The position numbers and the translations under genes are program-made. Below, one piece after another: positions 1 through 64,000 of a stretch of DNA of 64,000 bases. This DNA is from Streptomyces showdoensis. Lineage in GTDB: Bacteria > Actinomycetota > Actinomycetes > Streptomycetales > Streptomycetaceae. Under the pieces are notes generated by a model. The model searched no databases and was not told where the DNA came from. It was given only the letters and a program-made list of their open reading frames with translations. Every line of letters starts with the position of its first letter. Positions within the stretch are counted from its first letter, which is position 1. The stretch lies in NCBI RefSeq assembly GCF_039535475.1, contig NZ_BAAAXG010000028.1:496001-560000 (forward strand). Reading direction: 5' to 3'.

Positions 1-1209
1 CTTGGCCACGTCGAAGGGGCCCGGGTCGGGCCGCCGGAAGATCTTGGCGGTGTGGCGGCGGATCGACTCCCACAGGGCGCCGGCGATGTGGCCGCCGTCG
101 AGCGGGAGCAGCGGGAGCATGTTGAACAGGAACAGCGACACGTTGAACATGACCAGCAGGTTCATGAACCAGACGAGGATCGTCTGCGGCGGCGCGTCCA
201 CGGTCATCAGTTCGCCGCTGATGCGGGCGGCGCCGACGACGCCGACGGGCGAGTCCTGCGCGCGCTCGCCGTCGCCGAAGGCGGCGTCCCACAGGGCGGG
301 GATCTTGCCCGGCAGGGCGATGACGGACTCGGCGCCGGCCTGGAGCTGGTCGGACATCCGGGTGACGGACTGGCCGAAGGTGAGCGGGACGACCTCGTTC
401 TTGGAGGCGAAGCCCAGGTAGCCGGCGGGGACCGTCTGCAGCGGCTGGACGACCCGGCCGTCGGCGTCCTTCTTGTAGACCTCGTTCTTGATCAGGGTGG
501 GGTGGAGGTCGATCCGCTGGTCGCCGCGCTGGACGGTGACGGTGGCGGGGCCGATGGTGTCGCGGATGTGGTCGGAGAGGGTGTTCCAGTCCTCGACCGG
601 GGTGCCGTTGAAGGCGACGATCTTGTCGCCGTCCTTCAGTCCCGCGGCGAACGCGGGGGACACCGGGTCGCCGGCCTGGCAGGCCTCGCGCTTGGTGGAC
701 TGCGGGATGACGCACTTCTGGACGCCGGCGACCTTGGTGGTCTGGGTCTCGAAGCCGATGGCCATGGCGCTGCCGAAGAACAGGAACACGGCCAGGACCA
801 GGTTCATGAACGGTCCGGCGAACATCACGATGACGCGCTTCCACGGCTTGCGCGTGTAGAAGAGCCGGTCCTCGTCGCCCGGCTGGAGCTCCTCGAAGGA
901 GGCCTCACGGGCGTCCTCGATCATGGAGCGCCACGGGGAGGTGGAGCGGGCCTCGATCTTCCCGTCCCTGCCGGGCGGGAACATGCCGATCATGCGGATG
1001 TAGCCGCCCGCGGGGATCGCCTTGAAGCCGTACTCGGTCTCGCCCTTCTTCCGCGACCAGATGGTGGGGCCGAAGCCGACCATGTACTGGGGCACGCGGA
1101 TGCCGAAGAGCTTGGCCGTGGAGAGGTGGCCGAGCTCGTGCCAGGCGATGGAGACGAGCAGGCCGAATGCGAACAGCACCAGGCCGAGTACGTACAAGAG
1201 AACGGTCAT
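1..1209 (-). CDS. rseP: RIP site-2 metalloprotease (RseP-like), 3' end cut by window edge
   Basis: Membrane-embedded zinc protease of the M50 family that cleaves transmembrane substrates such as anti-sigma factors. The first membrane helix carries the zinc motif HELGH at residues 24-28. A PDZ-like region follows around residues 170-260. The second metal/active-site motif, [12 protein letters not shown], lies near the window edge, so nearly the whole catalytic core is present (403 codons of a usual ~430). The ATG at 1209 overlaps the dxr stop by 4 nt (ATGA), implying coupled translation in a dxr-rseP operon reading leftward. In related genomes ispG follows next; it is outside this window. Confidence 0.95.
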
Positions 1210-2456
1210 GCGCGCGCCTCCGCGATTGCCTTCGCCGCGAGTTCCCGGGCCCGGGCCCGTGCCCAGGTCTCCGCTTCCAGGACGTCGGACACCGTGAGCG
1301 AGGTTCCCCGGTCCGGGGTGCCGTGCTCGGTGACGACCCGGGTGACCGTATCCATGATTCCGTTGAACGGCAGCTTTCCGGCGAGGAAGGCGTCCACGCA
1401 CTCCTCGTTGGCGGCGTTGAAGACGGCGGGCGCGGTGCCGCCGAGCTCGCCGACGTGGCGGGCCAGGTTCACCGAGGGGAAGGCCTCGTTGTCGAGGGGG
1501 AAGAACTCCCAGGTGGAGGCCTTGGTCCAGTCGAAGGCGGGGGCCGCGTCGGGGACCCGCTCGGGCCAGCCGATGCCGATGGCGATCGGGCCGCCCATGT
1601 CCGGCGGGGTGGCCTGGGCGAGCGTGGAGCCGTCCGTGAACTCGACCATCGAGTGGACGTACGACTGGGGGTGGACGACGACCTCGATGCGGTCGAACGG
1701 GATGTCGTAGAGCAGATGGGCCTCGATGACCTCCAGGCCCTTGTTGACCAGGGTCGCGCTGTTGACCGTGATCACCGGGCCCATGGCCCAGGTCGGGTGG
1801 GCGAGCGCGTCCTCGCGGGTCACGCCCTCCAGCTCGGCGCGGGTGCGGCCGCGGAAGGGGCCGCCGGAGGCGGTGACGACCAGCTTGCGGACGTCGTCGC
1901 GGGTGCCGGCGGCGAGCGCCTGGAAGAGGGCCGCGTGCTCGGAGTCGACCGGGATGATCTGCCCGGGCTTGGCCAGCGCCTTGACCAGGGGGCCGCCGAC
2001 GATCAGCGACTCCTTGTTGGCCAGCGCCAGGGTGCGGCCGGCCTCCAGGGCGGCCAGCGTCGGCGCCAGGCCGATGGAGCCGGTGATGCCGTTGAGGACG
2101 GTGTGGCAGGGCGAGGCCGCGAGCTGCGTGGCGGCGTCGGGGCCCGCGAGGAGCTCGGGCAGCGGCTCCGTGCCGTACAGCGCCGTCAGCGCCGCGCGCA
2201 GCTCGGGCAGCGCCTCCTCGCGGGCCACCGCGACCGCGCCGACCCGCAGCCGGTGCGCCTGCTCGGCGAGCAGCCCGATCCGGCCGCCGGACGCGGCGAG
2301 GGCGGTGACCCGGAACCGGTCGGGGTTGCGCAGGACCAGGTCGATGGCCTGGGTGCCGATGGAACCGGTGGAGCCGAGCACGACGATGTCGCGGCGTCCG
2401 GTGGACACATCGAAGGCGATGTGCGGGTCGGCGAGAGGAGAGGGGCGGTCGCTCAT
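1206..2456 (-). CDS. dxr: 1-deoxy-D-xylulose 5-phosphate reductoisomerase
   Basis: Second enzyme of the MEP isoprenoid pathway; it converts DXP to 2-C-methyl-D-erythritol 4-phosphate with NADPH in the cytosol. Visible motifs in order are the Rossmann glycine loop [20 protein letters not shown], the metal site [18 protein letters not shown], the substrate loop [12 protein letters not shown] and FNAANEECV near the C-terminus. All family motifs look intact. Starts at 2465 (MGGMSD) and 2456 (MSD) are both possible; I prefer the internal one by comparison with Streptomyces homologues (416 aa). It is translationally coupled to rseP downstream. Confidence 0.96.
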
Positions 2457-2490
2457 GCCCCCCATTCTCGCCGCAAAGACTGTGCGCTCC

Positions 2491-3738
2491 TCACAGCCCC
2501 CGGGCGAACGCCTCGAAAACGGTGTGGAAGTCCGGGAAGGTCTTCCGTACGCAGCCGGGGTCGTCGAAGGTGACGCCGGGGGTGCGCAGGGCCGTGACCG
2601 CGAACGACATCACGATGCGGTGGTCGCCGTGGGTGGCGATCTCCGCCGGTCCGGCGGGGGTGCCGGGGTGGATCTCGATCCAGTCCGGACCCGTGTCCAC
2701 GGTGATGCCGAGCGCGCGCAGGTTCTCGGCGCAGGCGTCGAGGCGGTCGCACTCCTTGACCCGGGTGTTGGCGACGTCCTCGATGCGGACCGGCCCGTCG
2801 GCGAAGGGGGCGATCGCGGCGAGGGTCGGCATGGTGTCGGAGATGTCGCGCATGTTGACGGTGAGGCCGCGCAGGGTGCCGGTGGAGCGGACGGTGGTCC
2901 GGTCCGCCCCGATCGTCACGTCCGCCCCCATCCGGCGCAGTACGTCGACGAAGCCGAGGTCGCCCTGGAGGGCGCCGGTGCCGAGGCCGGGGACGGTGAC
3001 GGCGCCGCCGGGGGTGAGGGCGGCGGCGGCGAAGAAGTAGCTGGAGGTGGAGGCGTCGGGCTCGATGGCGTAGGTGGTGGCGCGGTAGCCGGTGGGCGCG
3101 ACGGTGTACGTGCGTCCTTCGGGCCCGTCCTCGCGCGCGATCTCGGCGCCGAAGGCCCGCATCATCGCGAGGGTGATCTCCACGTACGGCTCGGAGACCA
3201 GGTCGGTGACGGTGACGGCGAGCCCGTCGGCGGTGAGCGGGCCGAGCATCAGCAGGGCGGTGAGGTACTGGGAGGACTGCCCGGCGTCGAGGCGGAGCGC
3301 CCCGCCCTTGATGCCGCGGCCGGTGACGGTGAGCGGGTGGTGGCCCTCGCGCTCGCCGTGCGCGAGCTCGACGCCGAGTTCGCGCAGGGCGGTGGTGAGC
3401 GGGCCGAGCGGGCGGCGGCGCATCTGGGGCGAGGCGTCGAAGCGGAAGGTGCCGTGGCCGGCGGCGGCGAGGGCCGGCAGGAAGCGGGCGGTGGTGGCGC
3501 CGTCGCGGCAGTACACGTCGGCTTCGGCGACCCCGGGGCCGGCGGGCCGGCCCTCGATGTGCCAGGCGCCGGGCTCCTGGCGTACGGCGTAGCCGAGGGC
3601 CTTCAGCCCCTCGGCGAAGCCCTCGGTGTCGTCGGAGCGCAGCGGCCGCAGGAGCGTGGTGGTGCCTTCGGCCGCGGCGGCGAGGAAGAGCGCGCGGGCG
3701 GTGACGGACTTGGAGCCGGGGATGTCTATGACGGTCAC
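2491..3738 (-). CDS. aroA: EPSP synthase (AroA) family protein, divergent paralogue
   Basis: Predicted 3-phosphoshikimate 1-carboxyvinyltransferase (shikimate pathway), 415 aa. The N-terminus opens directly on the substrate loop PGSKSVTARAL (Lys/Ser/Arg ligands present). Other conserved sites are DASTSSYF, NTRVKECDRL, the GDHRI motif and the C-terminal RKTFPDF lysine. The loop that is GNAGTAMR in E. coli AroA reads RDGATTAR here, so the position equivalent to Gly96 is Ala. It lacks the long N-terminal leader I associate with the usual Streptomyces AroA, so this may be a second copy, either housekeeping or serving a secondary pathway. It lies 25 bp upstream of dxr on the same strand. Family sure, exact role less so. 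Confidence 0.85.
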   Translation of the reverse strand: MTVIDIPGSKSVTARALFLAAAAEGTTTLLRPLRSDDTEGFAEGLKALGYAVRQEPGAWHIEGRPAGPGVAEADVYCRDGATTARFLPALAAAGHGTFRFDASPQMRRRPLGPLTTALRELGVELAHGEREGHHPLTVTGRGIKGGALRLDAGQSSQYLTALLMLGPLTADGLAVTVTDLVSEPYVEITLAMMRAFGAEIAREDGPEGRTYTVAPTGYRATTYAIEPDASTSSYFFAAAALTPGGAVTVPGLGTGALQGDLGFVDVLRRMGADVTIGADRTTVRSTGTLRGLTVNMRDISDTMPTLAAIAPFADGPVRIEDVANTRVKECDRLDACAENLRALGITVDTGPDWIEIHPGTPAGPAEIATHGDHRIVMSFAVTALRTPGVTFDDPGCVRKTFPDFHTVFEAFARGL

Positions 3739-3834
3739 GGGCCCCAGTCTGCCGTGGGCCGCGGACGGGGGGCGCGGCGTTTCGGCCAGTGGACGGACGG
3801 CGTCCGCCCGTCCACACGGGCCGTTCCGCTCCCG

Positions 3835-5763
3835 CTACGGGATCTTCCGGTGCACGTTCTCCTCGGCCGAGGGACCGGGGGTGGTGTCCGCGATCCAGGG
3901 CCCGTCGTCGCTCGGGTCGAGGATGCCCTCCTCCAGCCAGGTGTACGAGCCCGCGAGGACGCCGTCGACGACCTTGCGGTCGAGGTCGTCGGTGTTGGCC
4001 CACAGTCGGCCGAAAAGCTCGTCCACCCGCAGCCGCGACTGGCGGCAGAAGGCGTCGGCGAGCTGGTGCGCCTCGCGGCCGTGGTCGGTGGTGGTGCGCA
4101 GGAGTTCGGCCCGGACGCAGACCGCGCTCATCGCGAAGAGCTCCGCGCCGATGTCGACGATGCGGCCGAGGAAGGCCTGCTTGAGCTCCATCCTCCCCTG
4201 CCAGCGGGACATGGCGTAGAAGGTCGAGCGGGCCAGCTTGCGGGAGGTCCGCTCGACGAACCTGAGGTGGGTCGCGAGCTCGCCGAACTCCCCGTACGCG
4301 CCGGGGAGCTGTCCCTGTCCGGCGACCAGTTTCGGCAGCCAGCGGGCGTAGAAGCCGCCCGCGCGGGCGCCCGCCCTCGCCTTGTCGACGAGGGCCTTGT
4401 CGGGGTCGATGATGTCGCCGGCGACGGCCAGGTGGGCGTCGACGGCCTCGCGGGCGATCAGCAGGTGCATGATCTCGGTCGAGCCCTCGAAGATGCGGTT
4501 GATCCGCAGGTCGCGCAGGAGCTGTTCGGCCGGTACGGCGCGTTCGCCGCGGGCGGCGAGCGAGTCGGCGGTCTCGTAGCCGCGGCCGCCGCGGATCTGG
4601 ACCAGCTCGTCGGCCATCAGCCAGGACATCTCGGAGCCGTAGAGCTTGGCGAGGGCGGCCTCGATGCGGATGTCGTTGCGGTCCTCGTCGGCCATCTGGG
4701 AGGCGAGGTCGACGACGGCCTCCAAGGCGAAGGCGGTGGCGGCGAGGAAGGAGATCTTCGTGCCGACGGCCTCGTGCCGGGCGACCGGCTTGCCCCACTG
4801 CTCGCGTTCGGCGGCCCACTCTCGGGCGATCTTCAGGCACCACTTGCCGGCGCCCGCGCAGGCGGCGGGCAGCGAGAGCCGGCCGGTGTTGAGGGTGGTG
4901 AGGGCGATCTTCAGGCCGGCGCCCTCGGGCCCGATGCGGTTCGCGGCCGGGACCCGCACCCGGTGGAAGCGGGTGACGCCGTTCTCCAGGCCGCGCAGGC
5001 CCATGAAGGCGTTGCGGTGCTCGACGGTGATGCCGGGCGCGTCGGCCTCGACGACGAAGGCGGTGATGCCGCCCTTGTGGCCCTCGGAGGCGGGCACCCG
5101 GGCCATGACGACGAGGAGGTCGGCGACGACGCCGTTGGTGGTCCACAGCTTCACGCCGTCGAGGACGTACGTGTCGTCCCCGTCGGGCACGGCGGTGGTG
5201 GCGAGCCGCGCCGGGTCGGAGCCGACGTCCGGCTCGGTCAGCAGGAACGCGGAGATCGCGTCGCGGGCCAGCCGGGGCAGGAAGGCGTCCTTCTGCTCCT
5301 GGGTGCCGAACAGCTTCAGCGGCTGCGGGACGCCGATCGACTGGTGGGCGGAGAGCAGCGCGCCCAGCGCGGGGCTGACCGAGCCGACCAGGGCGAGGGC
5401 CCGGTTGTAGTACAGCTGGGTGAGGCCGAGGCCGCCGTACTTGGGGTCGATCTTCATGCCGAGCGCGCCCAGCTCCTTGAGGCCGGTGACGGTCTCGTCG
5501 GGGATGCGGGCCTCGCGCTCGATGCGGGCGCCGTCGACGCGGGTCGCGCAGAACTCGCGCAGCTTGGCGAGGAAGGCCTCGCCGCGCCGGACGTCCTCGT
5601 CGGCGGGGAGCGGATGCGGATGGATGAGGTCGAGCCGGAAGCGGCCGAGGAAGAGTTCCTTGGCGAAGCTGGGCTTGTGCCAGTCCTGCTGGCGGGCCGC
5701 CTCGGCTACCTGCCGGGCCTCGCGTTCGGAGACCTTGGGCGGGCGCTGGGTGGGTGCGGACAT
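3835..5763 (-). CDS. Acyl-CoA dehydrogenase with C-terminal extension
   Basis: FAD flavoenzyme catalysing alpha,beta-dehydrogenation of an acyl-CoA. At 642 aa it is much longer than the ~380-aa core family. The N-terminal helical domain is followed by the FAD-binding segment FLLTEPDVGSDPARL. The middle beta domain has LWTTNGVVADL, and the C-terminal helical domain has the typical IFEGSTEIMHLLIAREA. A ~180-residue helical tail follows, as in VLCAD/ACAD9-like members and bacterial long forms. It is probably a single-gene unit: the aroA paralogue lies downstream after ~95 bp and a 342-bp gap lies upstream. The chain length of the substrate cannot be read from sequence. Confidence 0.9.
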   Translation of the reverse strand: MSAPTQRPPKVSEREARQVAEAARQQDWHKPSFAKELFLGRFRLDLIHPHPLPADEDVRRGEAFLAKLREFCATRVDGARIEREARIPDETVTGLKELGALGMKIDPKYGGLGLTQLYYNRALALVGSVSPALGALLSAHQSIGVPQPLKLFGTQEQKDAFLPRLARDAISAFLLTEPDVGSDPARLATTAVPDGDDTYVLDGVKLWTTNGVVADLLVVMARVPASEGHKGGITAFVVEADAPGITVEHRNAFMGLRGLENGVTRFHRVRVPAANRIGPEGAGLKIALTTLNTGRLSLPAACAGAGKWCLKIAREWAAEREQWGKPVARHEAVGTKISFLAATAFALEAVVDLASQMADEDRNDIRIEAALAKLYGSEMSWLMADELVQIRGGRGYETADSLAARGERAVPAEQLLRDLRINRIFEGSTEIMHLLIAREAVDAHLAVAGDIIDPDKALVDKARAGARAGGFYARWLPKLVAGQGQLPGAYGEFGELATHLRFVERTSRKLARSTFYAMSRWQGRMELKQAFLGRIVDIGAELFAMSAVCVRAELLRTTTDHGREAHQLADAFCRQSRLRVDELFGRLWANTDDLDRKVVDGVLAGSYTWLEEGILDPSDDGPWIADTTPGPSAEENVHRKIP

Positions 5764-5975
5764 GAGGAGCTCACCTCGCCGCTCGTCGGGGGCCTTGTGT
5801 GGCTACCCGTCCGTCGTACCCGATATCCACGGGTTGGGAAAGACGGGCGGACCGTACGGAGGACGCGTAGGGTCCGCGCCATCCCACGGACGATCAGGCT
5901 CCTCATCCACGTCACCGCGCTCCCCGACCGGGCAGCGCGGTGACCTGACCCCGCCCGGTCCGGTGCGGTCCCGCC

Positions 5976-6010
5976 CGGTGCGGTGCGATGCGGTGCGGTG
6001 CGGTGCGGTC
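5976..6010. repeat. CGGTG pentanucleotide tandem repeat
   Basis: Seven back-to-back 5-bp units, five exact CGGTG plus CGATG and CGGTC variants, in the 342-bp gap (5764-6105) upstream of the acyl-CoA dehydrogenase gene. The rest of this gap holds the dehydrogenase promoter region and the terminator listed separately; I see no gene in it. The unit length could allow slippage. Confidence 0.85.
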
Positions 6011-6045
6011 TTGTCCGGCCCGGGATGCGGGCGCCGGGAAACGGG

Positions 6046-6082
6046 GACGGCCGGAGCCCCCGCACAGTGGGCTCCGGCCGTC
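6046..6082 (-). terminator. Rho-independent-like hairpin after aldehyde dehydrogenase gene
   Basis: Perfect 14-bp inverted repeat (6046-6059 with 6069-6082) and a 9-nt loop, starting 23 nt beyond the stop of the leftward aldehyde dehydrogenase gene. There is no T-tract, which is usual for Streptomyces terminators. Confidence 0.8.
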
Positions 6083-6105
6083 GGTCTGTGATCCGTACGA
6101 ACGGG

Positions 6106-7551
6106 TTACAGCGCCAGGCCCGTGAGGACCAGCACCCGCTCGTAGGTGTAGTCGTCCATGGCGTACTTGACGCCCTCGCGGCCGACGCCGGAGCGCTTGG
6201 CACCGCCGTACGGCATCTGGTCGGCGCGGTAGGAGGGGACGTCGCCGACGATCACGCCGCCGACCTCCAGGGCCCGGTGGGCGCGGAAGGCGGCCTGCAG
6301 GTCGTGGGTGAAGACGCCGGCCTGGAGACCGAAGTCGGAGTCGTTGACCGCGGCGAAGGCCTCGGCCTCGCCGTCCACCTTGGCGATGGTCAGGACCGGG
6401 CCGAAGACCTCGGCGCGGGCCAGGGTGACGTCCGCCGGGAGCTCGGTGAGGACGGTCGGGGCGTAGGTCGCACCCTCGCGCTTGCCGCCGGCGAGCAGCT
6501 TCGCGCCGGCCGCGACGGCCTCGTCCACCCAGGCCTCGACGCGCTTGGCGGCGTTCTCGTCGACGAGCGGGCCGACGTCCGTGGCGTCGTCCGCCGGGTC
6601 ACCGGTGACCTGGGCCTCGACGGCGGCGACGATCTTCGGGACGAGGCGCTCGTAGAGCGAGGCGTCCGCGATCACGCGCTGCACGGAGATGCAGGACTGG
6701 CCGCCCTGGTAGTTGGAGAAGGTGGCGATGCGGGTCGCCGCCCAGTCCAGGTCGGCCTCGGAGGACCAGTCGGGCAGCACGACGGCGGCGGCGTTGCCGC
6801 CGAGCTCCAGGGTGCAGTGCTTGTGCGGCACGGACTCCTGGATGGCGTAGCCGACGGTGTCGGAGCCGGTGAAGGAGATGACCGGGAGGCGCTCGTCCTT
6901 GACCAGGGCGGGCATGCGGTCGTTCGGCACGGTCAGGATCGACCAGGAGCCGGCCGGCAGGTCGGTCTCGGCCAGGATCTCGCCCAGGATCAGGGAGGAG
7001 ATCGGGGTCGACGGGGCCGGCTTGAGGATGATCGGGGCACCGACGGCGATGGCCGGGGCGACCTTGTGGGCGCTCAGGTTCAGCGGGAAGTTGAACGGCG
7101 CGATGCCGAGGACGACGCCCTTGGGGATACGGCGGGTCAGCGCCAGGCGGCCGACGCCACCGGCCTCGGTGTCGAGGCGCTGGGCCTCGCCGCCGTTGAA
7201 GCGACGGGCCTCCTCGGCCGCGAAGCGGAACACCGACACGGCACGGCCGACCTCGCCGCGGGCCCACTTGATGGGCTTGCCGTTCTCGGCGGAGATCAGC
7301 AGGGCGATCTCCTCGGTGCGCTCGGCCAGACGCTTCGACACGTGGTCGAGCGCGGCGGCACGCACGTGCGCCGGGGTGGCGGCGAACTCGTCGACGACGG
7401 CGTGCGCGGCGGCGACGGCCTCCTCGACCTGGGCCTCGGTGGGCACGCTGACCTTGCCGACCAGACGTCCGTCGAAGGAGTTCGTGACGTCGAAGGTGGC
7501 CTCGCCGGTGGCCTCGCGGCCGGCGAGCCAGAAGGCGTGGGTGGTCGTCAT
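6106..7551 (-). CDS. NAD(P)-dependent aldehyde dehydrogenase
   Basis: ALDH superfamily enzyme oxidising an aldehyde to the acid in the cytosol, 481 aa. The catalytic cysteine sits in GGQSCISVQR and the general-base glutamate in LELGGNAAAV. APFNFPLN and the ILKPAPSTP cofactor loop are present. The GQSCISVQR context resembles lactaldehyde/phosphonoacetaldehyde-type ALDHs more than betaine or aminobutyraldehyde enzymes. The ATG at 7551 begins where homology starts; the frame remains open upstream. The nearby PucR regulator and gabT suggest, but do not prove, a role with semialdehydes such as succinate semialdehyde. It is transcribed alone, with a strong terminator behind it. Confidence 0.88.
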   Translation of the reverse strand: MTTTHAFWLAGREATGEATFDVTNSFDGRLVGKVSVPTEAQVEEAVAAAHAVVDEFAATPAHVRAAALDHVSKRLAERTEEIALLISAENGKPIKWARGEVGRAVSVFRFAAEEARRFNGGEAQRLDTEAGGVGRLALTRRIPKGVVLGIAPFNFPLNLSAHKVAPAIAVGAPIILKPAPSTPISSLILGEILAETDLPAGSWSILTVPNDRMPALVKDERLPVISFTGSDTVGYAIQESVPHKHCTLELGGNAAAVVLPDWSSEADLDWAATRIATFSNYQGGQSCISVQRVIADASLYERLVPKIVAAVEAQVTGDPADDATDVGPLVDENAAKRVEAWVDEAVAAGAKLLAGGKREGATYAPTVLTELPADVTLARAEVFGPVLTIAKVDGEAEAFAAVNDSDFGLQAGVFTHDLQAAFRAHRALEVGGVIVGDVPSYRADQMPYGGAKRSGVGREGVKYAMDDYTYERVLVLTGLAL

Positions 7552-7581
7552 TGCGTCCCGGCCCTTTCCGTATCGGGGTGT

Positions 7582-7593
7582 GAGCGATCGCTC
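7582..7593. promoter_or_regulatory. 12-bp perfect palindrome upstream of aldehyde dehydrogenase
   Basis: GAGCGATCGCTC lies 31 bp before the ATG at 7551, in the expected promoter/leader zone. It is a possible operator for an unknown regulator; chance occurrence is not excluded. The surrounding gap 7552-7923 is a GC-skewed low-complexity region without a gene. Confidence 0.35.
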
Positions 7594-7832
7594 TCGTGAC
7601 ACGTTAGGGCCGAGGGGGCGGGCGTGGGTTTGTCCGGTGTGGAGTGGTGGGGGTCGCGGTGCGCTCCGGTTTGGCCGAAGGGGAGGGGAGCGGGGGCGGG
7701 GCGGACTTCGGCGGGGCCGGGCCGGACGGGGCGGGCTTCGGGCGGGGCGGGCCGGACGGGGCGGGAGCGGTGGGCCCGGCCGGCCCGTGTCGGGCCGGAG
7801 TCGGGCGGGAGTCGGGTGGGACCCGCGGCGGA

Positions 7833-7904
7833 CCCGGCCCTGATCGGGGGCCCGGCCCTGATCGGGGGCCCGGCCCTGATCGGGGGCCCGGCCCTGATCG
7901 GGGG
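7833..7904. repeat. 18-bp tandem repeat, four perfect copies
   Basis: Four identical copies of CCCGGCCCTGATCGGGGG, each able to fold by its GGCCC/GGGCC ends. The array ends 19 bp past the stop of the DMT transporter gene (leftward) and may act as a terminator cluster. To its left, 7690-7830 is further G-rich imperfect repetition (for example two copies of GGGCCGGACGGGGCGGG). Confidence 0.95.
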
Positions 7905-7923
7905 CCTGGAGGGGCCCGGAGGG

Positions 7924-8910
7924 TCAGGTGCGGGAGCGTGGCGCGGGTGAGCGGCGTTCGGTGGAGACGATCAGGCACACCCCGCCCACGACGATCGCGC
8001 CGCCCAGGACGATGGGCAGGCTCAGGGCCTCGTTCAGGACGAGGGCGCCAAGGGCGACGGCGACGACCGGGTTCACGTACGCGTAGGTGGCGACCAGCGA
8101 GAGCGGGGCGGCCTGGAGCAGCCAGGCGTACGCGGTGAAGGCCAGCAGCGAGCCGAAGACGACCAGGTAGCCGAGGGCGGCCCAGGAGCGGCCGGAGACG
8201 GCCGACAGGTCCAGGCCGTGCTGCTCGCCGCGGACCAGACCGACCCCGAGGCCCGCGAGGCCGCCCGCGATCATCTCGTACGCGCTGGCGGTGAACGGGT
8301 TGGCCGGCATCGGGAGCCGGGACGACCAGAACGAGCCGACCGACCAGCACAGCGTCGCGGCGATCACGAGGACCACCCCGCCCGCCTTCACGTCGCCGCT
8401 GAGCCCCGGCAGGGTCAGGACGCCGAGCCCGAGGAGCCCCAGGAGCACGCCCGCGAGACCGCCCTTGGTCGGACGGTCGCCGGAGAGGGCCTTGAGGACG
8501 ACGACCCAGGCCGGGACCACGGCGATGAGCAGCGCGGCGAGCCCCGAGGGGATGGAGGTCTCGGCGAGCACGACGAGCCCGTTGCCGCCGAGGATCAGCA
8601 GCAGGCCCACCCCGACGGCGGAGGCGAGCTGCCGGGGCGTCACCTTGAGCGCCGCGGGCCCCTGCCGCCAGGCGATGATCCCGGCGAGCAGCAGCCCGGC
8701 CGTGACGAAGCGGGTGCCGGCGGAGAGGAAGGGCGGCAGCGTCTCGACCACGACCCGGATCCCGAGGTACGTGGAGCCCCACACGACGTACACGATCCCG
8801 AGCGCGGCCCACACGGCGGCCGGGATCCGCCGGGCGGGGCCGGCCGGCCGGGGCTTCTCGGGGGCGGACGGCTGGACCACGGGGACCGGATCGACGGCGG
8901 GGCTTGTCAT
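7924..8910 (-). CDS. EamA/DMT-family transporter
   Basis: Integral membrane protein of 328 aa with about ten hydrophobic helices arranged as two EamA repeats. The first repeat starts with the family-typical GIVYVVWGSTYLGIR and the second with LCWSVGSFWSS. The hydrophilic N-terminus is Pro-rich and the tail is short and basic. This YedA/RhaT-like family usually exports metabolites or amino acids; the substrate cannot be inferred. It is preceded by the pucR gene on the same strand (132-bp gap with a polypyrimidine tract), so co-transcription is possible but not evident. Confidence 0.88.
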   Translation of the reverse strand: MTSPAVDPVPVVQPSAPEKPRPAGPARRIPAAVWAALGIVYVVWGSTYLGIRVVVETLPPFLSAGTRFVTAGLLLAGIIAWRQGPAALKVTPRQLASAVGVGLLLILGGNGLVVLAETSIPSGLAALLIAVVPAWVVVLKALSGDRPTKGGLAGVLLGLLGLGVLTLPGLSGDVKAGGVVLVIAATLCWSVGSFWSSRLPMPANPFTASAYEMIAGGLAGLGVGLVRGEQHGLDLSAVSGRSWAALGYLVVFGSLLAFTAYAWLLQAAPLSLVATYAYVNPVVAVALGALVLNEALSLPIVLGGAIVVGGVCLIVSTERRSPAPRSRT

Positions 8911-8976
8911 GTGCAGGAGATTAGGCAGCGCGGGGGTGGATATCCAAGAAATCTGCCCGGGATCGGGCAGCGGAGC

Positions 8977-9042
8977 ACCCTTTCCGCCCTTCCCCCCTCC
9001 CTCTCTCCCCCTCCCACTCCCCCTCCCTCTCCCCTCGCCCTC
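8977..9042. repeat. Polypyrimidine/polypurine tract
   Basis: About 66 nt almost purely C/T on the + strand directly after the pucR stop. On the transcribed (-) strand it is a purine run with many GGGG/GGAGG blocks, capable of G-quadruplex formation. Confidence 0.8.
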
Positions 9043-10641
9043 CTACTCCGCCGCCGCCCCGTCCCCCGTCGCCTTCAACGCCAGCCACAGCTCCATCCGG
9101 ACGTCCGGGTCGTCCAGCGAGCGCCCGAGGATCTCCTCCACGCGGCGCATCCGGTAGCGCAGGGTGTGGCGGTGGACGCCCAGGTCGGCGGCGGCCGCGT
9201 CCCACTGGCCGTGGCGGGAGAGCCAGGCGCGCAGGGAGGCGACCAGGTCGCCGCGGCCGGTGGCGTCGTGCTCGTACAGCGCGCGCAGCAGGCCGTCGGC
9301 GAAGGCGCGGACCGCGTCGTCGGCGAGCAGCGGCAGCACGGACCCGGCCGCCAGCTCCTCGTGCTCGACCAGGGCCCTGCCCCGGCGGCGGGCCACCGAC
9401 AGGGACTGCTCGGCCTGCTTGTACGCGGCGGCCGCGGCGATCGGGCCGGTCGGGGCGGACAGGCCGATGACGAGCTCGGCCTCCTCGGCCTCCCGCGAGG
9501 CGTACCCCTCGCAGGACGTGACGACCGCGCCCCCGTCGCCGGCCAGGACCACCAGGCGCTCGTCGTTCTCGGGCACGGTCAGGACCGACTCGCCCGCCCG
9601 GGCCGCGGCGGCCTCCAGAGACTCGGCGAGCACGGCCAGCGGGGCCTCGGAGGGGGCCGAGCCGGCGCCCGGACCCGCTCCCGCGCCCGAGCCCGCGTCG
9701 GCCGCCACGGGCTCGGCGATGAGCAGCCGGAAGGGCGCGTCGAGCAGCCCGCCGTACAGGTCCCCGGCGACCGCCCGGGCGTGGTCCGGCTGTCCGGCGA
9801 GCAGCATCCGCAGCACCGCCGCGCCGAGCCGCTGCTCGGCGGCCTGGAGGGAGCGGGAGCGTTCCGTCGTGAGGGTGAGCAGGGCGATCGCCGAGTGCAC
9901 CGCGTACCGCTCGGCCGTCCCCAGCGGCGCCCCCGTCCCGACGGCCAGGGCCCCGCGCACCCGCCGCCCGGTGCCGAGGGACTGCAGCTCGACGCGGTCG
10001 TCGGTGCCGCCGACCACGGCGCTCGCGGGCGCGGGGCGCTCGCGGAGGCGTTCCACGTCGGAGGTGAGCCGGGCGGCCCGGCGGGCGGCCCATTCGGGCG
10101 AGACGGCGACGACGCTGCCGGAGGTGTCGTACAGCGCGGCCCAGCCGTCGACGTGCGCGGCGAGCCGGGCGACGACCGCGTCCGGGCCCTCGGCGAGCGC
10201 GGCCCGGGTCAGCTCGCGCTGCGCCTCGAAGCCGGCGGTGACCGCCCGGTACTGGTCGGCGGCGATGGCCGCGGACACGGCCTTGCTGATCGCGAGGAAC
10301 GGCGTGCGGCGCGGCACTTCCAGCAGCGGCAGCGACTCCTCGCGGGCCGCGTCGAGCAGCGCCTGCGGGATCGCCTCGTAGTTGACGCCGACGGCGAAGC
10401 CGAGTCCGACGACCCCCGCACCGAGCAGCCGCCGGACGTAGCGGCGCATCGCCTCCGGGTCCTCGGCGTCGAGGGTGAGCGCGGTGGTGAGCAGCAGCTC
10501 GCCGCCCTCCATGTAGGGGACGGGGTCGGTGAGCTCGCTGACGTGCGCCCAGCGCACGGGGGTGTCGAGGCGGTCCTCACCGGCTCGGACCGTGAGTTTG
10601 AGCGCCGAGTGCTGGACGAGCGAGGCGAGGGTGGGCGGCAT
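9043..10641 (-). CDS. PucR-family transcriptional regulator
   Basis: 532-aa DNA-binding regulator. The N-terminal PucR sensory domain (residues ~1-130) starts LASLVQHSALKLTVRAG and contains VGLGFAVGVNYEAIPQ. A GGDEF-like degenerate central region follows, and the C-terminal PucR HTH_30 domain contains LGVHRHTLRYRMRRVEEILGR. The ATG at 10641 begins at the conserved domain although the frame is open upstream. Relatives control purine, GABA or amino-acid catabolic genes. With gabT close by (divergent from the neighbouring ATPase gene), it may govern GABA/aldehyde metabolism; that is inference. Confidence 0.9.
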   Translation of the reverse strand: MPPTLASLVQHSALKLTVRAGEDRLDTPVRWAHVSELTDPVPYMEGGELLLTTALTLDAEDPEAMRRYVRRLLGAGVVGLGFAVGVNYEAIPQALLDAAREESLPLLEVPRRTPFLAISKAVSAAIAADQYRAVTAGFEAQRELTRAALAEGPDAVVARLAAHVDGWAALYDTSGSVVAVSPEWAARRAARLTSDVERLRERPAPASAVVGGTDDRVELQSLGTGRRVRGALAVGTGAPLGTAERYAVHSAIALLTLTTERSRSLQAAEQRLGAAVLRMLLAGQPDHARAVAGDLYGGLLDAPFRLLIAEPVAADAGSGAGAGPGAGSAPSEAPLAVLAESLEAAAARAGESVLTVPENDERLVVLAGDGGAVVTSCEGYASREAEEAELVIGLSAPTGPIAAAAAYKQAEQSLSVARRRGRALVEHEELAAGSVLPLLADDAVRAFADGLLRALYEHDATGRGDLVASLRAWLSRHGQWDAAAADLGVHRHTLRYRMRRVEEILGRSLDDPDVRMELWLALKATGDGAAAE

Positions 10642-10743
10642 TGGGGACCGTCGGACCTTTGAGGGGAGGGGAGGCGCCGCCCGTCGGGCGGCGCGCCCCC
10701 GATTGTGCCAGCCCGCCGGGAAGCCCGCCCTCGGCTGCGCCGG

Positions 10744-10845
10744 CCCGCACGGGAGTGGCCGACCTCGGCCGCGCCGACCCGCACGGGAATGGCCGACCTC
10801 GGCCGCGCCGACCCGCACGGGGGTGGCCGGCCTCGGCCGGACCCC
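10744..10845. repeat. 34-bp tandem repeat, three copies, each with a small hairpin
   Basis: Units begin at 10744, 10778 and 10812 with CCCGCACGGG. Each carries the inverted repeat GGCCGACCTCGGCC (third copy varied). The array fills the 206-bp gap between the stop of the VirD4-like ATPase gene and the pucR start, both leftward, so it lies in the pucR leader or is a terminator array. Confidence 0.9.
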
Positions 10846-10847
10846 CC

Positions 10848-13460
10848 TCAGCCGCGCAGGTCCACGAGGAGCGGCGGCGTCTGCTCGCCGCGCACGTGGG
10901 TGAGGGAGAGGACCGCGTGCCCCGGCGGCACGGAGTGGGCGAGGTCGGAGGCGGACCAGCGCTCGCGCTCGACCTCCCGTACGGTCACGGCCTCCGTGGT
11001 CACGGCCTTGCCGGTGAGCTTCTTGCGCAGGGCGTGGATGGCCCGGGTCATCGGCTGGTCGGCGAAGACCGTGTGGTGGGCCACCTCGGTGGTCTCCACC
11101 CGTTCGATGCCCCATGCCTCGGCGAACGCCCGCCCGTCCCAGGTGGGGATGCCGGAGAACGCCATCCGGCAGCCGACGACCGCGAGCAGCGGCCCGTGCA
11201 GCGGCTCGGGGACCTCGGCGAGGGTGCGCAGCGCGAGCACGACTCCGGCGTTCTGCGGTCGCAGCCGCTGGAGGCCGCGCACCGTCCCTGGAGTGAGCGC
11301 GCCGGCCGCGTCGTCGAGGACGAGACAGGCGAAGTGAGCCCCGTTCCTGCCCCCGCGGTCCCGTACCACGGTCTGGAACTGGGCGAGGAGCAGCCGGTTG
11401 AGTAGCCGGGCGGCCTCTTCGTGCGCGCCTTCCGGGAGGCTGATCCGCACCCGCATGGGGTGCCGGACGACGGCCCGCAGGGCGAACACCCGGTCGTCGC
11501 CGCTGCCGCCGAAGAAGTCGGCGAAAACGGGCCGGTCGAGCGCGGCGAGCCGGTCGGCGAGCACCGGGCCGAGGTCGGTCGCGGTGCCGGCCTGCCGGAT
11601 CCGGGACTCCAGCTCACGGCGCATGGGCGTGACGGAGCCGTCCTCGGGCAGCCGGTCGAGCAGGAGCCGCAGGGTCTCCGGGCGTGCTTCCAGGAGCTCG
11701 CGCAGCACCGGGACCGAGGGGAAGCGCCCGTGAACCGCCCGGTAGGGGCCGATGAGCTGGGCCAGGACGGTGGCGGCGCGCCGGGGCTCGACGCCCGGCA
11801 TGTCGCCGACGAGGCCCTCCGCGAGCAGCGCACCGGCCTCGTCCGGGTCGGTGGCCCCCGCGTACAGGTCGAGGTCGTGCCGCGAGGCCGGATCGCCGAG
11901 CCGGATCACGACGTCGTACGCCTCGTCCGGGCCCAGCGGCGCCCCGGCGGCGCCGACGGCGACGACGGCGCAGCCGCCGGTGAGGGCCTGCAGGGTGAGC
12001 GACTCCACGAGGGGCGCGACGAGTGCGCGGGACTTGCCGGAGCCGGACGGGCCCACCGCGAGCAGCGAGGTGCCGAGCAGCGAGGGGTCGAAGGCGAGCC
12101 CGGCGCCCTGGTAGGCGTGCGGGGTGCGCTCGGCCGCCGCGTACCGGCCTACCCGGACCTGGCCGAGAAGCAGGTCGTGGGTGGAGTTCCGGCGGCCCGG
12201 CAGGTCGCGCTCGCCAGAAGGGTGTCCGGCTGCGGCGGCGCCCTGGCCGACGATCGCCTCGGCGAGCGCGCCGCGGCGCGTCCCGTCCCGGTCGGTCTCC
12301 GCCCAGGCCCGCCGTACGCGCGCGATGTCGACGTCGTTCATCCGTCCGCCGGCGACCTCGGCGGCGAGGACGTCGGCGGCGCGCTGCGCTCCGGCGGCTC
12401 GGAGCTCGGGCCACTGGGAGGGCGGTACGACGGGGCCGGTGGGAGCGGTCGGAGCGGCGGACGCGGAGCGGGCCCGCCGGGCGAGGAAGAGCCCCTTCCA
12501 GTCGCCGAGCCGGGCGAACGGCCACAGGACGAGAAGGGTGATCAGCGTGTAGGCGGTGTAGACGAGAAGGGGTGACGTGAAGACCTCGAAGCCGCCGGTG
12601 GTCAACGCGATGAGCGCGAGCAGGGTGCTCGCGACGGGCAGCGGCATCCAGTCGAGGCCGAACGCCTCGGGCCACACGAAGAGCAGGGCGCCGAGTGCCA
12701 GGAGGGCGGCGACCACGGCACGGGGGACCGGTTCGAACCGCCTCATGTAGTGCATGGTGATCTTGCGCCAGGAGCCGAGGAAGCCGAGGCCCGTCACGAG
12801 TCCGGCGAAGAACACGCCGTCCACGACCACACGTGCCGCGTCACCGTGCCAGTCCACCGCGACGGTGCTGGCCGGCCAGAACCAGCCCTCGGGGGTCACG
12901 GCCCACAGGATCTCGGTCTTGTACGGGAAGAGGCCCGTGCGCCAGACGGACCACAGGACGAGTCCGATGGCCACCGGCAGCAGCATCCCGACGATCGTGA
13001 CGGGTGCCAGCCGCTCGGCCGGCGGGCCGGCCGGCACGTGCCGGAACCGCCAGATGCCCAGCCCGGACTCCGGCCGCGGCGCGTCCAGCCACTCGGCGGC
13101 GGGGGCGCGGGACGTAGCGGTGTGCGGCGGCACGGGCGGGGCGACGAGGGGGGCGCCGGACGGCGCGGGAAAGCCCGGCGAGGCACTCGGCGGCGGGGGT
13201 GCCCCGTGCGCGGATCCGGGCACAGCGGGTGCGGGCGGCGGTGAGGCGGGGAACGGCCTCCGGTCCGGTGCCGCGGGCACACCCGGCGCCGGACCGCCCG
13301 GCGCGTGCGCGGGCGGCGGCGGTACGGACGGCAGCGCCGACGGGCGGGCGGGGACCGCCGGGGCCGATGGCGACTCGGCGGGCGGCGACGCGGCCGGGCG
13401 GGGCACCCCGGCCCCGGTCCCCCGGGTGCCGCTGGACTCGTACGTGCCGTCGGTCTCCAT
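10848..13460 (-). CDS. Membrane-anchored VirD4/TraG/FtsK-like P-loop ATPase
   Basis: 870 aa. Residues 1-120 are a disordered Pro/Ala-rich tail. About five transmembrane segments lie between ~149 and 320, then a cytosolic ATPase. Walker A GPSGSGKSRAL has its Lys at ~476, and Walker B CLVLDDAAG is at ~715. The C-terminus contains the family-like VLALRTLAEVP and FSGIPTWDGRAF. This architecture resembles type IV coupling proteins (VirD4/TraG) and actinobacterial conserved ATP-binding proteins. There is no relaxase, T4SS or att site nearby, so a conjugation role is unsupported. It is divergent from gabT; the 283-bp gap 13461-13743 should hold both promoters, but I see no convincing hexamers. Function unknown. 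Confidence 0.8.
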   Translation of the reverse strand: METDGTYESSGTRGTGAGVPRPAASPPAESPSAPAVPARPSALPSVPPPPAHAPGGPAPGVPAAPDRRPFPASPPPAPAVPGSAHGAPPPPSASPGFPAPSGAPLVAPPVPPHTATSRAPAAEWLDAPRPESGLGIWRFRHVPAGPPAERLAPVTIVGMLLPVAIGLVLWSVWRTGLFPYKTEILWAVTPEGWFWPASTVAVDWHGDAARVVVDGVFFAGLVTGLGFLGSWRKITMHYMRRFEPVPRAVVAALLALGALLFVWPEAFGLDWMPLPVASTLLALIALTTGGFEVFTSPLLVYTAYTLITLLVLWPFARLGDWKGLFLARRARSASAAPTAPTGPVVPPSQWPELRAAGAQRAADVLAAEVAGGRMNDVDIARVRRAWAETDRDGTRRGALAEAIVGQGAAAAGHPSGERDLPGRRNSTHDLLLGQVRVGRYAAAERTPHAYQGAGLAFDPSLLGTSLLAVGPSGSGKSRALVAPLVESLTLQALTGGCAVVAVGAAGAPLGPDEAYDVVIRLGDPASRHDLDLYAGATDPDEAGALLAEGLVGDMPGVEPRRAATVLAQLIGPYRAVHGRFPSVPVLRELLEARPETLRLLLDRLPEDGSVTPMRRELESRIRQAGTATDLGPVLADRLAALDRPVFADFFGGSGDDRVFALRAVVRHPMRVRISLPEGAHEEAARLLNRLLLAQFQTVVRDRGGRNGAHFACLVLDDAAGALTPGTVRGLQRLRPQNAGVVLALRTLAEVPEPLHGPLLAVVGCRMAFSGIPTWDGRAFAEAWGIERVETTEVAHHTVFADQPMTRAIHALRKKLTGKAVTTEAVTVREVERERWSASDLAHSVPPGHAVLSLTHVRGEQTPPLLVDLRG

Positions 13461-13743
13461 GAACCCCTGCCCCCTGACCAGCCAGGTCGCCGCAACTGTG
13501 CCATCGTCAATCTAGTGGGCGCGGCCCGTCCCGGAGGGGTTTCGCCCACCCGTTCGGCCGATCGTCGGCACAGCTCCGACCCGAGCCGCCGCGCTGCCGG
13601 GCCGCAGCACCTGCCGTCATGTCCACCAAGGACAACGACACACCCCCCAACACTCCCGATCGGCGCATGCCTCCGCCCCTCCCTCCCGCCTAGCCTGCGG
13701 AGGAAACCCGCAAGTGCGTCCAGAACACCCCCAGGAGCCCCGC

Positions 13744-15078
13744 ATGAACGCTGTCCCGCAGGAGCGGCGCGTCGTCACCGCCATTCCCGGCCCGAAGTCG
13801 CAGGAGCTTCAGGCCCGTCGTCTCGACGCGGTCGCCGGTGGCGTGGGCTCCACGCTGCCGGTGTTCACCAAGCGGGCCGGCGGCGGCATCATCGAGGACG
13901 TCGACGGCAACCAGCTGATCGACTTCGGCTCCGGCATCGCCGTGACCTCCGTGGGCGCCTCCGCCGAGGCCGTGGTCCGCCGCGCCTCCGCGCAGCTCGC
14001 GGACTTCACCCACACCTGTTTCATGGTCACGCCGTACGAGGGTTACGTCGAGGTCTGCGAGGCGCTGTCCGAGCTGACCCCGGGCGACCACGCCAAGAAG
14101 TCCGCGCTGTTCAACTCCGGCGCCGAGGCCGTCGAGAACGCGGTCAAGATCGCCCGTTCGTACACCAAGCGCCAGGCCGTCGTCGTCTTCGACCACGGCT
14201 ACCACGGCCGTACGAACCTCACCATGGGCATGACGGCGAAGAACATGCCGTACAAGCAGGGCTTCGGTCCGTTCGCCCCCGAGGTCTACCGCGTGCCGGT
14301 GGCCTACGGCTACCGCTGGCCCACCGGTGCCGAGAACTGCGGCCCCGAGGCCGCCGCCCAGGCGATCGACAACATCACGAAGCAGATCGGCGCCGAGAAC
14401 GTCGCCGCGATCGTCATCGAGCCGGTCCTCGGCGAGGGCGGCTTCATCGAGCCGGCCAAGGGCTTCCTGCCGGCCATCGTGAAGTTCGCCAACGACAACG
14501 GCATCGTCTTCGTCGCCGACGAGATCCAGTCCGGCTTCTGCCGCACCGGCCAGTGGTTCGCCTGCGAGGACGAGGGCATCGTCCCGGACCTCATCACCAC
14601 CGCCAAGGGCATCGCGGGCGGCCTGCCGCTCGCCGCGGTCACCGGCCGCGCCGAGATCATGGACTCCGTCCACGGCGGCGGCCTCGGCGGCACGTACGGC
14701 GGCAACCCGGTCGCGTGCGCCGGTGCGCTCGGCGCCATCGAGACCATGAAGGAGCTCGACCTCAACGCCGCGGCGAAGAAGATCGAGTCCCTCATGAAGG
14801 CCCGTCTGACGGCCATGCAGGAGAAGTTCCCGATCATCGGCGACATCCGCGGCCGCGGCGCGATGATCGCGATCGAGCTGGTCAAGGACCAGGCGACCAA
14901 GGAGCCGAACCCGGAGGCCGCCGGCGCGCTCGCCAAGGCCTGCCACGCCGAGGGCGTCCTCGTCCTGACCTGTGGCACCTACGGCAACGTGCTCCGCTTC
15001 CTGCCGCCGCTGGTGATCGGCGAGGACCTCCTGAACGAGGGCCTGGACGTCATCGAGAGCGCGTTCGCCCAGATCTGA
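13744..15078 (+). CDS. gabT: 4-aminobutyrate--2-oxoglutarate transaminase
   Basis: Class III PLP aminotransferase, 444 aa, transferring the amino group of GABA to 2-oxoglutarate to give succinate semialdehyde. Motifs: FNSGAEAVENAVKIAR, the PLP aspartate strand VFVADEIQSGFCRTG, and the Schiff-base lysine in TTAKGIAGGLPLA. The ATG at 13744 has an AGGAG 6 nt upstream; a GTG at 13714 with GGAGGA is an alternative. A strong hairpin follows downstream (15316-15355). With the polyamine genes at 22-43 kb it completes a putrescine-to-succinate route. Confidence 0.93.
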   Translation: MNAVPQERRVVTAIPGPKSQELQARRLDAVAGGVGSTLPVFTKRAGGGIIEDVDGNQLIDFGSGIAVTSVGASAEAVVRRASAQLADFTHTCFMVTPYEGYVEVCEALSELTPGDHAKKSALFNSGAEAVENAVKIARSYTKRQAVVVFDHGYHGRTNLTMGMTAKNMPYKQGFGPFAPEVYRVPVAYGYRWPTGAENCGPEAAAQAIDNITKQIGAENVAAIVIEPVLGEGGFIEPAKGFLPAIVKFANDNGIVFVADEIQSGFCRTGQWFACEDEGIVPDLITTAKGIAGGLPLAAVTGRAEIMDSVHGGGLGGTYGGNPVACAGALGAIETMKELDLNAAAKKIESLMKARLTAMQEKFPIIGDIRGRGAMIAIELVKDQATKEPNPEAAGALAKACHAEGVLVLTCGTYGNVLRFLPPLVIGEDLLNEGLDVIESAFAQI

Positions 15079-15166
15079 CGCTCCGTGTGAAGAAGCTGTG
15101 GGGGGCCGATGGCGGGATGGAGATCCGGCTGTCGGTCCCCTTCTTCGTGCCGTACGGTTTCCGCAG

Positions 15167-15991
15167 ATGAGAGAAACACCCCGGGCGGAGCCTCCCCAGC
15201 CCCGCCCACACCGTGCCCTGGCGCACACCACTGGAGCCCTGGGCTCCGGAACTCCTCACCGATCGGATGGCCGCCCGCCCCACACCCCCCGGGGCGCGCG
15301 GCAGCCCGGTCCTGGCGGCCGCCCCGGAACAACCCCCCCTGTTCCGGGGCGGCCGGCTGTCTTCTGGGCCCTCGTCGCCCTCGCCCTCACCACCTGGCAG
15401 GTCCTGGTCCACGGCCCGCTGGCCCGCCTCGACGAACGCCTCTCCCGCGCCCTGGTGGACACCGTCCCGCGCGGCCTGAGCGAGGCCGCCTCCGACCTGG
15501 GCAACCTGACGGTCGCGCTGCCGGTCCTGGCCGCCGCCATGGCGTACGCGATCCGGCGCGGCCGCCGCGCGGAGGCCCTCTTCGCGGGCCTGGCCATGGC
15601 CGCCGTCCCCCTCCTGGTCGTCCCCCTGAAGGCGTGGACCGCCCGCCCCGGCCCCCTCGAGCCCTGGGCCCACGGCTACTACCCCTCCGGCCACACGGCC
15701 ACGGCCCTGATCGCCTACTTCGGCGCCGCCTTCCTGGTCTCCCGGCGCCTGGTCCCGGTGGCCGCCCTGCTCACGGCGGTGACCGCCACGGGCCTGCTCC
15801 TCCGCGGCTTCCACTGGCCCCTGGACGTCCTGGCCTCCGTCGCCCTGTGCGTCCCCCTGCTGCGCTGGCCGGTCCTGGCGGCGCGGTACGGTCGGGGCTC
15901 GCCGGACGGCCGGCGCGGGGAGGGGACGGGAACATGGCGGACACGGGAGAGCAGTACGCCGTCACGGTCGGGGGACGGCCCTACGAGCTGA
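15167..15991 (+). CDS. PAP2-superfamily membrane phosphatase
   Basis: Membrane lipid/undecaprenyl-pyrophosphate-type phosphatase, up to 274 aa with about five helices. The acid phosphatase signature is complete: KAWTARPGP, then YPSGHTATA, then RGFHWPLDVLA with the catalytic His and Asp. The conserved domain begins at ~15356. The ~60-residue Pro/Arg-rich N-terminus is atypical, contains a 16-bp hairpin and has no clear Shine-Dalgarno, so the start is uncertain. The 3' end overlaps mcrB by 58 bp, making PAP2-mcrB-mcrC a likely transcriptional unit. No functional tie to restriction is known. Confidence 0.8.
   Translation: MRETPRAEPPQPRPHRALAHTTGALGSGTPHRSDGRPPHTPRGARQPGPGGRPGTTPPVPGRPAVFWALVALALTTWQVLVHGPLARLDERLSRALVDTVPRGLSEAASDLGNLTVALPVLAAAMAYAIRRGRRAEALFAGLAMAAVPLLVVPLKAWTARPGPLEPWAHGYYPSGHTATALIAYFGAAFLVSRRLVPVAALLTAVTATGLLLRGFHWPLDVLASVALCVPLLRWPVLAARYGRGSPDGRRGEGTGTWRTRESSTPSRSGDGPTS
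15316..15355. terminator. 16-bp perfect hairpin between gabT and PAP2 domain
   Basis: CGGCCGCCCCGGAACA (15316-15331) pairs perfectly with 15340-15355 around an A-C7 loop. It is positioned like a gabT terminator, yet it falls inside the presumed PAP2 N-terminal coding region, hinting that the true PAP2 start or frame near here needs revision. Confidence 0.65.
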
Positions 15992-18388
15992 TGCCGTCGG
16001 GCGGCTGGGTCATCCTGCCGCTCCACGGCAGCAAGATCCATCACGATCCGTCCTGCGGCCACCTCACCGACTCCGGCGCCCTCCCCCGCTACCCCGACCC
16101 CGACGGGCTCCTCTGGCGCCGGCTGCTGGACGCCGACGACGTGACCGCCTTCGCTGAGGGGGCCCAGCTCCTCAACGGCAAGGGGCGGCCGGTCACCGGC
16201 GTCTGCTCCTGCGCGCTGCGACCCGTCACCGAGAGTTACGCGGCGGACCTGGAGTACTGGCCGGTCGATGAGGCGCTGCGCGTCTTCGACCGCGACCGGT
16301 ACCTCGACGCCGTGGAGGCGGCGGAGCGCGACGCGGCGGCGATCAGGGCCGCGTTCCCCTGGGAAGAGTGGCCCACGCTGCCGGTCGAACGCTACGCCCT
16401 CGGTCAGCCCGGCGCCCCCGGACCGGTCTACAGCCATGTCCTCGAGTACGGCAGCAAGGCGCTCGGCAGCATCACCGGCGGCTCTGCGATGAAACACCTG
16501 CTCTACCGGCGCAGTGACGGCACCTGGTGGTACGACAAGGGCCACGGCAGCCTCGACGAGGCCTGGGAGGCGATCCGTTCCGGCGTCGTGGCGGCGGTGA
16601 CCGCCGCCCGCGAGGGGCGGCTCCGGGACATCGACGACCTGCCGGCGGTCCGCTCCGGCATCACGGTGATCGCGAAGACCCTGCGCGTCTACGCCCCCGA
16701 GGCGACCCTGCCCGTCTACGCCGACAGCTTCACCCAGCACTATCTGGACCGGCTCGCCCCCGGCACCGGGACGAAGCTGCAGCCCTTCGCCCGCAAGGAG
16801 GCGCTGAAGCGGCTCATCGACGCCGACCCCCGCTTCCAGGACTGGCCGCCTCAGCTCGTCTGGTACTTCCTGGACTGGTGGGCGCCGGTCCGGCGCACCG
16901 CGGGCCGGGTCGTCCGGATCGGTCTGCCCGACGCGGGCCGCTGGGACAGGTTCCGTGGCGAGGGATACATCGCCGTCGACGCCGACCGGATCGGCGACCT
17001 GCACGGCTATGCCGACCTGGACGAGTTCAAGGCCGCGTACGCCGAGGCCTTCGCCGGCACCGGCCATCCGGCCGAGCGGGCGGCGGACCTCTGGCAGCTT
17101 CCGGAGCTCCGCCTCGGCGACCGCGTGGTGGCGACCAGCGGGCGCAGCGAGGTGCTCGGCGTCGGCAAGGTCACCGACGGCTACCGCTGGCGCGCCGACC
17201 TCCCCGACCACCGGCACACGGTCGACGTCGTGTGGGACGGGACCTGCGCGGGCGGACTGGACCAGCCGGTCGCCGAGTGGGCCGGGCGGACGGTCACCGA
17301 GGTGCCCCCCCGCCCTCTGGCGCCGGATCCAGAAGCTCTCCGCCACGCCCGGCTCGGCGGGCGACGGCGTCGCGGCGAACGGTACGGCACCGGCCGGCGG
17401 CGGTTCCGAGGCCCAGGAGATCCCTCCCCTGGAGGACGACCTCCAGCGCATCGACGACGCCCTGGAACGGCGCGGCCAGGCCGTGCTGTTCGGGCCGCCC
17501 GGCACCGGCAAGACCTACCACGCGCTGCGCTACGCGGTACGACGGCTGGGCGAGCTCTCCGACGACCTCCCGGGGGTGGACCCGCTCGCCGAGCCCGGCT
17601 CCGCGGCCTTCCGCGAGACGCTCGACGCGCTGACCGGGTCCGGCCGGCTGACCATGGTGGCCTTCCATCCGAGCTACGGCTACGAGGACTTCGTCGAGGG
17701 CCTGCGCCCGGTCGACGGCGCCGAAGGTCTGGCGCTGCGCCCGGCGCCAGGCGTCTTCAAGCGGGTCTGCGCGCGGGCGGCCGAGAACCCCGGCCGGCTG
17801 CACCTGGTGATCGTCGACGAGCTCAACCGGGGCAATCTGCCCCGCATCCTGGGCGAGCTGATCACGATCCTGGAGAAGGACAAGCGGGGTCTGCCGGTCA
17901 CCCTGCCGCTGACCGGCGAGGCCTTCCGGGTGCCGCCGAACGTACGGATCCTCGGCACCATGAACACCGCCGACCGTTCGATCCGGATGCTCGACGCGGC
18001 CATCCGCCGCCGCTTCAGCTTCCTCGAACTCCTCCCCGACTCCCGCCCGCTGGTCGACCGCTGGGTCGGGAAGCTGCATCTGGCGGACTTCCTCGACGAG
18101 CTCAACCGGCGCATCCGGAGCCTGCTCGACCGCGAGAAGCAGATAGGGCACGCCTTCTTCCTGCCCGGGGGCAGGCCGGTCTCCTCGCCCGCGGAGTTCG
18201 CGGCCGTGATCCGGGGCGAGATCCTGCCCCTGCTGCAGGAGTACGCGTACGACGACTACACCCTGCTCGCCGGCTTCCTCGGGGACGGGCTGGTCGATCC
18301 GGCCACGCACACCCTGAAGGACGTGGGCGACGAACCCCTCGTCACCCTGCTCTACGAGGAACTGCAGGTCGGTGCCGGTGCCGAGTGA
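15934..18388 (+). CDS. mcrB: McrB-like AAA+ GTPase with EVE-like and Cys/His N-terminal modules (frameshifted)
   Basis: GTPase motor and reader of a type IV (modified-DNA) restriction system. The start is ATG 15934, with GGGGAGGGG 8 nt upstream. Reading continues to ~17310, then must skip one base: the run of seven C at 17305-17311 has one too many. With six C the protein reads VPPALWRRI and is 817 aa. Layout: residues 1-95 hold His36, His37, Cys41, His43 and Cys91-x-Cys93 (possible metal site). Residues ~234-320 are a helical region like other McrB homologues. An EVE-like module (~337-445) contains LGDRVVATSGRSEVLGVGKV. AAA+ follows, with Walker A GPPGTGKT at 520-527, Walker B VDELNRGNL at ~625 and the McrB signature MNTADRS at ~676. 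Either an assembly error or a broken or phase-variable gene. It overlaps mcrC. Confidence 0.88.
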
Positions 18389-19667
18389 GGCCGTCCACGA
18401 GCTGCGCGAGTACGGCTCCGCGGTCTTCGAGGGCATCCGCCTGTCGGATGCCGACCGGCGTCTGCTCGCCGACGGCAGGCTCGACGCGCGGCTGAGGCTG
18501 CGCGAGCTCGCCGGCGGGAAGCTGGAGGTGACGGCGTACCAGTACGTGGGCGCGGTGCGTCTCGACGGCTGTGAGATCCGCGTCCGTCCGAAGTACCTCG
18601 GCACCGAACTCGACGTCCTGAGGATGCTCGACCTCGCCTGGGGCGCGGCACGCGACCCGCTGCCCACCGCCCAGGAGTTCCGCGGCGGGGCGCCGAACCT
18701 GCGGGACCTGGTCTGCCTGATGGTGGTGGAGCACGGTGAGCGGCTGCTGCGGCACGGGGTGCGCCGGGACTACCTGACCGTCGAGGACGATCTGCGGGTG
18801 GTCCGCGGCCGGCTGCTCCCCGACCGGCAGCTGGTGCGCCACCTCGGCCGGCTCGACCGGCTCGCCTGCCGGTTCGAGGAGCACGACGCCGACATCCCCG
18901 ACAACCGGCTGTGCGCGGCCGCCCTCGCACTCGCCGCCCGCACCGCCCGCGCGCCCGGGGTGCGGGCCCGTGCCCGGCGGGCCGCGGCGGAGTTCGCGGC
19001 CCACGCGCCCACCGCGCCCGGGGACGTACGGGCGCTGCTGTCCGGTCTGGCGTTCCACCGGCACAACGAGCACTACCGGCCGGCGCACGGATGGGCCCGG
19101 CTGTTGCTGCTCGGCGGAGGTCTGGACGGCCTGTTCGCGTCCGGGGCGCTGGCGGCGCGGGCCTTCCTGGTCGACATGAACCGGCTGTTCGAGGACTTCG
19201 TGACGCGGCTCGTGGAGTGGGGCGCGGCGGGCTCGGGGCTGCTCGTGACGTCCCAGTCCCGGCACCGGAAGGTGCTGTACGACGAGCGGGCCGGGCGGAG
19301 CCACGGGGAGGTGCGGCCCGACCTGCTGGTCACGGGGCGCCGGGAGGGTGAGCCGTTCCGGCTTCCGGTGGACGTGAAGTACAAGCTGTACGACACGAGG
19401 AAGCTCTCGCCGGAGGACCTGTACCAGGCGTTCCTGTACGCGCAGACCCTGGGCCGCGGCCTGGGCGGGGATCCTCCCGTCCGTGTCCTGCTCCACCCGG
19501 GCGACGGATCGGCGCGGGGCGCCCGGGTTGCGGTGCGCCGGCTCGACGGGCCGGTCACGGCCCGGGTGCGGGCGGTGCCGGTGGACCTGGCGGCGGTCCT
19601 CGCCGAGCAGGCCGGTCCGGGGCCCTCGCGGGCCGCGGACCGGCTGTTCTCACAGCTGCTCGGCTGA
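18372..19667 (+). CDS. mcrC: McrC-like endonuclease subunit
   Basis: Nuclease partner of McrB, 431 aa. The N-terminal McrBC family region (EYGSAVFEGIRLS, RVRPKYLGTELDVLRMLDLA) is followed by a PD-(D/E)xK core: Asp317 in EVRPDLLV, then Asp334-Val-Lys336 in PVDVKYKLYD, matching the E. coli McrC catalytic arrangement. All catalytic residues are present, so this subunit looks intact. The GTG start at 18372 (or 18378) lies inside the mcrB 3' end (17-nt overlap), indicating translational coupling and a two-gene operon. It ends 9 bp from the convergent chitinase gene. Confidence 0.92.
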   Translation: MPVPSEAVHELREYGSAVFEGIRLSDADRRLLADGRLDARLRLRELAGGKLEVTAYQYVGAVRLDGCEIRVRPKYLGTELDVLRMLDLAWGAARDPLPTAQEFRGGAPNLRDLVCLMVVEHGERLLRHGVRRDYLTVEDDLRVVRGRLLPDRQLVRHLGRLDRLACRFEEHDADIPDNRLCAAALALAARTARAPGVRARARRAAAEFAAHAPTAPGDVRALLSGLAFHRHNEHYRPAHGWARLLLLGGGLDGLFASGALAARAFLVDMNRLFEDFVTRLVEWGAAGSGLLVTSQSRHRKVLYDERAGRSHGEVRPDLLVTGRREGEPFRLPVDVKYKLYDTRKLSPEDLYQAFLYAQTLGRGLGGDPPVRVLLHPGDGSARGARVAVRRLDGPVTARVRAVPVDLAAVLAEQAGPGPSRAADRLFSQLLG

Positions 19668-19676
19668 GGCCCTCCG

Positions 19677-21482
19677 TCAGCTCCAGTTGTAGGCGTCGAA
19701 GTTCCGGCTGAACTCCCACTGGTTGTAGCGGTCCCAGTTGATCGACCAGGTCATCAGGCCGCGCAGGGCCGGCCAGGTGCCGTGGGTCTGGTAGGTGCCG
19801 CAGTCGGTCTTCCTGGTGAGGCAGTTGAGGGCCTTGTTGACCTCGGCCGGGGTGGTGTGGCCGTTGCCGGCCTGGGTGGAGGCGGGGAGGCCGATGGCGA
19901 CCTGGTCGGGGCGGAGGGCCGGGAAGACGCGGGCCGTGTTGCCGGCGACGGGGAAGCCGGTGAGGAGCATGTCGGTCATGGCGATGTGGAAGTCCGCGCC
20001 GCCCATCGAGTGGTACTGGTTGTCGAGGCCCATGATGGAGCCCGAGTTGTAGTCCTGGACGTGCAGCAGGGTGAGGTCGTCGCGCAGGGCGTGGATGACC
20101 GGGAGGTAGGCGCCGGCGCGGGGGTCCTGGCCGCCCCAGGGGCCGGAGCCGTAGTACTGGTAGCCGAGCTGGACGAAGAAGGTCTCCGGCGCCATGGTGA
20201 GGACGAACTTCGCGCCGTACTTGGCCTTGAGGGTCTTGACCGCCGAGATCAGGTTGACGATGACCGGGCTGGTCGGGTTGCGGAAGTCGGTGTCGCCGGT
20301 CTGGAGCGAGAGCGAGTGGCCCTCGAAGTCGATGTCGAGGCCGTCGAGGCCGTACTCGTCGATGATCTTCGAGACGGAGGAGACGAAGGTGTCGCGGGCG
20401 GCCGTGGTGGAGAGCTGGACCTGGCCGTTCTGGCCGCCGATGGAGATCAGGACCTTCTTGCCGGCGGCCTGCTTGGCCTTGATGGCGGTCTTGAAGTCGG
20501 CGGGGGACTCGACGTTCGGGCACTCGGTCGCGGGGCAGAGGCTGAAGCGGATGTCGCCCGAGGTGACCGAGGTCGGCTCGCCGAAGGCGAGGTTGATGAC
20601 GTCCCAGGAGTCGGGGACGTCGGCCATGCGGGTGTAGCCGGAGCCGTTGGCGAAGCTGGCGTGGAGGTAGCCGACGAGGGCGTGGGCGGGCAGGGAGCCG
20701 CCGGGGTTGCCGCCGCCCCCGCTGGTCGTCGTGCCGGTCACGGCGGTGGACTTCGCCGACTCGCCCGCGCTGTTCGCCGCGGAGACCTGGAAGCTGTACG
20801 AGGTGGAGGCGGCCAGGCCGGTGGCGGTGTACGAGGTGCCGGTGACGGTCGCGACGAGGACGCCGTCCCGGTAGAGCTTGTAGGAGGTGGCGCCGGACAC
20901 CGCCGGCCAGCTCAGGGTGATCGAGGACGAGGTGGCGGAGCCCGCGGTGAGGCCGGCCGGGGTGGCCGGGATCTGGACCGGGTCGCCGCCGGGGCCGAGC
21001 AGGGACAGGTCGTCGGCGAGGTAGGCGCCGGTGCCGTACCAGCCGTGGGTGTAGATCGTGACCGAGGTGGTCGAGGCGCCGGTGGTGAAGGTGGTGGCGA
21101 GCCGCTGCCAGTCGGGGGCGGACTGGGTCCAGGCGGAGACGTCGGTGGTGCCGGTGCCGGAGGCGCCGAGGTAGACGTAGCTGCCGCGGACCCAGCCGCT
21201 GAGCGCGTAGGTGGAGTTCGGCTTCACGGTGACGGTCTGGGAGCACTTGGCGTTGTCGCTGCCCGCCGGCGTGGCCTGCAGGGCCTTGGTGCCGCCGTGC
21301 ACGGGGGTGGCGACGGCGGCCCCGCTGCCGGCCGTGCAGCTCCAGCCGTCCAGGCCGGACTCGAAGCCGCCGTTGCGGGCGAGTTCGGTGTCGGCGGCCT
21401 GGGCCACGGGGGTGAGCGCGACGAGTCCGCCGGCGGCGAGGACGCCCGCCAGCAACAGGGTCAGGGGTCTGGTGCGGTCCAC
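19677..21482 (-). CDS. Secreted GH18 chitinase with carbohydrate-binding and Fn3 domains
   Basis: Extracellular endo-chitinase, 601 aa. The Sec signal peptide (residues 1-~32) ends PVAQAADT. A CBM-like beta domain (NGGFESGLDGWSC to LADDLSLLG, ~35-165) and one fibronectin type III domain (~175-260) follow. After a Gly-rich linker comes a GH18 catalytic barrel (~272-600) with the catalytic signature DGLDIDFEG and SIGGQNGQV. The GTG start at 21482 has GGAGG 5 nt upstream. Expression is probably chitin-inducible through the 12-bp direct repeats just upstream. Single-gene unit, convergent with mcrC. Confidence 0.95.
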   Translation of the reverse strand: MDRTRPLTLLLAGVLAAGGLVALTPVAQAADTELARNGGFESGLDGWSCTAGSGAAVATPVHGGTKALQATPAGSDNAKCSQTVTVKPNSTYALSGWVRGSYVYLGASGTGTTDVSAWTQSAPDWQRLATTFTTGASTTSVTIYTHGWYGTGAYLADDLSLLGPGGDPVQIPATPAGLTAGSATSSSITLSWPAVSGATSYKLYRDGVLVATVTGTSYTATGLAASTSYSFQVSAANSAGESAKSTAVTGTTTSGGGGNPGGSLPAHALVGYLHASFANGSGYTRMADVPDSWDVINLAFGEPTSVTSGDIRFSLCPATECPNVESPADFKTAIKAKQAAGKKVLISIGGQNGQVQLSTTAARDTFVSSVSKIIDEYGLDGLDIDFEGHSLSLQTGDTDFRNPTSPVIVNLISAVKTLKAKYGAKFVLTMAPETFFVQLGYQYYGSGPWGGQDPRAGAYLPVIHALRDDLTLLHVQDYNSGSIMGLDNQYHSMGGADFHIAMTDMLLTGFPVAGNTARVFPALRPDQVAIGLPASTQAGNGHTTPAEVNKALNCLTRKTDCGTYQTHGTWPALRGLMTWSINWDRYNQWEFSRNFDAYNWS

Positions 21483-21528
21483 AACTGCCTCCGGGGGTGG
21501 GGGAATCGAGGTGGAGCGCGCCACAGCA

Positions 21529-21558
21529 TGGTCCAGACCAATTGAGTGGTCAAGACCT
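21529..21558 (-). promoter_or_regulatory. Chitinase promoter direct repeats (DasR-type operator)
   Basis: Two 12-bp elements, TGGTCTGGACCA (21540-21529) and AGGTCTTGACCA (21558-21547) on the - strand, 18 bp apart and about 47-76 bp upstream of the chitinase GTG. They match the TGGTCTAGACC-type repeats known from Streptomyces chitinase promoters, which also resemble DasR sites. TTGACC in the distal repeat could be the -35, with CATGCT 17 bp on as -10. Confidence 0.8.
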
Positions 21559-21578
21559 CTGCCCGGCATGACGTGGTG

Positions 21579-22058
21579 TCAGATGTCCCCCGGCTCCCCC
21601 GCCCCGCGCGCCAGCCGGCCCGCCGCCTCGTGCATCGCGAGTTCGAGCAGCGCGGCGTCCGTGAGCGTGCCGGCCGCGTCCGGGGCCACCAGCCAGCGCA
21701 CCCCGCCGGCCAGCCGGCCCGGGTACGGGACCACGATCCAGGTGCCGCTGCCAGCGCCGCGCACCCCGGTGCCGAGCCAGCGGGCGGCGGTGCCCGGCGG
21801 CACGAAGAAGCCGATCCGGGCGTCGCCGAAGTCGGCCAGCACCGGGCCCGGCCGGTCCACCAGGCGGGTCAGCACGTCGAGCGTCGGGTAGCCGAGCTCC
21901 GACGGCAGGATCAGCACGTCCCAGCGCCGCCCGGCGGGCAGCAGTGCGACCCCGTGCGGGTTGCGCTCCCACTCCCACCGGCAGGCGTCGGGATCCGGCG
22001 CGACCGAGGCCAGCCACTCCACGGCGGTCCTGGCCTCCGAAGCCCCCGAACCAGTCAT
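21579..22058 (-). CDS. Small conserved actinobacterial protein, possibly primase/polymerase-fold derived
   Basis: 159 aa, soluble, no signal peptide. The order of segments (WEWERNPHGVALLPAGRRWDVLILP, GPVLADFGDARIGFFVPPG, GTWIVVPYPG) vaguely resembles the N-terminal part of Streptomyces bifunctional primase/polymerase-like small proteins, but I see no complete catalytic site, so this is a weak suggestion. The ATG at 22058 has GAGGAG 9 nt upstream; that site is next to a strong hairpin (22071-22116). An upstream CRP-like palindrome may control it. Function unknown. Confidence 0.7.
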   Translation of the reverse strand: MTGSGASEARTAVEWLASVAPDPDACRWEWERNPHGVALLPAGRRWDVLILPSELGYPTLDVLTRLVDRPGPVLADFGDARIGFFVPPGTAARWLGTGVRGAGSGTWIVVPYPGRLAGGVRWLVAPDAAGTLTDAALLELAMHEAAGRLARGAGEPGDI

Positions 22059-22070
22059 CGCAACGGTCTC

Positions 22071-22116
22071 CTCTCTCCGTACGGGCACCACGGTCGCGGT
22101 GTCCGTACGGAGAGAG
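22071..22116 (-). promoter_or_regulatory. Leader hairpin abutting the ribosome binding site
   Basis: Perfect 14-bp arms (22071-22084 and 22103-22116, CTCTCTCCGTACGG and its complement) with an 18-nt loop whose CACC/GGTG ends pair further. On the - strand it ends 12 nt before the ATG at 22058, partly covering the purine-rich SD. It could control translation or terminate readthrough from the oxidase gene. Confidence 0.7.
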
Positions 22117-22157
22117 GGCGGCTCGGGGTTTCTCTTACGCGGGTTCCCTACCCGTGA

Positions 22158-22177
22158 GTTGTGATCTGGATCACAAC
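22158..22177. promoter_or_regulatory. CRP-like palindrome
   Basis: GTTGTGATCTGGATCACAAC, perfect 9-bp arms around TG. It contains TGTGA-N6-TCACA, the classical CRP half-sites. It is 100 bp upstream of the start at 22058 and 45 bp downstream of the oxidase stop. Confidence 0.6.
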
Positions 22178-22221
22178 ACGATCACGGATCGGGGCGAGCG
22201 GCCGCGGGCCCTCCGGGCCGG

Positions 22222-23649
22222 TCAGCTGTCGAAGCCCAGCCCCAGCTTGTCCATGGTCTTCAGCCACAGGTTGCGTCGGCCGCCGTTCTCGTCGGCCCGG
22301 GCCAGCGACCACTTGGTCAGCCCGATGCCCGCCCAGGCGATCGGCTCCGGCGGGAACGGCAGCGGCTTGGAACGGACCATCTCCAGCTCGGTCCGCTCGG
22401 TCCGCTCCCCCGCCAGCAGGTCCAGCATCACGTCCGCGCCGAAGCGCGTCGCACCGACGCCGAGGCCCGTGTAGCCCTGCGCGTACGCCACCTTGCCCTG
22501 GTGCGAGGTGCCGAAGAAGGCCGAGAAGCGCGAGCAGGTGTCGATCGCTCCGCCCCAGGCGTGGCTGAAGCGGAGCCCCTCCAGCTGCGGGAAGCAGGTG
22601 AAGAAGTGCTGGGCCAGCTTCAGGTAGGTCTCCGGACGGTGGTCCATCTCGGCGGTCACCTTGCCGCCGAACTGGTAGACGGCGTCGTAGCCGCCCCACA
22701 GGATCCGGTTGTCCGCGGTGATGCGGAAGTAGTGGAACTGGTTGGCGCTGTCACCGAGGCCCTGCCGGTTCTTCCACCCGACGGAGGCGAGCTGCTCGGC
22801 CGAGAGCGGCTCGGTCATCAGCGCGTAGTCGTAGACCGGGACGGTGTAGTGCCGCAGCCGCTTGACCAGCGAGGGGAAGACGTTGGTGCCGAGGGCGACC
22901 CGGCGGGCCGCGATCCGGCCGTACGGGGTGCGCACGGCCATGCCGCCGCCGGAGCCGCCCGCCGAGACCAGGTCGAGCGCCGGGGTGTTCTCGAAGATCC
23001 GCACGCCCAGGTCGAGGCAGGCCCGCTTGAGCCCCCAGGCCAGCTTGGCCGGGTGCAGCATGGCGACCCCTCGGCGGTCCCACAGACCGCCCTTGAAGGT
23101 CGGCGAGGCGACCTCGGCCCGCACCGCGTCGCCGTCGAGGAGCTCCAGGCCCTCGGCGAGACCGAGCCCGGCGGCCTCCTCGTACAGCTCGTGTAGCTCG
23201 TCCACCTGGTAGGACTCGGTGGCCACGTCGATCTCGCCGGTGCGCTCGAAGTCGCAGTCCAGCGCGTAGCGGGCGACGGCCTCCTCGATGGCGTCGAGGT
23301 TGCGCTCGCCCATCCGCTCCAGCGTGGCGAGCTCGCCCGGCCAGCGGGCGAGCCCGTTGCCCAGGCCGTGGGTGAGGGAGGCGGCGCAGAAGCCTCCGTT
23401 GCGGCCCGAGGCGGCCCAGCCCACCTCGCGGCCTTCGATGAGCACGACGTCCCGGGAGGGGTCGCGCTCCTTGGCGATCAGCGCGGTCCACAGACCGCTG
23501 TAGCCGCCGCCCACGACCAGCAGGTCGCAGCGCTTGGTGCCGGTGAGGGCGGGCAGGGCTCCCGGCTTGCCGGGGTCTTCCAGCCAGAAGGGGACGGGCT
23601 GGGCGTCGGAGAGAGATTGTGCAGCGAGACGCATGGCGACTGGGGCCAT
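22222..23649 (-). CDS. FAD-dependent amine oxidase (PuuB/DAO family)
   Basis: 475-aa flavoenzyme of the D-amino-acid-oxidase fold. The dinucleotide motif is VVGGGYSGLWTAL near the N-terminus, then GWAASGRNGGFCA, and GYTGLGVGATRFGAD near the C-terminus. By context (directly upstream of PotBC, PotA, PotD and an aminobutyraldehyde dehydrogenase, all leftward) it probably oxidises an imported polyamine or a gamma-glutamyl-polyamine to an aldehyde. The ATG at 23649 has AAGGAG 9 nt upstream. Last gene of the presumed operon; only 36 bp separate it from potC. Confidence 0.88.
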   Translation of the reverse strand: MAPVAMRLAAQSLSDAQPVPFWLEDPGKPGALPALTGTKRCDLLVVGGGYSGLWTALIAKERDPSRDVVLIEGREVGWAASGRNGGFCAASLTHGLGNGLARWPGELATLERMGERNLDAIEEAVARYALDCDFERTGEIDVATESYQVDELHELYEEAAGLGLAEGLELLDGDAVRAEVASPTFKGGLWDRRGVAMLHPAKLAWGLKRACLDLGVRIFENTPALDLVSAGGSGGGMAVRTPYGRIAARRVALGTNVFPSLVKRLRHYTVPVYDYALMTEPLSAEQLASVGWKNRQGLGDSANQFHYFRITADNRILWGGYDAVYQFGGKVTAEMDHRPETYLKLAQHFFTCFPQLEGLRFSHAWGGAIDTCSRFSAFFGTSHQGKVAYAQGYTGLGVGATRFGADVMLDLLAGERTERTELEMVRSKPLPFPPEPIAWAGIGLTKWSLARADENGGRRNLWLKTMDKLGLGFDS

Positions 23650-23685
23650 GGTTTCCAACTCCTTCGGTGCCTGACCGGCTTTCGG

Positions 23686-24480
23686 TCAGGCTGTTGCTGT
23701 TTTCTTGCGCCGGTTCGTAACCATCTGTCCGGCCACTACCACCAGGACCGCGATGACGAACATCGCCGTACCGATGACGTTGATCTGAACGGGCGTACCG
23801 CGCTGAGCCGAGCCCCAGACGAACATGGGGAAGGTCACGGTCGAGCCCGCGTTGAAGTTGGTGATGATGAAGTCGTCGAACGAGAGCGCGAAGGCGAGCA
23901 GCGCGCCGGCCGCGATGCCGGGCGCCGCGATCGGCAGCGTCACCCGCAGGAAGGTCTGCACCGGCCCCGCGTAGAGGTCGCGCGCGGCCTCCTCCAGGCG
24001 CGGGTCCATGGACATCACGCGCGCCTTGACCGCCGTCACGACGAACGACAGGCAGAACATGATGTGGGCGATCAGGACCGTCCAGAAGCCCAGCTCGGCC
24101 CCCATGTTCAGGAACAGGGTGAGCAGCGAGGCGGCCATGACGACCTCGGGCATCGCCATCGGCAGGAAGATCAGCGAGTTGATCGCGCCGCGCGCCCGGA
24201 AGCGGTAGCGGACCAGCGCGAAGGCGATCATCGTGCCGAGGACGACCGCGCCGACCGTGGCCCACGCGGCGAGCTGGAGCGAGAGGGACAGCGAGCCGCA
24301 CATGTCGGCGACACCGCAGGGGTCCTTCCAGGCGTCCAGGGAGAACTGCTGCCACGCGTAGTTGAAGCGCCCGTTCGGCTTGTTGAACGAGAACACCATC
24401 ACGACGACGTTCGGCAGGATCATGTACGCGAGCGTCAGCAGGCCCGCGATGACGACAAGGTGCTGTCGGATCCAACGCAT
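23686..24480 (-). CDS. potC: Polyamine ABC transporter permease, PotC-like
   Basis: 264-aa inner-membrane permease with about six helices. The EAA loop reads EEAARDLYAGPVQTFLRVTLPIAAPG and LSFDDFIITNF is typical of PotC. Its ATG overlaps the potB stop by 1 nt (TGATG), so the two are coupled. Works with PotB, PotA and PotD for spermidine/putrescine import. Confidence 0.92.
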   Translation of the reverse strand: MRWIRQHLVVIAGLLTLAYMILPNVVVMVFSFNKPNGRFNYAWQQFSLDAWKDPCGVADMCGSLSLSLQLAAWATVGAVVLGTMIAFALVRYRFRARGAINSLIFLPMAMPEVVMAASLLTLFLNMGAELGFWTVLIAHIMFCLSFVVTAVKARVMSMDPRLEEAARDLYAGPVQTFLRVTLPIAAPGIAAGALLAFALSFDDFIITNFNAGSTVTFPMFVWGSAQRGTPVQINVIGTAMFVIAVLVVVAGQMVTNRRKKTATA

Positions 24481-25412
24481 CAGACCAGGTCCTCCGTTCC
24501 CGCCTTGCGGATGTAGACGGTGACCATGAGCAGCACGATCGCCATGAGGATGAAGGACAGCGCGGCGGCCGTCGGGTAGTCGAGCACGCGCAGGAACTGC
24601 GACTGGATGACGTTGCCGACCATCTTGGTGTCGGTCGAGCCGAGCAGTTCGGCGTTGACGTAGTCGCCGCTCGCCGGGATGAAGGTGAGCAGCGTGCCGG
24701 AGACGACGCCCGGCATGGAGAGCGGGAAGGTCACCTTGCGGAAGGTGGTCGCCGGGGAGGCGTACAGGTCCTGCGCGGCCTCGTGCAGCCGGCCGTCGAT
24801 CCGCTCCAGGGAGGTGTACAGCGGCAGGATCATGAACGGCAGGAAGTTGTACGTCAGACCGCACACCACCGCCATGGGGGTGGCGAGCACCCGGCTGCCC
24901 TCGGTCCAGCCGAGCCAGCTGGTGACGTCGAGGACGTGCAGGGTGTTCAGCGCGTCCACCACGAGGCTGTCGTCCGCGAGGATCGTCTTCCAGGCCAGCG
25001 TGCGGATCAGGAAGCTGGTGAAGAACGGCGCGATGACGAGGACCAGGAGGAGGTTGCGCCAGCGGCCGGCCTTGAAGGCGATCAGGTACGCCAGCGGGTA
25101 GCCGAGCAGCAGGCAGAGCAGGGTCGCGGTGCCCGCGTAGAGCAGCGAGCGGACGAACTGCGGCCAGTACTCCTGGAAGGCGTCCCAGTAGGTCTGGAAG
25201 TGCCAGGTGACCTCGAAGCCCTTTTCCAGGGAGCCGGTCTGCACCGAGGTGGAGGCCTGGTAGACCATCGGCAGCGCGAAGAAGACGAGCAGCCAGATGA
25301 TGCCGGGCAGCAGCAGCCAGTACGGGACGAGCCGCTTGCGGGTGGAGGCCTTGCGCGGCACCGGGTCGCCGGTCGCGGCCGCCTCCTCCTTCACGAGGGT
25401 GGGGGCGCTCAT
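24480..25412 (-). CDS. potB: Polyamine ABC transporter permease, PotB-like
   Basis: 310 aa. The cytosolic N-terminus of ~27 residues is followed by six predicted helices, starting YWLLLPGIIWLLVFFALP. The EAA motif EAAQDLYASPATTFRKVTFP is followed by the PotB-typical IPASGDYVNAELLG. ATG overlaps the potA stop by 4 nt (ATGA); the stop overlaps potC. Forms the heterodimeric channel with PotC. Confidence 0.92.
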   Translation of the reverse strand: MSAPTLVKEEAAATGDPVPRKASTRKRLVPYWLLLPGIIWLLVFFALPMVYQASTSVQTGSLEKGFEVTWHFQTYWDAFQEYWPQFVRSLLYAGTATLLCLLLGYPLAYLIAFKAGRWRNLLLVLVIAPFFTSFLIRTLAWKTILADDSLVVDALNTLHVLDVTSWLGWTEGSRVLATPMAVVCGLTYNFLPFMILPLYTSLERIDGRLHEAAQDLYASPATTFRKVTFPLSMPGVVSGTLLTFIPASGDYVNAELLGSTDTKMVGNVIQSQFLRVLDYPTAAALSFILMAIVLLMVTVYIRKAGTEDLV

Positions 25413-26578
25413 GCGGCGTCCTCCACCGTCTCCACGCCCGCGTCGATGTCCTGGGCCGCGTCGAGCCCGAAGGTGTGGGCCGGGTTCCAGTGCAGGACGA
25501 CCTCGGCGCCGGGGACCAGACGCGTGTCGCGCTCGACGTTCTGCTCGAAGACCTGGAGCTCCGCGCCGGCCGGCGAGTTCACCACGAACTGGGTGGAGAC
25601 GCCGATGAACGAGGAGTCGGCGATCCGCCCGGTGACCCGGTTGCGGCCGTCGGCTATCGAGCCGGCGTCGTCGGCGTGGGTGATCGTGATCTTCTCCGGC
25701 CGCACGCCGACCAGCACCTTGCCACCCGTGCGGACGGCGTCCGTACAGCGCGCGCCGGGCACCCGGAGCCTGCCGCCGCCGGCCGTGGCCAGGACGTCGG
25801 CGCCCGTCTCGACGACCTCGGCCTCGATGAGGTTGGAGGTGCCGAGGAAGTTGGCGACGAAGGTGGTCTGCGGGTTCTCGTACAGGTCGGCGGGGGCGCC
25901 GAGCTGCTCGACCCGGCCGCCGTTCATCACCGCGACCTGGTCGGCCATGGTCATGGCCTCCTCCTGGTCGTGGGTGACGTGCACGAAGGTGATGCCGACC
26001 TCGGTCTGGATCCGCTTCAGCTCCAGCTGCATCTGCCGGCGCAGCTTGAGGTCGAGCGCGCCCAGCGGCTCGTCGAGCAGGAGCACCTGCGGGTGGTTGA
26101 TGAGCGCGCGGGCCACGGCGACGCGCTGCTGCTGGCCGCCGGAGAGCTGGTGCGGCTTCTTGTGGGCGTGCTCGCCGAGCTGCACGAGGTCGATCATCTC
26201 GTCCACCTGCGGCTTCACCGACTTGATGCCGCGCCGGCGCAGGCCGAAGGCGATGTTCTCGAAGATGTTCATGTGCGGGAAGAGCGCGTAGGACTGGAAG
26301 ACCGTGTTCACCGGCCGCTTGTACGGCGGGAGGTCGGTGACGTCCCGGTCGCCGAGGAAGACGGTGCCCGTGGTGGGGTCCTCCAGGCCGGCGATCATGC
26401 GCAGCGTGGTGGTCTTGCCGCAGCCGGAGGCGCCGAGGAGGGCGAAGAACGAGCCCTGCGGGATGGTCAGGTCGAGCGGGCGGACGGCGTGGAAGGAGCC
26501 GTAGGACTTGCTGATGCCGGAGAGACGGACGTCGCCGCCGCCGGCGTTCTTTGCGGTGTGAGCAGTCTTGTCAGTCAT
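25409..26578 (-). CDS. potA: Polyamine ABC transporter ATP-binding protein, PotA-like
   Basis: 389 aa. ABC ATPase: Walker A GASGCGKTT, Q-loop FQSYALFPHM, signature LSGGQQQRVAVARAL, Walker B LLLDEPLGALD and H-loop VTHDQEEA. A TOBE-type regulatory domain (~250-389) contains VGVRPEKITI. The ATG at 26578 matches the conserved N-terminus; the frame is open further upstream. Drives import through PotBC; located between potD and potB in the operon. Confidence 0.94.
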   Translation of the reverse strand: MTDKTAHTAKNAGGGDVRLSGISKSYGSFHAVRPLDLTIPQGSFFALLGASGCGKTTTLRMIAGLEDPTTGTVFLGDRDVTDLPPYKRPVNTVFQSYALFPHMNIFENIAFGLRRRGIKSVKPQVDEMIDLVQLGEHAHKKPHQLSGGQQQRVAVARALINHPQVLLLDEPLGALDLKLRRQMQLELKRIQTEVGITFVHVTHDQEEAMTMADQVAVMNGGRVEQLGAPADLYENPQTTFVANFLGTSNLIEAEVVETGADVLATAGGGRLRVPGARCTDAVRTGGKVLVGVRPEKITITHADDAGSIADGRNRVTGRIADSSFIGVSTQFVVNSPAGAELQVFEQNVERDTRLVPGAEVVLHWNPAHTFGLDAAQDIDAGVETVEDAA

Positions 26579-26621
26579 GGGTTGCGGTCCCGGAGGGTCG
26601 TAAGGAAAGGGGCGGCGGCGG

Positions 26622-27869
26622 TCAGGCACCGATGAGCTTGGCGAACTTCTCCTCGTACGCCGTCTCCTCCGCGCTGCTCAGCGAGCGGAAGGCGTGCGAC
26701 TTCCGGGCCATCGCCTTGTCGGGGACGATCAGCGTGTTGTTCGCCAGCTCGGGATCGATCTTGGCGAGCTCGTCCTTCACCCCGTCGACCGGGCAGACGT
26801 AGTTGATGTACGCGGCGAGCTGCGCGGCGACCGGAAGCTCGTAGTAGTAGTCGATCAGCTTCTCGGCGTTGGTCTTGTGCCGGGCCTGGGCGGGGACCAG
26901 CAGGTTGTCGCTGGAGGTGATGTAGCCGGCCGCCGGAATGGCGAACTTGATGTCCGGGTTGTCGGCCTGCAGCTGGATGACGTCACCGGCCCAGGCGAGA
27001 CAGGCCGCGAGGTCGCCCTTGTCGAGGTCGGACGTGTAGTCGTTCCCGGTGAAGCGGCGTATCTGCTTCTTGTCGACGCCCTTCTGGAGCCGCCCGATGG
27101 CCGCGTCGTAGTCGGCGTCGGTGAACTTCCCGGGGTCCTTGCCCATGTCGAGCAGGGTCATCCCCACCGAGTCGCGCATCTCGGTGAGGAAGCCGACCCG
27201 GCCCTTGAGCGTGGGGTCGTCGAGCAGCTGGCTGACCGAGTCGACCTTCTTGCCGCCGGTCGCCTTGGAGTTGTAGGCGATGACGGTGGAGATGCCGGTC
27301 CAGGGGTACGAGTAGGCACGGCCGGGATCCCAGTCGGGCCGACGGAACTGGGCCGAGAGATTGGCGTAGGCGTTGGGAAGGTGGGCCGCGTCCAGCTTCT
27401 GGGCCCAGCCGAGCCGGATCATGCGGGCGGCCAGCCAGTCGGTGACGCAGATCAGGTCGCGGCCGGTGTCCTGGCCGGCCGCGAGCTGCGGTTTGATCTT
27501 GCCGAAGAACTCGACGTTGTCGTTGATGTCCTCGGTGTACTTGACCTTGATCCCGGTCCGCTTGGCGAACGCCTCCAGCGTGGGACGGGACTTCTCGTCC
27601 TCGCTGACGTCCATGTACTCGGTCCAGTTGGAGAAGGTGACGCTCTTCTCCTTGGCCGAGAAGTCCGTGGACGCGGGCCCCTGGCCCTCCCGCTTGGCCG
27701 GCGGGATGCCGCAGGCGCTCAGGCCGGCGAGCCCGCCGACCGTGAGCGCTCCGACGCCGCCGGCCCGCAGCACCGAGCGGCGGGTGAGCGCGCCCCGGCC
27801 GCTCGTGAGGCTGCGCCGCATCGCCGCGATCTGCGCCGCGGACAGACTGTCGGGCTGGTACTGCTCCAT
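26622..27869 (-). CDS. potD: Polyamine-binding lipoprotein, PotD-like (Tat signal)
   Basis: 415-aa extracytoplasmic solute-binding protein. The n-region contains twin arginines (LTRRSVLRAGG), followed by a hydrophobic stretch and lipobox LSAC (Cys ~52), so it is probably a Tat-exported lipoprotein. Ligand-domain motifs FSNWTEYMD, TGRDLICVTDW, DVIQLQADNPD and INYVCPV are typical of spermidine/putrescine binders. First transport gene of the operon, 49 bp downstream of the aldehyde dehydrogenase gene. A paralogue lies at 37906-39141. Confidence 0.93.
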   Translation of the reverse strand: MEQYQPDSLSAAQIAAMRRSLTSGRGALTRRSVLRAGGVGALTVGGLAGLSACGIPPAKREGQGPASTDFSAKEKSVTFSNWTEYMDVSEDEKSRPTLEAFAKRTGIKVKYTEDINDNVEFFGKIKPQLAAGQDTGRDLICVTDWLAARMIRLGWAQKLDAAHLPNAYANLSAQFRRPDWDPGRAYSYPWTGISTVIAYNSKATGGKKVDSVSQLLDDPTLKGRVGFLTEMRDSVGMTLLDMGKDPGKFTDADYDAAIGRLQKGVDKKQIRRFTGNDYTSDLDKGDLAACLAWAGDVIQLQADNPDIKFAIPAAGYITSSDNLLVPAQARHKTNAEKLIDYYYELPVAAQLAAYINYVCPVDGVKDELAKIDPELANNTLIVPDKAMARKSHAFRSLSSAEETAYEEKFAKLIGA

Positions 27870-27918
27870 GCGCTGTGCCCTTTCGGGATGGGTTCGCCGC
27901 TGGTCGGACGGCTGGCTG

Positions 27919-29433
27919 CTATCGGTCCCCGAAGATCGTGCGGTGCCAGTCCTTCGCGGCGACCGCCGTGTTATCGAACATCACGTGCTTGACCTGCGTG
28001 TACTCCTCGAAGGAATACGCCGACATGTCCTTTCCGAAGCCGGAGGCCTTGTAGCCGCCGTGGGGCATCTCGCTGATGATCGGGATGTGGTCGTTGACCC
28101 AGACGCACCCCGCCTTGATCTCGCGGGTGGCCCGGTTGGCCCGGTAGACGTCGCGGCTCCAGGCGGAGGCGGCGAGCCCGTAGGGGGTGTCGTTGGCGAG
28201 CCGGATGCCCTCGTCGTCGCTGTCGAAGGGCAGGGCCACCAGGACCGGACCGAAGATCTCCGACTGCACGACCTCGCTGTCCTGCGCCGCGCCGGTGATC
28301 AGGGTGGGGCGATAGTACGCCCCGTCCTTGAGCTCGCCACCAGGAGCTTCACCGCCGGTGACGACGGTCGCGTAGCCACGCGCCCGCTCGACGAACCCGG
28401 CGACCCGGTCGCGCTGGACATGGCTGATGAGCGGCCCGAGGTCGGTCGAGGGATCGAAGGGATCCCCGAGCCGCACGGTCTCCATGAGCTCGGCGACCCG
28501 TGCCACGAAGGCGTCGAAGAGCGGCCGCTGCACGTAGGCGCGGGTGGCGGCGGTGCAGTCCTGTCCGCTGTTGATGAGCGAGGCGGCGACCGCGCCGTGC
28601 GCGGCGGCCTCCAGGTCGGCGTCGTCGAAGACGACGAAGGGCGCCTTGCCGCCGAGCTCCAGGTGGAGCCGCTTGACGGTGGCCGTGGCGATCTCGGCGA
28701 CCCGCTTGCCGACCGGAGTGGACCCGGTGAACGAGGTCATGACGACGTCCGGGTGCCCCACCAGGTGCTCGCCGACGACCCGCCCGGCCCCGGTGACGAC
28801 ATTGATGACGCCGTCGGGAATCCCGGCCTCGGTGGCGGCCTGAGCGAACATCAAGGACGTCAGCGGAGTGAGCTCGGCCGGCTTCAGAACCACCGTGTTA
28901 CCGGCCGCGACAGCCGGAAGGATCTTCCAGGCGGCCATCTGGAGCGGATAGTTCCAGGGCGCGATGGACCCGACGACACCGATCGGCTCGCGCCGTACGT
29001 ACGAGGTGTGGTCACCGTCGTACTCGGCGGCGGACTGGCCCTGGAGATGGCGGGCCGCGCCGGCGAAGAAGGCGGTGTTGTCGATGGTGCCGGGCACGTC
29101 GAACTCGGTGGTCAGCTTGATGGGCTTGCCGCACTGGAGCGACTCGACGACGGCGATGTCCTCGGCCTGCTCGGCGAGGACCGCGGCGAACCGGTGCAGG
29201 GCCTCGGACCGCTCGCCCGGAGTGGCACCCGCCCACGCCGGGAACGCGGCCTTGGCGGCGGCGACGGCCTCGTCGACATCGGCCACGGAGGCCAGGGTGT
29301 AGGTGTAGACGCTCTCCCCCGTGGCGGGGTCGATGACACTGTGCTCCTGCCCCGAGGTTCCGGGGCGGAGCCGCCCCCCGATGTACTGCGCGCCGTCCGC
29401 GAAACGGTCCGACACCTGGAAGCGGTTGCCCAT
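27919..29433 (-). CDS. Gamma-aminobutyraldehyde dehydrogenase-like enzyme
   Basis: 504-aa ALDH. Catalytic Cys in INSGQDCTAATR, Glu in LELGGKAPFVVF, cofactor loop VVLKPAELTP, and C-terminal CVWVNDHIPIISEMPHGGYK characteristic of aminobutyraldehyde/betaine-aldehyde ALDHs (PuuC/PatD class). Expected to oxidise 4-aminobutanal from putrescine to GABA, feeding gabT. The ATG at 29433 has GGAGA 5 nt upstream. Head of the leftward ALDH-potDABC-oxidase operon; a small inverted repeat upstream may be an operator. Confidence 0.9.
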   Translation of the reverse strand: MGNRFQVSDRFADGAQYIGGRLRPGTSGQEHSVIDPATGESVYTYTLASVADVDEAVAAAKAAFPAWAGATPGERSEALHRFAAVLAEQAEDIAVVESLQCGKPIKLTTEFDVPGTIDNTAFFAGAARHLQGQSAAEYDGDHTSYVRREPIGVVGSIAPWNYPLQMAAWKILPAVAAGNTVVLKPAELTPLTSLMFAQAATEAGIPDGVINVVTGAGRVVGEHLVGHPDVVMTSFTGSTPVGKRVAEIATATVKRLHLELGGKAPFVVFDDADLEAAAHGAVAASLINSGQDCTAATRAYVQRPLFDAFVARVAELMETVRLGDPFDPSTDLGPLISHVQRDRVAGFVERARGYATVVTGGEAPGGELKDGAYYRPTLITGAAQDSEVVQSEIFGPVLVALPFDSDDEGIRLANDTPYGLAASAWSRDVYRANRATREIKAGCVWVNDHIPIISEMPHGGYKASGFGKDMSAYSFEEYTQVKHVMFDNTAVAAKDWHRTIFGDR

Positions 29434-29491
29434 GACGCTCTCCGTTGTTCCAGCTCGAATTGAGTGCCGATCCTGACAGAGACATACGGGT

Positions 29492-29514
29492 GCAACAAGT
29501 GATTCCGTTGTTGC
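29492..29514. promoter_or_regulatory. Inverted repeat in the ALDH/NADAR divergent promoter region
   Basis: GCAACAA-N9-TTGTTGC (29492-29498, 29508-29514), in the 175-bp gap between the divergent ALDH and NADAR genes. It is the most AT-rich spot nearby and is possibly an operator of the polyamine operon. Confidence 0.4.
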
Positions 29515-29608
29515 CTTTTGGTTACGCGACGGAATCGGTCGACCATGTGTCGAGGGCCGCGGGAAATTGCCGTACGGAGTGTCAGTGGCAACTGAGATGG
29601 TGGCATGC

Positions 29609-30151
29609 ATGAAGGATCTTGAGCAGCTGATTCACCAGGTCAGCAGGGGTGAAAAGGTCAAGTGGCTGCACTTCTGGGGCCACCGCCCGAGCCCCGACGG
29701 GCGCCTCTCGGCGAGCTGTCTGAGCCAATGGTGGCCGTCACCGTTCGTGGTGGACGACGTGCGGTACGCGACCGCGGAGCACTGGATGATGGCCGAGAAG
29801 GCCAGACTCTTCGAGGACGCGGAAGCCGAGGCGAAAGCCCTGGCGGCACGCACCCCGGCAGAGGCGAAGAACGCCGGCCGCCTGGTCAGGAACTTCGACG
29901 AATCCCTCTGGGAACGGAGGCGCCTGGACATCGTGACCACGGGCAGCGTCCACAAGTTCGCCTCGACCGAGCAGCTCCGCGGCTACCTCCTCGGCACGGG
30001 CACCCGTGTCCTCGTGGAGGCGAGCCCGATGGACCGCATCTGGGGCATCGGCATGACGGCGGACGACCCGAGGGCGACCGACCCGGCCCGCTGGCGCGGC
30101 AGCAACCTCCTGGGCTTCGCCCTGATGGCCGCGCGGGACCGGCTGAGGTGA
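29609..30151 (+). CDS. NADAR family protein (YbiA-like N-glycosidase)
   Basis: 180 aa covering a complete NADAR/DUF1768 domain: HFWGHRPSPDGRLSASCLSQW, ATAEHWMMAEKARLF, GRLVRNFDESLWERRR, EASPMDRIWGIGM and the C-terminal GSNLLGFALMAAR. E. coli YbiA hydrolyses damaged riboflavin-pathway intermediates; other family members act on ADP-ribose linkages. The ATG at 29609 is preferred by domain start; ATG 29597 is possible, and neither has a strong SD. Divergent from the polyamine operon; no evident functional tie. Confidence 0.9.
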   Translation: MKDLEQLIHQVSRGEKVKWLHFWGHRPSPDGRLSASCLSQWWPSPFVVDDVRYATAEHWMMAEKARLFEDAEAEAKALAARTPAEAKNAGRLVRNFDESLWERRRLDIVTTGSVHKFASTEQLRGYLLGTGTRVLVEASPMDRIWGIGMTADDPRATDPARWRGSNLLGFALMAARDRLR

Positions 30152-30337
30152 CCGGAGCGGGGGACGGGCAGGGGGCCGCGTTCAGGACGCACAGCGTGAT
30201 GCGTGGCGCGGTACTGGAAGCTCAAGGTCTCCCGTGACCAGCTCCGCGCCGTACGTCATGCAGTCCGGAACGCGGCCCCCAGCCCGTCCCCCGCGTACCA
30301 CCCACGGCCTGAGCGTTCCGGCCGAAGGGGCTCGCGG

Positions 30338-30925
30338 CTAACGGGCCCCGGCGTCCACGACGAGCGAGGTGGCGAACGGATCGCTGGAGTCCTCGAAGGA
30401 ACTCGGGTCCTGGGTGATGGCCCAGATGATGAAACCGAGGAACACGGCGCTCACCAGCGTGCCGATCGCCCCGAGCACGACACCGGCGATGGCCATGCCC
30501 CGGTTGGTCGCCTCGCCCCGGTTGACCTTCTTCAGCCCGATGATGCCGAAGACCAGCGCGAGGACGCCGAGCACGATCCCGAGCCCGTACATGCAGAAGC
30601 CGGCCACGGCGATGATCCCGAGCACCATCGAGGTGGTGCCCATGCCGTTGGACGGCGCCTGCTGCCACCCGGGCTGCCCGTACCCCGGCTGCCCGTAGGC
30701 CGGGTACGGCGACGCGGGCGGGTACCCGTACGACGGCGCACCGCCCGTCGGGTACCCGTAGGCGCCGCCCGGCGCGACCGGCGGCGGCGGCGCGGTCTCC
30801 GCGCCCGGCATCGAGATCACGGTGTTCTGGTCATGGACCGGAGGCGTCGCGGGCTTGCTCAGCTCGACGCCGTCCTGGTTCGGCGGAGCCCACGGGTCCA
30901 CCGGCTGCTCGCTGTTTTCGGACAT
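30338..30925 (-). CDS. DUF4190-type membrane protein with Pro/Gly/Tyr-rich N-terminus
   Basis: 195 aa. Residues 1-93 are a disordered Pro/Tyr/Gly-rich segment with repeated YGQPGYGQPG-type units. Two transmembrane helices (~98-125 and ~143-170) flank the basic loop KKVNRGEATNRGMA typical of DUF4190. Common in Streptomyces in several copies; function unknown. The ATG at 30925 has GGGAGG close upstream. Convergent with the NADAR gene; I see nothing in the 186 bp between them. Confidence 0.85.
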   Translation of the reverse strand: MSENSEQPVDPWAPPNQDGVELSKPATPPVHDQNTVISMPGAETAPPPPVAPGGAYGYPTGGAPSYGYPPASPYPAYGQPGYGQPGWQQAPSNGMGTTSMVLGIIAVAGFCMYGLGIVLGVLALVFGIIGLKKVNRGEATNRGMAIAGVVLGAIGTLVSAVFLGFIIWAITQDPSSFEDSSDPFATSLVVDAGAR

Positions 30926-31001
30926 TGGGCCTCCCCCATCGTGGTCACGCCATGCTACGACCTCCCCCTTGGGCAGGAGGGCCCCGGCCTACGATGACCC
31001 G

Positions 31002-32027
31002 ATGACCGACCTGCTTCCTTTCATCGCCGGGCTCCCCAAGGCCGAGCTCCACGTCCACCACGTCGGCTCGGCCTCGCCCCGGATCGTCGCCGAGCTGGCG
31101 GCCCGCCACCCGGACTCCAAGGTCCCGACCGACCCGGAGGCCCTGAGCGACTACTTCGTCTTCACGGACTTCGCGCACTTCATCGACGTGTACCTGTCGG
31201 TGGTGGACCTGGTCCGCACCCCCGAGGACGTGCGGCTGCTGACCTTCGAGGTCGCCCGGGACATGGCCCGGCAGAACATCCGCTACGCCGAGCTCACCAT
31301 CACCCCGTACAGCTCCACCCGCCGCGGCATCGACGAGCACGCCTTCATGGAGGCGATCGAGGACGCCCGCAAGGCGGCCGAGACCGAGCTCGGCGTGATC
31401 CTGCGCTGGTGCTTCGACATCCCCGGCGAGGCGGGCCTGGAGGCGGCGGAGGAGACCGCGCGCCTGGCGGTCGAGCTGCGCCCCGAGGGCCTGGTCTCCT
31501 TCGGCCTCGGCGGCCCGGAGATCGGCGTGCCCCGCCCGCAGTTCAAGCCGTACTTCGACCGCGCCCGCGCGGCCGGCCTGCGCTCGGTGCCGCACGCGGG
31601 CGAGACGACGGGCCCGGAGACGGTCTGGGACGCCCTGAACGACCTGGGCGCCGAGCGCATCGGCCACGGCACCAGCTCGGTCCAGGACCCGGAGCTCCTG
31701 AAGTACCTGGCCGAGCACCGGATCGCCCTGGAGGTCTGCCCGACCTCGAACATCGCCACCCGCGCGGTGGAGCGCCTGGAGGACCACCCCGTCCGGCAGA
31801 TGGTGGACGCGGGCGTGCTGGTGACGATCAACAGCGACGACCCGCCGATGTTCGGCACGGACCTGAACAACGAGTACGCCGTCGCCGCCCGCCTGCTCGG
31901 CCTGGACGAGCGCGGTGTCGCGGCCCTCGCCAAGAACGCGGTGGAGGCCTCGTTCCTGGACGAGGCGGGCAAGGCGCGGATCGTCGAGGAGATCGACACG
32001 TACACGGAGCAGTGGCTGGCGCGCTGA
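31002..32027 (+). CDS. Adenosine deaminase family hydrolase
   Basis: 341-aa amidohydrolase. Metal ligands: HxH in AELHVHHVGS, HAGETTGPETVW, and the C-terminal NSDDPPMFGTDL aspartates; GHGTS is also present. Deaminates adenosine or an adenosine-like nucleoside. In S. coelicolor a deaminase at what I recall as the syntenic position acts on aminodeoxyfutalosine in menaquinone synthesis, so this role is a real alternative to plain adenosine salvage. The ATG at 31002 is preceded by TACGAT only 6 nt away, so a leaderless transcript is conceivable; the nearest AGGAGG is ~20 nt upstream. Confidence 0.9.
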   Translation: MTDLLPFIAGLPKAELHVHHVGSASPRIVAELAARHPDSKVPTDPEALSDYFVFTDFAHFIDVYLSVVDLVRTPEDVRLLTFEVARDMARQNIRYAELTITPYSSTRRGIDEHAFMEAIEDARKAAETELGVILRWCFDIPGEAGLEAAEETARLAVELRPEGLVSFGLGGPEIGVPRPQFKPYFDRARAAGLRSVPHAGETTGPETVWDALNDLGAERIGHGTSSVQDPELLKYLAEHRIALEVCPTSNIATRAVERLEDHPVRQMVDAGVLVTINSDDPPMFGTDLNNEYAVAARLLGLDERGVAALAKNAVEASFLDEAGKARIVEEIDTYTEQWLAR

Positions 32028-32062
32028 CGCGCTGACGGACCGAGGCGCAGCAGAATGGCCCC

Positions 32063-32752
32063 ATGGACCCCGTCACTGTCGTAGGCCACCGCGGCGACCC
32101 CTACCGCGTCCGCGAGAACACCGTCCCCTCGATCGTCTCGGCGGTCGAGCGGGGCGCGGACGCGGTGGAGGTCGACGTCCGGCTCACCAAGGACCGCGTC
32201 CCGGTCCTGCTCCACGACGACACGCTCAAGCGCCTGTGGAAGGTGGACCGCGCGCTGTCCTCGCTGACGGCGGCCGAGGTCGCGGAGGCCACGGGGGGCG
32301 GCGTGCCGACCCTGCGCGAGGCGCTGATCGCGGCAGGGCCGCACCGTCTGATGCTGGACCTGCCGGGCGGCGACGAGCGCTCGGTGCGCACGATCGTGGG
32401 CACGGTCCGCGAGTGCGGGGCGGGCGAGCGGGTGTACTACTGCGCGGGCGCCGTCGCGATGCTCCAGGTGCGGGCGGCGGACCCGGCCGCGGAGATCGCG
32501 CTGACCTGGAACACGCTGGTCCCGCCGCGCCGCACGCTGCTGGACGCGGTGCGCCCCCGGTGGCTCAACTACCGCTTCGGGCTGGCCGGTCGGGAGCTGG
32601 TGGAGCGGGTGCACAAGGACGGTCTGCTGGTGTCGGCCTGGACCGCGGACACGGCCTGGACGATGCGTAAGCTGATCCGCGACGGGGTGGACTCGATCAC
32701 CACCAACCGGATCGACACGCTGGCCGGCGTGCGGCGAAAGGGCCGTGAATGA
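32063..32752 (+). CDS. Glycerophosphodiester phosphodiesterase family protein
   Basis: 229 aa, TIM-barrel GDPD fold with the catalytic/metal motifs GHRGDPYRVRENTVPS, EVDVRLTKD and LLHDDTL at the N-terminus and SAWTADT near the C-terminus. No signal peptide, so cytosolic; would hydrolyse glycerophosphodiesters to glycerol 3-phosphate. Follows the deaminase by 35 bp; its stop overlaps the methyltransferase start by 4 nt. Confidence 0.92.
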   Translation: MDPVTVVGHRGDPYRVRENTVPSIVSAVERGADAVEVDVRLTKDRVPVLLHDDTLKRLWKVDRALSSLTAAEVAEATGGGVPTLREALIAAGPHRLMLDLPGGDERSVRTIVGTVRECGAGERVYYCAGAVAMLQVRAADPAAEIALTWNTLVPPRRTLLDAVRPRWLNYRFGLAGRELVERVHKDGLLVSAWTADTAWTMRKLIRDGVDSITTNRIDTLAGVRRKGRE

Positions 32753-33528
32753 ACGACAGGATCCGCACCGACATCGCGCACAACGCCCGGGTGTGGAACT
32801 ACTGGCTGGGCGGCAAGGACAACTACCCGGTGGACCGCGAGGTCGGCGACCGGGTGACGTCGTTCCACCCGAGCATCGGCGAAGTGGCGCGCGCGGACCG
32901 GGCGTTCCTCGGCCGGGCGGTGACGTACCTGGCGGCGGAGGCGGGGGTGCGCCAGTTCCTGGACATCGGTACGGGGCTGCCGACGGCCGACAACACCCAT
33001 GAGATCGCGCAGCGGGTGGCGCCGGAGTCGCGGGTGGTCTACGTCGACAACGACCCGATCGTCCTGACCCACGCGCGGGCCCTGCTGACGAGCGCGCCGG
33101 AGGGCGTGACGGAGTACGTGGACGCGGACGCGCACGACCCGGCGACGATCCTGGCGGCGGCCGGCCGGACGCTGGACTTCGAGCGGCCGGTGGCGGTGCT
33201 GATACTGGGCATCCTCAACTTCGTCCTGGACACCGACGAGGCCCGGTCGATCGTGCGGACGGTGATGGCGGCGGTGCCGTCCGGCAGTCATCTGGTGCTG
33301 ACGCATCCGACCTTCGACGCGGAGCTGGGCGGGGAGGGGAACATCGCGGCGATGGAGTTCTGGAACGCCCACGCGACCCCGCCGATCACCGCGCGCAGCC
33401 GGGCGGAGTTCGCCTCGTTCCTGGACGGTCTGGAGCTGCTGGAGCCGGGCATCGTGTCGTGCGCGCGCTGGCGGGCGCCGGACGGGGCCGAGGTGGCGCA
33501 GTACGGAGCGGTGGGCCGCAAGCCGTAG
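32749..33528 (+). CDS. SAM-dependent methyltransferase (DUF574 type)
   Basis: 259 aa. Begins with the family-typical RVWNYWLGGKDNYPVDREVGD; the SAM-binding loop is FLDIGTGLPTADNTHEIA, followed by VVYVDNDP and a motif-II-like LILGILNFV. This family is strongly expanded in Streptomyces; substrates are mostly unknown. ATGA overlap with the GDPD gene; the next gene starts immediately after its stop, so GDPD-MT-kinase-regulator form a tight cluster. Confidence 0.9.
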   Translation: MNDRIRTDIAHNARVWNYWLGGKDNYPVDREVGDRVTSFHPSIGEVARADRAFLGRAVTYLAAEAGVRQFLDIGTGLPTADNTHEIAQRVAPESRVVYVDNDPIVLTHARALLTSAPEGVTEYVDADAHDPATILAAAGRTLDFERPVAVLILGILNFVLDTDEARSIVRTVMAAVPSGSHLVLTHPTFDAELGGEGNIAAMEFWNAHATPPITARSRAEFASFLDGLELLEPGIVSCARWRAPDGAEVAQYGAVGRKP

Positions 33529-34698
33529 ATGAAGATCCTCAGAGCTCACGGCATACCCGGACTGCGGGACACGAGGAACTGGGCGGCGGCCAACCCGTGG
33601 GCGGTGGACATCGGCCTGGCCCTTCTCGTCCAGGCCGCGATGACGATGCCGTTCGTCGTCCCGCGCGGGCCGGAACTGGAGCCGGCGACCTGGCCGGCGT
33701 ACGGCCTGACGACGCTCACCGTGGTGCCCCTCGTGTGGCGGCGGAGGGCTCCGATGGCGGTGCTGCTCGCGATCCTGGCGACCGGCGCGCTGTACAAGCT
33801 GGCGCTGGAGGGGCCCGGGCAGCCGCTGCCGTACACGGGCCTGGTGAGCGTGTACACGATCGCCGTGCTGTCGCCGCCGTGGAAGCGGCTGGTGACGGCG
33901 CTGGTGATGCTCGTCGCGGTGCCGGCGTCGGTGTGGCTCAACACCCAGTCGGCGCGCGAACTGACCTTCTCGCTCTTCGTGTTCGGTGCCGCCTACGTGT
34001 TCGGGCGGCTGACCGACGCCCGGCAGCGGGCGAACCGGGTGGAGGCCGAGCGGGCCGCGGCGCGCGAACGGGCCCGGATCGCCCGGGAGATGCACGACAT
34101 CCTGTCGCACGCGGTGAGCCTGATGATCGTGCAGGCGGAGGCCGGCCCGCTGGCCGTGCGCAGGGCGCCGGAGCGGGCCGAGGCCGCCTTCGAGGCGATC
34201 TCGGAGGCCGGGCGGGACGCGATGACGCAACTGCGGCAGATGCTGGGCGTGTTGCGGGACGAGGAGGGGGCCGGGGCGCCGAGGGACCCGCAGCCGGGGG
34301 TGGACCGGCTCCCGGAGCTGGTCGCGCGGGTGCGGGGCGGGGGGCTCGACGTGCGGTACGCCACGGAGGGCACGCTGCGCCCGCTGCCGGCGGCGACGGG
34401 GGCGACGGTCTTCCGGATCGTGCAGGAGGCGCTGACGAACGTGGTGAAGCACGCGGAGGCCACGCGGGTCTCGGTGTGCCTCGGCTACCTGGGGGACACG
34501 GTGGAGATCCGGGTGACGGACGACGGCCGCGGGCCGCGGCACGCCGGGGCCACGAGGGCCCGCGGGCAGGGCGGCCACGGTCTGGTCGGGGTGCGGGAGC
34601 GGGCCGCCGCCCACGGCGGTACGGCCTCGGCGGGGCCCGGTCCGGACGGGCGTGGTTTCGAGCTGCGGGCGGTGCTCCCGCTGGAGGTGCGGGGATGA
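33529..34698 (+). CDS. Two-component sensor histidine kinase (HPK7/NarL-type)
   Basis: 389 aa. Four to five N-terminal membrane helices (~25-155) without a large extracellular sensor, then a dimerisation domain with the phospho-acceptor His189 in REMHDILSHAV and an HATPase domain with the N-box EALTNVVKHAEA and G-box DDGRGP. ATG immediately follows the methyltransferase stop; its own stop overlaps the response-regulator ATG (ATGA). Cognate partner is the next gene. The signal is unknown; DesK/LiaS-like intramembrane sensing is plausible. Confidence 0.93.
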   Translation: MKILRAHGIPGLRDTRNWAAANPWAVDIGLALLVQAAMTMPFVVPRGPELEPATWPAYGLTTLTVVPLVWRRRAPMAVLLAILATGALYKLALEGPGQPLPYTGLVSVYTIAVLSPPWKRLVTALVMLVAVPASVWLNTQSARELTFSLFVFGAAYVFGRLTDARQRANRVEAERAAARERARIAREMHDILSHAVSLMIVQAEAGPLAVRRAPERAEAAFEAISEAGRDAMTQLRQMLGVLRDEEGAGAPRDPQPGVDRLPELVARVRGGGLDVRYATEGTLRPLPAATGATVFRIVQEALTNVVKHAEATRVSVCLGYLGDTVEIRVTDDGRGPRHAGATRARGQGGHGLVGVRERAAAHGGTASAGPGPDGRGFELRAVLPLEVRG

Positions 34699-35393
34699 CG
34701 CTGCGGGTGGTGGTCGCGGACGACCAGGAGCTGGTGCGCAGCGGTTTCGCGCTGATCCTGGACGTGCAGGAGGACATCGAGGTGGTCGCGGAGGTCGGGG
34801 ACGGCGCCGCGGCGGTGGAGGCGGTGCGGCGGCTGCGGCCGGACGTGGCGCTGCTGGACATCCGGATGCCCCGGATGGACGGGATCGAGGCCTGCCGGGT
34901 GATCAGCGCGGAGTCGGAGTGCCGGACGGTGATCCTGACGACCTTCGACTCGGACGCGTACGTGTACGAGGCGCTGCACGCGGGCGCGAGCGGCTTCCTG
35001 CTGAAGGACGTGCGCCGGGACGACCTGGTGCACGCGGTGCGGGTGGTGGCGGCGGGCGAGGCGCTGCTCGCGCCGTCGGTGGCGCGGCGGCTGGTGGAGC
35101 AGTACACCTCGGGGACGGCGCGGCGGGCGGACGCGCCGGCCGACGCGCGCCTGGACGTGCTGACGGGGCGGGAGCGCGAGACGCTGCTGCTGCTCGCGCG
35201 GGGTCTTTCGAACGCGGAGATCGCGGCGGAGCTGGTGGTGAGCGACCACACGGTGAAGACGCACGTGGGGAACGTGCTGGCCAAGCTGGGCCTGCGGGAC
35301 CGGATCCAGGCGGTGATCTGCGCGTACGAGACGGGGCTGGTGGCGGCGGGCCCGTCCGGCCTCCCCCGGCCGGGGGAGGCCGGACGGGGGTGA
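34695..35393 (+). CDS. NarL/LuxR-type response regulator
   Basis: 232 aa. Receiver domain with VVADDQELVR, phospho-acceptor Asp55 in LLDIRMPRMDG, Thr in ILTTFD and Lys in FLLKDV. C-terminal LuxR HTH is LTGRERETLLLLARGLSNAEIAAEL to HTVKTHVGNVLAKL. Coupled to the upstream kinase. The serine-hydrolase gene 121 bp downstream on the same strand is a candidate target. Confidence 0.94.
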   Translation: MTLRVVVADDQELVRSGFALILDVQEDIEVVAEVGDGAAAVEAVRRLRPDVALLDIRMPRMDGIEACRVISAESECRTVILTTFDSDAYVYEALHAGASGFLLKDVRRDDLVHAVRVVAAGEALLAPSVARRLVEQYTSGTARRADAPADARLDVLTGRERETLLLLARGLSNAEIAAELVVSDHTVKTHVGNVLAKLGLRDRIQAVICAYETGLVAAGPSGLPRPGEAGRG

Positions 35394-35514
35394 CTCCCCC
35401 GCGCGGGCGAGGAGAGCGGCGCGCGGGAACCGCCGGTGCGGGCGATCCGCGGAGCGCCGCAGGTCAGCAGGATGGGGTCATCGCGAACGACGGCTCACAC
35501 CCACGGAGTTGACC

Positions 35515-36705
35515 ATGAAGAGCACCACCCGCACGCTGCTGGCCGCCGCCCTCGTCCTGGGCGTGGCGGCGGGCCCGGCGGTCCTCCCGGCGGGCGCCGC
35601 CCCGGTGCCGGCGACGGCTCGGACCGCGGCGGCGGAGACGGGCGGCGCACCGGACTCCGCGGCCCTGGCGGCGGTGATCGCGGACCTCCCGTCGAAGGAC
35701 GCGACGGCGGCCCTGGCGCGGGTCGGCGGCACGGAGGGCGTCTGGCGGGGCAGTGCGGGCGTGCACGACCTGCGGACGAACCGGGCGGCCGACCCCGGGG
35801 GCCGGTTCCGGGCCGGCTCGGTGACGAAGGTGTTCACGGCGGCGGTCGCGCTCCAGCTGGCGGGCGAGGGCCGGATCGACCTCGACCGGTCGGCCCGCTC
35901 GTACCTGCCGGAGCTGATCCCGGCGGCGTACGACGGGGTGACGGTGCGCCAGTTGCTGAACCACACGCACGGGATCCCGGCGGCGGGGATGCCGGGCGAG
36001 ACGGTCGAGGAGTGGTACGCGAACCGCTTCGAGCGGCACGACCCTCGGGACATGGTGCGCTCGGCGACGGCGCGGCCGCGCGAGTTCGCCCCGGGCGAGA
36101 AGCAGCACTACCTGAACATCGGCTACACCGTCGCCGGGCTGATCATCGAGCGGGTGACGGGCGACTCGTACGAGCACCAGGTGGGCGTCCGCGTGCTGCG
36201 CCCGCTCGGGCTGCGCGACACGTACTTCCCCGGCGGCAGCCCCCGCATCGAGGGCCGTCACAACCACGGCTACCAGCTGATGCGGCTGGACGACGGGACG
36301 ACCGGTCTGCGGGACGTCTCCGTCTGGGGGGCGACGGACGGCTGGGCGGCCGGGGACCTGATCTCCACCACCGCGGACCTGGAGCGCTTCACGAACGCCC
36401 TGTTCGCGGGCCGGGTGGTGCGGGGACCGCTCCTGGAGGAGATGTTCACGCTGCCGAAGGTGCCGGACCTCGGGAGCGGGGCCCCGGCCGCGTACTCCGT
36501 CGGCCTGTCGATGAAGAAGCTGGGCGGGCGCGAGGTGTGGGGCAAGACCGGTGGCCGCTGGGGCTACAACACGGCCATCGCCTCGACCCGCCACGGCGAG
36601 CGGACCCTGGTCTACAGCGTGAACGCGACGGACGCCAAGGGCCAGGACATGAACAAGGTGGCGCTGAACCTCATGCTGACGGCGTACGGACCGCCGTCGA
36701 AGTGA
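35515..36705 (+). CDS. Secreted serine beta-lactamase/D-Ala-D-Ala carboxypeptidase-like hydrolase
   Basis: 396 aa, Sec signal peptide (~1-30, ends AGAAP). Class C beta-lactamase/DD-peptidase fold: SxxK as AGSVTK, the second motif YLN in HYLNIGYTVAG (usually YSN/YAN), and the third motif as GKTGGRWGYN. Acts outside the membrane on peptidoglycan or a related substrate. The ATG at 35515 has GGAG 6 nt upstream. Its 3' end overlaps the convergent membrane-protein gene by 35 bp. Position behind the two-component genes suggests co-regulation. Confidence 0.9.
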   Translation: MKSTTRTLLAAALVLGVAAGPAVLPAGAAPVPATARTAAAETGGAPDSAALAAVIADLPSKDATAALARVGGTEGVWRGSAGVHDLRTNRAADPGGRFRAGSVTKVFTAAVALQLAGEGRIDLDRSARSYLPELIPAAYDGVTVRQLLNHTHGIPAAGMPGETVEEWYANRFERHDPRDMVRSATARPREFAPGEKQHYLNIGYTVAGLIIERVTGDSYEHQVGVRVLRPLGLRDTYFPGGSPRIEGRHNHGYQLMRLDDGTTGLRDVSVWGATDGWAAGDLISTTADLERFTNALFAGRVVRGPLLEEMFTLPKVPDLGSGAPAAYSVGLSMKKLGGREVWGKTGGRWGYNTAIASTRHGERTLVYSVNATDAKGQDMNKVALNLMLTAYGPPSK

Positions 36706-37243
36706 GGCCCGGCGCGGCATCCGGAGCTCCCGGGGCCTGCAGGGCTTCGAGCCGCTTGATCAGCCGGCGGACGGCGAGCAGCGGCAGGATGCCGATGACG
36801 CCGAACGACATGTCGATGACGGACCACCAGAAGGGGATGCCGCGGACCGGTCCGCAGATCAGGGCGAGCGGGATGATGCCGACGCAGGCGATCATGCCGA
36901 ACTCGATGACCCAGATGTTGCGGACCGGGTCGCGGTAGGGCCCGTAGAAGGCGACGGCGATGACGAGGTGGGCGAAGGCCAGCCAGTCGGTGCCGTAGAG
37001 GAGGTACGGGGCCCGGGCGTCGGCGCCCTCCAGGCCGGTGCGGACGCGGGCGATCCACTCGGCGAGGCCGGGAAGGGCGTCGGCGACGGGCGCGGCCCAG
37101 GAGCCCAGGGCCTCGTCGAGCAGGCGGAGTTCGGTGACGAGGGGGAAGGCGGTGACCCCGCTCAGCACCAGGCAGACGATGAAGACGACCAGCCAGACGC
37201 GGATGCGCTCGAGGAGGGCTCTGGGCCCGTTCGTGTCGCTCAT
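36671..37243 (-). CDS. Four-helix membrane protein of unknown function
   Basis: 190 aa with about four hydrophobic helices (~16-36, ~87-101, ~110-130, ~135-157). Visible conserved-looking parts are FVIVCLVLSGVTAFPL-like helix 1, LLYGTDWLAFAHLVIA and RNIWVIEFGM. I do not recognise a named family with certainty. Convergent overlap of 35 bp with the serine hydrolase gene. Confidence 0.75.
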   Translation of the reverse strand: MSDTNGPRALLERIRVWLVVFIVCLVLSGVTAFPLVTELRLLDEALGSWAAPVADALPGLAEWIARVRTGLEGADARAPYLLYGTDWLAFAHLVIAVAFYGPYRDPVRNIWVIEFGMIACVGIIPLALICGPVRGIPFWWSVIDMSFGVIGILPLLAVRRLIKRLEALQAPGAPDAAPGLTSTAVRTPSA

Positions 37244-37273
37244 GGGGGCAGCGTACGCCCCTCATGAACGTGT

Positions 37274-37909
37274 TCAAAAAGTGGGGGGCAGCCGTCGGGC
37301 GACCCGGCGCCCCACGGCGTGCGCGACGACCGTCGCCCCCGCCGCGACCGCCAGCCCGGCCGCCACGTCGACGGCCCGCACCGGCTTCAGCACCCCGGCC
37401 CGCCGCAGCCGGCCGCGCGCCCACAGGGTGAAGGGGACGACCACGAGGGGCGAGGTGACGGAGCCGGGGGTCACCCCGCGGACGGCGGCCGCCTGGGCGA
37501 GATGGACCAAGCCGTGCAGCCCGAAGCCGTTCAACGCCCCCTGGTAGAAGGTCGACCGGCCGCCCGTACGCCCGCCCGCCACGGCCGCCGAGCCGACGAT
37601 CGCCGCCATCACCCCGACGGCGGCGGCGAACTCGCGCTCGTCGACGGACTCCACGGCCTCCCACCCGGCTCGCGGGACCCGGGGGAAGCGCTCCTTCAGC
37701 CGGGGCAGGTTCTCCCGTATCCAGCGCGGCCCGAAGGCGAGCTCCTCGGCGTCGTGCAGGGCCCAGGCGGCGAGGAGTCCGTAGGTGACGAGCGGGTGCG
37801 GATCACGCCGGGTGCCGTCCGTGCTGACGGTGCTGACGGTGCTGTCTGAACCGACGGTGCTGTCTGTGCCGTCTGTGCTGTCTGAGCGCTCCATACCCTC
37901 GCAACTCAC
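37274..37909 (-). CDS. HXXEE-type membrane protein
   Basis: 211 aa from GTG 37909, which overlaps the upstream stop by 4 nt (GTGA); ATG 37894 is the alternative. The N-terminal ~30 residues are a Ser/Thr/Asp-rich repeat (STDGTDSTVGSDSTVSTV-like) encoded by low-complexity DNA. Then LLAAWALHDAEELAFGPRW carries the HxxEE motif, followed by three to four helices including GFGLHGLVHLAQA, as in HXXEE-domain proteins. Function unknown. Coupled to the second polyamine-binding protein gene. Confidence 0.75.
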   Translation of the reverse strand: MSCEGMERSDSTDGTDSTVGSDSTVSTVSTDGTRRDPHPLVTYGLLAAWALHDAEELAFGPRWIRENLPRLKERFPRVPRAGWEAVESVDEREFAAAVGVMAAIVGSAAVAGGRTGGRSTFYQGALNGFGLHGLVHLAQAAAVRGVTPGSVTSPLVVVPFTLWARGRLRRAGVLKPVRAVDVAAGLAVAAGATVVAHAVGRRVARRLPPTF

Positions 37910-39141
37910 AGACCGACGATCGCGTTCCACCTCTTGGTGAACTCGGCCCGCTCGTCGCCGGATATGTCCCGCGCGATGGCCAGCCGGGCCCGCATCGCGT
38001 CGTCCGGGAAGATCAGCGGGTCCTCGGCGAGCGCCGCCCGCTCCTCGTCGCCCGAGTCCGCGAGGATGTCGCGGGCCGCCGGGACCGGGCAGACGTAGTT
38101 GACCCAGGAGGCGAGCTCGGCGGCGACCGCGGGCTCGTAGTAGTAGTCGACCAGCTGCTCGGCGTTCCGCTTGTGCTGGGCCAGGTTGGGGATCATCAGG
38201 GACTCGGCCCACAGCTCGGCGCCCTCCTCGGGCACGACGAACTCGATGTCCGGGTTGTCGGCCTGGAGCTGGATGATGTCGCCGGAGTACGCCTGGCAGG
38301 CGAGGACGTCGCCGGTGGACAGGTCCTTGATGTAGTCGTTGCCGGTGAAGCGGCGGAGGTGCTTGCGGCGGACCAGGTCCTCGATCTGCTCGCACAGTCC
38401 GTGGAAGTCGTCCGCGGTCCACCGGGTGACGTCCACGCCCCTGCCCTGCATGAGCAGCGAGAAGGACTCGTCGAGCCCGGACAGCAGGGTGACCTTGCCG
38501 CGCAGGTCGTCGGCCCACAGCTCCTTGGTGGAGCGGATCTCCCGGCCGAGCTTCTTGCGGTTGTACGCGATGCCGGTGATCCCGGACTGCCAGGGCACCG
38601 AGTGCAGCCGCCCCGCGTCGAAGGCGGGCTTGCGCAGCAGCGGGTCCAGGTACCTGGCGACGTTGGGCTGCTTCGCCCGGTCCATCTCCTGGACCCAGCC
38701 GAGGCGCACGTAGCGGGCGGCCATCCAGTCGCTGATCACGATGAGGTCCCGGCCGGTCTCCTGATGGTTCATCAGGGCGGGGCCGATCTTGCCGAAGAAC
38801 TCGTCGTTGTCGTTGATCTCCTCCGTGTAGCGCACGGAGATCCCGGTGCGCTTCCGGAAGGCGTCCAGGGTGGGCCGCTTCGACTTGTCGTCGTCATCGG
38901 TGTCGATGTACAGCGGCCAGTTCGCGAAGTGCAGCACCCGGTCCCGCGCGGACAGGTCCCGCCCGGCCCGGTCCTCCGGATCGACGTACGCGGCCGGCAC
39001 TCCGCATCCGGCGAGGAGCGCGGCGGCGCCGGCCCCGCCGATCCCCCGCAGCAGGGCGCGGCGGGACGGGTGCGGGCGGGCGGGAACTCTGGCTCTGGCT
39101 GTCACCCGGACAGCATGGTCGCCCCGGGCGACCAGCGGCAA
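37906..39141 (-). CDS. Second PotD-like polyamine-binding protein (orphan)
   Basis: 411 aa from a TTG at 39141 with GGAG 6 nt upstream; GTG 39105 is an alternative without SD. Long n-region with twin arginine (PSRRALLRGIGG), hydrophobic core and lipobox LAGC, so a Tat lipoprotein. The mature part closely parallels PotD at 26622-27869: FANWPLYIDTDDD, TGRDLIVISDWMAARY, DIIQLQADNPDIEF, WVNYVCPVPAARDIL. No permease or ATPase genes adjoin it, so it may feed the PotABC system or act as a sensor. Confidence 0.9.
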   Translation of the reverse strand: MPLVARGDHAVRVTARARVPARPHPSRRALLRGIGGAGAAALLAGCGVPAAYVDPEDRAGRDLSARDRVLHFANWPLYIDTDDDDKSKRPTLDAFRKRTGISVRYTEEINDNDEFFGKIGPALMNHQETGRDLIVISDWMAARYVRLGWVQEMDRAKQPNVARYLDPLLRKPAFDAGRLHSVPWQSGITGIAYNRKKLGREIRSTKELWADDLRGKVTLLSGLDESFSLLMQGRGVDVTRWTADDFHGLCEQIEDLVRRKHLRRFTGNDYIKDLSTGDVLACQAYSGDIIQLQADNPDIEFVVPEEGAELWAESLMIPNLAQHKRNAEQLVDYYYEPAVAAELASWVNYVCPVPAARDILADSGDEERAALAEDPLIFPDDAMRARLAIARDISGDERAEFTKRWNAIVGL

Positions 39142-39164
39142 TGGACGCTCCGTCGACCGGGACG

Positions 39165-39216
39165 GCGCGGCCCCGACACCTTGTCGATCACGTGGATCGA
39201 GGTGCCGGGGCCGCGC
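39165..39216 (-). terminator. Long hairpin after aminobutyraldehyde dehydrogenase gene
   Basis: 16-bp arms 39165-39180 and 39201-39216; the single mismatch becomes a G-U pair in the leftward RNA. It starts 14 nt past the ALDH stop and precedes the PotD-like gene. Confidence 0.85.
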
Positions 39217-39229
39217 GGGGCGGGCCTGG

Positions 39230-40666
39230 TCAGCCCAGGGAGGTCATCACGTGCTTGATGCGCGTGTAGTCCTCGAAGCCGTACGCCGAGAGGTCCTTGC
39301 CGTAGCCGGACTTCTTGTAGCCGCCGTGGGGCATCTCGGCGACCAGCGGGATGTGGGTGTTGATCCACACGCAGCCGAAGTCGAGCGACTTGGACATGCG
39401 CATCGCGCGGGCGTGGTCCTTCGTCCAGACCGAGGAGGCCAGGGCGAACTCGACGCCGTTGGCGAACTCCAGGGCCTGGGCCTCGTCCGTGAAGGACTGG
39501 ACCGTGATGACCGGGCCGAAGACCTCGTTCTGGATGATCTCGTCGTCCTGCTTGAGGCCGGAGACGACGGTCGGGGCGTAGAAGTAGCCCTTGTCGCCGA
39601 CCCGGTGGCCGCCCGCCTCGACCTTGGCGTGCGCCGGCAGGCGGTCGATGAAGCCGCTGACCTGCCCCAGCTGGTTCGCGTTGTTCAGCGGGCCGTAGAG
39701 CACGTCCTCGTCGTCCGGCTGGCCGGTCTTGGTCTCGCTGGCGGCCTTGGCGAGGGCGGCCACGAACTCGTCGTGGATCGACTCGTGGACCAGGACGCGG
39801 GTCGCGGCCGTACAGTCCTGGCCGGCGTTGAAGAAGCCCGCCACGGAGATGTCCTCGACGGCCTTCTCCAGGTCGGTGTCCTCGAAGACCACGACCGGGG
39901 CCTTGCCGCCCAGCTCCAGGTGGACGCGCTTGACGTCCTTGGCCGCCGACGCGGCGACCTGCATGCCGGCGCGCACCGAGCCGGTGATGGAGGCCATCGC
40001 CGGGGTCGGGTGCTCGACCATGGCCTTGCCGGTCTCACGGTCGCCGCAGATGACGTTGAAGACGCCCTTGGGGACGATCGAGCCGATGATCTCGGCCATC
40101 AGGACGGTCGACGCGGGGGTCGTGTCCGAGGGCTTGAGGACGACCGTGTTGCCCGCGGCGAGGGCCGGGGCGAACTTCCACACGGCCATCATCATCGGGT
40201 AGTTCCACGGCGCGACCTGGGCGCAGACGCCGACCGGCTCGCGGCGGATGATCGAGGTCATGCCCTCCATGTACTCACCGGCCGAGCGGCCCTCGAGCAG
40301 ACGGGCGGCACCCGCGAAGAAGCGGATCTGGTCCACCATCGGCGGCACCTCCTCGCTCGCGGTGAGGGCGACCGGCTTGCCGGTGTTCTCGACCTCGGCG
40401 GCGATCAGGTCCTCGGCGCGCTCCTCGAAGGCGTCGGCGATCTTGAGGAGGACCTTCTGACGCTCGGACGGCGTAGTGTCGCGCCACGCGGGGAAGGCGG
40501 CCGCGGCGGCCTCCATGGCGGCGTCGACGTCGGCCTGACCGGAGAGCGGGGAGGTCGCGTAGGCCTCACCGGTGGCAGGGTTGATCACGTCGATCGTGCG
40601 GCCGTCGGCCGCATCCCGGAACTCCCCGTTGATGTAGTTGCGCAGCCGACGCAGCTCGGTGGTCAC
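39230..40666 (-). CDS. Gamma-aminobutyraldehyde dehydrogenase
   Basis: 478 aa. Catalytic Cys in FNAGQDCTAATR, Glu in LELGGKAPVVVFEDTD, APWNYPMMMAVWK, and C-terminal DFGCVWINTHIPLVAEMPHGGYKKSGYGKDL-type ending of aminobutyraldehyde dehydrogenases. Converts 4-aminobutanal to GABA. GTG at 40666 has AGGAGG 7 nt upstream. Divergent from the Lrp-type regulator, which likely controls it. Closely related in sequence pattern to the ALDH at 27919-29433, so two parallel enzymes exist. Confidence 0.91.
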   Translation of the reverse strand: MTTELRRLRNYINGEFRDAADGRTIDVINPATGEAYATSPLSGQADVDAAMEAAAAAFPAWRDTTPSERQKVLLKIADAFEERAEDLIAAEVENTGKPVALTASEEVPPMVDQIRFFAGAARLLEGRSAGEYMEGMTSIIRREPVGVCAQVAPWNYPMMMAVWKFAPALAAGNTVVLKPSDTTPASTVLMAEIIGSIVPKGVFNVICGDRETGKAMVEHPTPAMASITGSVRAGMQVAASAAKDVKRVHLELGGKAPVVVFEDTDLEKAVEDISVAGFFNAGQDCTAATRVLVHESIHDEFVAALAKAASETKTGQPDDEDVLYGPLNNANQLGQVSGFIDRLPAHAKVEAGGHRVGDKGYFYAPTVVSGLKQDDEIIQNEVFGPVITVQSFTDEAQALEFANGVEFALASSVWTKDHARAMRMSKSLDFGCVWINTHIPLVAEMPHGGYKKSGYGKDLSAYGFEDYTRIKHVMTSLG

Positions 40667-40856
40667 AGCCACCCCTCCTGTCACGTTCTGTCTCCGCACT
40701 CCGTCGTGCGGCGTCCCGATGGGCGAGACACCTCAGCCTAATCGGTCCGCTGACGCTTTCAACAGGCCCGGCCCCCGCCAACTTCGGATTCAGTGAGATC
40801 GAGACCCCAGAACAACGGATTTCATCACTCTGGGCTTGCCAGACCGACGAGGTTCG
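40667..40856. promoter_or_regulatory. Divergent promoter region ALDH/Lrp-type regulator
   Basis: 190 bp, more AT-rich than its flanks. Contains CCAGA-N17-TCTGG (40807-40833) and two CGGATT motifs (40785-40830) that could be regulator half-sites. Expected target of the adjacent Lrp/AsnC protein; hexamers not convincing. Confidence 0.45.
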
Positions 40857-41363
40857 GTGCACAGTGAGGTCGTGGCCAGTCGAAGCACAGACTCCAGAAC
40901 CGGAACCGGTTCGTCCCCGACGATCGATGCCGTCTCCCTGGCGATCATCGAACAGCTCCAGGAGGACGGTCGCCGTCCCTACGCAGCCATCGGAAAGGCC
41001 GTCGGTCTCTCCGAAGCCGCCGTACGACAGCGCGTCCAGAAGCTGCTCGACCAGGGCGTCATGCAGATCGTCGCCGTCACCGACCCGCTCACCGTGGGTT
41101 TCCGGCGGCAGGCGATGGTCGGCATCAACGTCGAGGGTGACCTGGATCCGGTGGCGGAGGCACTGACCGCCATGGCCGAATGCGAGTACGTGGTGATGAC
41201 CGCGGGCTCCTTCGACCTGATGGTGGAGATCGTCTGCGAGGACGACGACCACCTCCTGGATGTGATCAACAGACGCATCCGCACCCTCCCCGGGGTGCGC
41301 TCCACCGAGAGCTTCGTCTACCTGAAGCTCAAGAAGCAGACCTACATGTGGGGAACCCGATAG
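40857..41363 (+). CDS. Lrp/AsnC-family transcriptional regulator
   Basis: 168 aa. N-terminal HTH: DAVSLAIIEQLQEDGRRPYAAIGKAVGLSEAAVRQRVQKLLDQG-type asnC domain. C-terminal RAM/effector domain VGINVEGDLDPVAEALTAM, YVVMTAGSFDLMVEI. Position between an aminobutyraldehyde dehydrogenase (divergent) and an aminotransferase corresponds to the polyamine-utilisation regulator I recall as EpuRI in S. coelicolor. The GTG at 40857 has GAGG 4 nt upstream; GTG 40872 is possible. It ends 2 nt before the aminotransferase GTG. Confidence 0.9.
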   Translation: MHSEVVASRSTDSRTGTGSSPTIDAVSLAIIEQLQEDGRRPYAAIGKAVGLSEAAVRQRVQKLLDQGVMQIVAVTDPLTVGFRRQAMVGINVEGDLDPVAEALTAMAECEYVVMTAGSFDLMVEIVCEDDDHLLDVINRRIRTLPGVRSTESFVYLKLKKQTYMWGTR

Positions 41364-41365
41364 CC

Positions 41366-42727
41366 GTGAGCCAGGACCTCTCCAAGACCGCCTACGACCA
41401 CCTGTGGATGCACTTCACCCGCATGTCGTCGTACGAGAACAACCCCGTCCCCACCATCGTCCGCGGTGAGGGCACCTACATCTTCGACGACAAGGGCAAG
41501 CGCTACCTGGACGGCCTCGCCGGCCTGTTCGTGGTGAACGCCGGTCACGGCCGCAAGGAGCTGGCCGAGGTCGCGTACAAGCAGGCCCAGGAGCTCGCGT
41601 TCTTCCCCGTGTGGTCGTACGCGCACCCCAAGGCCGTCGAGCTCGCCGAGCGTCTGGCGGACTACGCCCCCGGCGACCTGAACAAGGTCTTCTTCACCAC
41701 CGGTGGCGGCGAGGCCGTCGAGACCGCCTGGAAGCTGGCGAAGCAGTACTTCAAGCTCCAGGGCAAGCACACCAAGTACAAGGTCATCTCGCGTGCGGTC
41801 GCCTACCACGGCACCCCGCAGGGCGCCCTGTCCATCACCGGCCTGCCGGCCCTGAAGGCCCCCTTCGAGCCGCTGGTCCCCGGCGCGCACAAGGTGCCGA
41901 ACACCAACATCTACCGCGCCCCGATCCACGGCGACGACCCCGAGGCCTTCGGCCGCTGGGCCGCCGACCAGATCGAGCAGCAGATCCTCTTCGAGGGCCC
42001 CGACACCGTCGCGGCCGTCTTCCTGGAGCCGGTGCAGAACGCCGGTGGCTGCTTCCCGCCGCCGCCCGGCTACTTCCAGCGCGTCCGCGAGATCTGCGAC
42101 CAGTACGACGTGCTGCTCGTCTCCGACGAGACGATCTGCGCCTTCGGCCGCCTCGGCACGATGTTCGCCTGTGACAAGTTCGGCTACGTGCCGGACATGA
42201 TCACCTGCGCCAAGGGCATGACCTCGGGCTACTCCCCGATCGGCGCCTGCATCGTCTCGGACCGCATCGCGGAGCCGTTCTACAAGGGCGACAACACCTT
42301 CCTGCACGGCTACACCTTCGGTGGTCACCCGGTGTCCTCCGCCGTGGCCCTGGCGAACCTCGACATCTTCGACAAGGAGGGCCTGAACCAGCACGTGCTG
42401 GACCAGGAGGGCAACTTCTTCTCGACGCTGCAGAAGCTGCACGACCTGCCGATCGTCGGCGACGTCCGCGGCAACGGGTTCTTCTACGGCATCGAGCTGG
42501 TCAAGGACAAGGTCACCAAGGAGTCGTTCAACGACGAGGAGGTGGAGCGCGTCCTCTACGGCTACCTCTCCAAGGCGCTGTACGAGAACGGCCTCTACTG
42601 CCGCGCCGACGACCGTGGCGACCCGGTCATCCAGCTGGCTCCGCCGCTGATCGCGGACCAGTCCACGTTCGACGAGATCGAGCAGATCCTCCGGACCACC
42701 CTCACCGAGGCCTGGACGAAGCTGTAG
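41366..42727 (+). CDS. Class III aminotransferase (probable polyamine aminotransferase)
   Basis: 453-aa PLP enzyme. Motifs: FFTTGGGEAVETAWKLAKQY, AVAYHGTPQGALS, LLVSDETICAFGRLG and the PLP lysine in MITCAKGMTSGYSPIGA. The pattern fits omega-amine:pyruvate/putrescine aminotransferases of the SpuC type more than GabT. By context it would convert putrescine or a related diamine to an aminoaldehyde for the neighbouring ALDH. Co-transcribed with the Lrp-type gene; followed by a clear terminator. Confidence 0.9.
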   Translation: MSQDLSKTAYDHLWMHFTRMSSYENNPVPTIVRGEGTYIFDDKGKRYLDGLAGLFVVNAGHGRKELAEVAYKQAQELAFFPVWSYAHPKAVELAERLADYAPGDLNKVFFTTGGGEAVETAWKLAKQYFKLQGKHTKYKVISRAVAYHGTPQGALSITGLPALKAPFEPLVPGAHKVPNTNIYRAPIHGDDPEAFGRWAADQIEQQILFEGPDTVAAVFLEPVQNAGGCFPPPPGYFQRVREICDQYDVLLVSDETICAFGRLGTMFACDKFGYVPDMITCAKGMTSGYSPIGACIVSDRIAEPFYKGDNTFLHGYTFGGHPVSSAVALANLDIFDKEGLNQHVLDQEGNFFSTLQKLHDLPIVGDVRGNGFFYGIELVKDKVTKESFNDEEVERVLYGYLSKALYENGLYCRADDRGDPVIQLAPPLIADQSTFDEIEQILRTTLTEAWTKL

Positions 42728-42766
42728 TTCTCGACGTGCGCCACGCCGCCCTCACGGCGTGACCCC

Positions 42767-42811
42767 GGCCCGGGCATGCCGCCATCCGAGTGGATGGCGG
42801 CGGCCCGGGCC
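42767..42811 (+). terminator. Terminator hairpin after aminotransferase gene
   Basis: Nested perfect arms 42767-42775/42803-42811 and 42778-42787/42792-42801 with a GAGT loop, 40 nt past the stop. The remaining 140 bp to the ABC gene hold no feature I recognise. Confidence 0.88.
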
Positions 42812-42951
42812 GCGTGCTGTCCGTACAAACTGATCTGAATCCTTACGGTGCCGAGTGACGCCCGCCGGGTCCCAGTGACCGACAGGCCCGTCCCCTCGTT
42901 CCCCCGGACGGGGGAACGGACCCCGTCGGCTTCAACATCGAGGTGTACGCG

Positions 42952-43680
42952 ATGGCCCCACCGGACAACGACGTGCTCTGGGCGCGTTCCCTGCACTGCA
43001 CCCTGGGCGGCACGGACGTCCTTACCGGCGTCTCCCTCGGCGTACGGGAAGGCGAGATCCTCGCCCTCGTCGGCCCGCGCGGCAGCGGCAAGACCACCCT
43101 GATGCGCTGCCTCTCCGGCCAGACCGTCGCCCAGCAGGGCGAGGTCTGGTTCAACAGCTCCCCGCTCCACACCCTCGGCACCGCCCAGCGCGAACGGGTG
43201 CGGCGTGAGCGCTTCGGCTGGATCGACCCCGAGCCGGGCCTGGTCCCCGAACTCACCGGCTGGGAGAACGCGGCCCTCCCCCTGCTGCTGCGCGGCATCT
43301 CCCACCGGACCGCCAAGGCCGGCGCCCTCGAATGGCTCGACCGCCTCGACATCGGCGCCGCCGCCCGCAGGCGGCCGCACACCCTCAACCACTCCCAGCG
43401 CCAGCGGATCGCCATCGCCCGCGCGCTCGTCACCACCCCCACGGTGCTGTTCGCCGACGAGCCGACCGCCACCCTGCACCGTGCGGACGGCGCCCAGGTG
43501 CTGCGCACCCTCACCGCCGCGGCCCGCTCCCACCGGATCACCGTGCTGCTCGCGACCCACGACCCCGAGGTAGCCGCCCTCGCCGACCGCTCGGTCGCGC
43601 TCCTCGACGGACGCCGGGTCGGCTCCGTACCGCCGGCCACCGGGGCGGAGGGCGTCACCGCGTGCTCGCTCTCCGTCTAG
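42952..43680 (+). CDS. ABC transporter ATP-binding protein with atypical signature
   Basis: 242 aa, LolD/MacB-like. Walker A GPRGSGKTTLM, Q-loop region GWIDPEPGLVPEL, Walker B VLFADEPTATL, H-loop LLATHDPEV. The signature that is normally LSGGQ reads LNHSQRQRIAIARAL, so both signature glycines are replaced. The ATG at 42952 has GAGG 8 nt upstream (GTG 42943 is possible). The downstream permease overlaps by 19 nt. Predicted exporter or FtsX-like transmission complex; substrate unknown. Confidence 0.88.
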   Translation: MAPPDNDVLWARSLHCTLGGTDVLTGVSLGVREGEILALVGPRGSGKTTLMRCLSGQTVAQQGEVWFNSSPLHTLGTAQRERVRRERFGWIDPEPGLVPELTGWENAALPLLLRGISHRTAKAGALEWLDRLDIGAAARRRPHTLNHSQRQRIAIARALVTTPTVLFADEPTATLHRADGAQVLRTLTAAARSHRITVLLATHDPEVAALADRSVALLDGRRVGSVPPATGAEGVTACSLSV

Positions 43681-44738
43681 TCCGCGGCACCCACCCCGTC
43701 GTCCAGGCGCGCCGCCTGCTGGTGGCCGCGGCGGCCGCCGGGGTGGGTTTCCTCCTGCTCTGCTCCCTCGGCTACGCGGTGGGCCACCCCGCGGACTCCT
43801 CCACCTCGGTCCTCCGCCTGCTGTGGTGCGCCCTGCCCCTCGCCGCGACGGTGCAGTTCGCGGTGGCGGTGGCCCGCACCGACCCCAGCACCCGGCCCCG
43901 GCGGGGCCTCGACGCGGTCGGCCTGGGGCCCGCCCGGCTCACCGCCCTCGCGGCGGCCTCCACCGCGGTCGCCTGCACCCTGGGCTCCGCCCTGGCCCTG
44001 CTCTTCTACCTGCACCTGCGCGGCGACATCACCGGGCTGCCCTTCGACGGCGCCGCGGCGGAGCTGCTCGCCGCCGACCAGCCGATCCCGCTCGCGGGGG
44101 CGCTCACCCTCCTGGCGGTCCTGCCGGTGACGGCGGCCACCGCGGCCGGCCTGGCCCTGCGCCCCCGCACCCCGGCCGAGGCCGCCCCGCAGCCCTCCGG
44201 CCTCCCCTGGGGCGTGGCCCTCCTCGCGGTCGGCCTCGCCCTGGAGACCTACGCCGGCCGGGAGGGCAGCGGCGGCGTCCTGGCCGGCTGGATCCTCACC
44301 GCGGTGGGCCTCGCGATGGCGGGCCCCGGCCTGACCCACTGGTGCGGGCGCCTGCTCCAGATGGTCCGCCCCGGCGCGGTACGGCTCCTCGCCGGCCGCG
44401 TCCTCATGGACGAGTCCCGCCGGATCGGGCGCCCGCTGGGCGTGGTCTGCGCGGTCGGCTCGGGCGCGGTGGCGGCCCTCGCCCTCGGCACCGACTTCGG
44501 CCCCCTCGGCGGCCTGGGCGCCGCGCTGGTCGTCGCGTGCACGACGGCGACCCTCCTCACGGCGGCCCTGGAATCCAAACAGTCCCGCACCCACACGACC
44601 CAGGCCCTCCTCCGCATCGGCGCCCCGCCGACGGTCCTCCGCACGACGGCCCTCCTGAGGGCGGGCGTCCTGCTGCTCGTCTTCGTCCCCCTGACCTGGA
44701 CGGTGGGCGCGTTGGCGGCGGTACCGCTGAAGGGCTGA
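43662..44738 (+). CDS. ABC transporter permease (FtsX-like, about 8 helices)
   Basis: 358-aa integral membrane protein beginning VLALRLVRGTHPVVQARRLLV, with hydrophobic segments spread to the C-terminus (…VLLLVFVPLTWTVGALAAVPL). GTG 43662 has GGAGGG 9 nt upstream and sits inside the ATPase gene, so both are coupled. Lacks the large extracytoplasmic domain of MacB. Partner of the upstream ATPase by position only. Confidence 0.8.
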   Translation: MLALRLVRGTHPVVQARRLLVAAAAAGVGFLLLCSLGYAVGHPADSSTSVLRLLWCALPLAATVQFAVAVARTDPSTRPRRGLDAVGLGPARLTALAAASTAVACTLGSALALLFYLHLRGDITGLPFDGAAAELLAADQPIPLAGALTLLAVLPVTAATAAGLALRPRTPAEAAPQPSGLPWGVALLAVGLALETYAGREGSGGVLAGWILTAVGLAMAGPGLTHWCGRLLQMVRPGAVRLLAGRVLMDESRRIGRPLGVVCAVGSGAVAALALGTDFGPLGGLGAALVVACTTATLLTAALESKQSRTHTTQALLRIGAPPTVLRTTALLRAGVLLLVFVPLTWTVGALAAVPLKG

Positions 44739-44808
44739 GGGGGCGGGGCGGGCGAGGCCGCGCCGCCCGGCGCACCACACCGGCGCCGGGCCGCCCTATC
44801 GTGACCCC

Positions 44809-45939
44809 ATGGCGACTCACCGACAGGACCACGGACGGGACCGGGACCAGGCCCGGGAGATCCACTCCCTCGACGAGTTCGACGCCGCACTCGGCTCGCG
44901 CGGCTCCCTCAGCTCGTACCGGATCCAGTCCGTCGACCTGACCGACCGCACCTTCGCGCTGCTCGCCGCCTCCACCACGGACGCCGTCTTCCTGGGCTGC
45001 GCCATGCAGCCCGAGGCCGCCGCGAAGGTGCGGGCGGACGGGGCGCTGGTGTTCCCGCCGGTGCCGGACCTGCCCTTCGACCCGTACCGGGCCCGGCTCT
45101 ACTCCCCCGAGGAACTGTTCGAGGGCATCGCCGGCCTCCCCTACGCCTCGACGCCCGACGCCCGCTCCTACGCCTGGTTCCAGCGGACCAGGGGCGACGG
45201 CGACATCTTCTCCTCGATGCTGCGCTCGCTCCACGACGACGCGATCTCGGACGCGCTGGACGAGCACCTGGCGGACGCCCGCGTCGTGGGCGTGATGGGC
45301 GGGCACCGGATGGGCCGCGGCACGGAGGCGTACGCGGGGGCCGCCCGACTCGGGCGGGCGCTGGCGCGTGGGGGGCTGACCGTGGCCACGGGCGGCGGGC
45401 CGGGCGCGATGGAGGCCGCGAACCTGGGGGCGTACACCGCCCCGCTCTCGGACGGGGTCCTCGACGAGGCCCTGGAACTGCTCGCGAAGGCCCCCTCGTT
45501 CACGCCCTCCGTCACGGACTGGGCCCGCGCCGCCTTCGAGGTACGGGCCCGCTGGCCGCGCGGCGGCGACTCGGTCGGCATCCCCACCTGGTTCTACGGG
45601 CACGAGCCGCCCAACGCCTTCGCCTCGTTCATCGGCAAGTACTTCGCCAACGCGACCCGCGAGGACGGGCTGCTCGCCCGCTCGAACGCCGGGATCGTCT
45701 TCCTGCCGGGGGCCGCCGGCACGGTGCAGGAGGTCTTCGACAACGCGACGCCGAACTACTACGGGTCGCGGGGCGAGCCGACCCCGATGGTCCTGGTGGA
45801 CCGGACCCACTGGACCGAACGCCTGCCGGCCTGGCCGCTGCTCCGGACCCTGGCGGAGGGGCGCCCGATGGCGGCGCGGATCGCCCTGGTCGACTCGATC
45901 GACGAGGCGCCGGAGGCGCTGGCACGGCTCGCCGCCTAG
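44809..45939 (+). CDS. LOG-family (lysine-decarboxylase-like) protein, long form
   Basis: 376 aa. A ~150-residue N-terminal extension precedes the Rossmann-like LOG core: VVGVMGGHRMGRG, TVATGGGPGAMEAANLGAY and FLPGAAGTVQEVFDN. The nucleotide motif normally PGGxGTxxE has Ala for the second Gly. LOG enzymes release adenine-type bases from nucleoside 5'-monophosphates; long bacterial forms (PpnN-like) cleave various NMPs. Stands alone, 70 bp after the permease gene. Ends before a 76-bp gap with a run of nine C (45966-45974). Confidence 0.85.
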   Translation: MATHRQDHGRDRDQAREIHSLDEFDAALGSRGSLSSYRIQSVDLTDRTFALLAASTTDAVFLGCAMQPEAAAKVRADGALVFPPVPDLPFDPYRARLYSPEELFEGIAGLPYASTPDARSYAWFQRTRGDGDIFSSMLRSLHDDAISDALDEHLADARVVGVMGGHRMGRGTEAYAGAARLGRALARGGLTVATGGGPGAMEAANLGAYTAPLSDGVLDEALELLAKAPSFTPSVTDWARAAFEVRARWPRGGDSVGIPTWFYGHEPPNAFASFIGKYFANATREDGLLARSNAGIVFLPGAAGTVQEVFDNATPNYYGSRGEPTPMVLVDRTHWTERLPAWPLLRTLAEGRPMAARIALVDSIDEAPEALARLAA

Positions 45940-46015
45940 CCGCTCCCCCGCGCGGCGGACCTGGTCCCCCCCCCCTGAGCGGACGTGCCGGGCCCGCCCC
46001 GCCGGGAGGCCCGCG

Positions 46016-47035
46016 TCACGCGTCGAGAACGACCACGTCCTCCGCCCGGAACGCCGCGCCCACCTCCGCGCCCGCCTCCGGCGCGTCCCGCAGCGGGAAC
46101 TCCGCCTCCAGGGGCGGCCCTTCGGCCGGGCGGAGCCGTACGGCGACGTGGTTGCCGCGGAAGGTGCGGGACTCGACGCGGCAGGTCAGGCCCTCGCCGG
46201 CGGGGACCAGCCGGACGCCGCCGGGGCGGACGAGGAGGCGCCGGTCGCCCTGGGGGGAGCCGTCCGGGACGGGGATCCCGCCCCAGACGGTGGCCGCCGC
46301 GGCTCCGGTGACGGTGGCCGCGACCACGTTGTCGAAGCCGAGGAAGCGGGCCACGAACGCGGAGGCGGGGCGCCGCCAGACCTCCAGGGGCGTGCCGGTC
46401 TGGGCGATGTGCCCGTCGCGCATCACCACGACCCGGTCGGCGAGCGCGAAGGCCTCGCCCTGGTCGTGCGTGACGGCGAGCACCGTGGTGCCCAACCGCG
46501 CGAAGAGCCCGCGGAGTTCGACCACGAGCCGTTCGCGCAGGCCCCGGTCGAGCTGGCCGAGCGGCTCGTCCAGCATGAGCAGCCGGGGGCGGGGGGCCAG
46601 GGCGCGGGCGAGGGCGACGCGCTGCTGTTCGCCGCCGGACAGGGAGGAGACGGCCCGGCGGCCGGCGCCCGGGAGGCCGACGAGGTCGAGCAGCTCCTCG
46701 ACGCGGGCGCCCTGTTCGGCCTTCGGCACCCCGTGCATGCGCAGCCCGAAGGCCACGTTCCCGGCGACGTCCCGCTGCGGGAACAGCTGGTGGTCCTGGA
46801 ACATGAGGCCGACCCCGCGCCGGTGCACGGGCACCCCGGTCTGGTCGGCGCCGCCGAGGAGCACCCGGCCGGCGGTGAGCGGCTGGAGTCCGGCGACGGC
46901 CCGCAGCAGGGTGGACTTTCCGCTGCCGCTGGGGCCGAGGACGCACACGGTCTCGTGCTCGGCGACCTCCAGGTCCACGGCGTCGAGCACCGCGCGGTCC
47001 CCGAACCGTACGGTCGCGTCCTTGAGCGTCAGCAT
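46016..47035 (-). CDS. thiQ: Thiamine ABC transporter ATP-binding protein
   Basis: 339 aa. Walker A GPSGSGKST, Q-loop FQDHQLFPQ, signature LSGGEQQRVALARAL, Walker B LMLDEPLGQLD, H-loop VTHDQGEA; C-terminal ~100-residue TOBE-like domain. The ATG at 47035 overlaps the permease stop by 1 nt with GGGGGAG upstream. The assignment to thiamine rests on operon position behind a TPP riboswitch; by sequence alone it could be an iron or sulfate-type ATPase. Confidence 0.9.
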   Translation of the reverse strand: MLTLKDATVRFGDRAVLDAVDLEVAEHETVCVLGPSGSGKSTLLRAVAGLQPLTAGRVLLGGADQTGVPVHRRGVGLMFQDHQLFPQRDVAGNVAFGLRMHGVPKAEQGARVEELLDLVGLPGAGRRAVSSLSGGEQQRVALARALAPRPRLLMLDEPLGQLDRGLRERLVVELRGLFARLGTTVLAVTHDQGEAFALADRVVVMRDGHIAQTGTPLEVWRRPASAFVARFLGFDNVVAATVTGAAAATVWGGIPVPDGSPQGDRRLLVRPGGVRLVPAGEGLTCRVESRTFRGNHVAVRLRPAEGPPLEAEFPLRDAPEAGAEVGAAFRAEDVVVLDA

Positions 47036-48735
47036 CAGAACTCCCCCGAGGTCCGGTCGGTGCGGAGCCGTTCGAGGAGCAGCAGGGACACCGCGCACAC
47101 CACCATGAGGATCGTCGAGAGGGCCATGGCCTGGCCGTAGTTGAGTTCGCCCGGCCGGCCCAGGAGGCGGGCCACGGCCACCGGGAGGGTGGGGTTGTCG
47201 GGACGGGCGATGAAGACCGTGGCGCCGAACTCGCCGAGGGAGACGGCGAAGGCGAAGCCGGCCGCGATGAGCAGGGCCCGCCGGACGAGCGGCAGGTCGA
47301 CCTCGCGCCAGGCGCGCCACGGGGAGGCGCCGAGCACGGCGGCGGCCTCCCGGAGCCGTTCGTCCACGGCGCGGAGCACGGGCAGCATGGTCCGGACGAC
47401 GAAGGGGACGCCGACCAGGGCCTGGGCGAGCGGCACCAGGATCCAGCTGGCCCGCAGGTCGAGCGGGGGCTCGTCGAGGGTGATGAGGAAGCCGAAGCCG
47501 ACGGTGACGGCGGAGACCCCGAGCGGGAGCATGAGGAGCGCGTCGAAGCCGCGGACCAGCCGTCCGGCCCGCCGGGTGAGCGCGGCCGCCGCGAGGCCGC
47601 CGATGACGACGGCGATGGCGGTGGCGGCGAGCGCGTACTGGAGGGAGTTGACGATCGTGTCGGTCATCGGCACGAGGAAGGTGCCGTTCTCGTCCACGGA
47701 CTGCAGCGCCCGGTAATAGTCGAGGCCGTAGCCGGTGGGGGTGGCGAGGGAGCGCTCCACGAGGACGGCGAGCGGCGCCAGGATGAGCAGCCCGATCGAC
47801 AGCAGGACGGCCGCGAGCAGCAGCCACTGTCCGGCGCCGCGCGGACGGGCGGCGGTCCGCTCCGGGGGGACCAGCCGCAGCGCGGTCTCGCGGCGGCGCA
47901 CCATCCGGGCGTGCACGGCGAGGACCGCGCCGACGGCCGCGAACTGGACCAGGGTGAGGACGGCGGCCGTGGAGAGCTGGAGCCGGTCGGCGGTCTGCCG
48001 GTAGATCTCGGTCTCCAGGGTGGAGTACGCGGGGCCGCCGAGGATCTGGACGATGCCGAAGGAGCTCGCGGTGAACAGGAACACCATGAGCGCGGCGGCG
48101 CCGACGGACGGGCCGAGGGCCGGCAGGGTCACCGTCCGCCAGGCCCGCCAGCGGGAGGCGCCGAGGACCCGGGCGGCCTCCTCCTGGCGGGGGTCGAGCT
48201 GGGACCAGAGGCCGCCGACGGTGCGGACGACGACCGCGTAGTTGAAGAAGACGTGGGCGATGAGGATGGCCCAGACGGTGGTGTCGAGCCGGACGCCCCA
48301 CAGCTCGTCGAGCAGCCCGCGGCGGCCGACGAGGGCGAGGAACGCGGTGCCGACCATGACGGTGGGCAGCACGAACGGCACGGTGACGACGGCGCGCAGC
48401 AGCCCCTTGCCGGGGAAGTCGAAGCGCGCGAAGACGTACGCGCCGGGCAGGGCGACGAGCAGGGTGAGCGCGGTGGAGGCGAGCGCCTGCCAGAGCGTGA
48501 ACCACAGCACGTCGAGGATCTCGGGGCTGCCCAGCGTCTCGGTGAGGCGGCCCGGCTCCCAGTGCCCGTCCGGCCGGAGCCCGCGCTCGACGATGGAGAC
48601 GACGGGCCAGGCGAAGAAGACCGCGAAGAACGCGACGGGCAGCACCATGAGGGCGAGCCGCGCCGCGTTCCCCGTACGGCCGCGTCGGGCCGGTCCGGCT
48701 ACTTCAGGACGAGCGAGGTCCACTGCTGGATCCAC
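47035..48735 (-). CDS. thiP: Thiamine ABC transporter permease, fused double-domain
   Basis: 566 aa with two permease halves. The first EAA loop reads EEAARVLGASRWRAWRTVTLPALGP and the second REAAAVLGASPWRAWREVDLPLVRR; about twelve helices. Such fused FbpB/ThiP-type permeases serve thiamine or iron importers. The start is uncertain (GTG 48735 or 48723, both inside the thiB 3' end, no clear SD); overlap supports coupling. Confidence 0.9.
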   Translation of the reverse strand: MDPAVDLARPEVAGPARRGRTGNAARLALMVLPVAFFAVFFAWPVVSIVERGLRPDGHWEPGRLTETLGSPEILDVLWFTLWQALASTALTLLVALPGAYVFARFDFPGKGLLRAVVTVPFVLPTVMVGTAFLALVGRRGLLDELWGVRLDTTVWAILIAHVFFNYAVVVRTVGGLWSQLDPRQEEAARVLGASRWRAWRTVTLPALGPSVGAAALMVFLFTASSFGIVQILGGPAYSTLETEIYRQTADRLQLSTAAVLTLVQFAAVGAVLAVHARMVRRRETALRLVPPERTAARPRGAGQWLLLAAVLLSIGLLILAPLAVLVERSLATPTGYGLDYYRALQSVDENGTFLVPMTDTIVNSLQYALAATAIAVVIGGLAAAALTRRAGRLVRGFDALLMLPLGVSAVTVGFGFLITLDEPPLDLRASWILVPLAQALVGVPFVVRTMLPVLRAVDERLREAAAVLGASPWRAWREVDLPLVRRALLIAAGFAFAVSLGEFGATVFIARPDNPTLPVAVARLLGRPGELNYGQAMALSTILMVVCAVSLLLLERLRTDRTSGEF

Positions 48736-49790
48736 TGGTCACGGTTGGCGGCGATCTTGTCGGGCGCCATGGTCTCCGGCTTGTCGACGACCACACCGTG
48801 CTTGGTGAACAGCTCGGGGAGGGTGGCGTCGTTCGTCACCGGGTTGACGAACATCTGGAGGGGCATGTCGTCCTGGAACTTCTTGGAGATCAGGAAGTCG
48901 ATCAGCGCCTTGCCGCCCTCGGGGTTCTTCGCCCCGTTCAGCAGGCCCGCGAACTCGGTCTGCCGGAAGCAGGTGCCGGTGGAGACGCCGGTGGGCGCCA
49001 CCTTCGGCTGGGGCTCGGAGTAGAGCACCTCGACCGGCGGGCTGGAGGCGTACGAGACGACCAGCGGGCGGTCGCCCTTGGCCTTCTTGCCGCCGGCGGA
49101 GCCGGAGAACTCCTGGTTGTAGGCGAGCTCCCAGCTGTCGACGGTCTTCACGCCGTTGGCCTTGAGCTTCTTCCAGTAGTCCTGCCACCCGGCGTCGCCG
49201 TACTTCTCGGCGGTGCCGAGGAGGAAGCCGAGGCCCGGGGAGGAGCGCTCGGGGTTCTCGACGACGAGGAGGTCCTTGTACGCGGGCTCGGCCAGGTCGT
49301 CGAAGGTCTGCGGCGGCGCCAGCTTCTTGTCGGCGAAGTACTGCTTGTCGTAGTTGACGCAGATGTCGCCGGAGTCGACCGGGGTGACCCGGTGCTCCGT
49401 GTCGACCTGGAGCGCGGCGGGGATCCGGTCCAGGCCCTTCGCCTCGTACGAGGTGAAGATGCCGTTGTCGAGGGCGCGGGAGAGCAGGGTGTTGTCGACG
49501 CCGAAGAAGACGTCTCCCTGGGGGGAGCCCTTGGTCAGGATCTCCTTGTTGACGGCCTCGCCGGCGTCGCCGCTCTTGAGGACCTTGAGCGTGAATCCGG
49601 TCTGCTTGGTGAACTCCGCGAGCACCTCCTTGGAGGCGTTGAAGGAGTCGTGGCTGACGAGCGTCACGGTCTTCGGCGCGGGCGTGCCGGTGGCCTTGTC
49701 CTTGCCGCCGTCCCCGCCGCCGCAGGCGGCGAGGGTGGTGACGCCGAGCGCGGCGACGAGCGCGGCGGCGGCTGCCTTCTTGGTGTTCAC
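48699..49790 (-). CDS. thiB: Thiamine/TPP-binding lipoprotein
   Basis: 363-aa solute-binding protein. Lipoprotein signal with lipobox LAAC (Cys ~23) and Gly/Lys-rich linker. Mature part: TVTLVSHDSFNASKEVL, GDVFFGVDNTLLSRAL, VDSGDICVNYDKQYF, SPGLGFLLGTAEKYGDAGW, typical of ThiB/TbpA. GTG start 49790 with AGGAGG 8 nt upstream; that SD partly lies in a hairpin, and a TPP riboswitch precedes it. First gene of thiBPQ. Confidence 0.95.
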   Translation of the reverse strand: MNTKKAAAAALVAALGVTTLAACGGGDGGKDKATGTPAPKTVTLVSHDSFNASKEVLAEFTKQTGFTLKVLKSGDAGEAVNKEILTKGSPQGDVFFGVDNTLLSRALDNGIFTSYEAKGLDRIPAALQVDTEHRVTPVDSGDICVNYDKQYFADKKLAPPQTFDDLAEPAYKDLLVVENPERSSPGLGFLLGTAEKYGDAGWQDYWKKLKANGVKTVDSWELAYNQEFSGSAGGKKAKGDRPLVVSYASSPPVEVLYSEPQPKVAPTGVSTGTCFRQTEFAGLLNGAKNPEGGKALIDFLISKKFQDDMPLQMFVNPVTNDATLPELFTKHGVVVDKPETMAPDKIAANRDQWIQQWTSLVLK

Positions 49791-49798
49791 GTGGTTGT

Positions 49799-49865
49799 CC
49801 TCCTGGGGTGTCCAGGAAGAGACGCGGCCCTGCCCGCGGCCGGGGACACCGGACGCGGGCAGGGC
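49799..49865 (-). promoter_or_regulatory. Riboswitch expression platform: SD-covering hairpin and 12-bp hairpin
   Basis: Between aptamer and thiB start. A perfect 12-bp repeat (49827-49838/49854-49865) with a 15-nt loop, then a short TCCTGG/CCAGGA hairpin (49801-49806/49812-49817) that overlaps the thiB Shine-Dalgarno at 49799-49804. Suggests control by early termination and/or SD masking. Confidence 0.65.
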
Positions 49866-49884
49866 GCAACAGCTCGAGTTACGA

Positions 49885-49986
49885 CCGAACTTCCTACCCA
49901 GAATGACCTGGGCGAGGTTCAGAGGGTCTGCGGCCGCTGTTCGTCAGCTGGTCACCGCACTCTCAGCGCTGTGGCGCTCCCCTGTC
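49885..49986 (-). promoter_or_regulatory. TPP riboswitch (THI element)
   Basis: On the - strand the conserved blocks appear in order: GGGGAGCGCC, GCGCTGAGAGTGCGG, then CAGACCCTCTGAACC, CCAGGTCATTCTGGG and GTAGGAAG. These match the CUGAGA and ACCC-x-GAACCUGAUCUGG-type cores of thiamine pyrophosphate aptamers. It precedes thiB and should switch thiBPQ off when TPP is abundant. Confidence 0.93.
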
Positions 49987-50022
49987 GGAATATGAAGATG
50001 TGTTCGAGCTCAGAGTACAAGG

Positions 50023-51129
50023 TCAGCGTTCGGCGGCGGCCAGCTGTCCACAGGCACCGTCGATCTCCTGGCCGCGGGTGTCGCGGACGGTGACGGGCAC
50101 GCCGTGGCGGGCGATGGCCTCGACGAACGCCTTCTCGTCCTCGGGACGGGACGCGGTCCACTTCGAACCGGGCGTCGGATTGAGCGGGATCAGGTTGACG
50201 TGCACCCGCTTGCCCTTGAGCAGCTTGCCGAGGAGGTCGCCGCGCCAGGCCTGGTCGTTGATGTCCCGGATCAGGGCGTACTCGATGGAGACCCGGCGGC
50301 CGGACTTCTCCGCGTACTCCCAGGCGGCGTCGAGGACCTCGCGGACCTTCCACCGGGTGTTCACGGGGACGAGGGTGTCGCGCAGCTCGTCGTCGGGGGC
50401 GTGCAGGGAGACCGCGAGGCGGCACTTGAAGCCCTCGTCGGCGAACCGCAGCATCGCCGGGACCAGCCCGACGGTGGAGACGGTGATGCCGCGCTGGGAC
50501 AGGCCGAGGCCGTCCGGCTCGGGGTCGGTGAGCCGGCGGATGGCGCCGACGACCCGCTTGTAGTTGGCGAGCGGCTCGCCCATGCCCATGAAGACGATGT
50601 TGGACAGCCGGGCCGGGCCGCCGGGGACCTCGCCGTCGCGCAGGGCGCGCATGCCGTCGACGATCTGGTGCACGATCTCGGCCGTGGACAGGTTGCGGTC
50701 GAGGCCCGCCTGGCCGGTGGCGCAGAACGGGCAGTTCATTCCGCAGCCCGCCTGCGAGGAGATGCACATGGTCACCCGGTCCGGGTAGCGCATGAGCACC
50801 GACTCGACGAGCGTGCCGTCGTGCAGCCGCCACAGCGTCTTGCGGGTGGTGTCGTCGTCACAGGAGATGTGCCGCACGACCGACATCAGATCGGGCAGCA
50901 GCTCCCCCGCGAGCTTCTCGCGCGAGCCGGCGGGGATGTCGGTCCACTCCGCCGGGTCGTGCGCGTAGCGCGCGAAGTAGTGCGTGGACAGCTGCTTGGC
51001 GCGAAACGGCTTCTCGCCGATCGCGGCGACCGCCTCCTTGCGCTCTGCGGGCGTGAGGTCGGCGAGGTGCCGCGGGGGCTGCTTGGCTCCGCGCGGGGCG
51101 ACGAAAGTGAGTTCTCCGGGCTTGGGCAT
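50023..51129 (-). CDS. rlmN: 23S rRNA (adenine2503-C2)-methyltransferase
   Basis: 368-aa radical SAM enzyme methylating A2503 of 23S rRNA and A37 of some tRNAs. [4Fe-4S] cysteines in [36 protein letters not shown] and [10 protein letters not shown] are all present, and the C-terminal catalytic cysteine is in IDGACGQL. The ATG at 51129 starts at the conserved [10 protein letters not shown]; the frame stays open upstream. Lies upstream of the thi riboswitch on the same strand. Confidence 0.96.
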
Positions 51130-51395
51130 GGTGCTACCAGTGTCGCAGACGGATGCCGGTTGCCCGGGGCACGAGCCCTCCGCGGGGGCGCCCCGGGCCG
51201 TACCGGGCCGTCTCGGGCCGTACGGCGCCGCCCCCGCCGGCCCTCGGACGGACCGGGAACGGCACGCGAGCGGAGCTGGCAGAATTCGAGGCGCGTCGGC
51301 GGGGGGAATGACGCGAGGCGTCATGGCGCGAGCCACGGGAAGAACCGCGAGAACCACCCCTCCAGCCCATCGAGCGACATGAGGAGGGGATTTTC

Positions 51396-52238
51396 ATGCC
51401 CGGTCCGCCCACTACCGCGGAAGCCGCCACCACCAGCGAGATGATTCGCTTCCGGCGAGAAGTCGCGGATCTCGAACAGCGGATCAAGAACCGTCGGCTG
51501 CAGGTCTTCGGGCTGTACGCGACCCCCGTGGCCGTCGCGTCCACCGTCCTTTCCTGGGCGGGACTGAAAATCGCCCTCTGGCGAAGCGCTCCGACCCCGG
51601 ATTCCGTCGACAATCTCGCGCTCGGCCTGACCATTTTCTTCATTCTCGCGACCATTGCCCAGTTCTTCCTGGAATTCAGCAAGCCCGCGACGTGGAAAGA
51701 CCCCAAGACCCCCGTAAAGAACCTCCGTCTCGACCTGGAGCTCGCGGAAGAGCGCCGCATCCTGGAGGCCCGCCGCCGCACGCCCCCCGTCGACGAGCGG
51801 CAGTCCTCGTACAAGGAACGTCTGCCGGCCGAGATCAACAGGCTCCGCAGGGAGTCCCGGCACTACCGCCGGCTCAACCTGCTGATGCAGTGGGTGCTCT
51901 TCACGAGTTCGGCGGCGATCACCGGGGTGACGGCGTGGTACGACCCGCCGCAGCCGGGCAAGGGCGTGCTCATCGCCCTCGGCTTCACCGTGACCGTGGT
52001 CACCGGTGCGGCCGGCTACTTCAAGCCTCGCGAGCGGGCCTTCAACCTCCAGCAGACCGCCGACACGATGGAGCAGCACATCACCGCCCTCGAACTGGGG
52101 ATCGCTCCCTACGCGGGCGGCGACGGCGAGCCGACCCTGCGGGAGTTCGCCGCGGCCGTGGAGCGGATACGGGCCGAGCAGCGGCTGCGCGAGCAGCAGC
52201 TCGACCAGCCTCAGCAGGGCCAGCAGCAGGTGCTCTAG
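51396..52238 (+). CDS. SLATT/DUF4231-like four-helix membrane protein
   Basis: 280 aa. Coiled-coil N-terminus, two helices (~36-60, ~75-95), a long charged cytosolic middle, two more helices (~166-185, ~192-212), then a helical Gln-rich tail. The second hairpin and following FKPRERAFNLQQTADTMEQHITALELGIAPY are typical of DUF4231/SLATT domains, predicted pore-forming effectors in conflict systems; function here unknown. ATG 51396 has AGGAGG ~7 nt upstream. The first half uses more A/T-ending codons than the second half and its neighbours. The 266-bp gap 51130-51395 before it shows no gene. Confidence 0.78.
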   Translation: MPGPPTTAEAATTSEMIRFRREVADLEQRIKNRRLQVFGLYATPVAVASTVLSWAGLKIALWRSAPTPDSVDNLALGLTIFFILATIAQFFLEFSKPATWKDPKTPVKNLRLDLELAEERRILEARRRTPPVDERQSSYKERLPAEINRLRRESRHYRRLNLLMQWVLFTSSAAITGVTAWYDPPQPGKGVLIALGFTVTVVTGAAGYFKPRERAFNLQQTADTMEQHITALELGIAPYAGGDGEPTLREFAAAVERIRAEQRLREQQLDQPQQGQQQVL

Positions 52239-52257
52239 CCAGGCCGTGTCCTCCGGA

Positions 52258-53871
52258 TCAGGCTGGGGTGCCGGGCTGGGTCCTGGGGATGCGGGAGGTG
52301 AAGAAGAGGGCCAGGACGGAGGCGCCGGCGAGGATCGCGAGGGCGGCGCGCAGGCCGTCCAGGCGGGCGGCGGCGTTGGCCTCCAGGGCGGCGTCGGTGA
52401 CCTCCGGGCTGGTCCCGGCCTCGTCGAGGGCCGTCGTGAGCTGGGCGTCGGAGAGGAACGGGACGCCGCTCTGGAGCTCGACGGCGGCCGTGCTCTTGAC
52501 CTCGGCGGGGATCGCCGGGTTCTGCTCGACGCTGGTCAGGAACGAGGTGGTGAGCGCCGCGATCATGAGGGAGCCGGCGAGGGCCGTGCCGATGGAGGCG
52601 CCGAGGTTGGTGACGGCGTTCTGGATGCCGCCGACCTCCGCGCTCTGCCGGTCGGGGACGGCGGAGACGGTGACCGAGCCCAGCTGGGAGGCGAGCGCGC
52701 CCATGCCGAGTCCGATCAGCAGCAGCGGGAGGGTGACGATCTCCGCGCCGGCGTCCGCGTCGAGCGCCGCCATCAGGACGACCGCCCCGGCGAGCAGCGC
52801 GAGCACACCGAAGCGGACCACCCGGCGCGGCGAGACGTCGGGCAGGAAGCGCGGGATGAGGAGCGCGGCGGCCAGCAGGGTGACCGACAGGGGCAGGATG
52901 CGCGCACCGGTCGCCAGCGCGGACAGGCCGAGGGCGACGGACAGGTAGAGCGGGACGACGAAGAAGACGCCCATCTGCACGAGGTACTGGAAGAAGAACA
53001 TGGTCAGCCCGCCGGTGAGCTGCCGGTTGCGCAGCATGTCCGGGTGGACGAGCGGCTCCTTGCCCTGCTTGACCAGCCGGGCCTCCCAGCGCAGGAAGAG
53101 CCAGACCAGCAGCAGGCCCGCGAACGTCAGCCACACGACCATGGACACCCCGAGCCAGGCGGGCGCGTCCGCCTTCGGCTGGACCCAGCCCCACTCGTCG
53201 GACCGCAGCACGCCGTAGACGAAGATCCCGAGCCCGGCGGCGGACAGGAGGGCGCCGACGAGGTCGATGTGCGGGCGCTCCTCGGACACCGCGTCGGCGA
53301 TGCCCCGGGCGAAGACGAGGATGACGAGGACCAGCAGGACCTCGCCGGCGAAGACCCAGCGCCAGGAGAAGTAGGTCGTGGCGATGCCGCCGATGAGCGG
53401 GCCGAGCGCGATGGCGACGGCGCCCGCGGCGGCCACGATGCCGTACGCGAAGGGGCGCCGTTCGGTGGGGAAGTTGCCGGCCACCAGGGCCACGATCGCG
53501 GGCATGATCAGCGCCGCGCCGATGCCCTCGAGGAGGGACCAGCCGATCAGCAGCACCGTGAGGCTCGGCGCGAGGGCCGTGGTGAGGGAGCCGGCGCCGT
53601 AGACGCAGCAGCCGATCATGAAGGCGCGCTTGCGGCCGATGAGCACCCCGACCTTGCCGCCGGGGATCATGAACATCGCCATGACCAGGGTGTACGCGGT
53701 GATGGCGCCCTGGATGCCGGTCACGGTGGTGTCCACGTCCGCGGCCACCGTCGCGATGGACACGTTCATGACGGAGCTGTCGAGCGCCATCAGGAACTGC
53801 CCCGACGCGAGGGTCAGCAGGACGGTCAGGGACCCCGGGGGCTTCCCGGCCGAGCGGGCCTTCGGTGTCAT
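52258..53871 (-). CDS. MFS drug exporter, DHA2/EmrB-QacA type
   Basis: 537 aa with about 14 helices. Starts TVLLTLASGQFLMALDSSVMNVSIATVA with the family aspartate, motif A-like GGKVGVLIGRKRAF, and motif C GIVAAAGAVAIALGPLIGG. A ~65-residue loop (ASFLTSVEQNPAIP to ANAAARLDG) precedes the last helix. Proton-driven efflux of drugs or metabolites; substrate unknown. No adjacent regulator gene. Convergent with the SLATT-like gene (19-bp gap). Confidence 0.93.
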   Translation of the reverse strand: MTPKARSAGKPPGSLTVLLTLASGQFLMALDSSVMNVSIATVAADVDTTVTGIQGAITAYTLVMAMFMIPGGKVGVLIGRKRAFMIGCCVYGAGSLTTALAPSLTVLLIGWSLLEGIGAALIMPAIVALVAGNFPTERRPFAYGIVAAAGAVAIALGPLIGGIATTYFSWRWVFAGEVLLVLVILVFARGIADAVSEERPHIDLVGALLSAAGLGIFVYGVLRSDEWGWVQPKADAPAWLGVSMVVWLTFAGLLLVWLFLRWEARLVKQGKEPLVHPDMLRNRQLTGGLTMFFFQYLVQMGVFFVVPLYLSVALGLSALATGARILPLSVTLLAAALLIPRFLPDVSPRRVVRFGVLALLAGAVVLMAALDADAGAEIVTLPLLLIGLGMGALASQLGSVTVSAVPDRQSAEVGGIQNAVTNLGASIGTALAGSLMIAALTTSFLTSVEQNPAIPAEVKSTAAVELQSGVPFLSDAQLTTALDEAGTSPEVTDAALEANAAARLDGLRAALAILAGASVLALFFTSRIPRTQPGTPA

Positions 53872-53942
53872 GGGCGCATCCTTCCCGCGCCGCCCGCGCC
53901 GGACCGGCGACCCGCCCCAAGGTCCACCGCATGGCGGACGCG

Positions 53943-53981
53943 GAAGGGCCCGCCGCCCCCAGGAGGAGCGACGGGCCCTTC
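53943..53981 (-). terminator. Terminator hairpin after cdsA
   Basis: 10-bp arms GAAGGGCCCG (53943-53952) and 53972-53981 with a 19-nt spacer, 28 nt past the cdsA stop. Confidence 0.75.
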
Positions 53982-54009
53982 GGCCTCCGCCGTGCGGTGG
54001 AGGGAGCGG

Positions 54010-55120
54010 TCAGCCGCTGCCCACGAACAGCACCAGGAGCAGCCACACCACCGGCGCCGTCGGCAGCAGGGAGTCCAGCCGGTCCATGATGCCGCCGTGA
54101 CCGGGCAGCAGGGTGCCCATGTCCTTGATGCCGAGGTCACGCTTGATCATCGACTCGCCCAGGTCGCCCAGGGTCGCGCTGGCCGCGACCGCGAGGCCGA
54201 GGACCAGACCCTGCCACCAGGTGCCGTCGTCGATCATGAACTCCATGCAGAGCGCGCCGGCCGCCATCGCGAAGGCCACCGCTCCGGCCAGGCCCTCGCG
54301 GGTCTTTCCGGGGCTGATGCGCGGCGCCAGCTTGTGCTTGCCGAAGCGCCAGCCGACGGCGTACGCGCCGGTGTCGCTGACCACCGTGAGGATCAGGAAG
54401 GTCAGCACCCGCTGCGGGCCGTCGTCGGCGGTCAGCAGCATCGCCACGAAGGTCGCCAGGAACGGCACGTAGAAGGCGGCGAAGACACCCGCCGTGACGT
54501 CCTTCAGATAGCCCTCGGGCGGCTCCGTCATCCGCCACACCAGCACGGCGAGCGCGGTCAGGGCCATCGCGACCCAGGCGCCCTCCGGCCCGCGCACGTA
54601 CCCGGCGACGACCATGGCCGCGCCGCCGACCGCGAGCGGGACCAGCGGGGCCTTGATGCCCTTGCGCTCCTGCAGGCGGGAGGTGAGCTCCCACAGGCCG
54701 ACGACCACGGCGACCGCTATCACGCCGACGAACGCGGGCTTCCAGATGAACAGCGACGCGACGATCACGGCGCCGAGTCCGAGGCCGACCCCTATGGCGG
54801 CGCCCAGGTCACGGCCCGCGCTCTTCTTCTGCCGCGGCTGCTGCCGGGGCGAAGGCGCGGGCGCGGGCTGGGAGGGGCTGGACATGGGCTCCTGCGGGTG
54901 CTCGTGCGGCGTCACGTCACGGAACGGGGGACCGCCCTGCTGGGCGGCCCCCCGGTCGTGATCGTCCTGGTTGTCGCCGGCGGGAACGTCGGACACGATG
55001 GGCATGGGCCGAGTCTGCGCCGCCTGCCGCCCTTCGTAGGCGGGACCCGCCGGGGCAGGCCCCTGGTCGGGTCCCCCGAAGCCGGTTCCGGCCGGGGCCC
55101 CCCCAGGAAGAGTCGTTCAT
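54010..55120 (-). CDS. cdsA: Phosphatidate cytidylyltransferase (5' end frameshifted)
   Basis: Makes CDP-diacylglycerol from phosphatidate and CTP; polytopic membrane enzyme. The C-terminal signature is intact: SATLGDLGESMIKRDLGIKD then LPGHGGIMDRLDS. The natural start appears to be ATG 55120, overlapping the frr stop by 1 nt and reading MNDSSWG, but a run of seven C on the + strand (55098-55104) puts this out of frame with the body. With six, the N-terminus reads MNDSSWGAPAGTGFG…QTRPMPIVSD, giving 369 aa and a Streptomyces-like leader. As written, translation could only begin at ATG 55005 (331 aa). The core enzyme is complete either way. Confidence 0.93.
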
Positions 55121-55677
55121 CAGACCTCGAGGAGCTCGGCTTCCTTGTGCTTCAGCAGCTCGTCCACCTGCGCGACGTACTTCGCGGTGGTGTCGTCGAG
55201 CTCCTTCTCGGCACGGCGGACCTCGTCCTCGCCGGCCTCCTTGTCCTTGACGAGCTTGTCGAGGGCGTCCTTGGCCTTGCGGCGCACGGCGCGGATGGAG
55301 ACCTTGGAGTCCTCGGCCTTGCCGCGGGCGACCTTGATGTACTCGCGGCGGCGCTCCTCGGTCAGCTCCGGGAACGTCACACGGATGATGTTGCCGTCGT
55401 TGCTGGGGTTGACGCCCAGGTCCGAGTCGCGGATGGCCTGCTCGATGTTGCGCAGCGCGCTCTTGTCGAACGGGGTCACCACGGCCATGCGCGGCTCCGG
55501 CACCGAGAACGACGCCAGCTGATTGATCGGGGTGATGGCACCGTAGTAGTCCGCCACGATCTTGTTGAACATCGCCGGGTGCGCACGGCCGGTGCGGATC
55601 GCGGCGAAGTCCTCCTTGGCGACCACGACGGCCTTCTCCATCTTCTCCTCGGCCTCGAGGAGGATTTCTTCGATCAC
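55120..55677 (-). CDS. frr: Ribosome recycling factor
   Basis: 185 aa, usual length. Splits post-termination ribosomes with [19 protein letters not shown] at the N-terminus, [39 protein letters not shown] and [12 protein letters not shown] are all family hallmarks. Tandem GTG codons 55680/55677; 55677 gives the better 6-nt spacing to AGGAG. Stop shares one base with the cdsA ATG. Confidence 0.97.
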
Positions 55678-55771
55678 CACTTGCTCCTGCGTGTCGTCGC
55701 GTTGTGTCCTGCACGGCTGTACGACCGGCAGGGCTCTGTCCATCCCCTCGCGGGGCGGTTCCCGGTTCGGG

Positions 55772-56536
55772 TCAGGCCCGGGTGCCCTGGTCGCTCACGA
55801 GAGTGCCGATCTTCTCACCCTTCACCGCGCGGGCGATATTGCCCTCGGCGAGCAGCTCGAAGACGAGGATCGGAAGGTTGTTGTCCCGGCACAGCGTGAT
55901 CGCGGTGGCGTCGGCGACCTTGAGGTCGCGGGAGAGCACCTCGCCGTACTCCAGCGCGTCGAACTTGACCGCGTCGGGGTTGGTCTTCGGGTCGGAGTCG
56001 TAGACCCCGTCGACACCGTTCTTGCCCATCAGCAGGGCCTCGGCGTCGATCTCCAGCGCGCGCTGCGCGGCGGTGGTGTCGGTGGAGAAGTACGGCATGC
56101 CCATACCGGCACCGAAGATGACCACGCGGCCCTTCTCCAGGTGGCGCACGGCCCGCAGCGGGATGTACGGCTCCGCGACCTGGCCCATCGTGATGGCGGT
56201 CTGGACGCGGGAGTCGATGCCCTCCTTCTCCAGGAAGTCCTGGAGGGCGAGGCAGTTCATCACGGTGCCGAGCATGCCCATGTAGTCCGAGCGGGCCCGG
56301 TCCATGCCGCGCTGCTGGAGTTCGGCGCCGCGGAAGAAGTTGCCGCCGCCGATGACGATCGCGATCTCCGCGCCGTCACGGACCACGGCGGCGATCTCCC
56401 GCGCGATCGCGTGCACGACGTCCGGGTCGACCCCAAGCCCGGTACCGCCGGAGAAGGCTTCTCCGGACAGCTTCAGCATGTAGCGGCCGGTCTTCTTGCC
56501 GTTGTTGTCGTCGCCCTGTGCGGCGCCCTGATTCAT
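55772..56536 (-). CDS. pyrH: UMP kinase
   Basis: 254 aa. Amino-acid-kinase fold, phosphorylates UMP to UDP. Motifs: [43 protein letters not shown] and [23 protein letters not shown]. The ATG at 56536 has GAGGAG 6 nt upstream. Precedes frr by 94 bp in the standard order. Confidence 0.97.
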
Positions 56537-56563
56537 GGAGGTCTCCTCGTGCACATACGAAGA

Positions 56564-56609
56564 AGGCCATTGCCTGGGGTCCTTGCGGCTTCCCGTACGG
56601 CAATGGCCT
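56564..56609 (-). terminator. Hairpin between tsf and pyrH
   Basis: Perfect 11-bp arms AGGCCATTGCC (56564-56574) and 56599-56609, 24-nt loop; lies downstream of tsf and upstream of pyrH. May attenuate or end the rpsB-tsf transcript. Confidence 0.7.
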
Positions 56610-56693
56610 CCTCGTCAGATCTGCGGCCGTCCGACGCGAACGCGGGCGGCTGCCTCAGACCCTACCGGGGTCCGGTGTCCGTTGCTGACGGAC

Positions 56694-57530
56694 TCAGATG
56701 CCGACCTTGATGCGGGCGAAGCGCTTCAGGGTGACACCGGCCTCGTCCAGGACCTTCTGGACGGACTTCTTGTTGTCAAGGGCGTACGGCTGGCCGAGCA
56801 GCGTGGCGTCCTTGAAGAAGCCGTTGAGGCGACCCTCGACGATCTTGGCGATCGCGGCCTCGGGCTTGCCCTCGGCGCGGGTGGTCTCCTCGGCGATGCG
56901 ACGCTCGGACTCGACGACGTCGGCCGGGATGTCTTCCTTGGTCAGGTACTTCGGGGCGAACGCGGCGATGTGCTGCGCGACACCCTTCGCGACCTCGGCG
57001 TTCTCCTTGTCCAGCTCGACCAGGACACCGATCTGCGGGGGCAGGTCGGGCATGGTGCGGTGCATGTACGCGGAGACGTAGCCGTCGGCGAACTGCGCGA
57101 AGCGGTCGAGGACGATCTTCTCGCCGAGGTTGGCGTTGGCCTCGTCGACGAACGCCTGGACGGTCTTGCCGGGCTCGATCTCGGAGGCGAGGAGCGCCTC
57201 GATGTCGGCCGGGGCGGTGGCGGCGACGTGCGCGGCCAGCGCGTTGGCGACGGCGAGGAACTTGTCACCCTTGGCGACGAAGTCCGTCTCGCACTTCAGC
57301 TCGACGATCGTGCCGGCGGTGTTGTCGTCCGCGATGAGGGAGACCACGGCGCCGTTCTCGGCGGAGCGGCCCTCACGCTTGGCGACACCCTTCTGGCCCT
57401 TGATGCGCAGGGCCTCTACGGCCTTGTCGACATCGCCGTCGGCCTCGTCCAGGGCCTTCTTGCAGTCCATCATGCCGGCGCCGGTGAGCTCGCGGAGCTT
57501 CTTGACGTCAGCGGCGGTGTAGTTCGCCAT
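56694..57530 (-). CDS. tsf: Translation elongation factor Ts
   Basis: 278 aa, nucleotide exchange factor for EF-Tu. The N-terminal UBA-like domain has KKLRELTGAGMMDCKKALDEADGD, then the EF-Ts core with VVSLIADDNTAGTIVELKCETDFVAK and the C-terminal module (LLGQPYALD, KSVQKVLDEAG). Follows rpsB after 111 bp containing an attenuator-like hairpin. Confidence 0.98.
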   Translation of the reverse strand: MANYTAADVKKLRELTGAGMMDCKKALDEADGDVDKAVEALRIKGQKGVAKREGRSAENGAVVSLIADDNTAGTIVELKCETDFVAKGDKFLAVANALAAHVAATAPADIEALLASEIEPGKTVQAFVDEANANLGEKIVLDRFAQFADGYVSAYMHRTMPDLPPQIGVLVELDKENAEVAKGVAQHIAAFAPKYLTKEDIPADVVESERRIAEETTRAEGKPEAAIAKIVEGRLNGFFKDATLLGQPYALDNKKSVQKVLDEAGVTLKRFARIKVGI

Positions 57531-57579
57531 GAGTCTGTTTCTCTCTCGAAGTCTGAAAGATCGGGCGGGTCCACGGGTG

Positions 57580-57610
57580 GACGGCGGGGGCTTCGTGGGC
57601 CCCCGCCGTC
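57580..57610 (-). terminator. Attenuator-like hairpin between rpsB and tsf
   Basis: Perfect 12-bp arms 57580-57591 and 57599-57610, 7-nt loop, 32 nt past the rpsB stop. Confidence 0.82.
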
Positions 57611-57641
57611 GTCACCCGAAGGTCCTCAGGGTCCTGAAGGG

Positions 57642-58526
57642 TCAGGCCTGCTCGGCGTCCGCGGCCGGAGCCTCGGCGACGACCTCGGCCTCGGCGGCCG
57701 GAGCCTCGACGGCCGCGGCCTCGGCGGCCGGAGCCTCGTCGGCCTTCTTCTCACCCTCGAGCAGGTCGCGCTCCCACTCGGCGAGGGGCTCGCCGGCGGC
57801 CTTCTCGCCCGGCTTCGAGTCGCCGGTCGCGGCGCCGGAGCGGGCGATGAGGCCCTCGGCGACGGCGTCGGCGATCACGCGGGTGAGCAGGGTGACGGAG
57901 CGGATCGCGTCGTCGTTGCCCGGGATCTTGTAGTCGACCTCGTCGGGGTCGCAGTTGGTGTCGAGGATCGCGACGACCGGGATGTGGAGCTTGCGCGCCT
58001 CACCGACGGCGATGTGCTCCTTCTTGGTGTCGACGACCCAGACGGCGCTCGGCACCTTCTGCATCTCGCGGATACCACCGAGGGTCTTCTCCAGCTTGGC
58101 CTTCTCGCGGGAGAGGACCAGGAGCTCCTTCTTGGTGAGACCGGAGGCGGCCACGTCCTCGAAGTCGATCTGCTCGAGCTCCTTGAGGCGCTGCAGACGC
58201 TTGTAGACGGTCGAGAAGTTGGTGAGCATGCCGCCCAGCCAGCGCTGGTTGACGTACGGCATGCCGACGCGCGTCGCCTGCTCGGCGATGGCCTCCTGGG
58301 CCTGCTTCTTCGTACCGACGAACATGATGGAGCCGCCGTGCGCGACGGTCTCCTTGACGAACTCGTAGGCGCGGTCGATGTACGACAGCGACTGGAGCAG
58401 GTCGATGATGTAGATGCCGTTGCGCTCGGTGAAGATGAAGCGCTTCATCTTCGGGTTCCAGCGACGGGTCTGGTGACCGAAGTGGACGCCGCTCTCCAGC
58501 AGCTCCCGCATCGTGACGACGGCCAT
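57642..58526 (-). CDS. rpsB: 30S ribosomal protein S2
   Basis: 294 aa. Core S2: [63 protein letters not shown] long Ala/Glu-rich C-terminal tail (~45 residues) as in other Streptomyces. Two ATGs (58532, 58526); the second has AAGGAG 6 nt upstream and fits the family start. Leader contains a hairpin and a TACACT -10-like hexamer. Confidence 0.98.
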
Positions 58527-58639
58527 GGCCATCTCCTTGGGTTCTCGGTTGTGTTCCTGACGCCCCGGACGCGCCGTGCCACGAGGGACCGAAAGGCGCT
58601 GCCATCCGTCACGGAGACCGATGGCGGGGCGTGCGAAGT

Positions 58640-58673
58640 CGACCCGGTGACCCGGGTCGCCATGGAAAGTGTA
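58640..58673 (-). promoter_or_regulatory. Candidate rpsB promoter (-10) and leader hairpin
   Basis: TACACT on the - strand at 58673-58668 is a good -10 hexamer; no clear -35. Just downstream, CGACCCGG/CCGGGTCG (58640-58647/58652-58659) forms an 8-bp hairpin in the leader. It lies in the 253-bp gap between rpsB and the divergent peptidase gene. Confidence 0.45.
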
Positions 58674-58779
58674 CGGGACCGTGAAGGCAGCGGGTGACGG
58701 CGCTGTCCACAAGGGCCCCGTCGTCCACAGATCCGGGCCGCCCCGGGGCCGGCGGCGGTGCGGCGGGCAGCCTGCCGTC

Positions 58780-59550
58780 ATGCGCCACGTCACGCTGCTC
58801 CTGCTGTCCCTGCTCACCGCGGTCTGGCCCCTCGGACCGCCCCGTCCCGAGGTCCTGCGCGGCTTCGAGCCGCCTCCCGGGCCGTACGCGGCGGGTCACC
58901 GCGGGGTCGACCTGGCGGCCCCGCCGGGCACCCCGGTGCGGGCCCCCGCGGCGGGCACGGTCGCCTTCGCGGGCCCGGTCGGCGGCCGCGGGGTCCTCAC
59001 GATCACCCTCACGGGTACGGGCCTGCCGCCGCTGCGCACGACGTACGGGCCGGTGGAGCCGCTGGTCGGGGCCGGCACCCCCGTCCGCCCCGGTGAGGTG
59101 GTGGCCCGGGTCGCCCCGGGCGGGCACTGCCCGCGGTCCTGTCTCCACTGGGGGCTGCTGCGCGGCGACCGGTACGTCGACCCGCTGGCGCTGGTGCGCG
59201 GCGGCCCGTCCCGGCTGCTGCCGGTGCCGCCGCCTCCCCGGGCGGCTCAGGCGCCGCGGACGCCGCCGAGGGCCATGGAGACCGCCGCCTCGGTGATCAC
59301 GGCCGGGTCCTCGGCCGCGCCGAGCTCGATGCGGCGGACCGCCGCGTCCACCACGCCCTGGAGGAGCATCGCCTCCAGGCGGGGCTGGGGGCGGCCCAGG
59401 GCGGTGAGGGCGTCCACGATCATGGTGACCAGGCCGCCGTGCGCGGCGCGGATCTTCTCGCGGGCGCCGTCGTCCAGCTCGCTCGCGGAGATCGCGACCA
59501 CCGCGCGGTGCCGCCGGTCGCCGACCAGCGCCAGCTGGGTGCGCACATAG
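58780..59550 (+). CDS. Secreted M23/LytM-like peptidase with altered HxH motif and long 3' overlap
   Basis: Signal peptide (~1-22) then an M23 domain (~35-145): the zinc-binding HxxxD is in [22 protein letters not shown]; the second motif, normally HxH, reads CLHWG, so the first (catalytic) His is Cys. Could be an inactive LytM activator-type protein. Homology ends near 59220, but no in-frame stop appears until 59550, giving a 100-residue tail antisense to the tetR gene (304-bp overlap). The tail looks non-genuine, suggesting a lost stop or a base error near 59230. Confidence 0.7.
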
Positions 59551-59831
59551 GCCTCGACCTTGCCCTCGGCGGTCGTGGCACCGGCCATGGCCGCCTCGAC
59601 CTCGGCGGCCCAGACCGGGAAGTCCACCGCGCACAGCTCCTCGACCACGGCGGCGCGGGAGCGGAAGTACTCGTAGACCGAGGAGCGGGCCAGGCCCGTC
59701 CGCTCGGCGAGGGCGGGGAAGGTCAGCGCCTCCGTCCCGCCTTCGGACAGCAGGGATCGCGCGGCGTCCAGCAGGGCGCCGCGCTGCATCGTCCGGTGCT
59801 CGGCCACGGAGGCCGCTCGAATCCTTGGCAC
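59247..59831 (-). CDS. TetR-family transcriptional regulator
   Basis: 194 aa. N-terminal HTH: ALLDAARSLLSEGGTEALTFPALAERTGLARSSVYEYFRSR; helical C-terminal ligand domain. GTG start at 59831, weak SD. It lies 33 bp downstream of whiG on the same strand, so may be co-transcribed with it; ligand and targets unknown. Its 3' half is overlapped by the convergent peptidase frame. Confidence 0.9.
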   Translation of the reverse strand: MPRIRAASVAEHRTMQRGALLDAARSLLSEGGTEALTFPALAERTGLARSSVYEYFRSRAAVVEELCAVDFPVWAAEVEAAMAGATTAEGKVEAYVRTQLALVGDRRHRAVVAISASELDDGAREKIRAAHGGLVTMIVDALTALGRPQPRLEAMLLQGVVDAAVRRIELGAAEDPAVITEAAVSMALGGVRGA

Positions 59832-59864
59832 GGATCCACTGTACGGCGGGAGCGCCCCGCCCCG

Positions 59865-60701
59865 TCAGCGCCCTACGTCGGCCAGCTTGGCGCGCAGCTG
59901 GAGGACGGACTTGGTGTGGATCTGGCTGACCCGGCTCTCGGTGACGCCGAGGACGTGTCCGATCTCGGCGAGGGTGAGGCCCTCGTAGTAGTAGAGCGTG
60001 ACGACGGTCTTCTCCCGCTCGGGGAGGGTGTTGATCGCGCGCGCGAGCAGTCTGCGCAGCTCACGGTCCTCGGCGACCTCGACGGGGTTGTCGGCGGCGG
60101 TGTCCTCGAGGGTGTCCATCAGGGAGAGCCGGTCGCCGCCCTCGCCGCCGACGTGCAGCAGCTCCTCCAGCGCGACCACGTTGGCGAGGGACAACTGGCT
60201 GAAGACGGAGTGCAGTTCCTCCAGGCTGACGCCCATCTCGGCCGCGACCTCGGGCTCGGAGGGGGTGCGCCGCAGCTGCGCCTCCAGCGTGGCGTAGGCC
60301 CGTTCGACGTTGCGGGCCTTCTGCCGGACGGAGCGGGGGATCCAGTCGAGGGCCCGGAGTTCGTCGATCATCGCGCCGCGGATGCGGGTGATGGCGTAGG
60401 TCTCGAACTTGATGGCCCGCTCGACGTCGAACTTCTCGATCGCGTCGATGAGTCCGAAGACCCCGGAGGAGACGAAGTCCGCCTGCTCGACGTTGGACGG
60501 CAGGCCGACGCTGACGCGTCCGGCGACGTACTTCACGAGGGGCGAGTAGTGCAGGATCAGCTGCTCCCGCAGCCGCTCGTCGCCGCTGTCCTTGTACGAG
60601 CGCCACAGCTCGTCGAGCGAGGTCGGTGCGGGCGGTCGCACGGGGCCCCGGGCTGCTGGGGGCACCGCAGCGCGGTCAGACCCGGAGGTGTGCTGGGGCA
60701 T
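59865..60701 (-). CDS. whiG: Sporulation sigma factor WhiG
   Basis: 278 aa, FliA/WhiG class RNA polymerase sigma factor that starts sporogenic development of aerial hyphae. Starts [19 protein letters not shown] like the S. coelicolor protein. Region 2: [33 protein letters not shown] and the melting helix [30 protein letters not shown]. Region 4: [40 protein letters not shown] 60701. Activity in relatives is restrained by the anti-sigma RsiG. Confidence 0.98.
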
Positions 60702-60946
60702 GCGTCGCCTTGAGCCGTTCTGCTGTCGGGTGTGGAGGAGTCGGTCCGTCGGTCGGGAGGGGGATGCCCGTGAGCGTAGCGTGAGTGGGCTGTCGCGGTG
60801 CGCGAACGTCGGCGGATCGCGCCGGTCCGGGTGGACACCGTCGGCCATGTCTTCGAACGGGGGCCGTGGCGCGCGTCGGCCCCTCGGACGTGACCGAGAG
60901 AACTCGAATGCTCATCCTCATCACCCTTTCACCCGAATGCTCCAGG
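60702..60946. other. whiG upstream / dprA downstream intergenic region
   Basis: 245 bp. I see no gene and no strong hairpin. Two CGAATGCT motifs occur 32 bp apart (60907 and 60939). Presumably contains the whiG promoter. Confidence 0.5.
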
Positions 60947-62110
60947 TCAAGTACCGCCATGCCGGGCGTTCGAGGCTTCTGTCCTTCTGTTCGTCAACTG
61001 CCAGTCGTCCTGCCGTCGTTCGACGAACCCCAGGGAGTGGAGTTCGTACAGCTTGGCGAGGGTGTGGTCGGGGTGGGTGCCGGCCCGGGCGGCGATCTCG
61101 GCGAGGGCGGCGGGGCTTCGGCCCGGAAGGGCTTCGAGGACGCGGGCGGTGTCCGGGGCGAGCAGGTCGCGGGGCAGGACCGGGCCCCGGCGCGCCGGGG
61201 CCAGCCGGCCGATGGCGCCGACCAGTTCCTCGACCTCGTCGGCGTCGGTGACGAGGGTGGCCTCGCCGCGCAGGAGTTCGTGGACCCCGGCGGAGAGGCC
61301 GCTGGTGACCGGGCCGGGGATCCCCATCACGTGGCGGCCGAGCCGGGCCGCGGCGCGGGCGGTGACCAGGGAGCCGCTTCGGTACTCGGCCTCGACGACG
61401 ACGGTGCCGCGGGTGAGGGCGGCGATCACGCGGTTGCGCAGCACGAACCGGCTGCGGGTCGGGTGGGCGCCGGGCGGGAGTTCGCCGAGGACCAGCCCCT
61501 GTTCGGCGATGCGGCGGATGAGTCGGGCGTGGCCGCGGGGGTACGGCACGTCGACTCCGCAGGCGAGGACGGCGACGGTGGCGCCGTCGGAGCCGAGGGC
61601 GCCCCGGTGGGCGGCGCCGTCGACGCCGAACGCCGCTCCGGAGACGACGACCCAGCCGCGCTCGGCGAGCCCGGCGGCGAGGGTGGCGGCGGTGTGGGCT
61701 CCGTAGGGGGTGCAGGCGCGGGCGCCGACGACGGCGACCGAGCGCAGGGCCCAGCCGCGCAGGTCGGCGGGTCCCCGGACCCAGAGGCCGAGGGGGCGGG
61801 CATCCTCCAGGTCGTCCAGCTGGCGGGGCCACTCGGGATCGCCGGGGACGAGGAAGCGCCCGCCGAGCCGGGCGACGAGGTCGAGGTCCCGGTCCGGTGC
61901 GGCCGTGCGGGCCCGGCGCCGCCAGCCGTCGACGCGCCGCTCGCCGGTCCCCTGGAAGGGATCGGCGAGCGGGCCCCCGTCCTCCCGCAGCAGCCGCAGG
62001 AAGCCGGCCGCCCCGTGCCGGCGCAGGGCGCGGCCCGCGTGTTCGTCGCCCGGTTCGACGACGTGGGTGAGGGCGGCGCGGGCGAGCCGCTCGCGCTCCT
62101 CGGCGGTCAC
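60947..62110 (-). CDS. dprA: DNA-processing protein DprA (Smf)
   Basis: 387 aa. Rossmann-like DprA core: VAVVGARACTPYGAHTAATLAAGLAERGWVVVSGAAFGVDGAAHRGAL, FVLRNRVIAALTRGTVVVEAEYRSGSL; N-terminal SAM-like and C-terminal winged-helix regions (ALAEIAARAGTHPDHTLAKLYELHSLGFV). Loads RecA on incoming single-stranded DNA in competent bacteria; in Streptomyces it probably serves recombination. GTG 62110 overlaps the comM stop (GTGA). Confidence 0.95.
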   Translation of the reverse strand: MTAEERERLARAALTHVVEPGDEHAGRALRRHGAAGFLRLLREDGGPLADPFQGTGERRVDGWRRRARTAAPDRDLDLVARLGGRFLVPGDPEWPRQLDDLEDARPLGLWVRGPADLRGWALRSVAVVGARACTPYGAHTAATLAAGLAERGWVVVSGAAFGVDGAAHRGALGSDGATVAVLACGVDVPYPRGHARLIRRIAEQGLVLGELPPGAHPTRSRFVLRNRVIAALTRGTVVVEAEYRSGSLVTARAAARLGRHVMGIPGPVTSGLSAGVHELLRGEATLVTDADEVEELVGAIGRLAPARRGPVLPRDLLAPDTARVLEALPGRSPAALAEIAARAGTHPDHTLAKLYELHSLGFVERRQDDWQLTNRRTEASNARHGGT

Positions 62111-63720
62111 CGCCGGTCCCCCGCGCCGACGGGGACGCCCCGGGCGATGCCGGTGCGCAGTTCGAGGGCGAGCGCGAGGTCGTCGGCGCCGGGCCGGTCG
62201 CGGCCCGCGAGGTCGGCGACGGTCCAGGCCACGCGGAGCACCCGGTCGAGGCCGCGGGCGGTGAGCAGGCCCCGCTCGATGTCGCGTTCGGCGGCGGCCA
62301 GGGCGCCGGGCTCGGTGACGTACCGGGTGCGCAGCTCGTGGCCCGGGACCTCGCTGTTGACGGTCCAGGGGGTGTCTGCGAGCCGGGCGGCGGCGCGGGC
62401 CCTGGCCTCGCGGACCCGGTCGGCGACGGCGCCGCTCGGCTCGCCGCGCCCGCCCTGCCCGAGGAGGTCGGAGCGGGTGACGGGCTCGACCTCGACGCGC
62501 AGGTCGACGCGGTCGAGCAGGGGGCCGGAGAGCCGGGCCTGGTAGCGGCGGATGAGGGAGGCGGGGCATTCGCAGCCGGCGCCGTGAAGGGTGTGGCGGC
62601 CGCAGGGGCAGGGGTTGGCGGCGAGGGCGAGGAGGAAGCGGGCGGGGAGCCGGACGACTCCGGCGGCGCGGGCGACGACGACGTGGCCGGATTCGAGGGG
62701 CTGGCGCAGGGCGTCGAGGGACTTGGTGGAGAACTCGGGCGCCTCGTCGAGGAAGAGCACCCCACGGTGGGCGAGGGAGACCGCGCCGGGCCGCGGCAGT
62801 CCGTTGCCGCCGCCGACGAGGGACTGCATGGTCGCGGAGTGGTGGGGCGCGCAGTAGGGCGGGCGGTGGACGAGGGGTTCGCCGGGCGGGAGGATCCCGG
62901 CGACCGAGTGGACGGCGGTGACTTCGAGGGACTCCTGGCGGGTGAGCGGCGGCAGGATGCCGGGGAGCCGCTCCGCGAGCATGGTCTTGCCGGCGCCGGG
63001 AGGTCCGGTGAGCAGCAGGTGGTGGGCGCCGGCGGCGGCGATCTCCAGGGCGCGGCGGGCGGTGTGCTGCCCGGCGACGTCGGCGAGGTCGGGCCCGTCG
63101 GAGGGGTCGGCGGCGAGTCCGGTGCCGACCCCGGCGCCGGGGACGAGGAGTCCGGCGAGCATGGGGTCGGGCCGCCCCTCCTCCAGCGGCTGCTCGTCGG
63201 GGACGGGTTCGTCGGAGAGCACGGCGATGAGCTGGCGCAGGCTGCGGACGCCGAGGACCGAGACGCCGGGCACGAGGGCGGCCTCCCCCGCGGTCCGTTC
63301 GGGGACGACGACCTGCCGGTATCCGGCCTCGGCGGCGGCGAGCACGGCGGGCAGGACGCCGCGGACGGGCCGGACCCGGCCGTCCAGGCCGAGTTCGCCG
63401 ATGAGGACGAGGTCGGCGATGCTGCGCGGGTCGATGCGCTCGGCGGCGCCGAGCACGGCGGCCGCCACGGCGAGGTCGAATCCCGAGCCGCCCTTGGGCA
63501 CGGAGGCGGGGCTGAGGCCGACGGTGAGTTTCTTCTGCGGCCATTCCGCCTGGGAGTTGACGATGGCGGCGCGGACCCGGTCGCGGCTCTCGGTGAGGCT
63601 CTTGTCGGGGAGTCCGACGAGGGTGAAGGCGGCGACCCCGGCTTCGAGGTCGGCCTGGACCTCGACGACGACGCCCTCGACGCCGACCAGGGCGACGGAG
63701 CAGGTGCGGGCGAATCCCAT
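62107..63720 (-). CDS. comM: Mg-chelatase-like AAA+ ATPase (ComM/YifB)
   Basis: 537 aa. N-terminal Lon-like domain (LPDKSLTESRDRVRAAIVNS, LSPASVPKGGSGFDLAVA), AAA+ core with Walker A TGPPGAGKTMLAERL and Walker B GVLFLDEAPEF, a Cys cluster NPCPCGRHTLHGAGCECP and the LSGPLLDRVDLRVEV sensor. ComM is a branch-migration helicase aiding integration of transformed DNA. ATG 63720 (or GTG 63723) overlaps the yraN stop. Operon yraN-comM-dprA. Confidence 0.95.
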   Translation of the reverse strand: MGFARTCSVALVGVEGVVVEVQADLEAGVAAFTLVGLPDKSLTESRDRVRAAIVNSQAEWPQKKLTVGLSPASVPKGGSGFDLAVAAAVLGAAERIDPRSIADLVLIGELGLDGRVRPVRGVLPAVLAAAEAGYRQVVVPERTAGEAALVPGVSVLGVRSLRQLIAVLSDEPVPDEQPLEEGRPDPMLAGLLVPGAGVGTGLAADPSDGPDLADVAGQHTARRALEIAAAGAHHLLLTGPPGAGKTMLAERLPGILPPLTRQESLEVTAVHSVAGILPPGEPLVHRPPYCAPHHSATMQSLVGGGNGLPRPGAVSLAHRGVLFLDEAPEFSTKSLDALRQPLESGHVVVARAAGVVRLPARFLLALAANPCPCGRHTLHGAGCECPASLIRRYQARLSGPLLDRVDLRVEVEPVTRSDLLGQGGRGEPSGAVADRVREARARAAARLADTPWTVNSEVPGHELRTRYVTEPGALAAAERDIERGLLTARGLDRVLRVAWTVADLAGRDRPGADDLALALELRTGIARGVPVGAGDRR

Positions 63721-64000
63721 CACGCCACCCCCCGGGCGTGGGTGACGACGGGTGCGCCGCGCCGGGGCAGCAGGACGCCGACGAGGTCGATGCGGACGCC
63801 TCCGCCGGCGGGCGGGCCGCCGTGTCGGTCGAGCCAGCAGGCGGCGAGGCGCCGCAGCCGCTCGGCCTTGCGCGGGCTGACGGCGGCCATCGGGTGTTCG
63901 AAGGCCCCGTCGCGGCGGGTCTTGACCTCGCAGACGACGAGGGTGTCGCCCTGGCGGGCGACGATGTCGATCTCTCCGGTGCGGCCGCAGCGCCAGTTCC
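63720..64000 (-). CDS. yraN: UPF0102 (YraN) family protein, 5' end outside window
   Basis: C-terminal ~92 residues visible. Restriction-endonuclease-like motifs [21 protein letters not shown] and the [22 protein letters not shown] helix are typical of YraN. Function unsettled; often near dprA/comM. Stop shares a base with the comM ATG. Confidence 0.92.

Follow-up and report, generated by a model that had tools for sequence, protein, structure and literature searches.

EVE-McrB systems are common, but the target is known, as far as we are aware, for few of their readers. According to the part of PMC7641849 drawn on here, EVE-McrB fusions occur in nearly 300 genera, often with additional domains, and represent the commonest architecture among the EVE proteins of defence systems. 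The locus analysed here resembles these fusions (Bell et al. 2020, PMC7641849; census in PMC11090510) in having an EVE-superfamily reader fused to the McrB GTPase, and differs from them in two further N-terminal modules and in the replacement, in the protein studied, of a Trp that probably belongs to the reader pocket.

The McrBC system of E. coli K-12 shares with it the NxxD GTPase, the McrC nuclease of PD-(D/E)XK type and the operon order, but the E. coli McrB has a DUF3578/ADAM reader, and DUF3578 had no match at E ≤ 1 (Pfam) in the two McrB pieces of our sequence. The McrB of Thermococcus gammatolerans carries a 6mA-binding YTH domain (PMC7641849 and PMC7897488, both used in part), that is, an EVE/YTH-superfamily reader on McrB as here, whereas the system described below has extra N-terminal modules. 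In the EVE-HNH endonuclease VcaM4I, the HNH nuclease lies on the same chain, in place of the McrB plus McrC arrangement. Two more systems are relevant: PD-T4-1, which comes from the E. coli pangenome and protects against phages (Vassallo et al. 2022, PMC9519451; PMC10952713 gives it a PD-(D/E)XK domain), and CoCoNuT, defined by an NxD in place of the NxxD GTPase motif (PMC11090510).

We analysed a stretch of 64,000 nucleotides (hereafter the window; G000:C28:496001-560000) from the genome of a soil Streptomyces of 8.5 Mb in 29 contigs. The features of the locus are the following:

13714-15078, gabT
15350..15991, plus strand, PAP2-family phosphatase gene, from the conserved core to the stop (Pfam PF01569, E 7.2e-7; stop position)
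15881..15894, plus strand, short element GCGCGGTACGGTCG, some 40 bases ahead of mcrB; other carriers of the pair have near-identical copies ahead of their mcrB
15934-18388, plus strand, mcrB, frame-broken in the window (ATG start at 15934)
15934..16254, plus strand, mcrB residues 1-107, N-terminal Cys/His extension (invariant residues; high-confidence model)
16261..16899, plus strand, mcrB residues 110-322, mostly helical PD-T4-1-like domain (PADLOC PDLC04021)
16900..17310, plus strand, mcrB residues 323-459, predicted EVE/YTH-like base-reader domain
17305..17311, plus strand, run of seven C, one base above the orthologs, which breaks the mcrB frame by +1 (comparison with orthologs and with the intact protein P0008)
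17309..18388, plus strand, AAA+ GTPase part of mcrB, in the second frame (Pfam AAA_5, 3.1e-13; motifs GPPGTGKT, DELNRGN and MNTADRS)
18372..19667, plus strand, mcrC, PD-(D/E)XK nuclease subunit (Pfam McrBC PF10117, E 4.1e-43)

From left to right, the gene order is gabT, the PAP2-family gene, mcrB, mcrC and a convergent chitinase gene. The genes are tightly packed: the 3' end of the PAP2-family gene (to 15991), a neighbour outside the mcrBC system, overlaps the mcrB start by 58 bases, mcrC begins with a GTG codon and overlaps the mcrB stop by 17 bases, and the chitinase gene ends at 19677, 9 bases downstream of mcrC. The initial annotation had placed the pair between gabT and a chitinase gene; the chitinase gene does adjoin mcrC, but the PAP2-family gene separates gabT from mcrB. 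Across the whole host genome, PF10117 has a single match at E ≤ 0.001.

The domains and the catalytic residues bear out the earlier identification of an mcrB-mcrC pair of the McrBC type IV restriction kind. Indeed, the Walker A GPPGTGKT, the Walker B DELNRGN and the MNTADRS motifs were all confirmed in the AAA+ part, as were D317, D334, V335 and K336 of McrC. GPPGTGKT, DELNRG and MNTAD are kept in 11/11 carriers, and the McrC residues D317, D334 and K336 in all ten carriers in which they can be read. The mcrBC of one carrier (L095, in G224, a genome 88% complete) is fragmentary in the alignment, possibly owing to assembly frame errors. The NCBIfam McrB model matched the AAA+ part with an E value of 2.5e-38, a match that falls short of its equivalog cut-off, and the top sequence matches of the family profile in the PDB were solved McrB GTPases (6ut5, 4.2e-65; 6hz4, 1.1e-57). 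We take 6ut5 and 6ut3, among the best PDB sequence matches, to come from Thermococcus gammatolerans. The CoCoNuT definition of PMC11090510 does not cover this system, since NTAD is an NxxD motif in 11/11 carriers.

Then, we considered the region of McrB that precedes the GTPase, which consists of three modules. The first, residues 1-107, was modelled as a domain with high confidence, and H36, H37, C41, H43, C91 and C93 are invariant in 39/39 extended sequences, window included; this module is a putative zinc-binding one. The second matches the PADLOC profile PDLC04021 (3.1e-5), with McrB residues 112-281 aligned to profile positions 11-176 of 383 and the remainder of the PD-T4-1 profile without a match. 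The PD-T4-1 N-terminal domain was matched in 9/9 members of alignment A1 at E ≤ 1 (best 1.5e-21); judging by these profiles, McrB residues ~110-322 are homologous to the N-terminal part of PD-T4-1. No profile similarity of residues 108-320 to HhH-GPD DNA glycosylases was found: the hhalign comparison with 14 glycosylases, from 29 loci submitted, scored 17.5 (probability 0.5%), within the range of 20 column shuffles (11.0-20.9).

For the third module, residues 323-459, the structural model supports an EVE/YTH (PUA-like) fold ahead of the GTPase. The match is a structural one, as a sequence profile built on this region retrieved nothing from the PDB at E ≤ 10; the PADLOC PDC-S02 models match the region with 6.3e-7. 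The initial annotation had proposed an EVE-like base reader ahead of the AAA+ domain on the basis of the stretch LGDRVVATSGRSEVLGVGKV: this stretch corresponds to residues 394-413, inside the modelled domain, and the reader fold is supported by structure. Its description of a "composite" McrB was, if anything, too modest, since a PD-T4-1-like module and a Cys/His N-terminal extension stand beside the EVE domain.

The core of this architecture is already known. A search with a non-extended homolog returned 1108 proteins at E ≤ 0.001, and the best 120 of them, those listed, carry PF28530, PF28529 and AAA_5. Alignment shows that these Streptomyces proteins, named "McrB family protein" or "AAA family ATPase", share the middle module, the EVE domain and the GTPase, whereas the 50 aligned non-extended rows of this type are without the ~110-residue Cys/His extension present here. 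In the parts of PMC11090510, PMC7641849 and PMC7897488 used here and in search listings, we found no description of the extension or of the altered pocket. These two traits of the extended subgroup may be less known, with no claim that they are unpublished.

To describe the reader pocket, 39 extended and 50 non-extended homologs were aligned. At position 350, Trp is found in 50/50 non-extended homologs; among the extended sequences it is found in 15/39, with Ala in 8/39 (the window protein included) and the remainder mixed. Position 419 is Trp in all 39 extended sequences and Tyr or Phe in all 50 of the others. We tentatively take McrB position 350 to be that of W26 in 2eve and of P24 in VcaM4I, on the basis of the order of the elements (strand, helix, strand, residue). 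The 39 + 50 sequences form a natural extended/non-extended series with differences at a single probable pocket residue and in the presence of an entire module, and base specificity can thus be tested by comparison.

Because the presumed pocket position 350 is Ala and not Trp, the window protein may not bind the usual EVE substrate, and the lost Trp suggests a changed specificity. It is no proof of it, as VcaM4I still binds 5mC/5hmC. With the Trp replaced and further modules joined to it, the reader of this subgroup could have ceased to serve for modified cytosine or adenine, its target being instead a larger base modification, a mark on the backbone or chiefly the DNA as such. The contrasts at positions 350 and 419 between extended and non-extended homologs would fit this reading, and so would the comparison of known pockets: P24, W82 and Y130 form the pocket of VcaM4I, which conserves only one of the two residues stressed for 2eve, W26 and Y82 (PMC7897488). 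Conversely, the tentative placement of position 350 depends on secondary-structure order, and VcaM4I binds its modified cytosines without that Trp; we regard such a shift of target as doubtful. A broader proposal appears more doubtful still: that the three-part reader (Cys/His, PD-T4-1-like and EVE with the replaced Trp) recognises a mark other than 5mC, 5hmC or 6mA, and that the pair is a presence/absence allele of one chromosomal site without mobility genes.

We favour the reading in which an McrBC system with an EVE-domain McrB restricts modified incoming DNA, and give the whole proposed mechanism a probability of about 0.82. The EVE domain (residues 323-459) would flip a modified base of the incoming DNA into its pocket, possibly helped by the PD-T4-1-like and the N-terminal Cys/His modules through wider DNA contact or specificity. 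By analogy with known McrBC systems, McrB would form GTP-driven rings, and McrC would dock, stimulate GTP hydrolysis and, with its nuclease, cut the DNA. Direct support for this reading comes from the presence of both genes with their GTPase and nuclease residues, from the modelled EVE fold, from a middle module homologous to a defence protein and from the conservation of the pair at one site; the DNA modification as target, the base flipping, the zinc binding and the roles of the first two modules are the parts that we infer.

The mcrB frame is not intact in the window copy. One frame runs from the ATG at 15934 over 459 codons and takes in the reader region; the AAA+ part follows in the +1 frame, after a switch at the run of seven C. 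In the seven aligned orthologs (those from the scan of named genomes), the run has one base fewer and the N-terminal and GTPase parts share one open frame of 832-1176 codons. Over 13.7-21.5 kb, the comparison of the window with the orthologous locus L025 (Streptomyces sp. Root431) shows a single unbalanced indel within genes, the +1 at 17311, which is also present in the comparisons with L026 and L031. Furthermore, a database protein of 817 aa (P0008) is uninterrupted and equals both window pieces residue for residue (459 + 359, one Pro shared). This protein is listed from 2 contigs, the longest of 264,457 bases, and these must differ from the window's contig, which has 746,539 bases. The initial annotation, speaking of a "corrected McrB", only hinted at this problem, and the split into two frames is described here.

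Seven orthologs without the extra base and the same 817-residue protein intact in the database lead us to conclude that the extra C is an assembly error or a mutation of one isolate, two cases that look alike in these comparisons. The broken frame thus counts against the copy of the window and not against the family, the same protein being intact in the database. It could be argued that the window mcrB is a true pseudogene, with a real extra C, at a locus decaying toward the mcrBC-less state of most Streptomyces; the broken frame itself would agree with this, as would the absence of the extended system from most of the Streptomyces sample. We consider this improbable: the remainder of mcrB and mcrC are open with all the catalytic residues present, the indel is isolated with respect to L025, and the residue-identical protein is unbroken in the database from 2 contigs, so that a homopolymer miscall fits better. 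Far less credible is that ribosomes undergo a programmed +1 frameshift at the run of C, yielding a reader-only product and the full McrB. Although the shift is a +1 at a run of proline codons, 0/7 aligned orthologs carry the extra base, all read through one frame, and the identical protein exists uninterrupted, which excludes a conserved programmed frameshift. If the extra C is an assembly error, the mcrB system of the window strain is probably functional. A homopolymer miscall in the window assembly may be masking a functional restriction barrier, a point relevant to transforming the strain.

Then, we evaluated how widely the extended form is distributed, using a cut-off of E ≤ 1e-60, the value separating it from the shorter homologs. 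It was found in 8/392 Streptomyces, host genome included. Among 61 genomes drawn from the family, the window's own was the only one with the extended form, and none of the 51 genomes of this draw that belong to 16 other genera had it. The pair is thus far from present in nearly all Streptomyces, the outcome that, according to the initial annotation, would have spoken against its accessory nature. A search for plasmid copies of the reader half was negative: matches were obtained in 5 records, covering 22-25% of the query at less than 60% identity.

Synteny was compared between 11 carriers (the window, L025-L031 and L094-L096) and 57 non-carriers, in the latter over the ~10 kb downstream of gabT. 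The non-carriers were taken from 149 genomes with a strong gabT match and are not a random draw, being largely the nearest by gabT and for the rest mainly few-contig genomes. In 10/11 carriers, mcrBC lies between PAP2 and chitinase. In the remaining one, L029 (Streptomyces sp. AC550_RSS872), mcrBC keeps its right-hand neighbours, whereas gabT and PAP2 form a block of inverted orientation with respect to the pair; no chitinase was detected. None of the gabT-side stretches of the 57 non-carrier genomes contains McrB or McrC at E ≤ 1e-8; several of these genomes carry shorter homologs elsewhere. In 52/57 non-carriers, PAP2 is followed by one or more of the genes usually present downstream (chitinase, the 21.6-22.1 kb gene, FAD oxidoreductase), and in the other five (L061, L066, L068, L069 and L083) none of them was found within the stretch.

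The 11 carriers fall into two distant clades. Their McrBC tree agrees with the tree of the four flanking proteins on all three starred branches of the latter, and the pairwise identities of McrBC and of the flanks are correlated (Pearson 0.81). In the McrBC tree, the window and L025 are paired (100/99), whereas the 62-row flank tree places L025 in a group with a support of 98 that does not include the window. A tree in which the window and L025 are not paired is rejected by the McrBC data (p-AU 0.0004), and the flank data mildly disfavour joining the two (p-AU 0.047 for 11 rows and 0.126 for 62 rows). The 62-row flank tree also prefers (92) L094 with L029 over L028. Overall, the McrBC tree is mainly congruent with that of the neighbouring genes, apart from one local conflict around the window. 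At least nine changes of the carrier state are needed on the 62-row tree, eight of them forced by starred branches, and the scatter of the carriers is indistinguishable from that of shuffled labels (66/500 as low).

A recent foreign insertion of mcrBC is unlikely, since the carriers fall in two distant clades, 10/11 of them have the pair at one junction and the McrBC tree mainly follows the flank tree. From the trees and the change count, we consider mcrBC an old presence/absence locus at a fixed site, gained or lost often, which may have been partly exchanged with flanking DNA. Of the "likely lineage-specific insertion" of the initial annotation, the accessory nature therefore stands (8/392 genomes, 0/57 non-carrier stretches), whereas the recent arrival does not. 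Unlike the usual mobile defence islands, this defence pair has kept a single housekeeping site over long divergence, yet comes and goes between species.

The evidence for some allele exchange at the locus is at most suggestive. L049, a non-carrier, and L031, a carrier, are sisters, with an identity of 96-100% in most outer bins and of 87-90% near the PAP2 end. Allele exchange by recombination between the two was not retained as an explanation: the identity drops near the junction, but L031 remains among the closest to L049 throughout, with no clear switch of nearest relative.

The consensus of the short element GCGCGGTACGGTCG, which could be a -10 region of a putative promoter and also encodes the PAP2 tail, was matched in 7/11 carriers, with near-matches by eye in the other four, and in 0/57 of the scanned non-carrier loci.

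Some non-carriers present peculiar junctions. In L044, a 766-aa ORF (~2404-4704) lies between PAP2 and chitinase, the site of mcrBC in the carriers, and L062 has several ORFs in extra DNA near the junction. The idea of a defence hotspot at the PAP2/chitinase junction was set aside, no defence gene being recognised by eye in these two non-carriers. Lastly, in five other non-carriers (L039, L040, L041, L042 and L049) the PAP2 frame lacks its own stop ahead of the chitinase stop and continues into the 3' end of the chitinase gene, and the run-on occurs at nearly one junction in all five, though they are scattered among the carriers on the flank tree.
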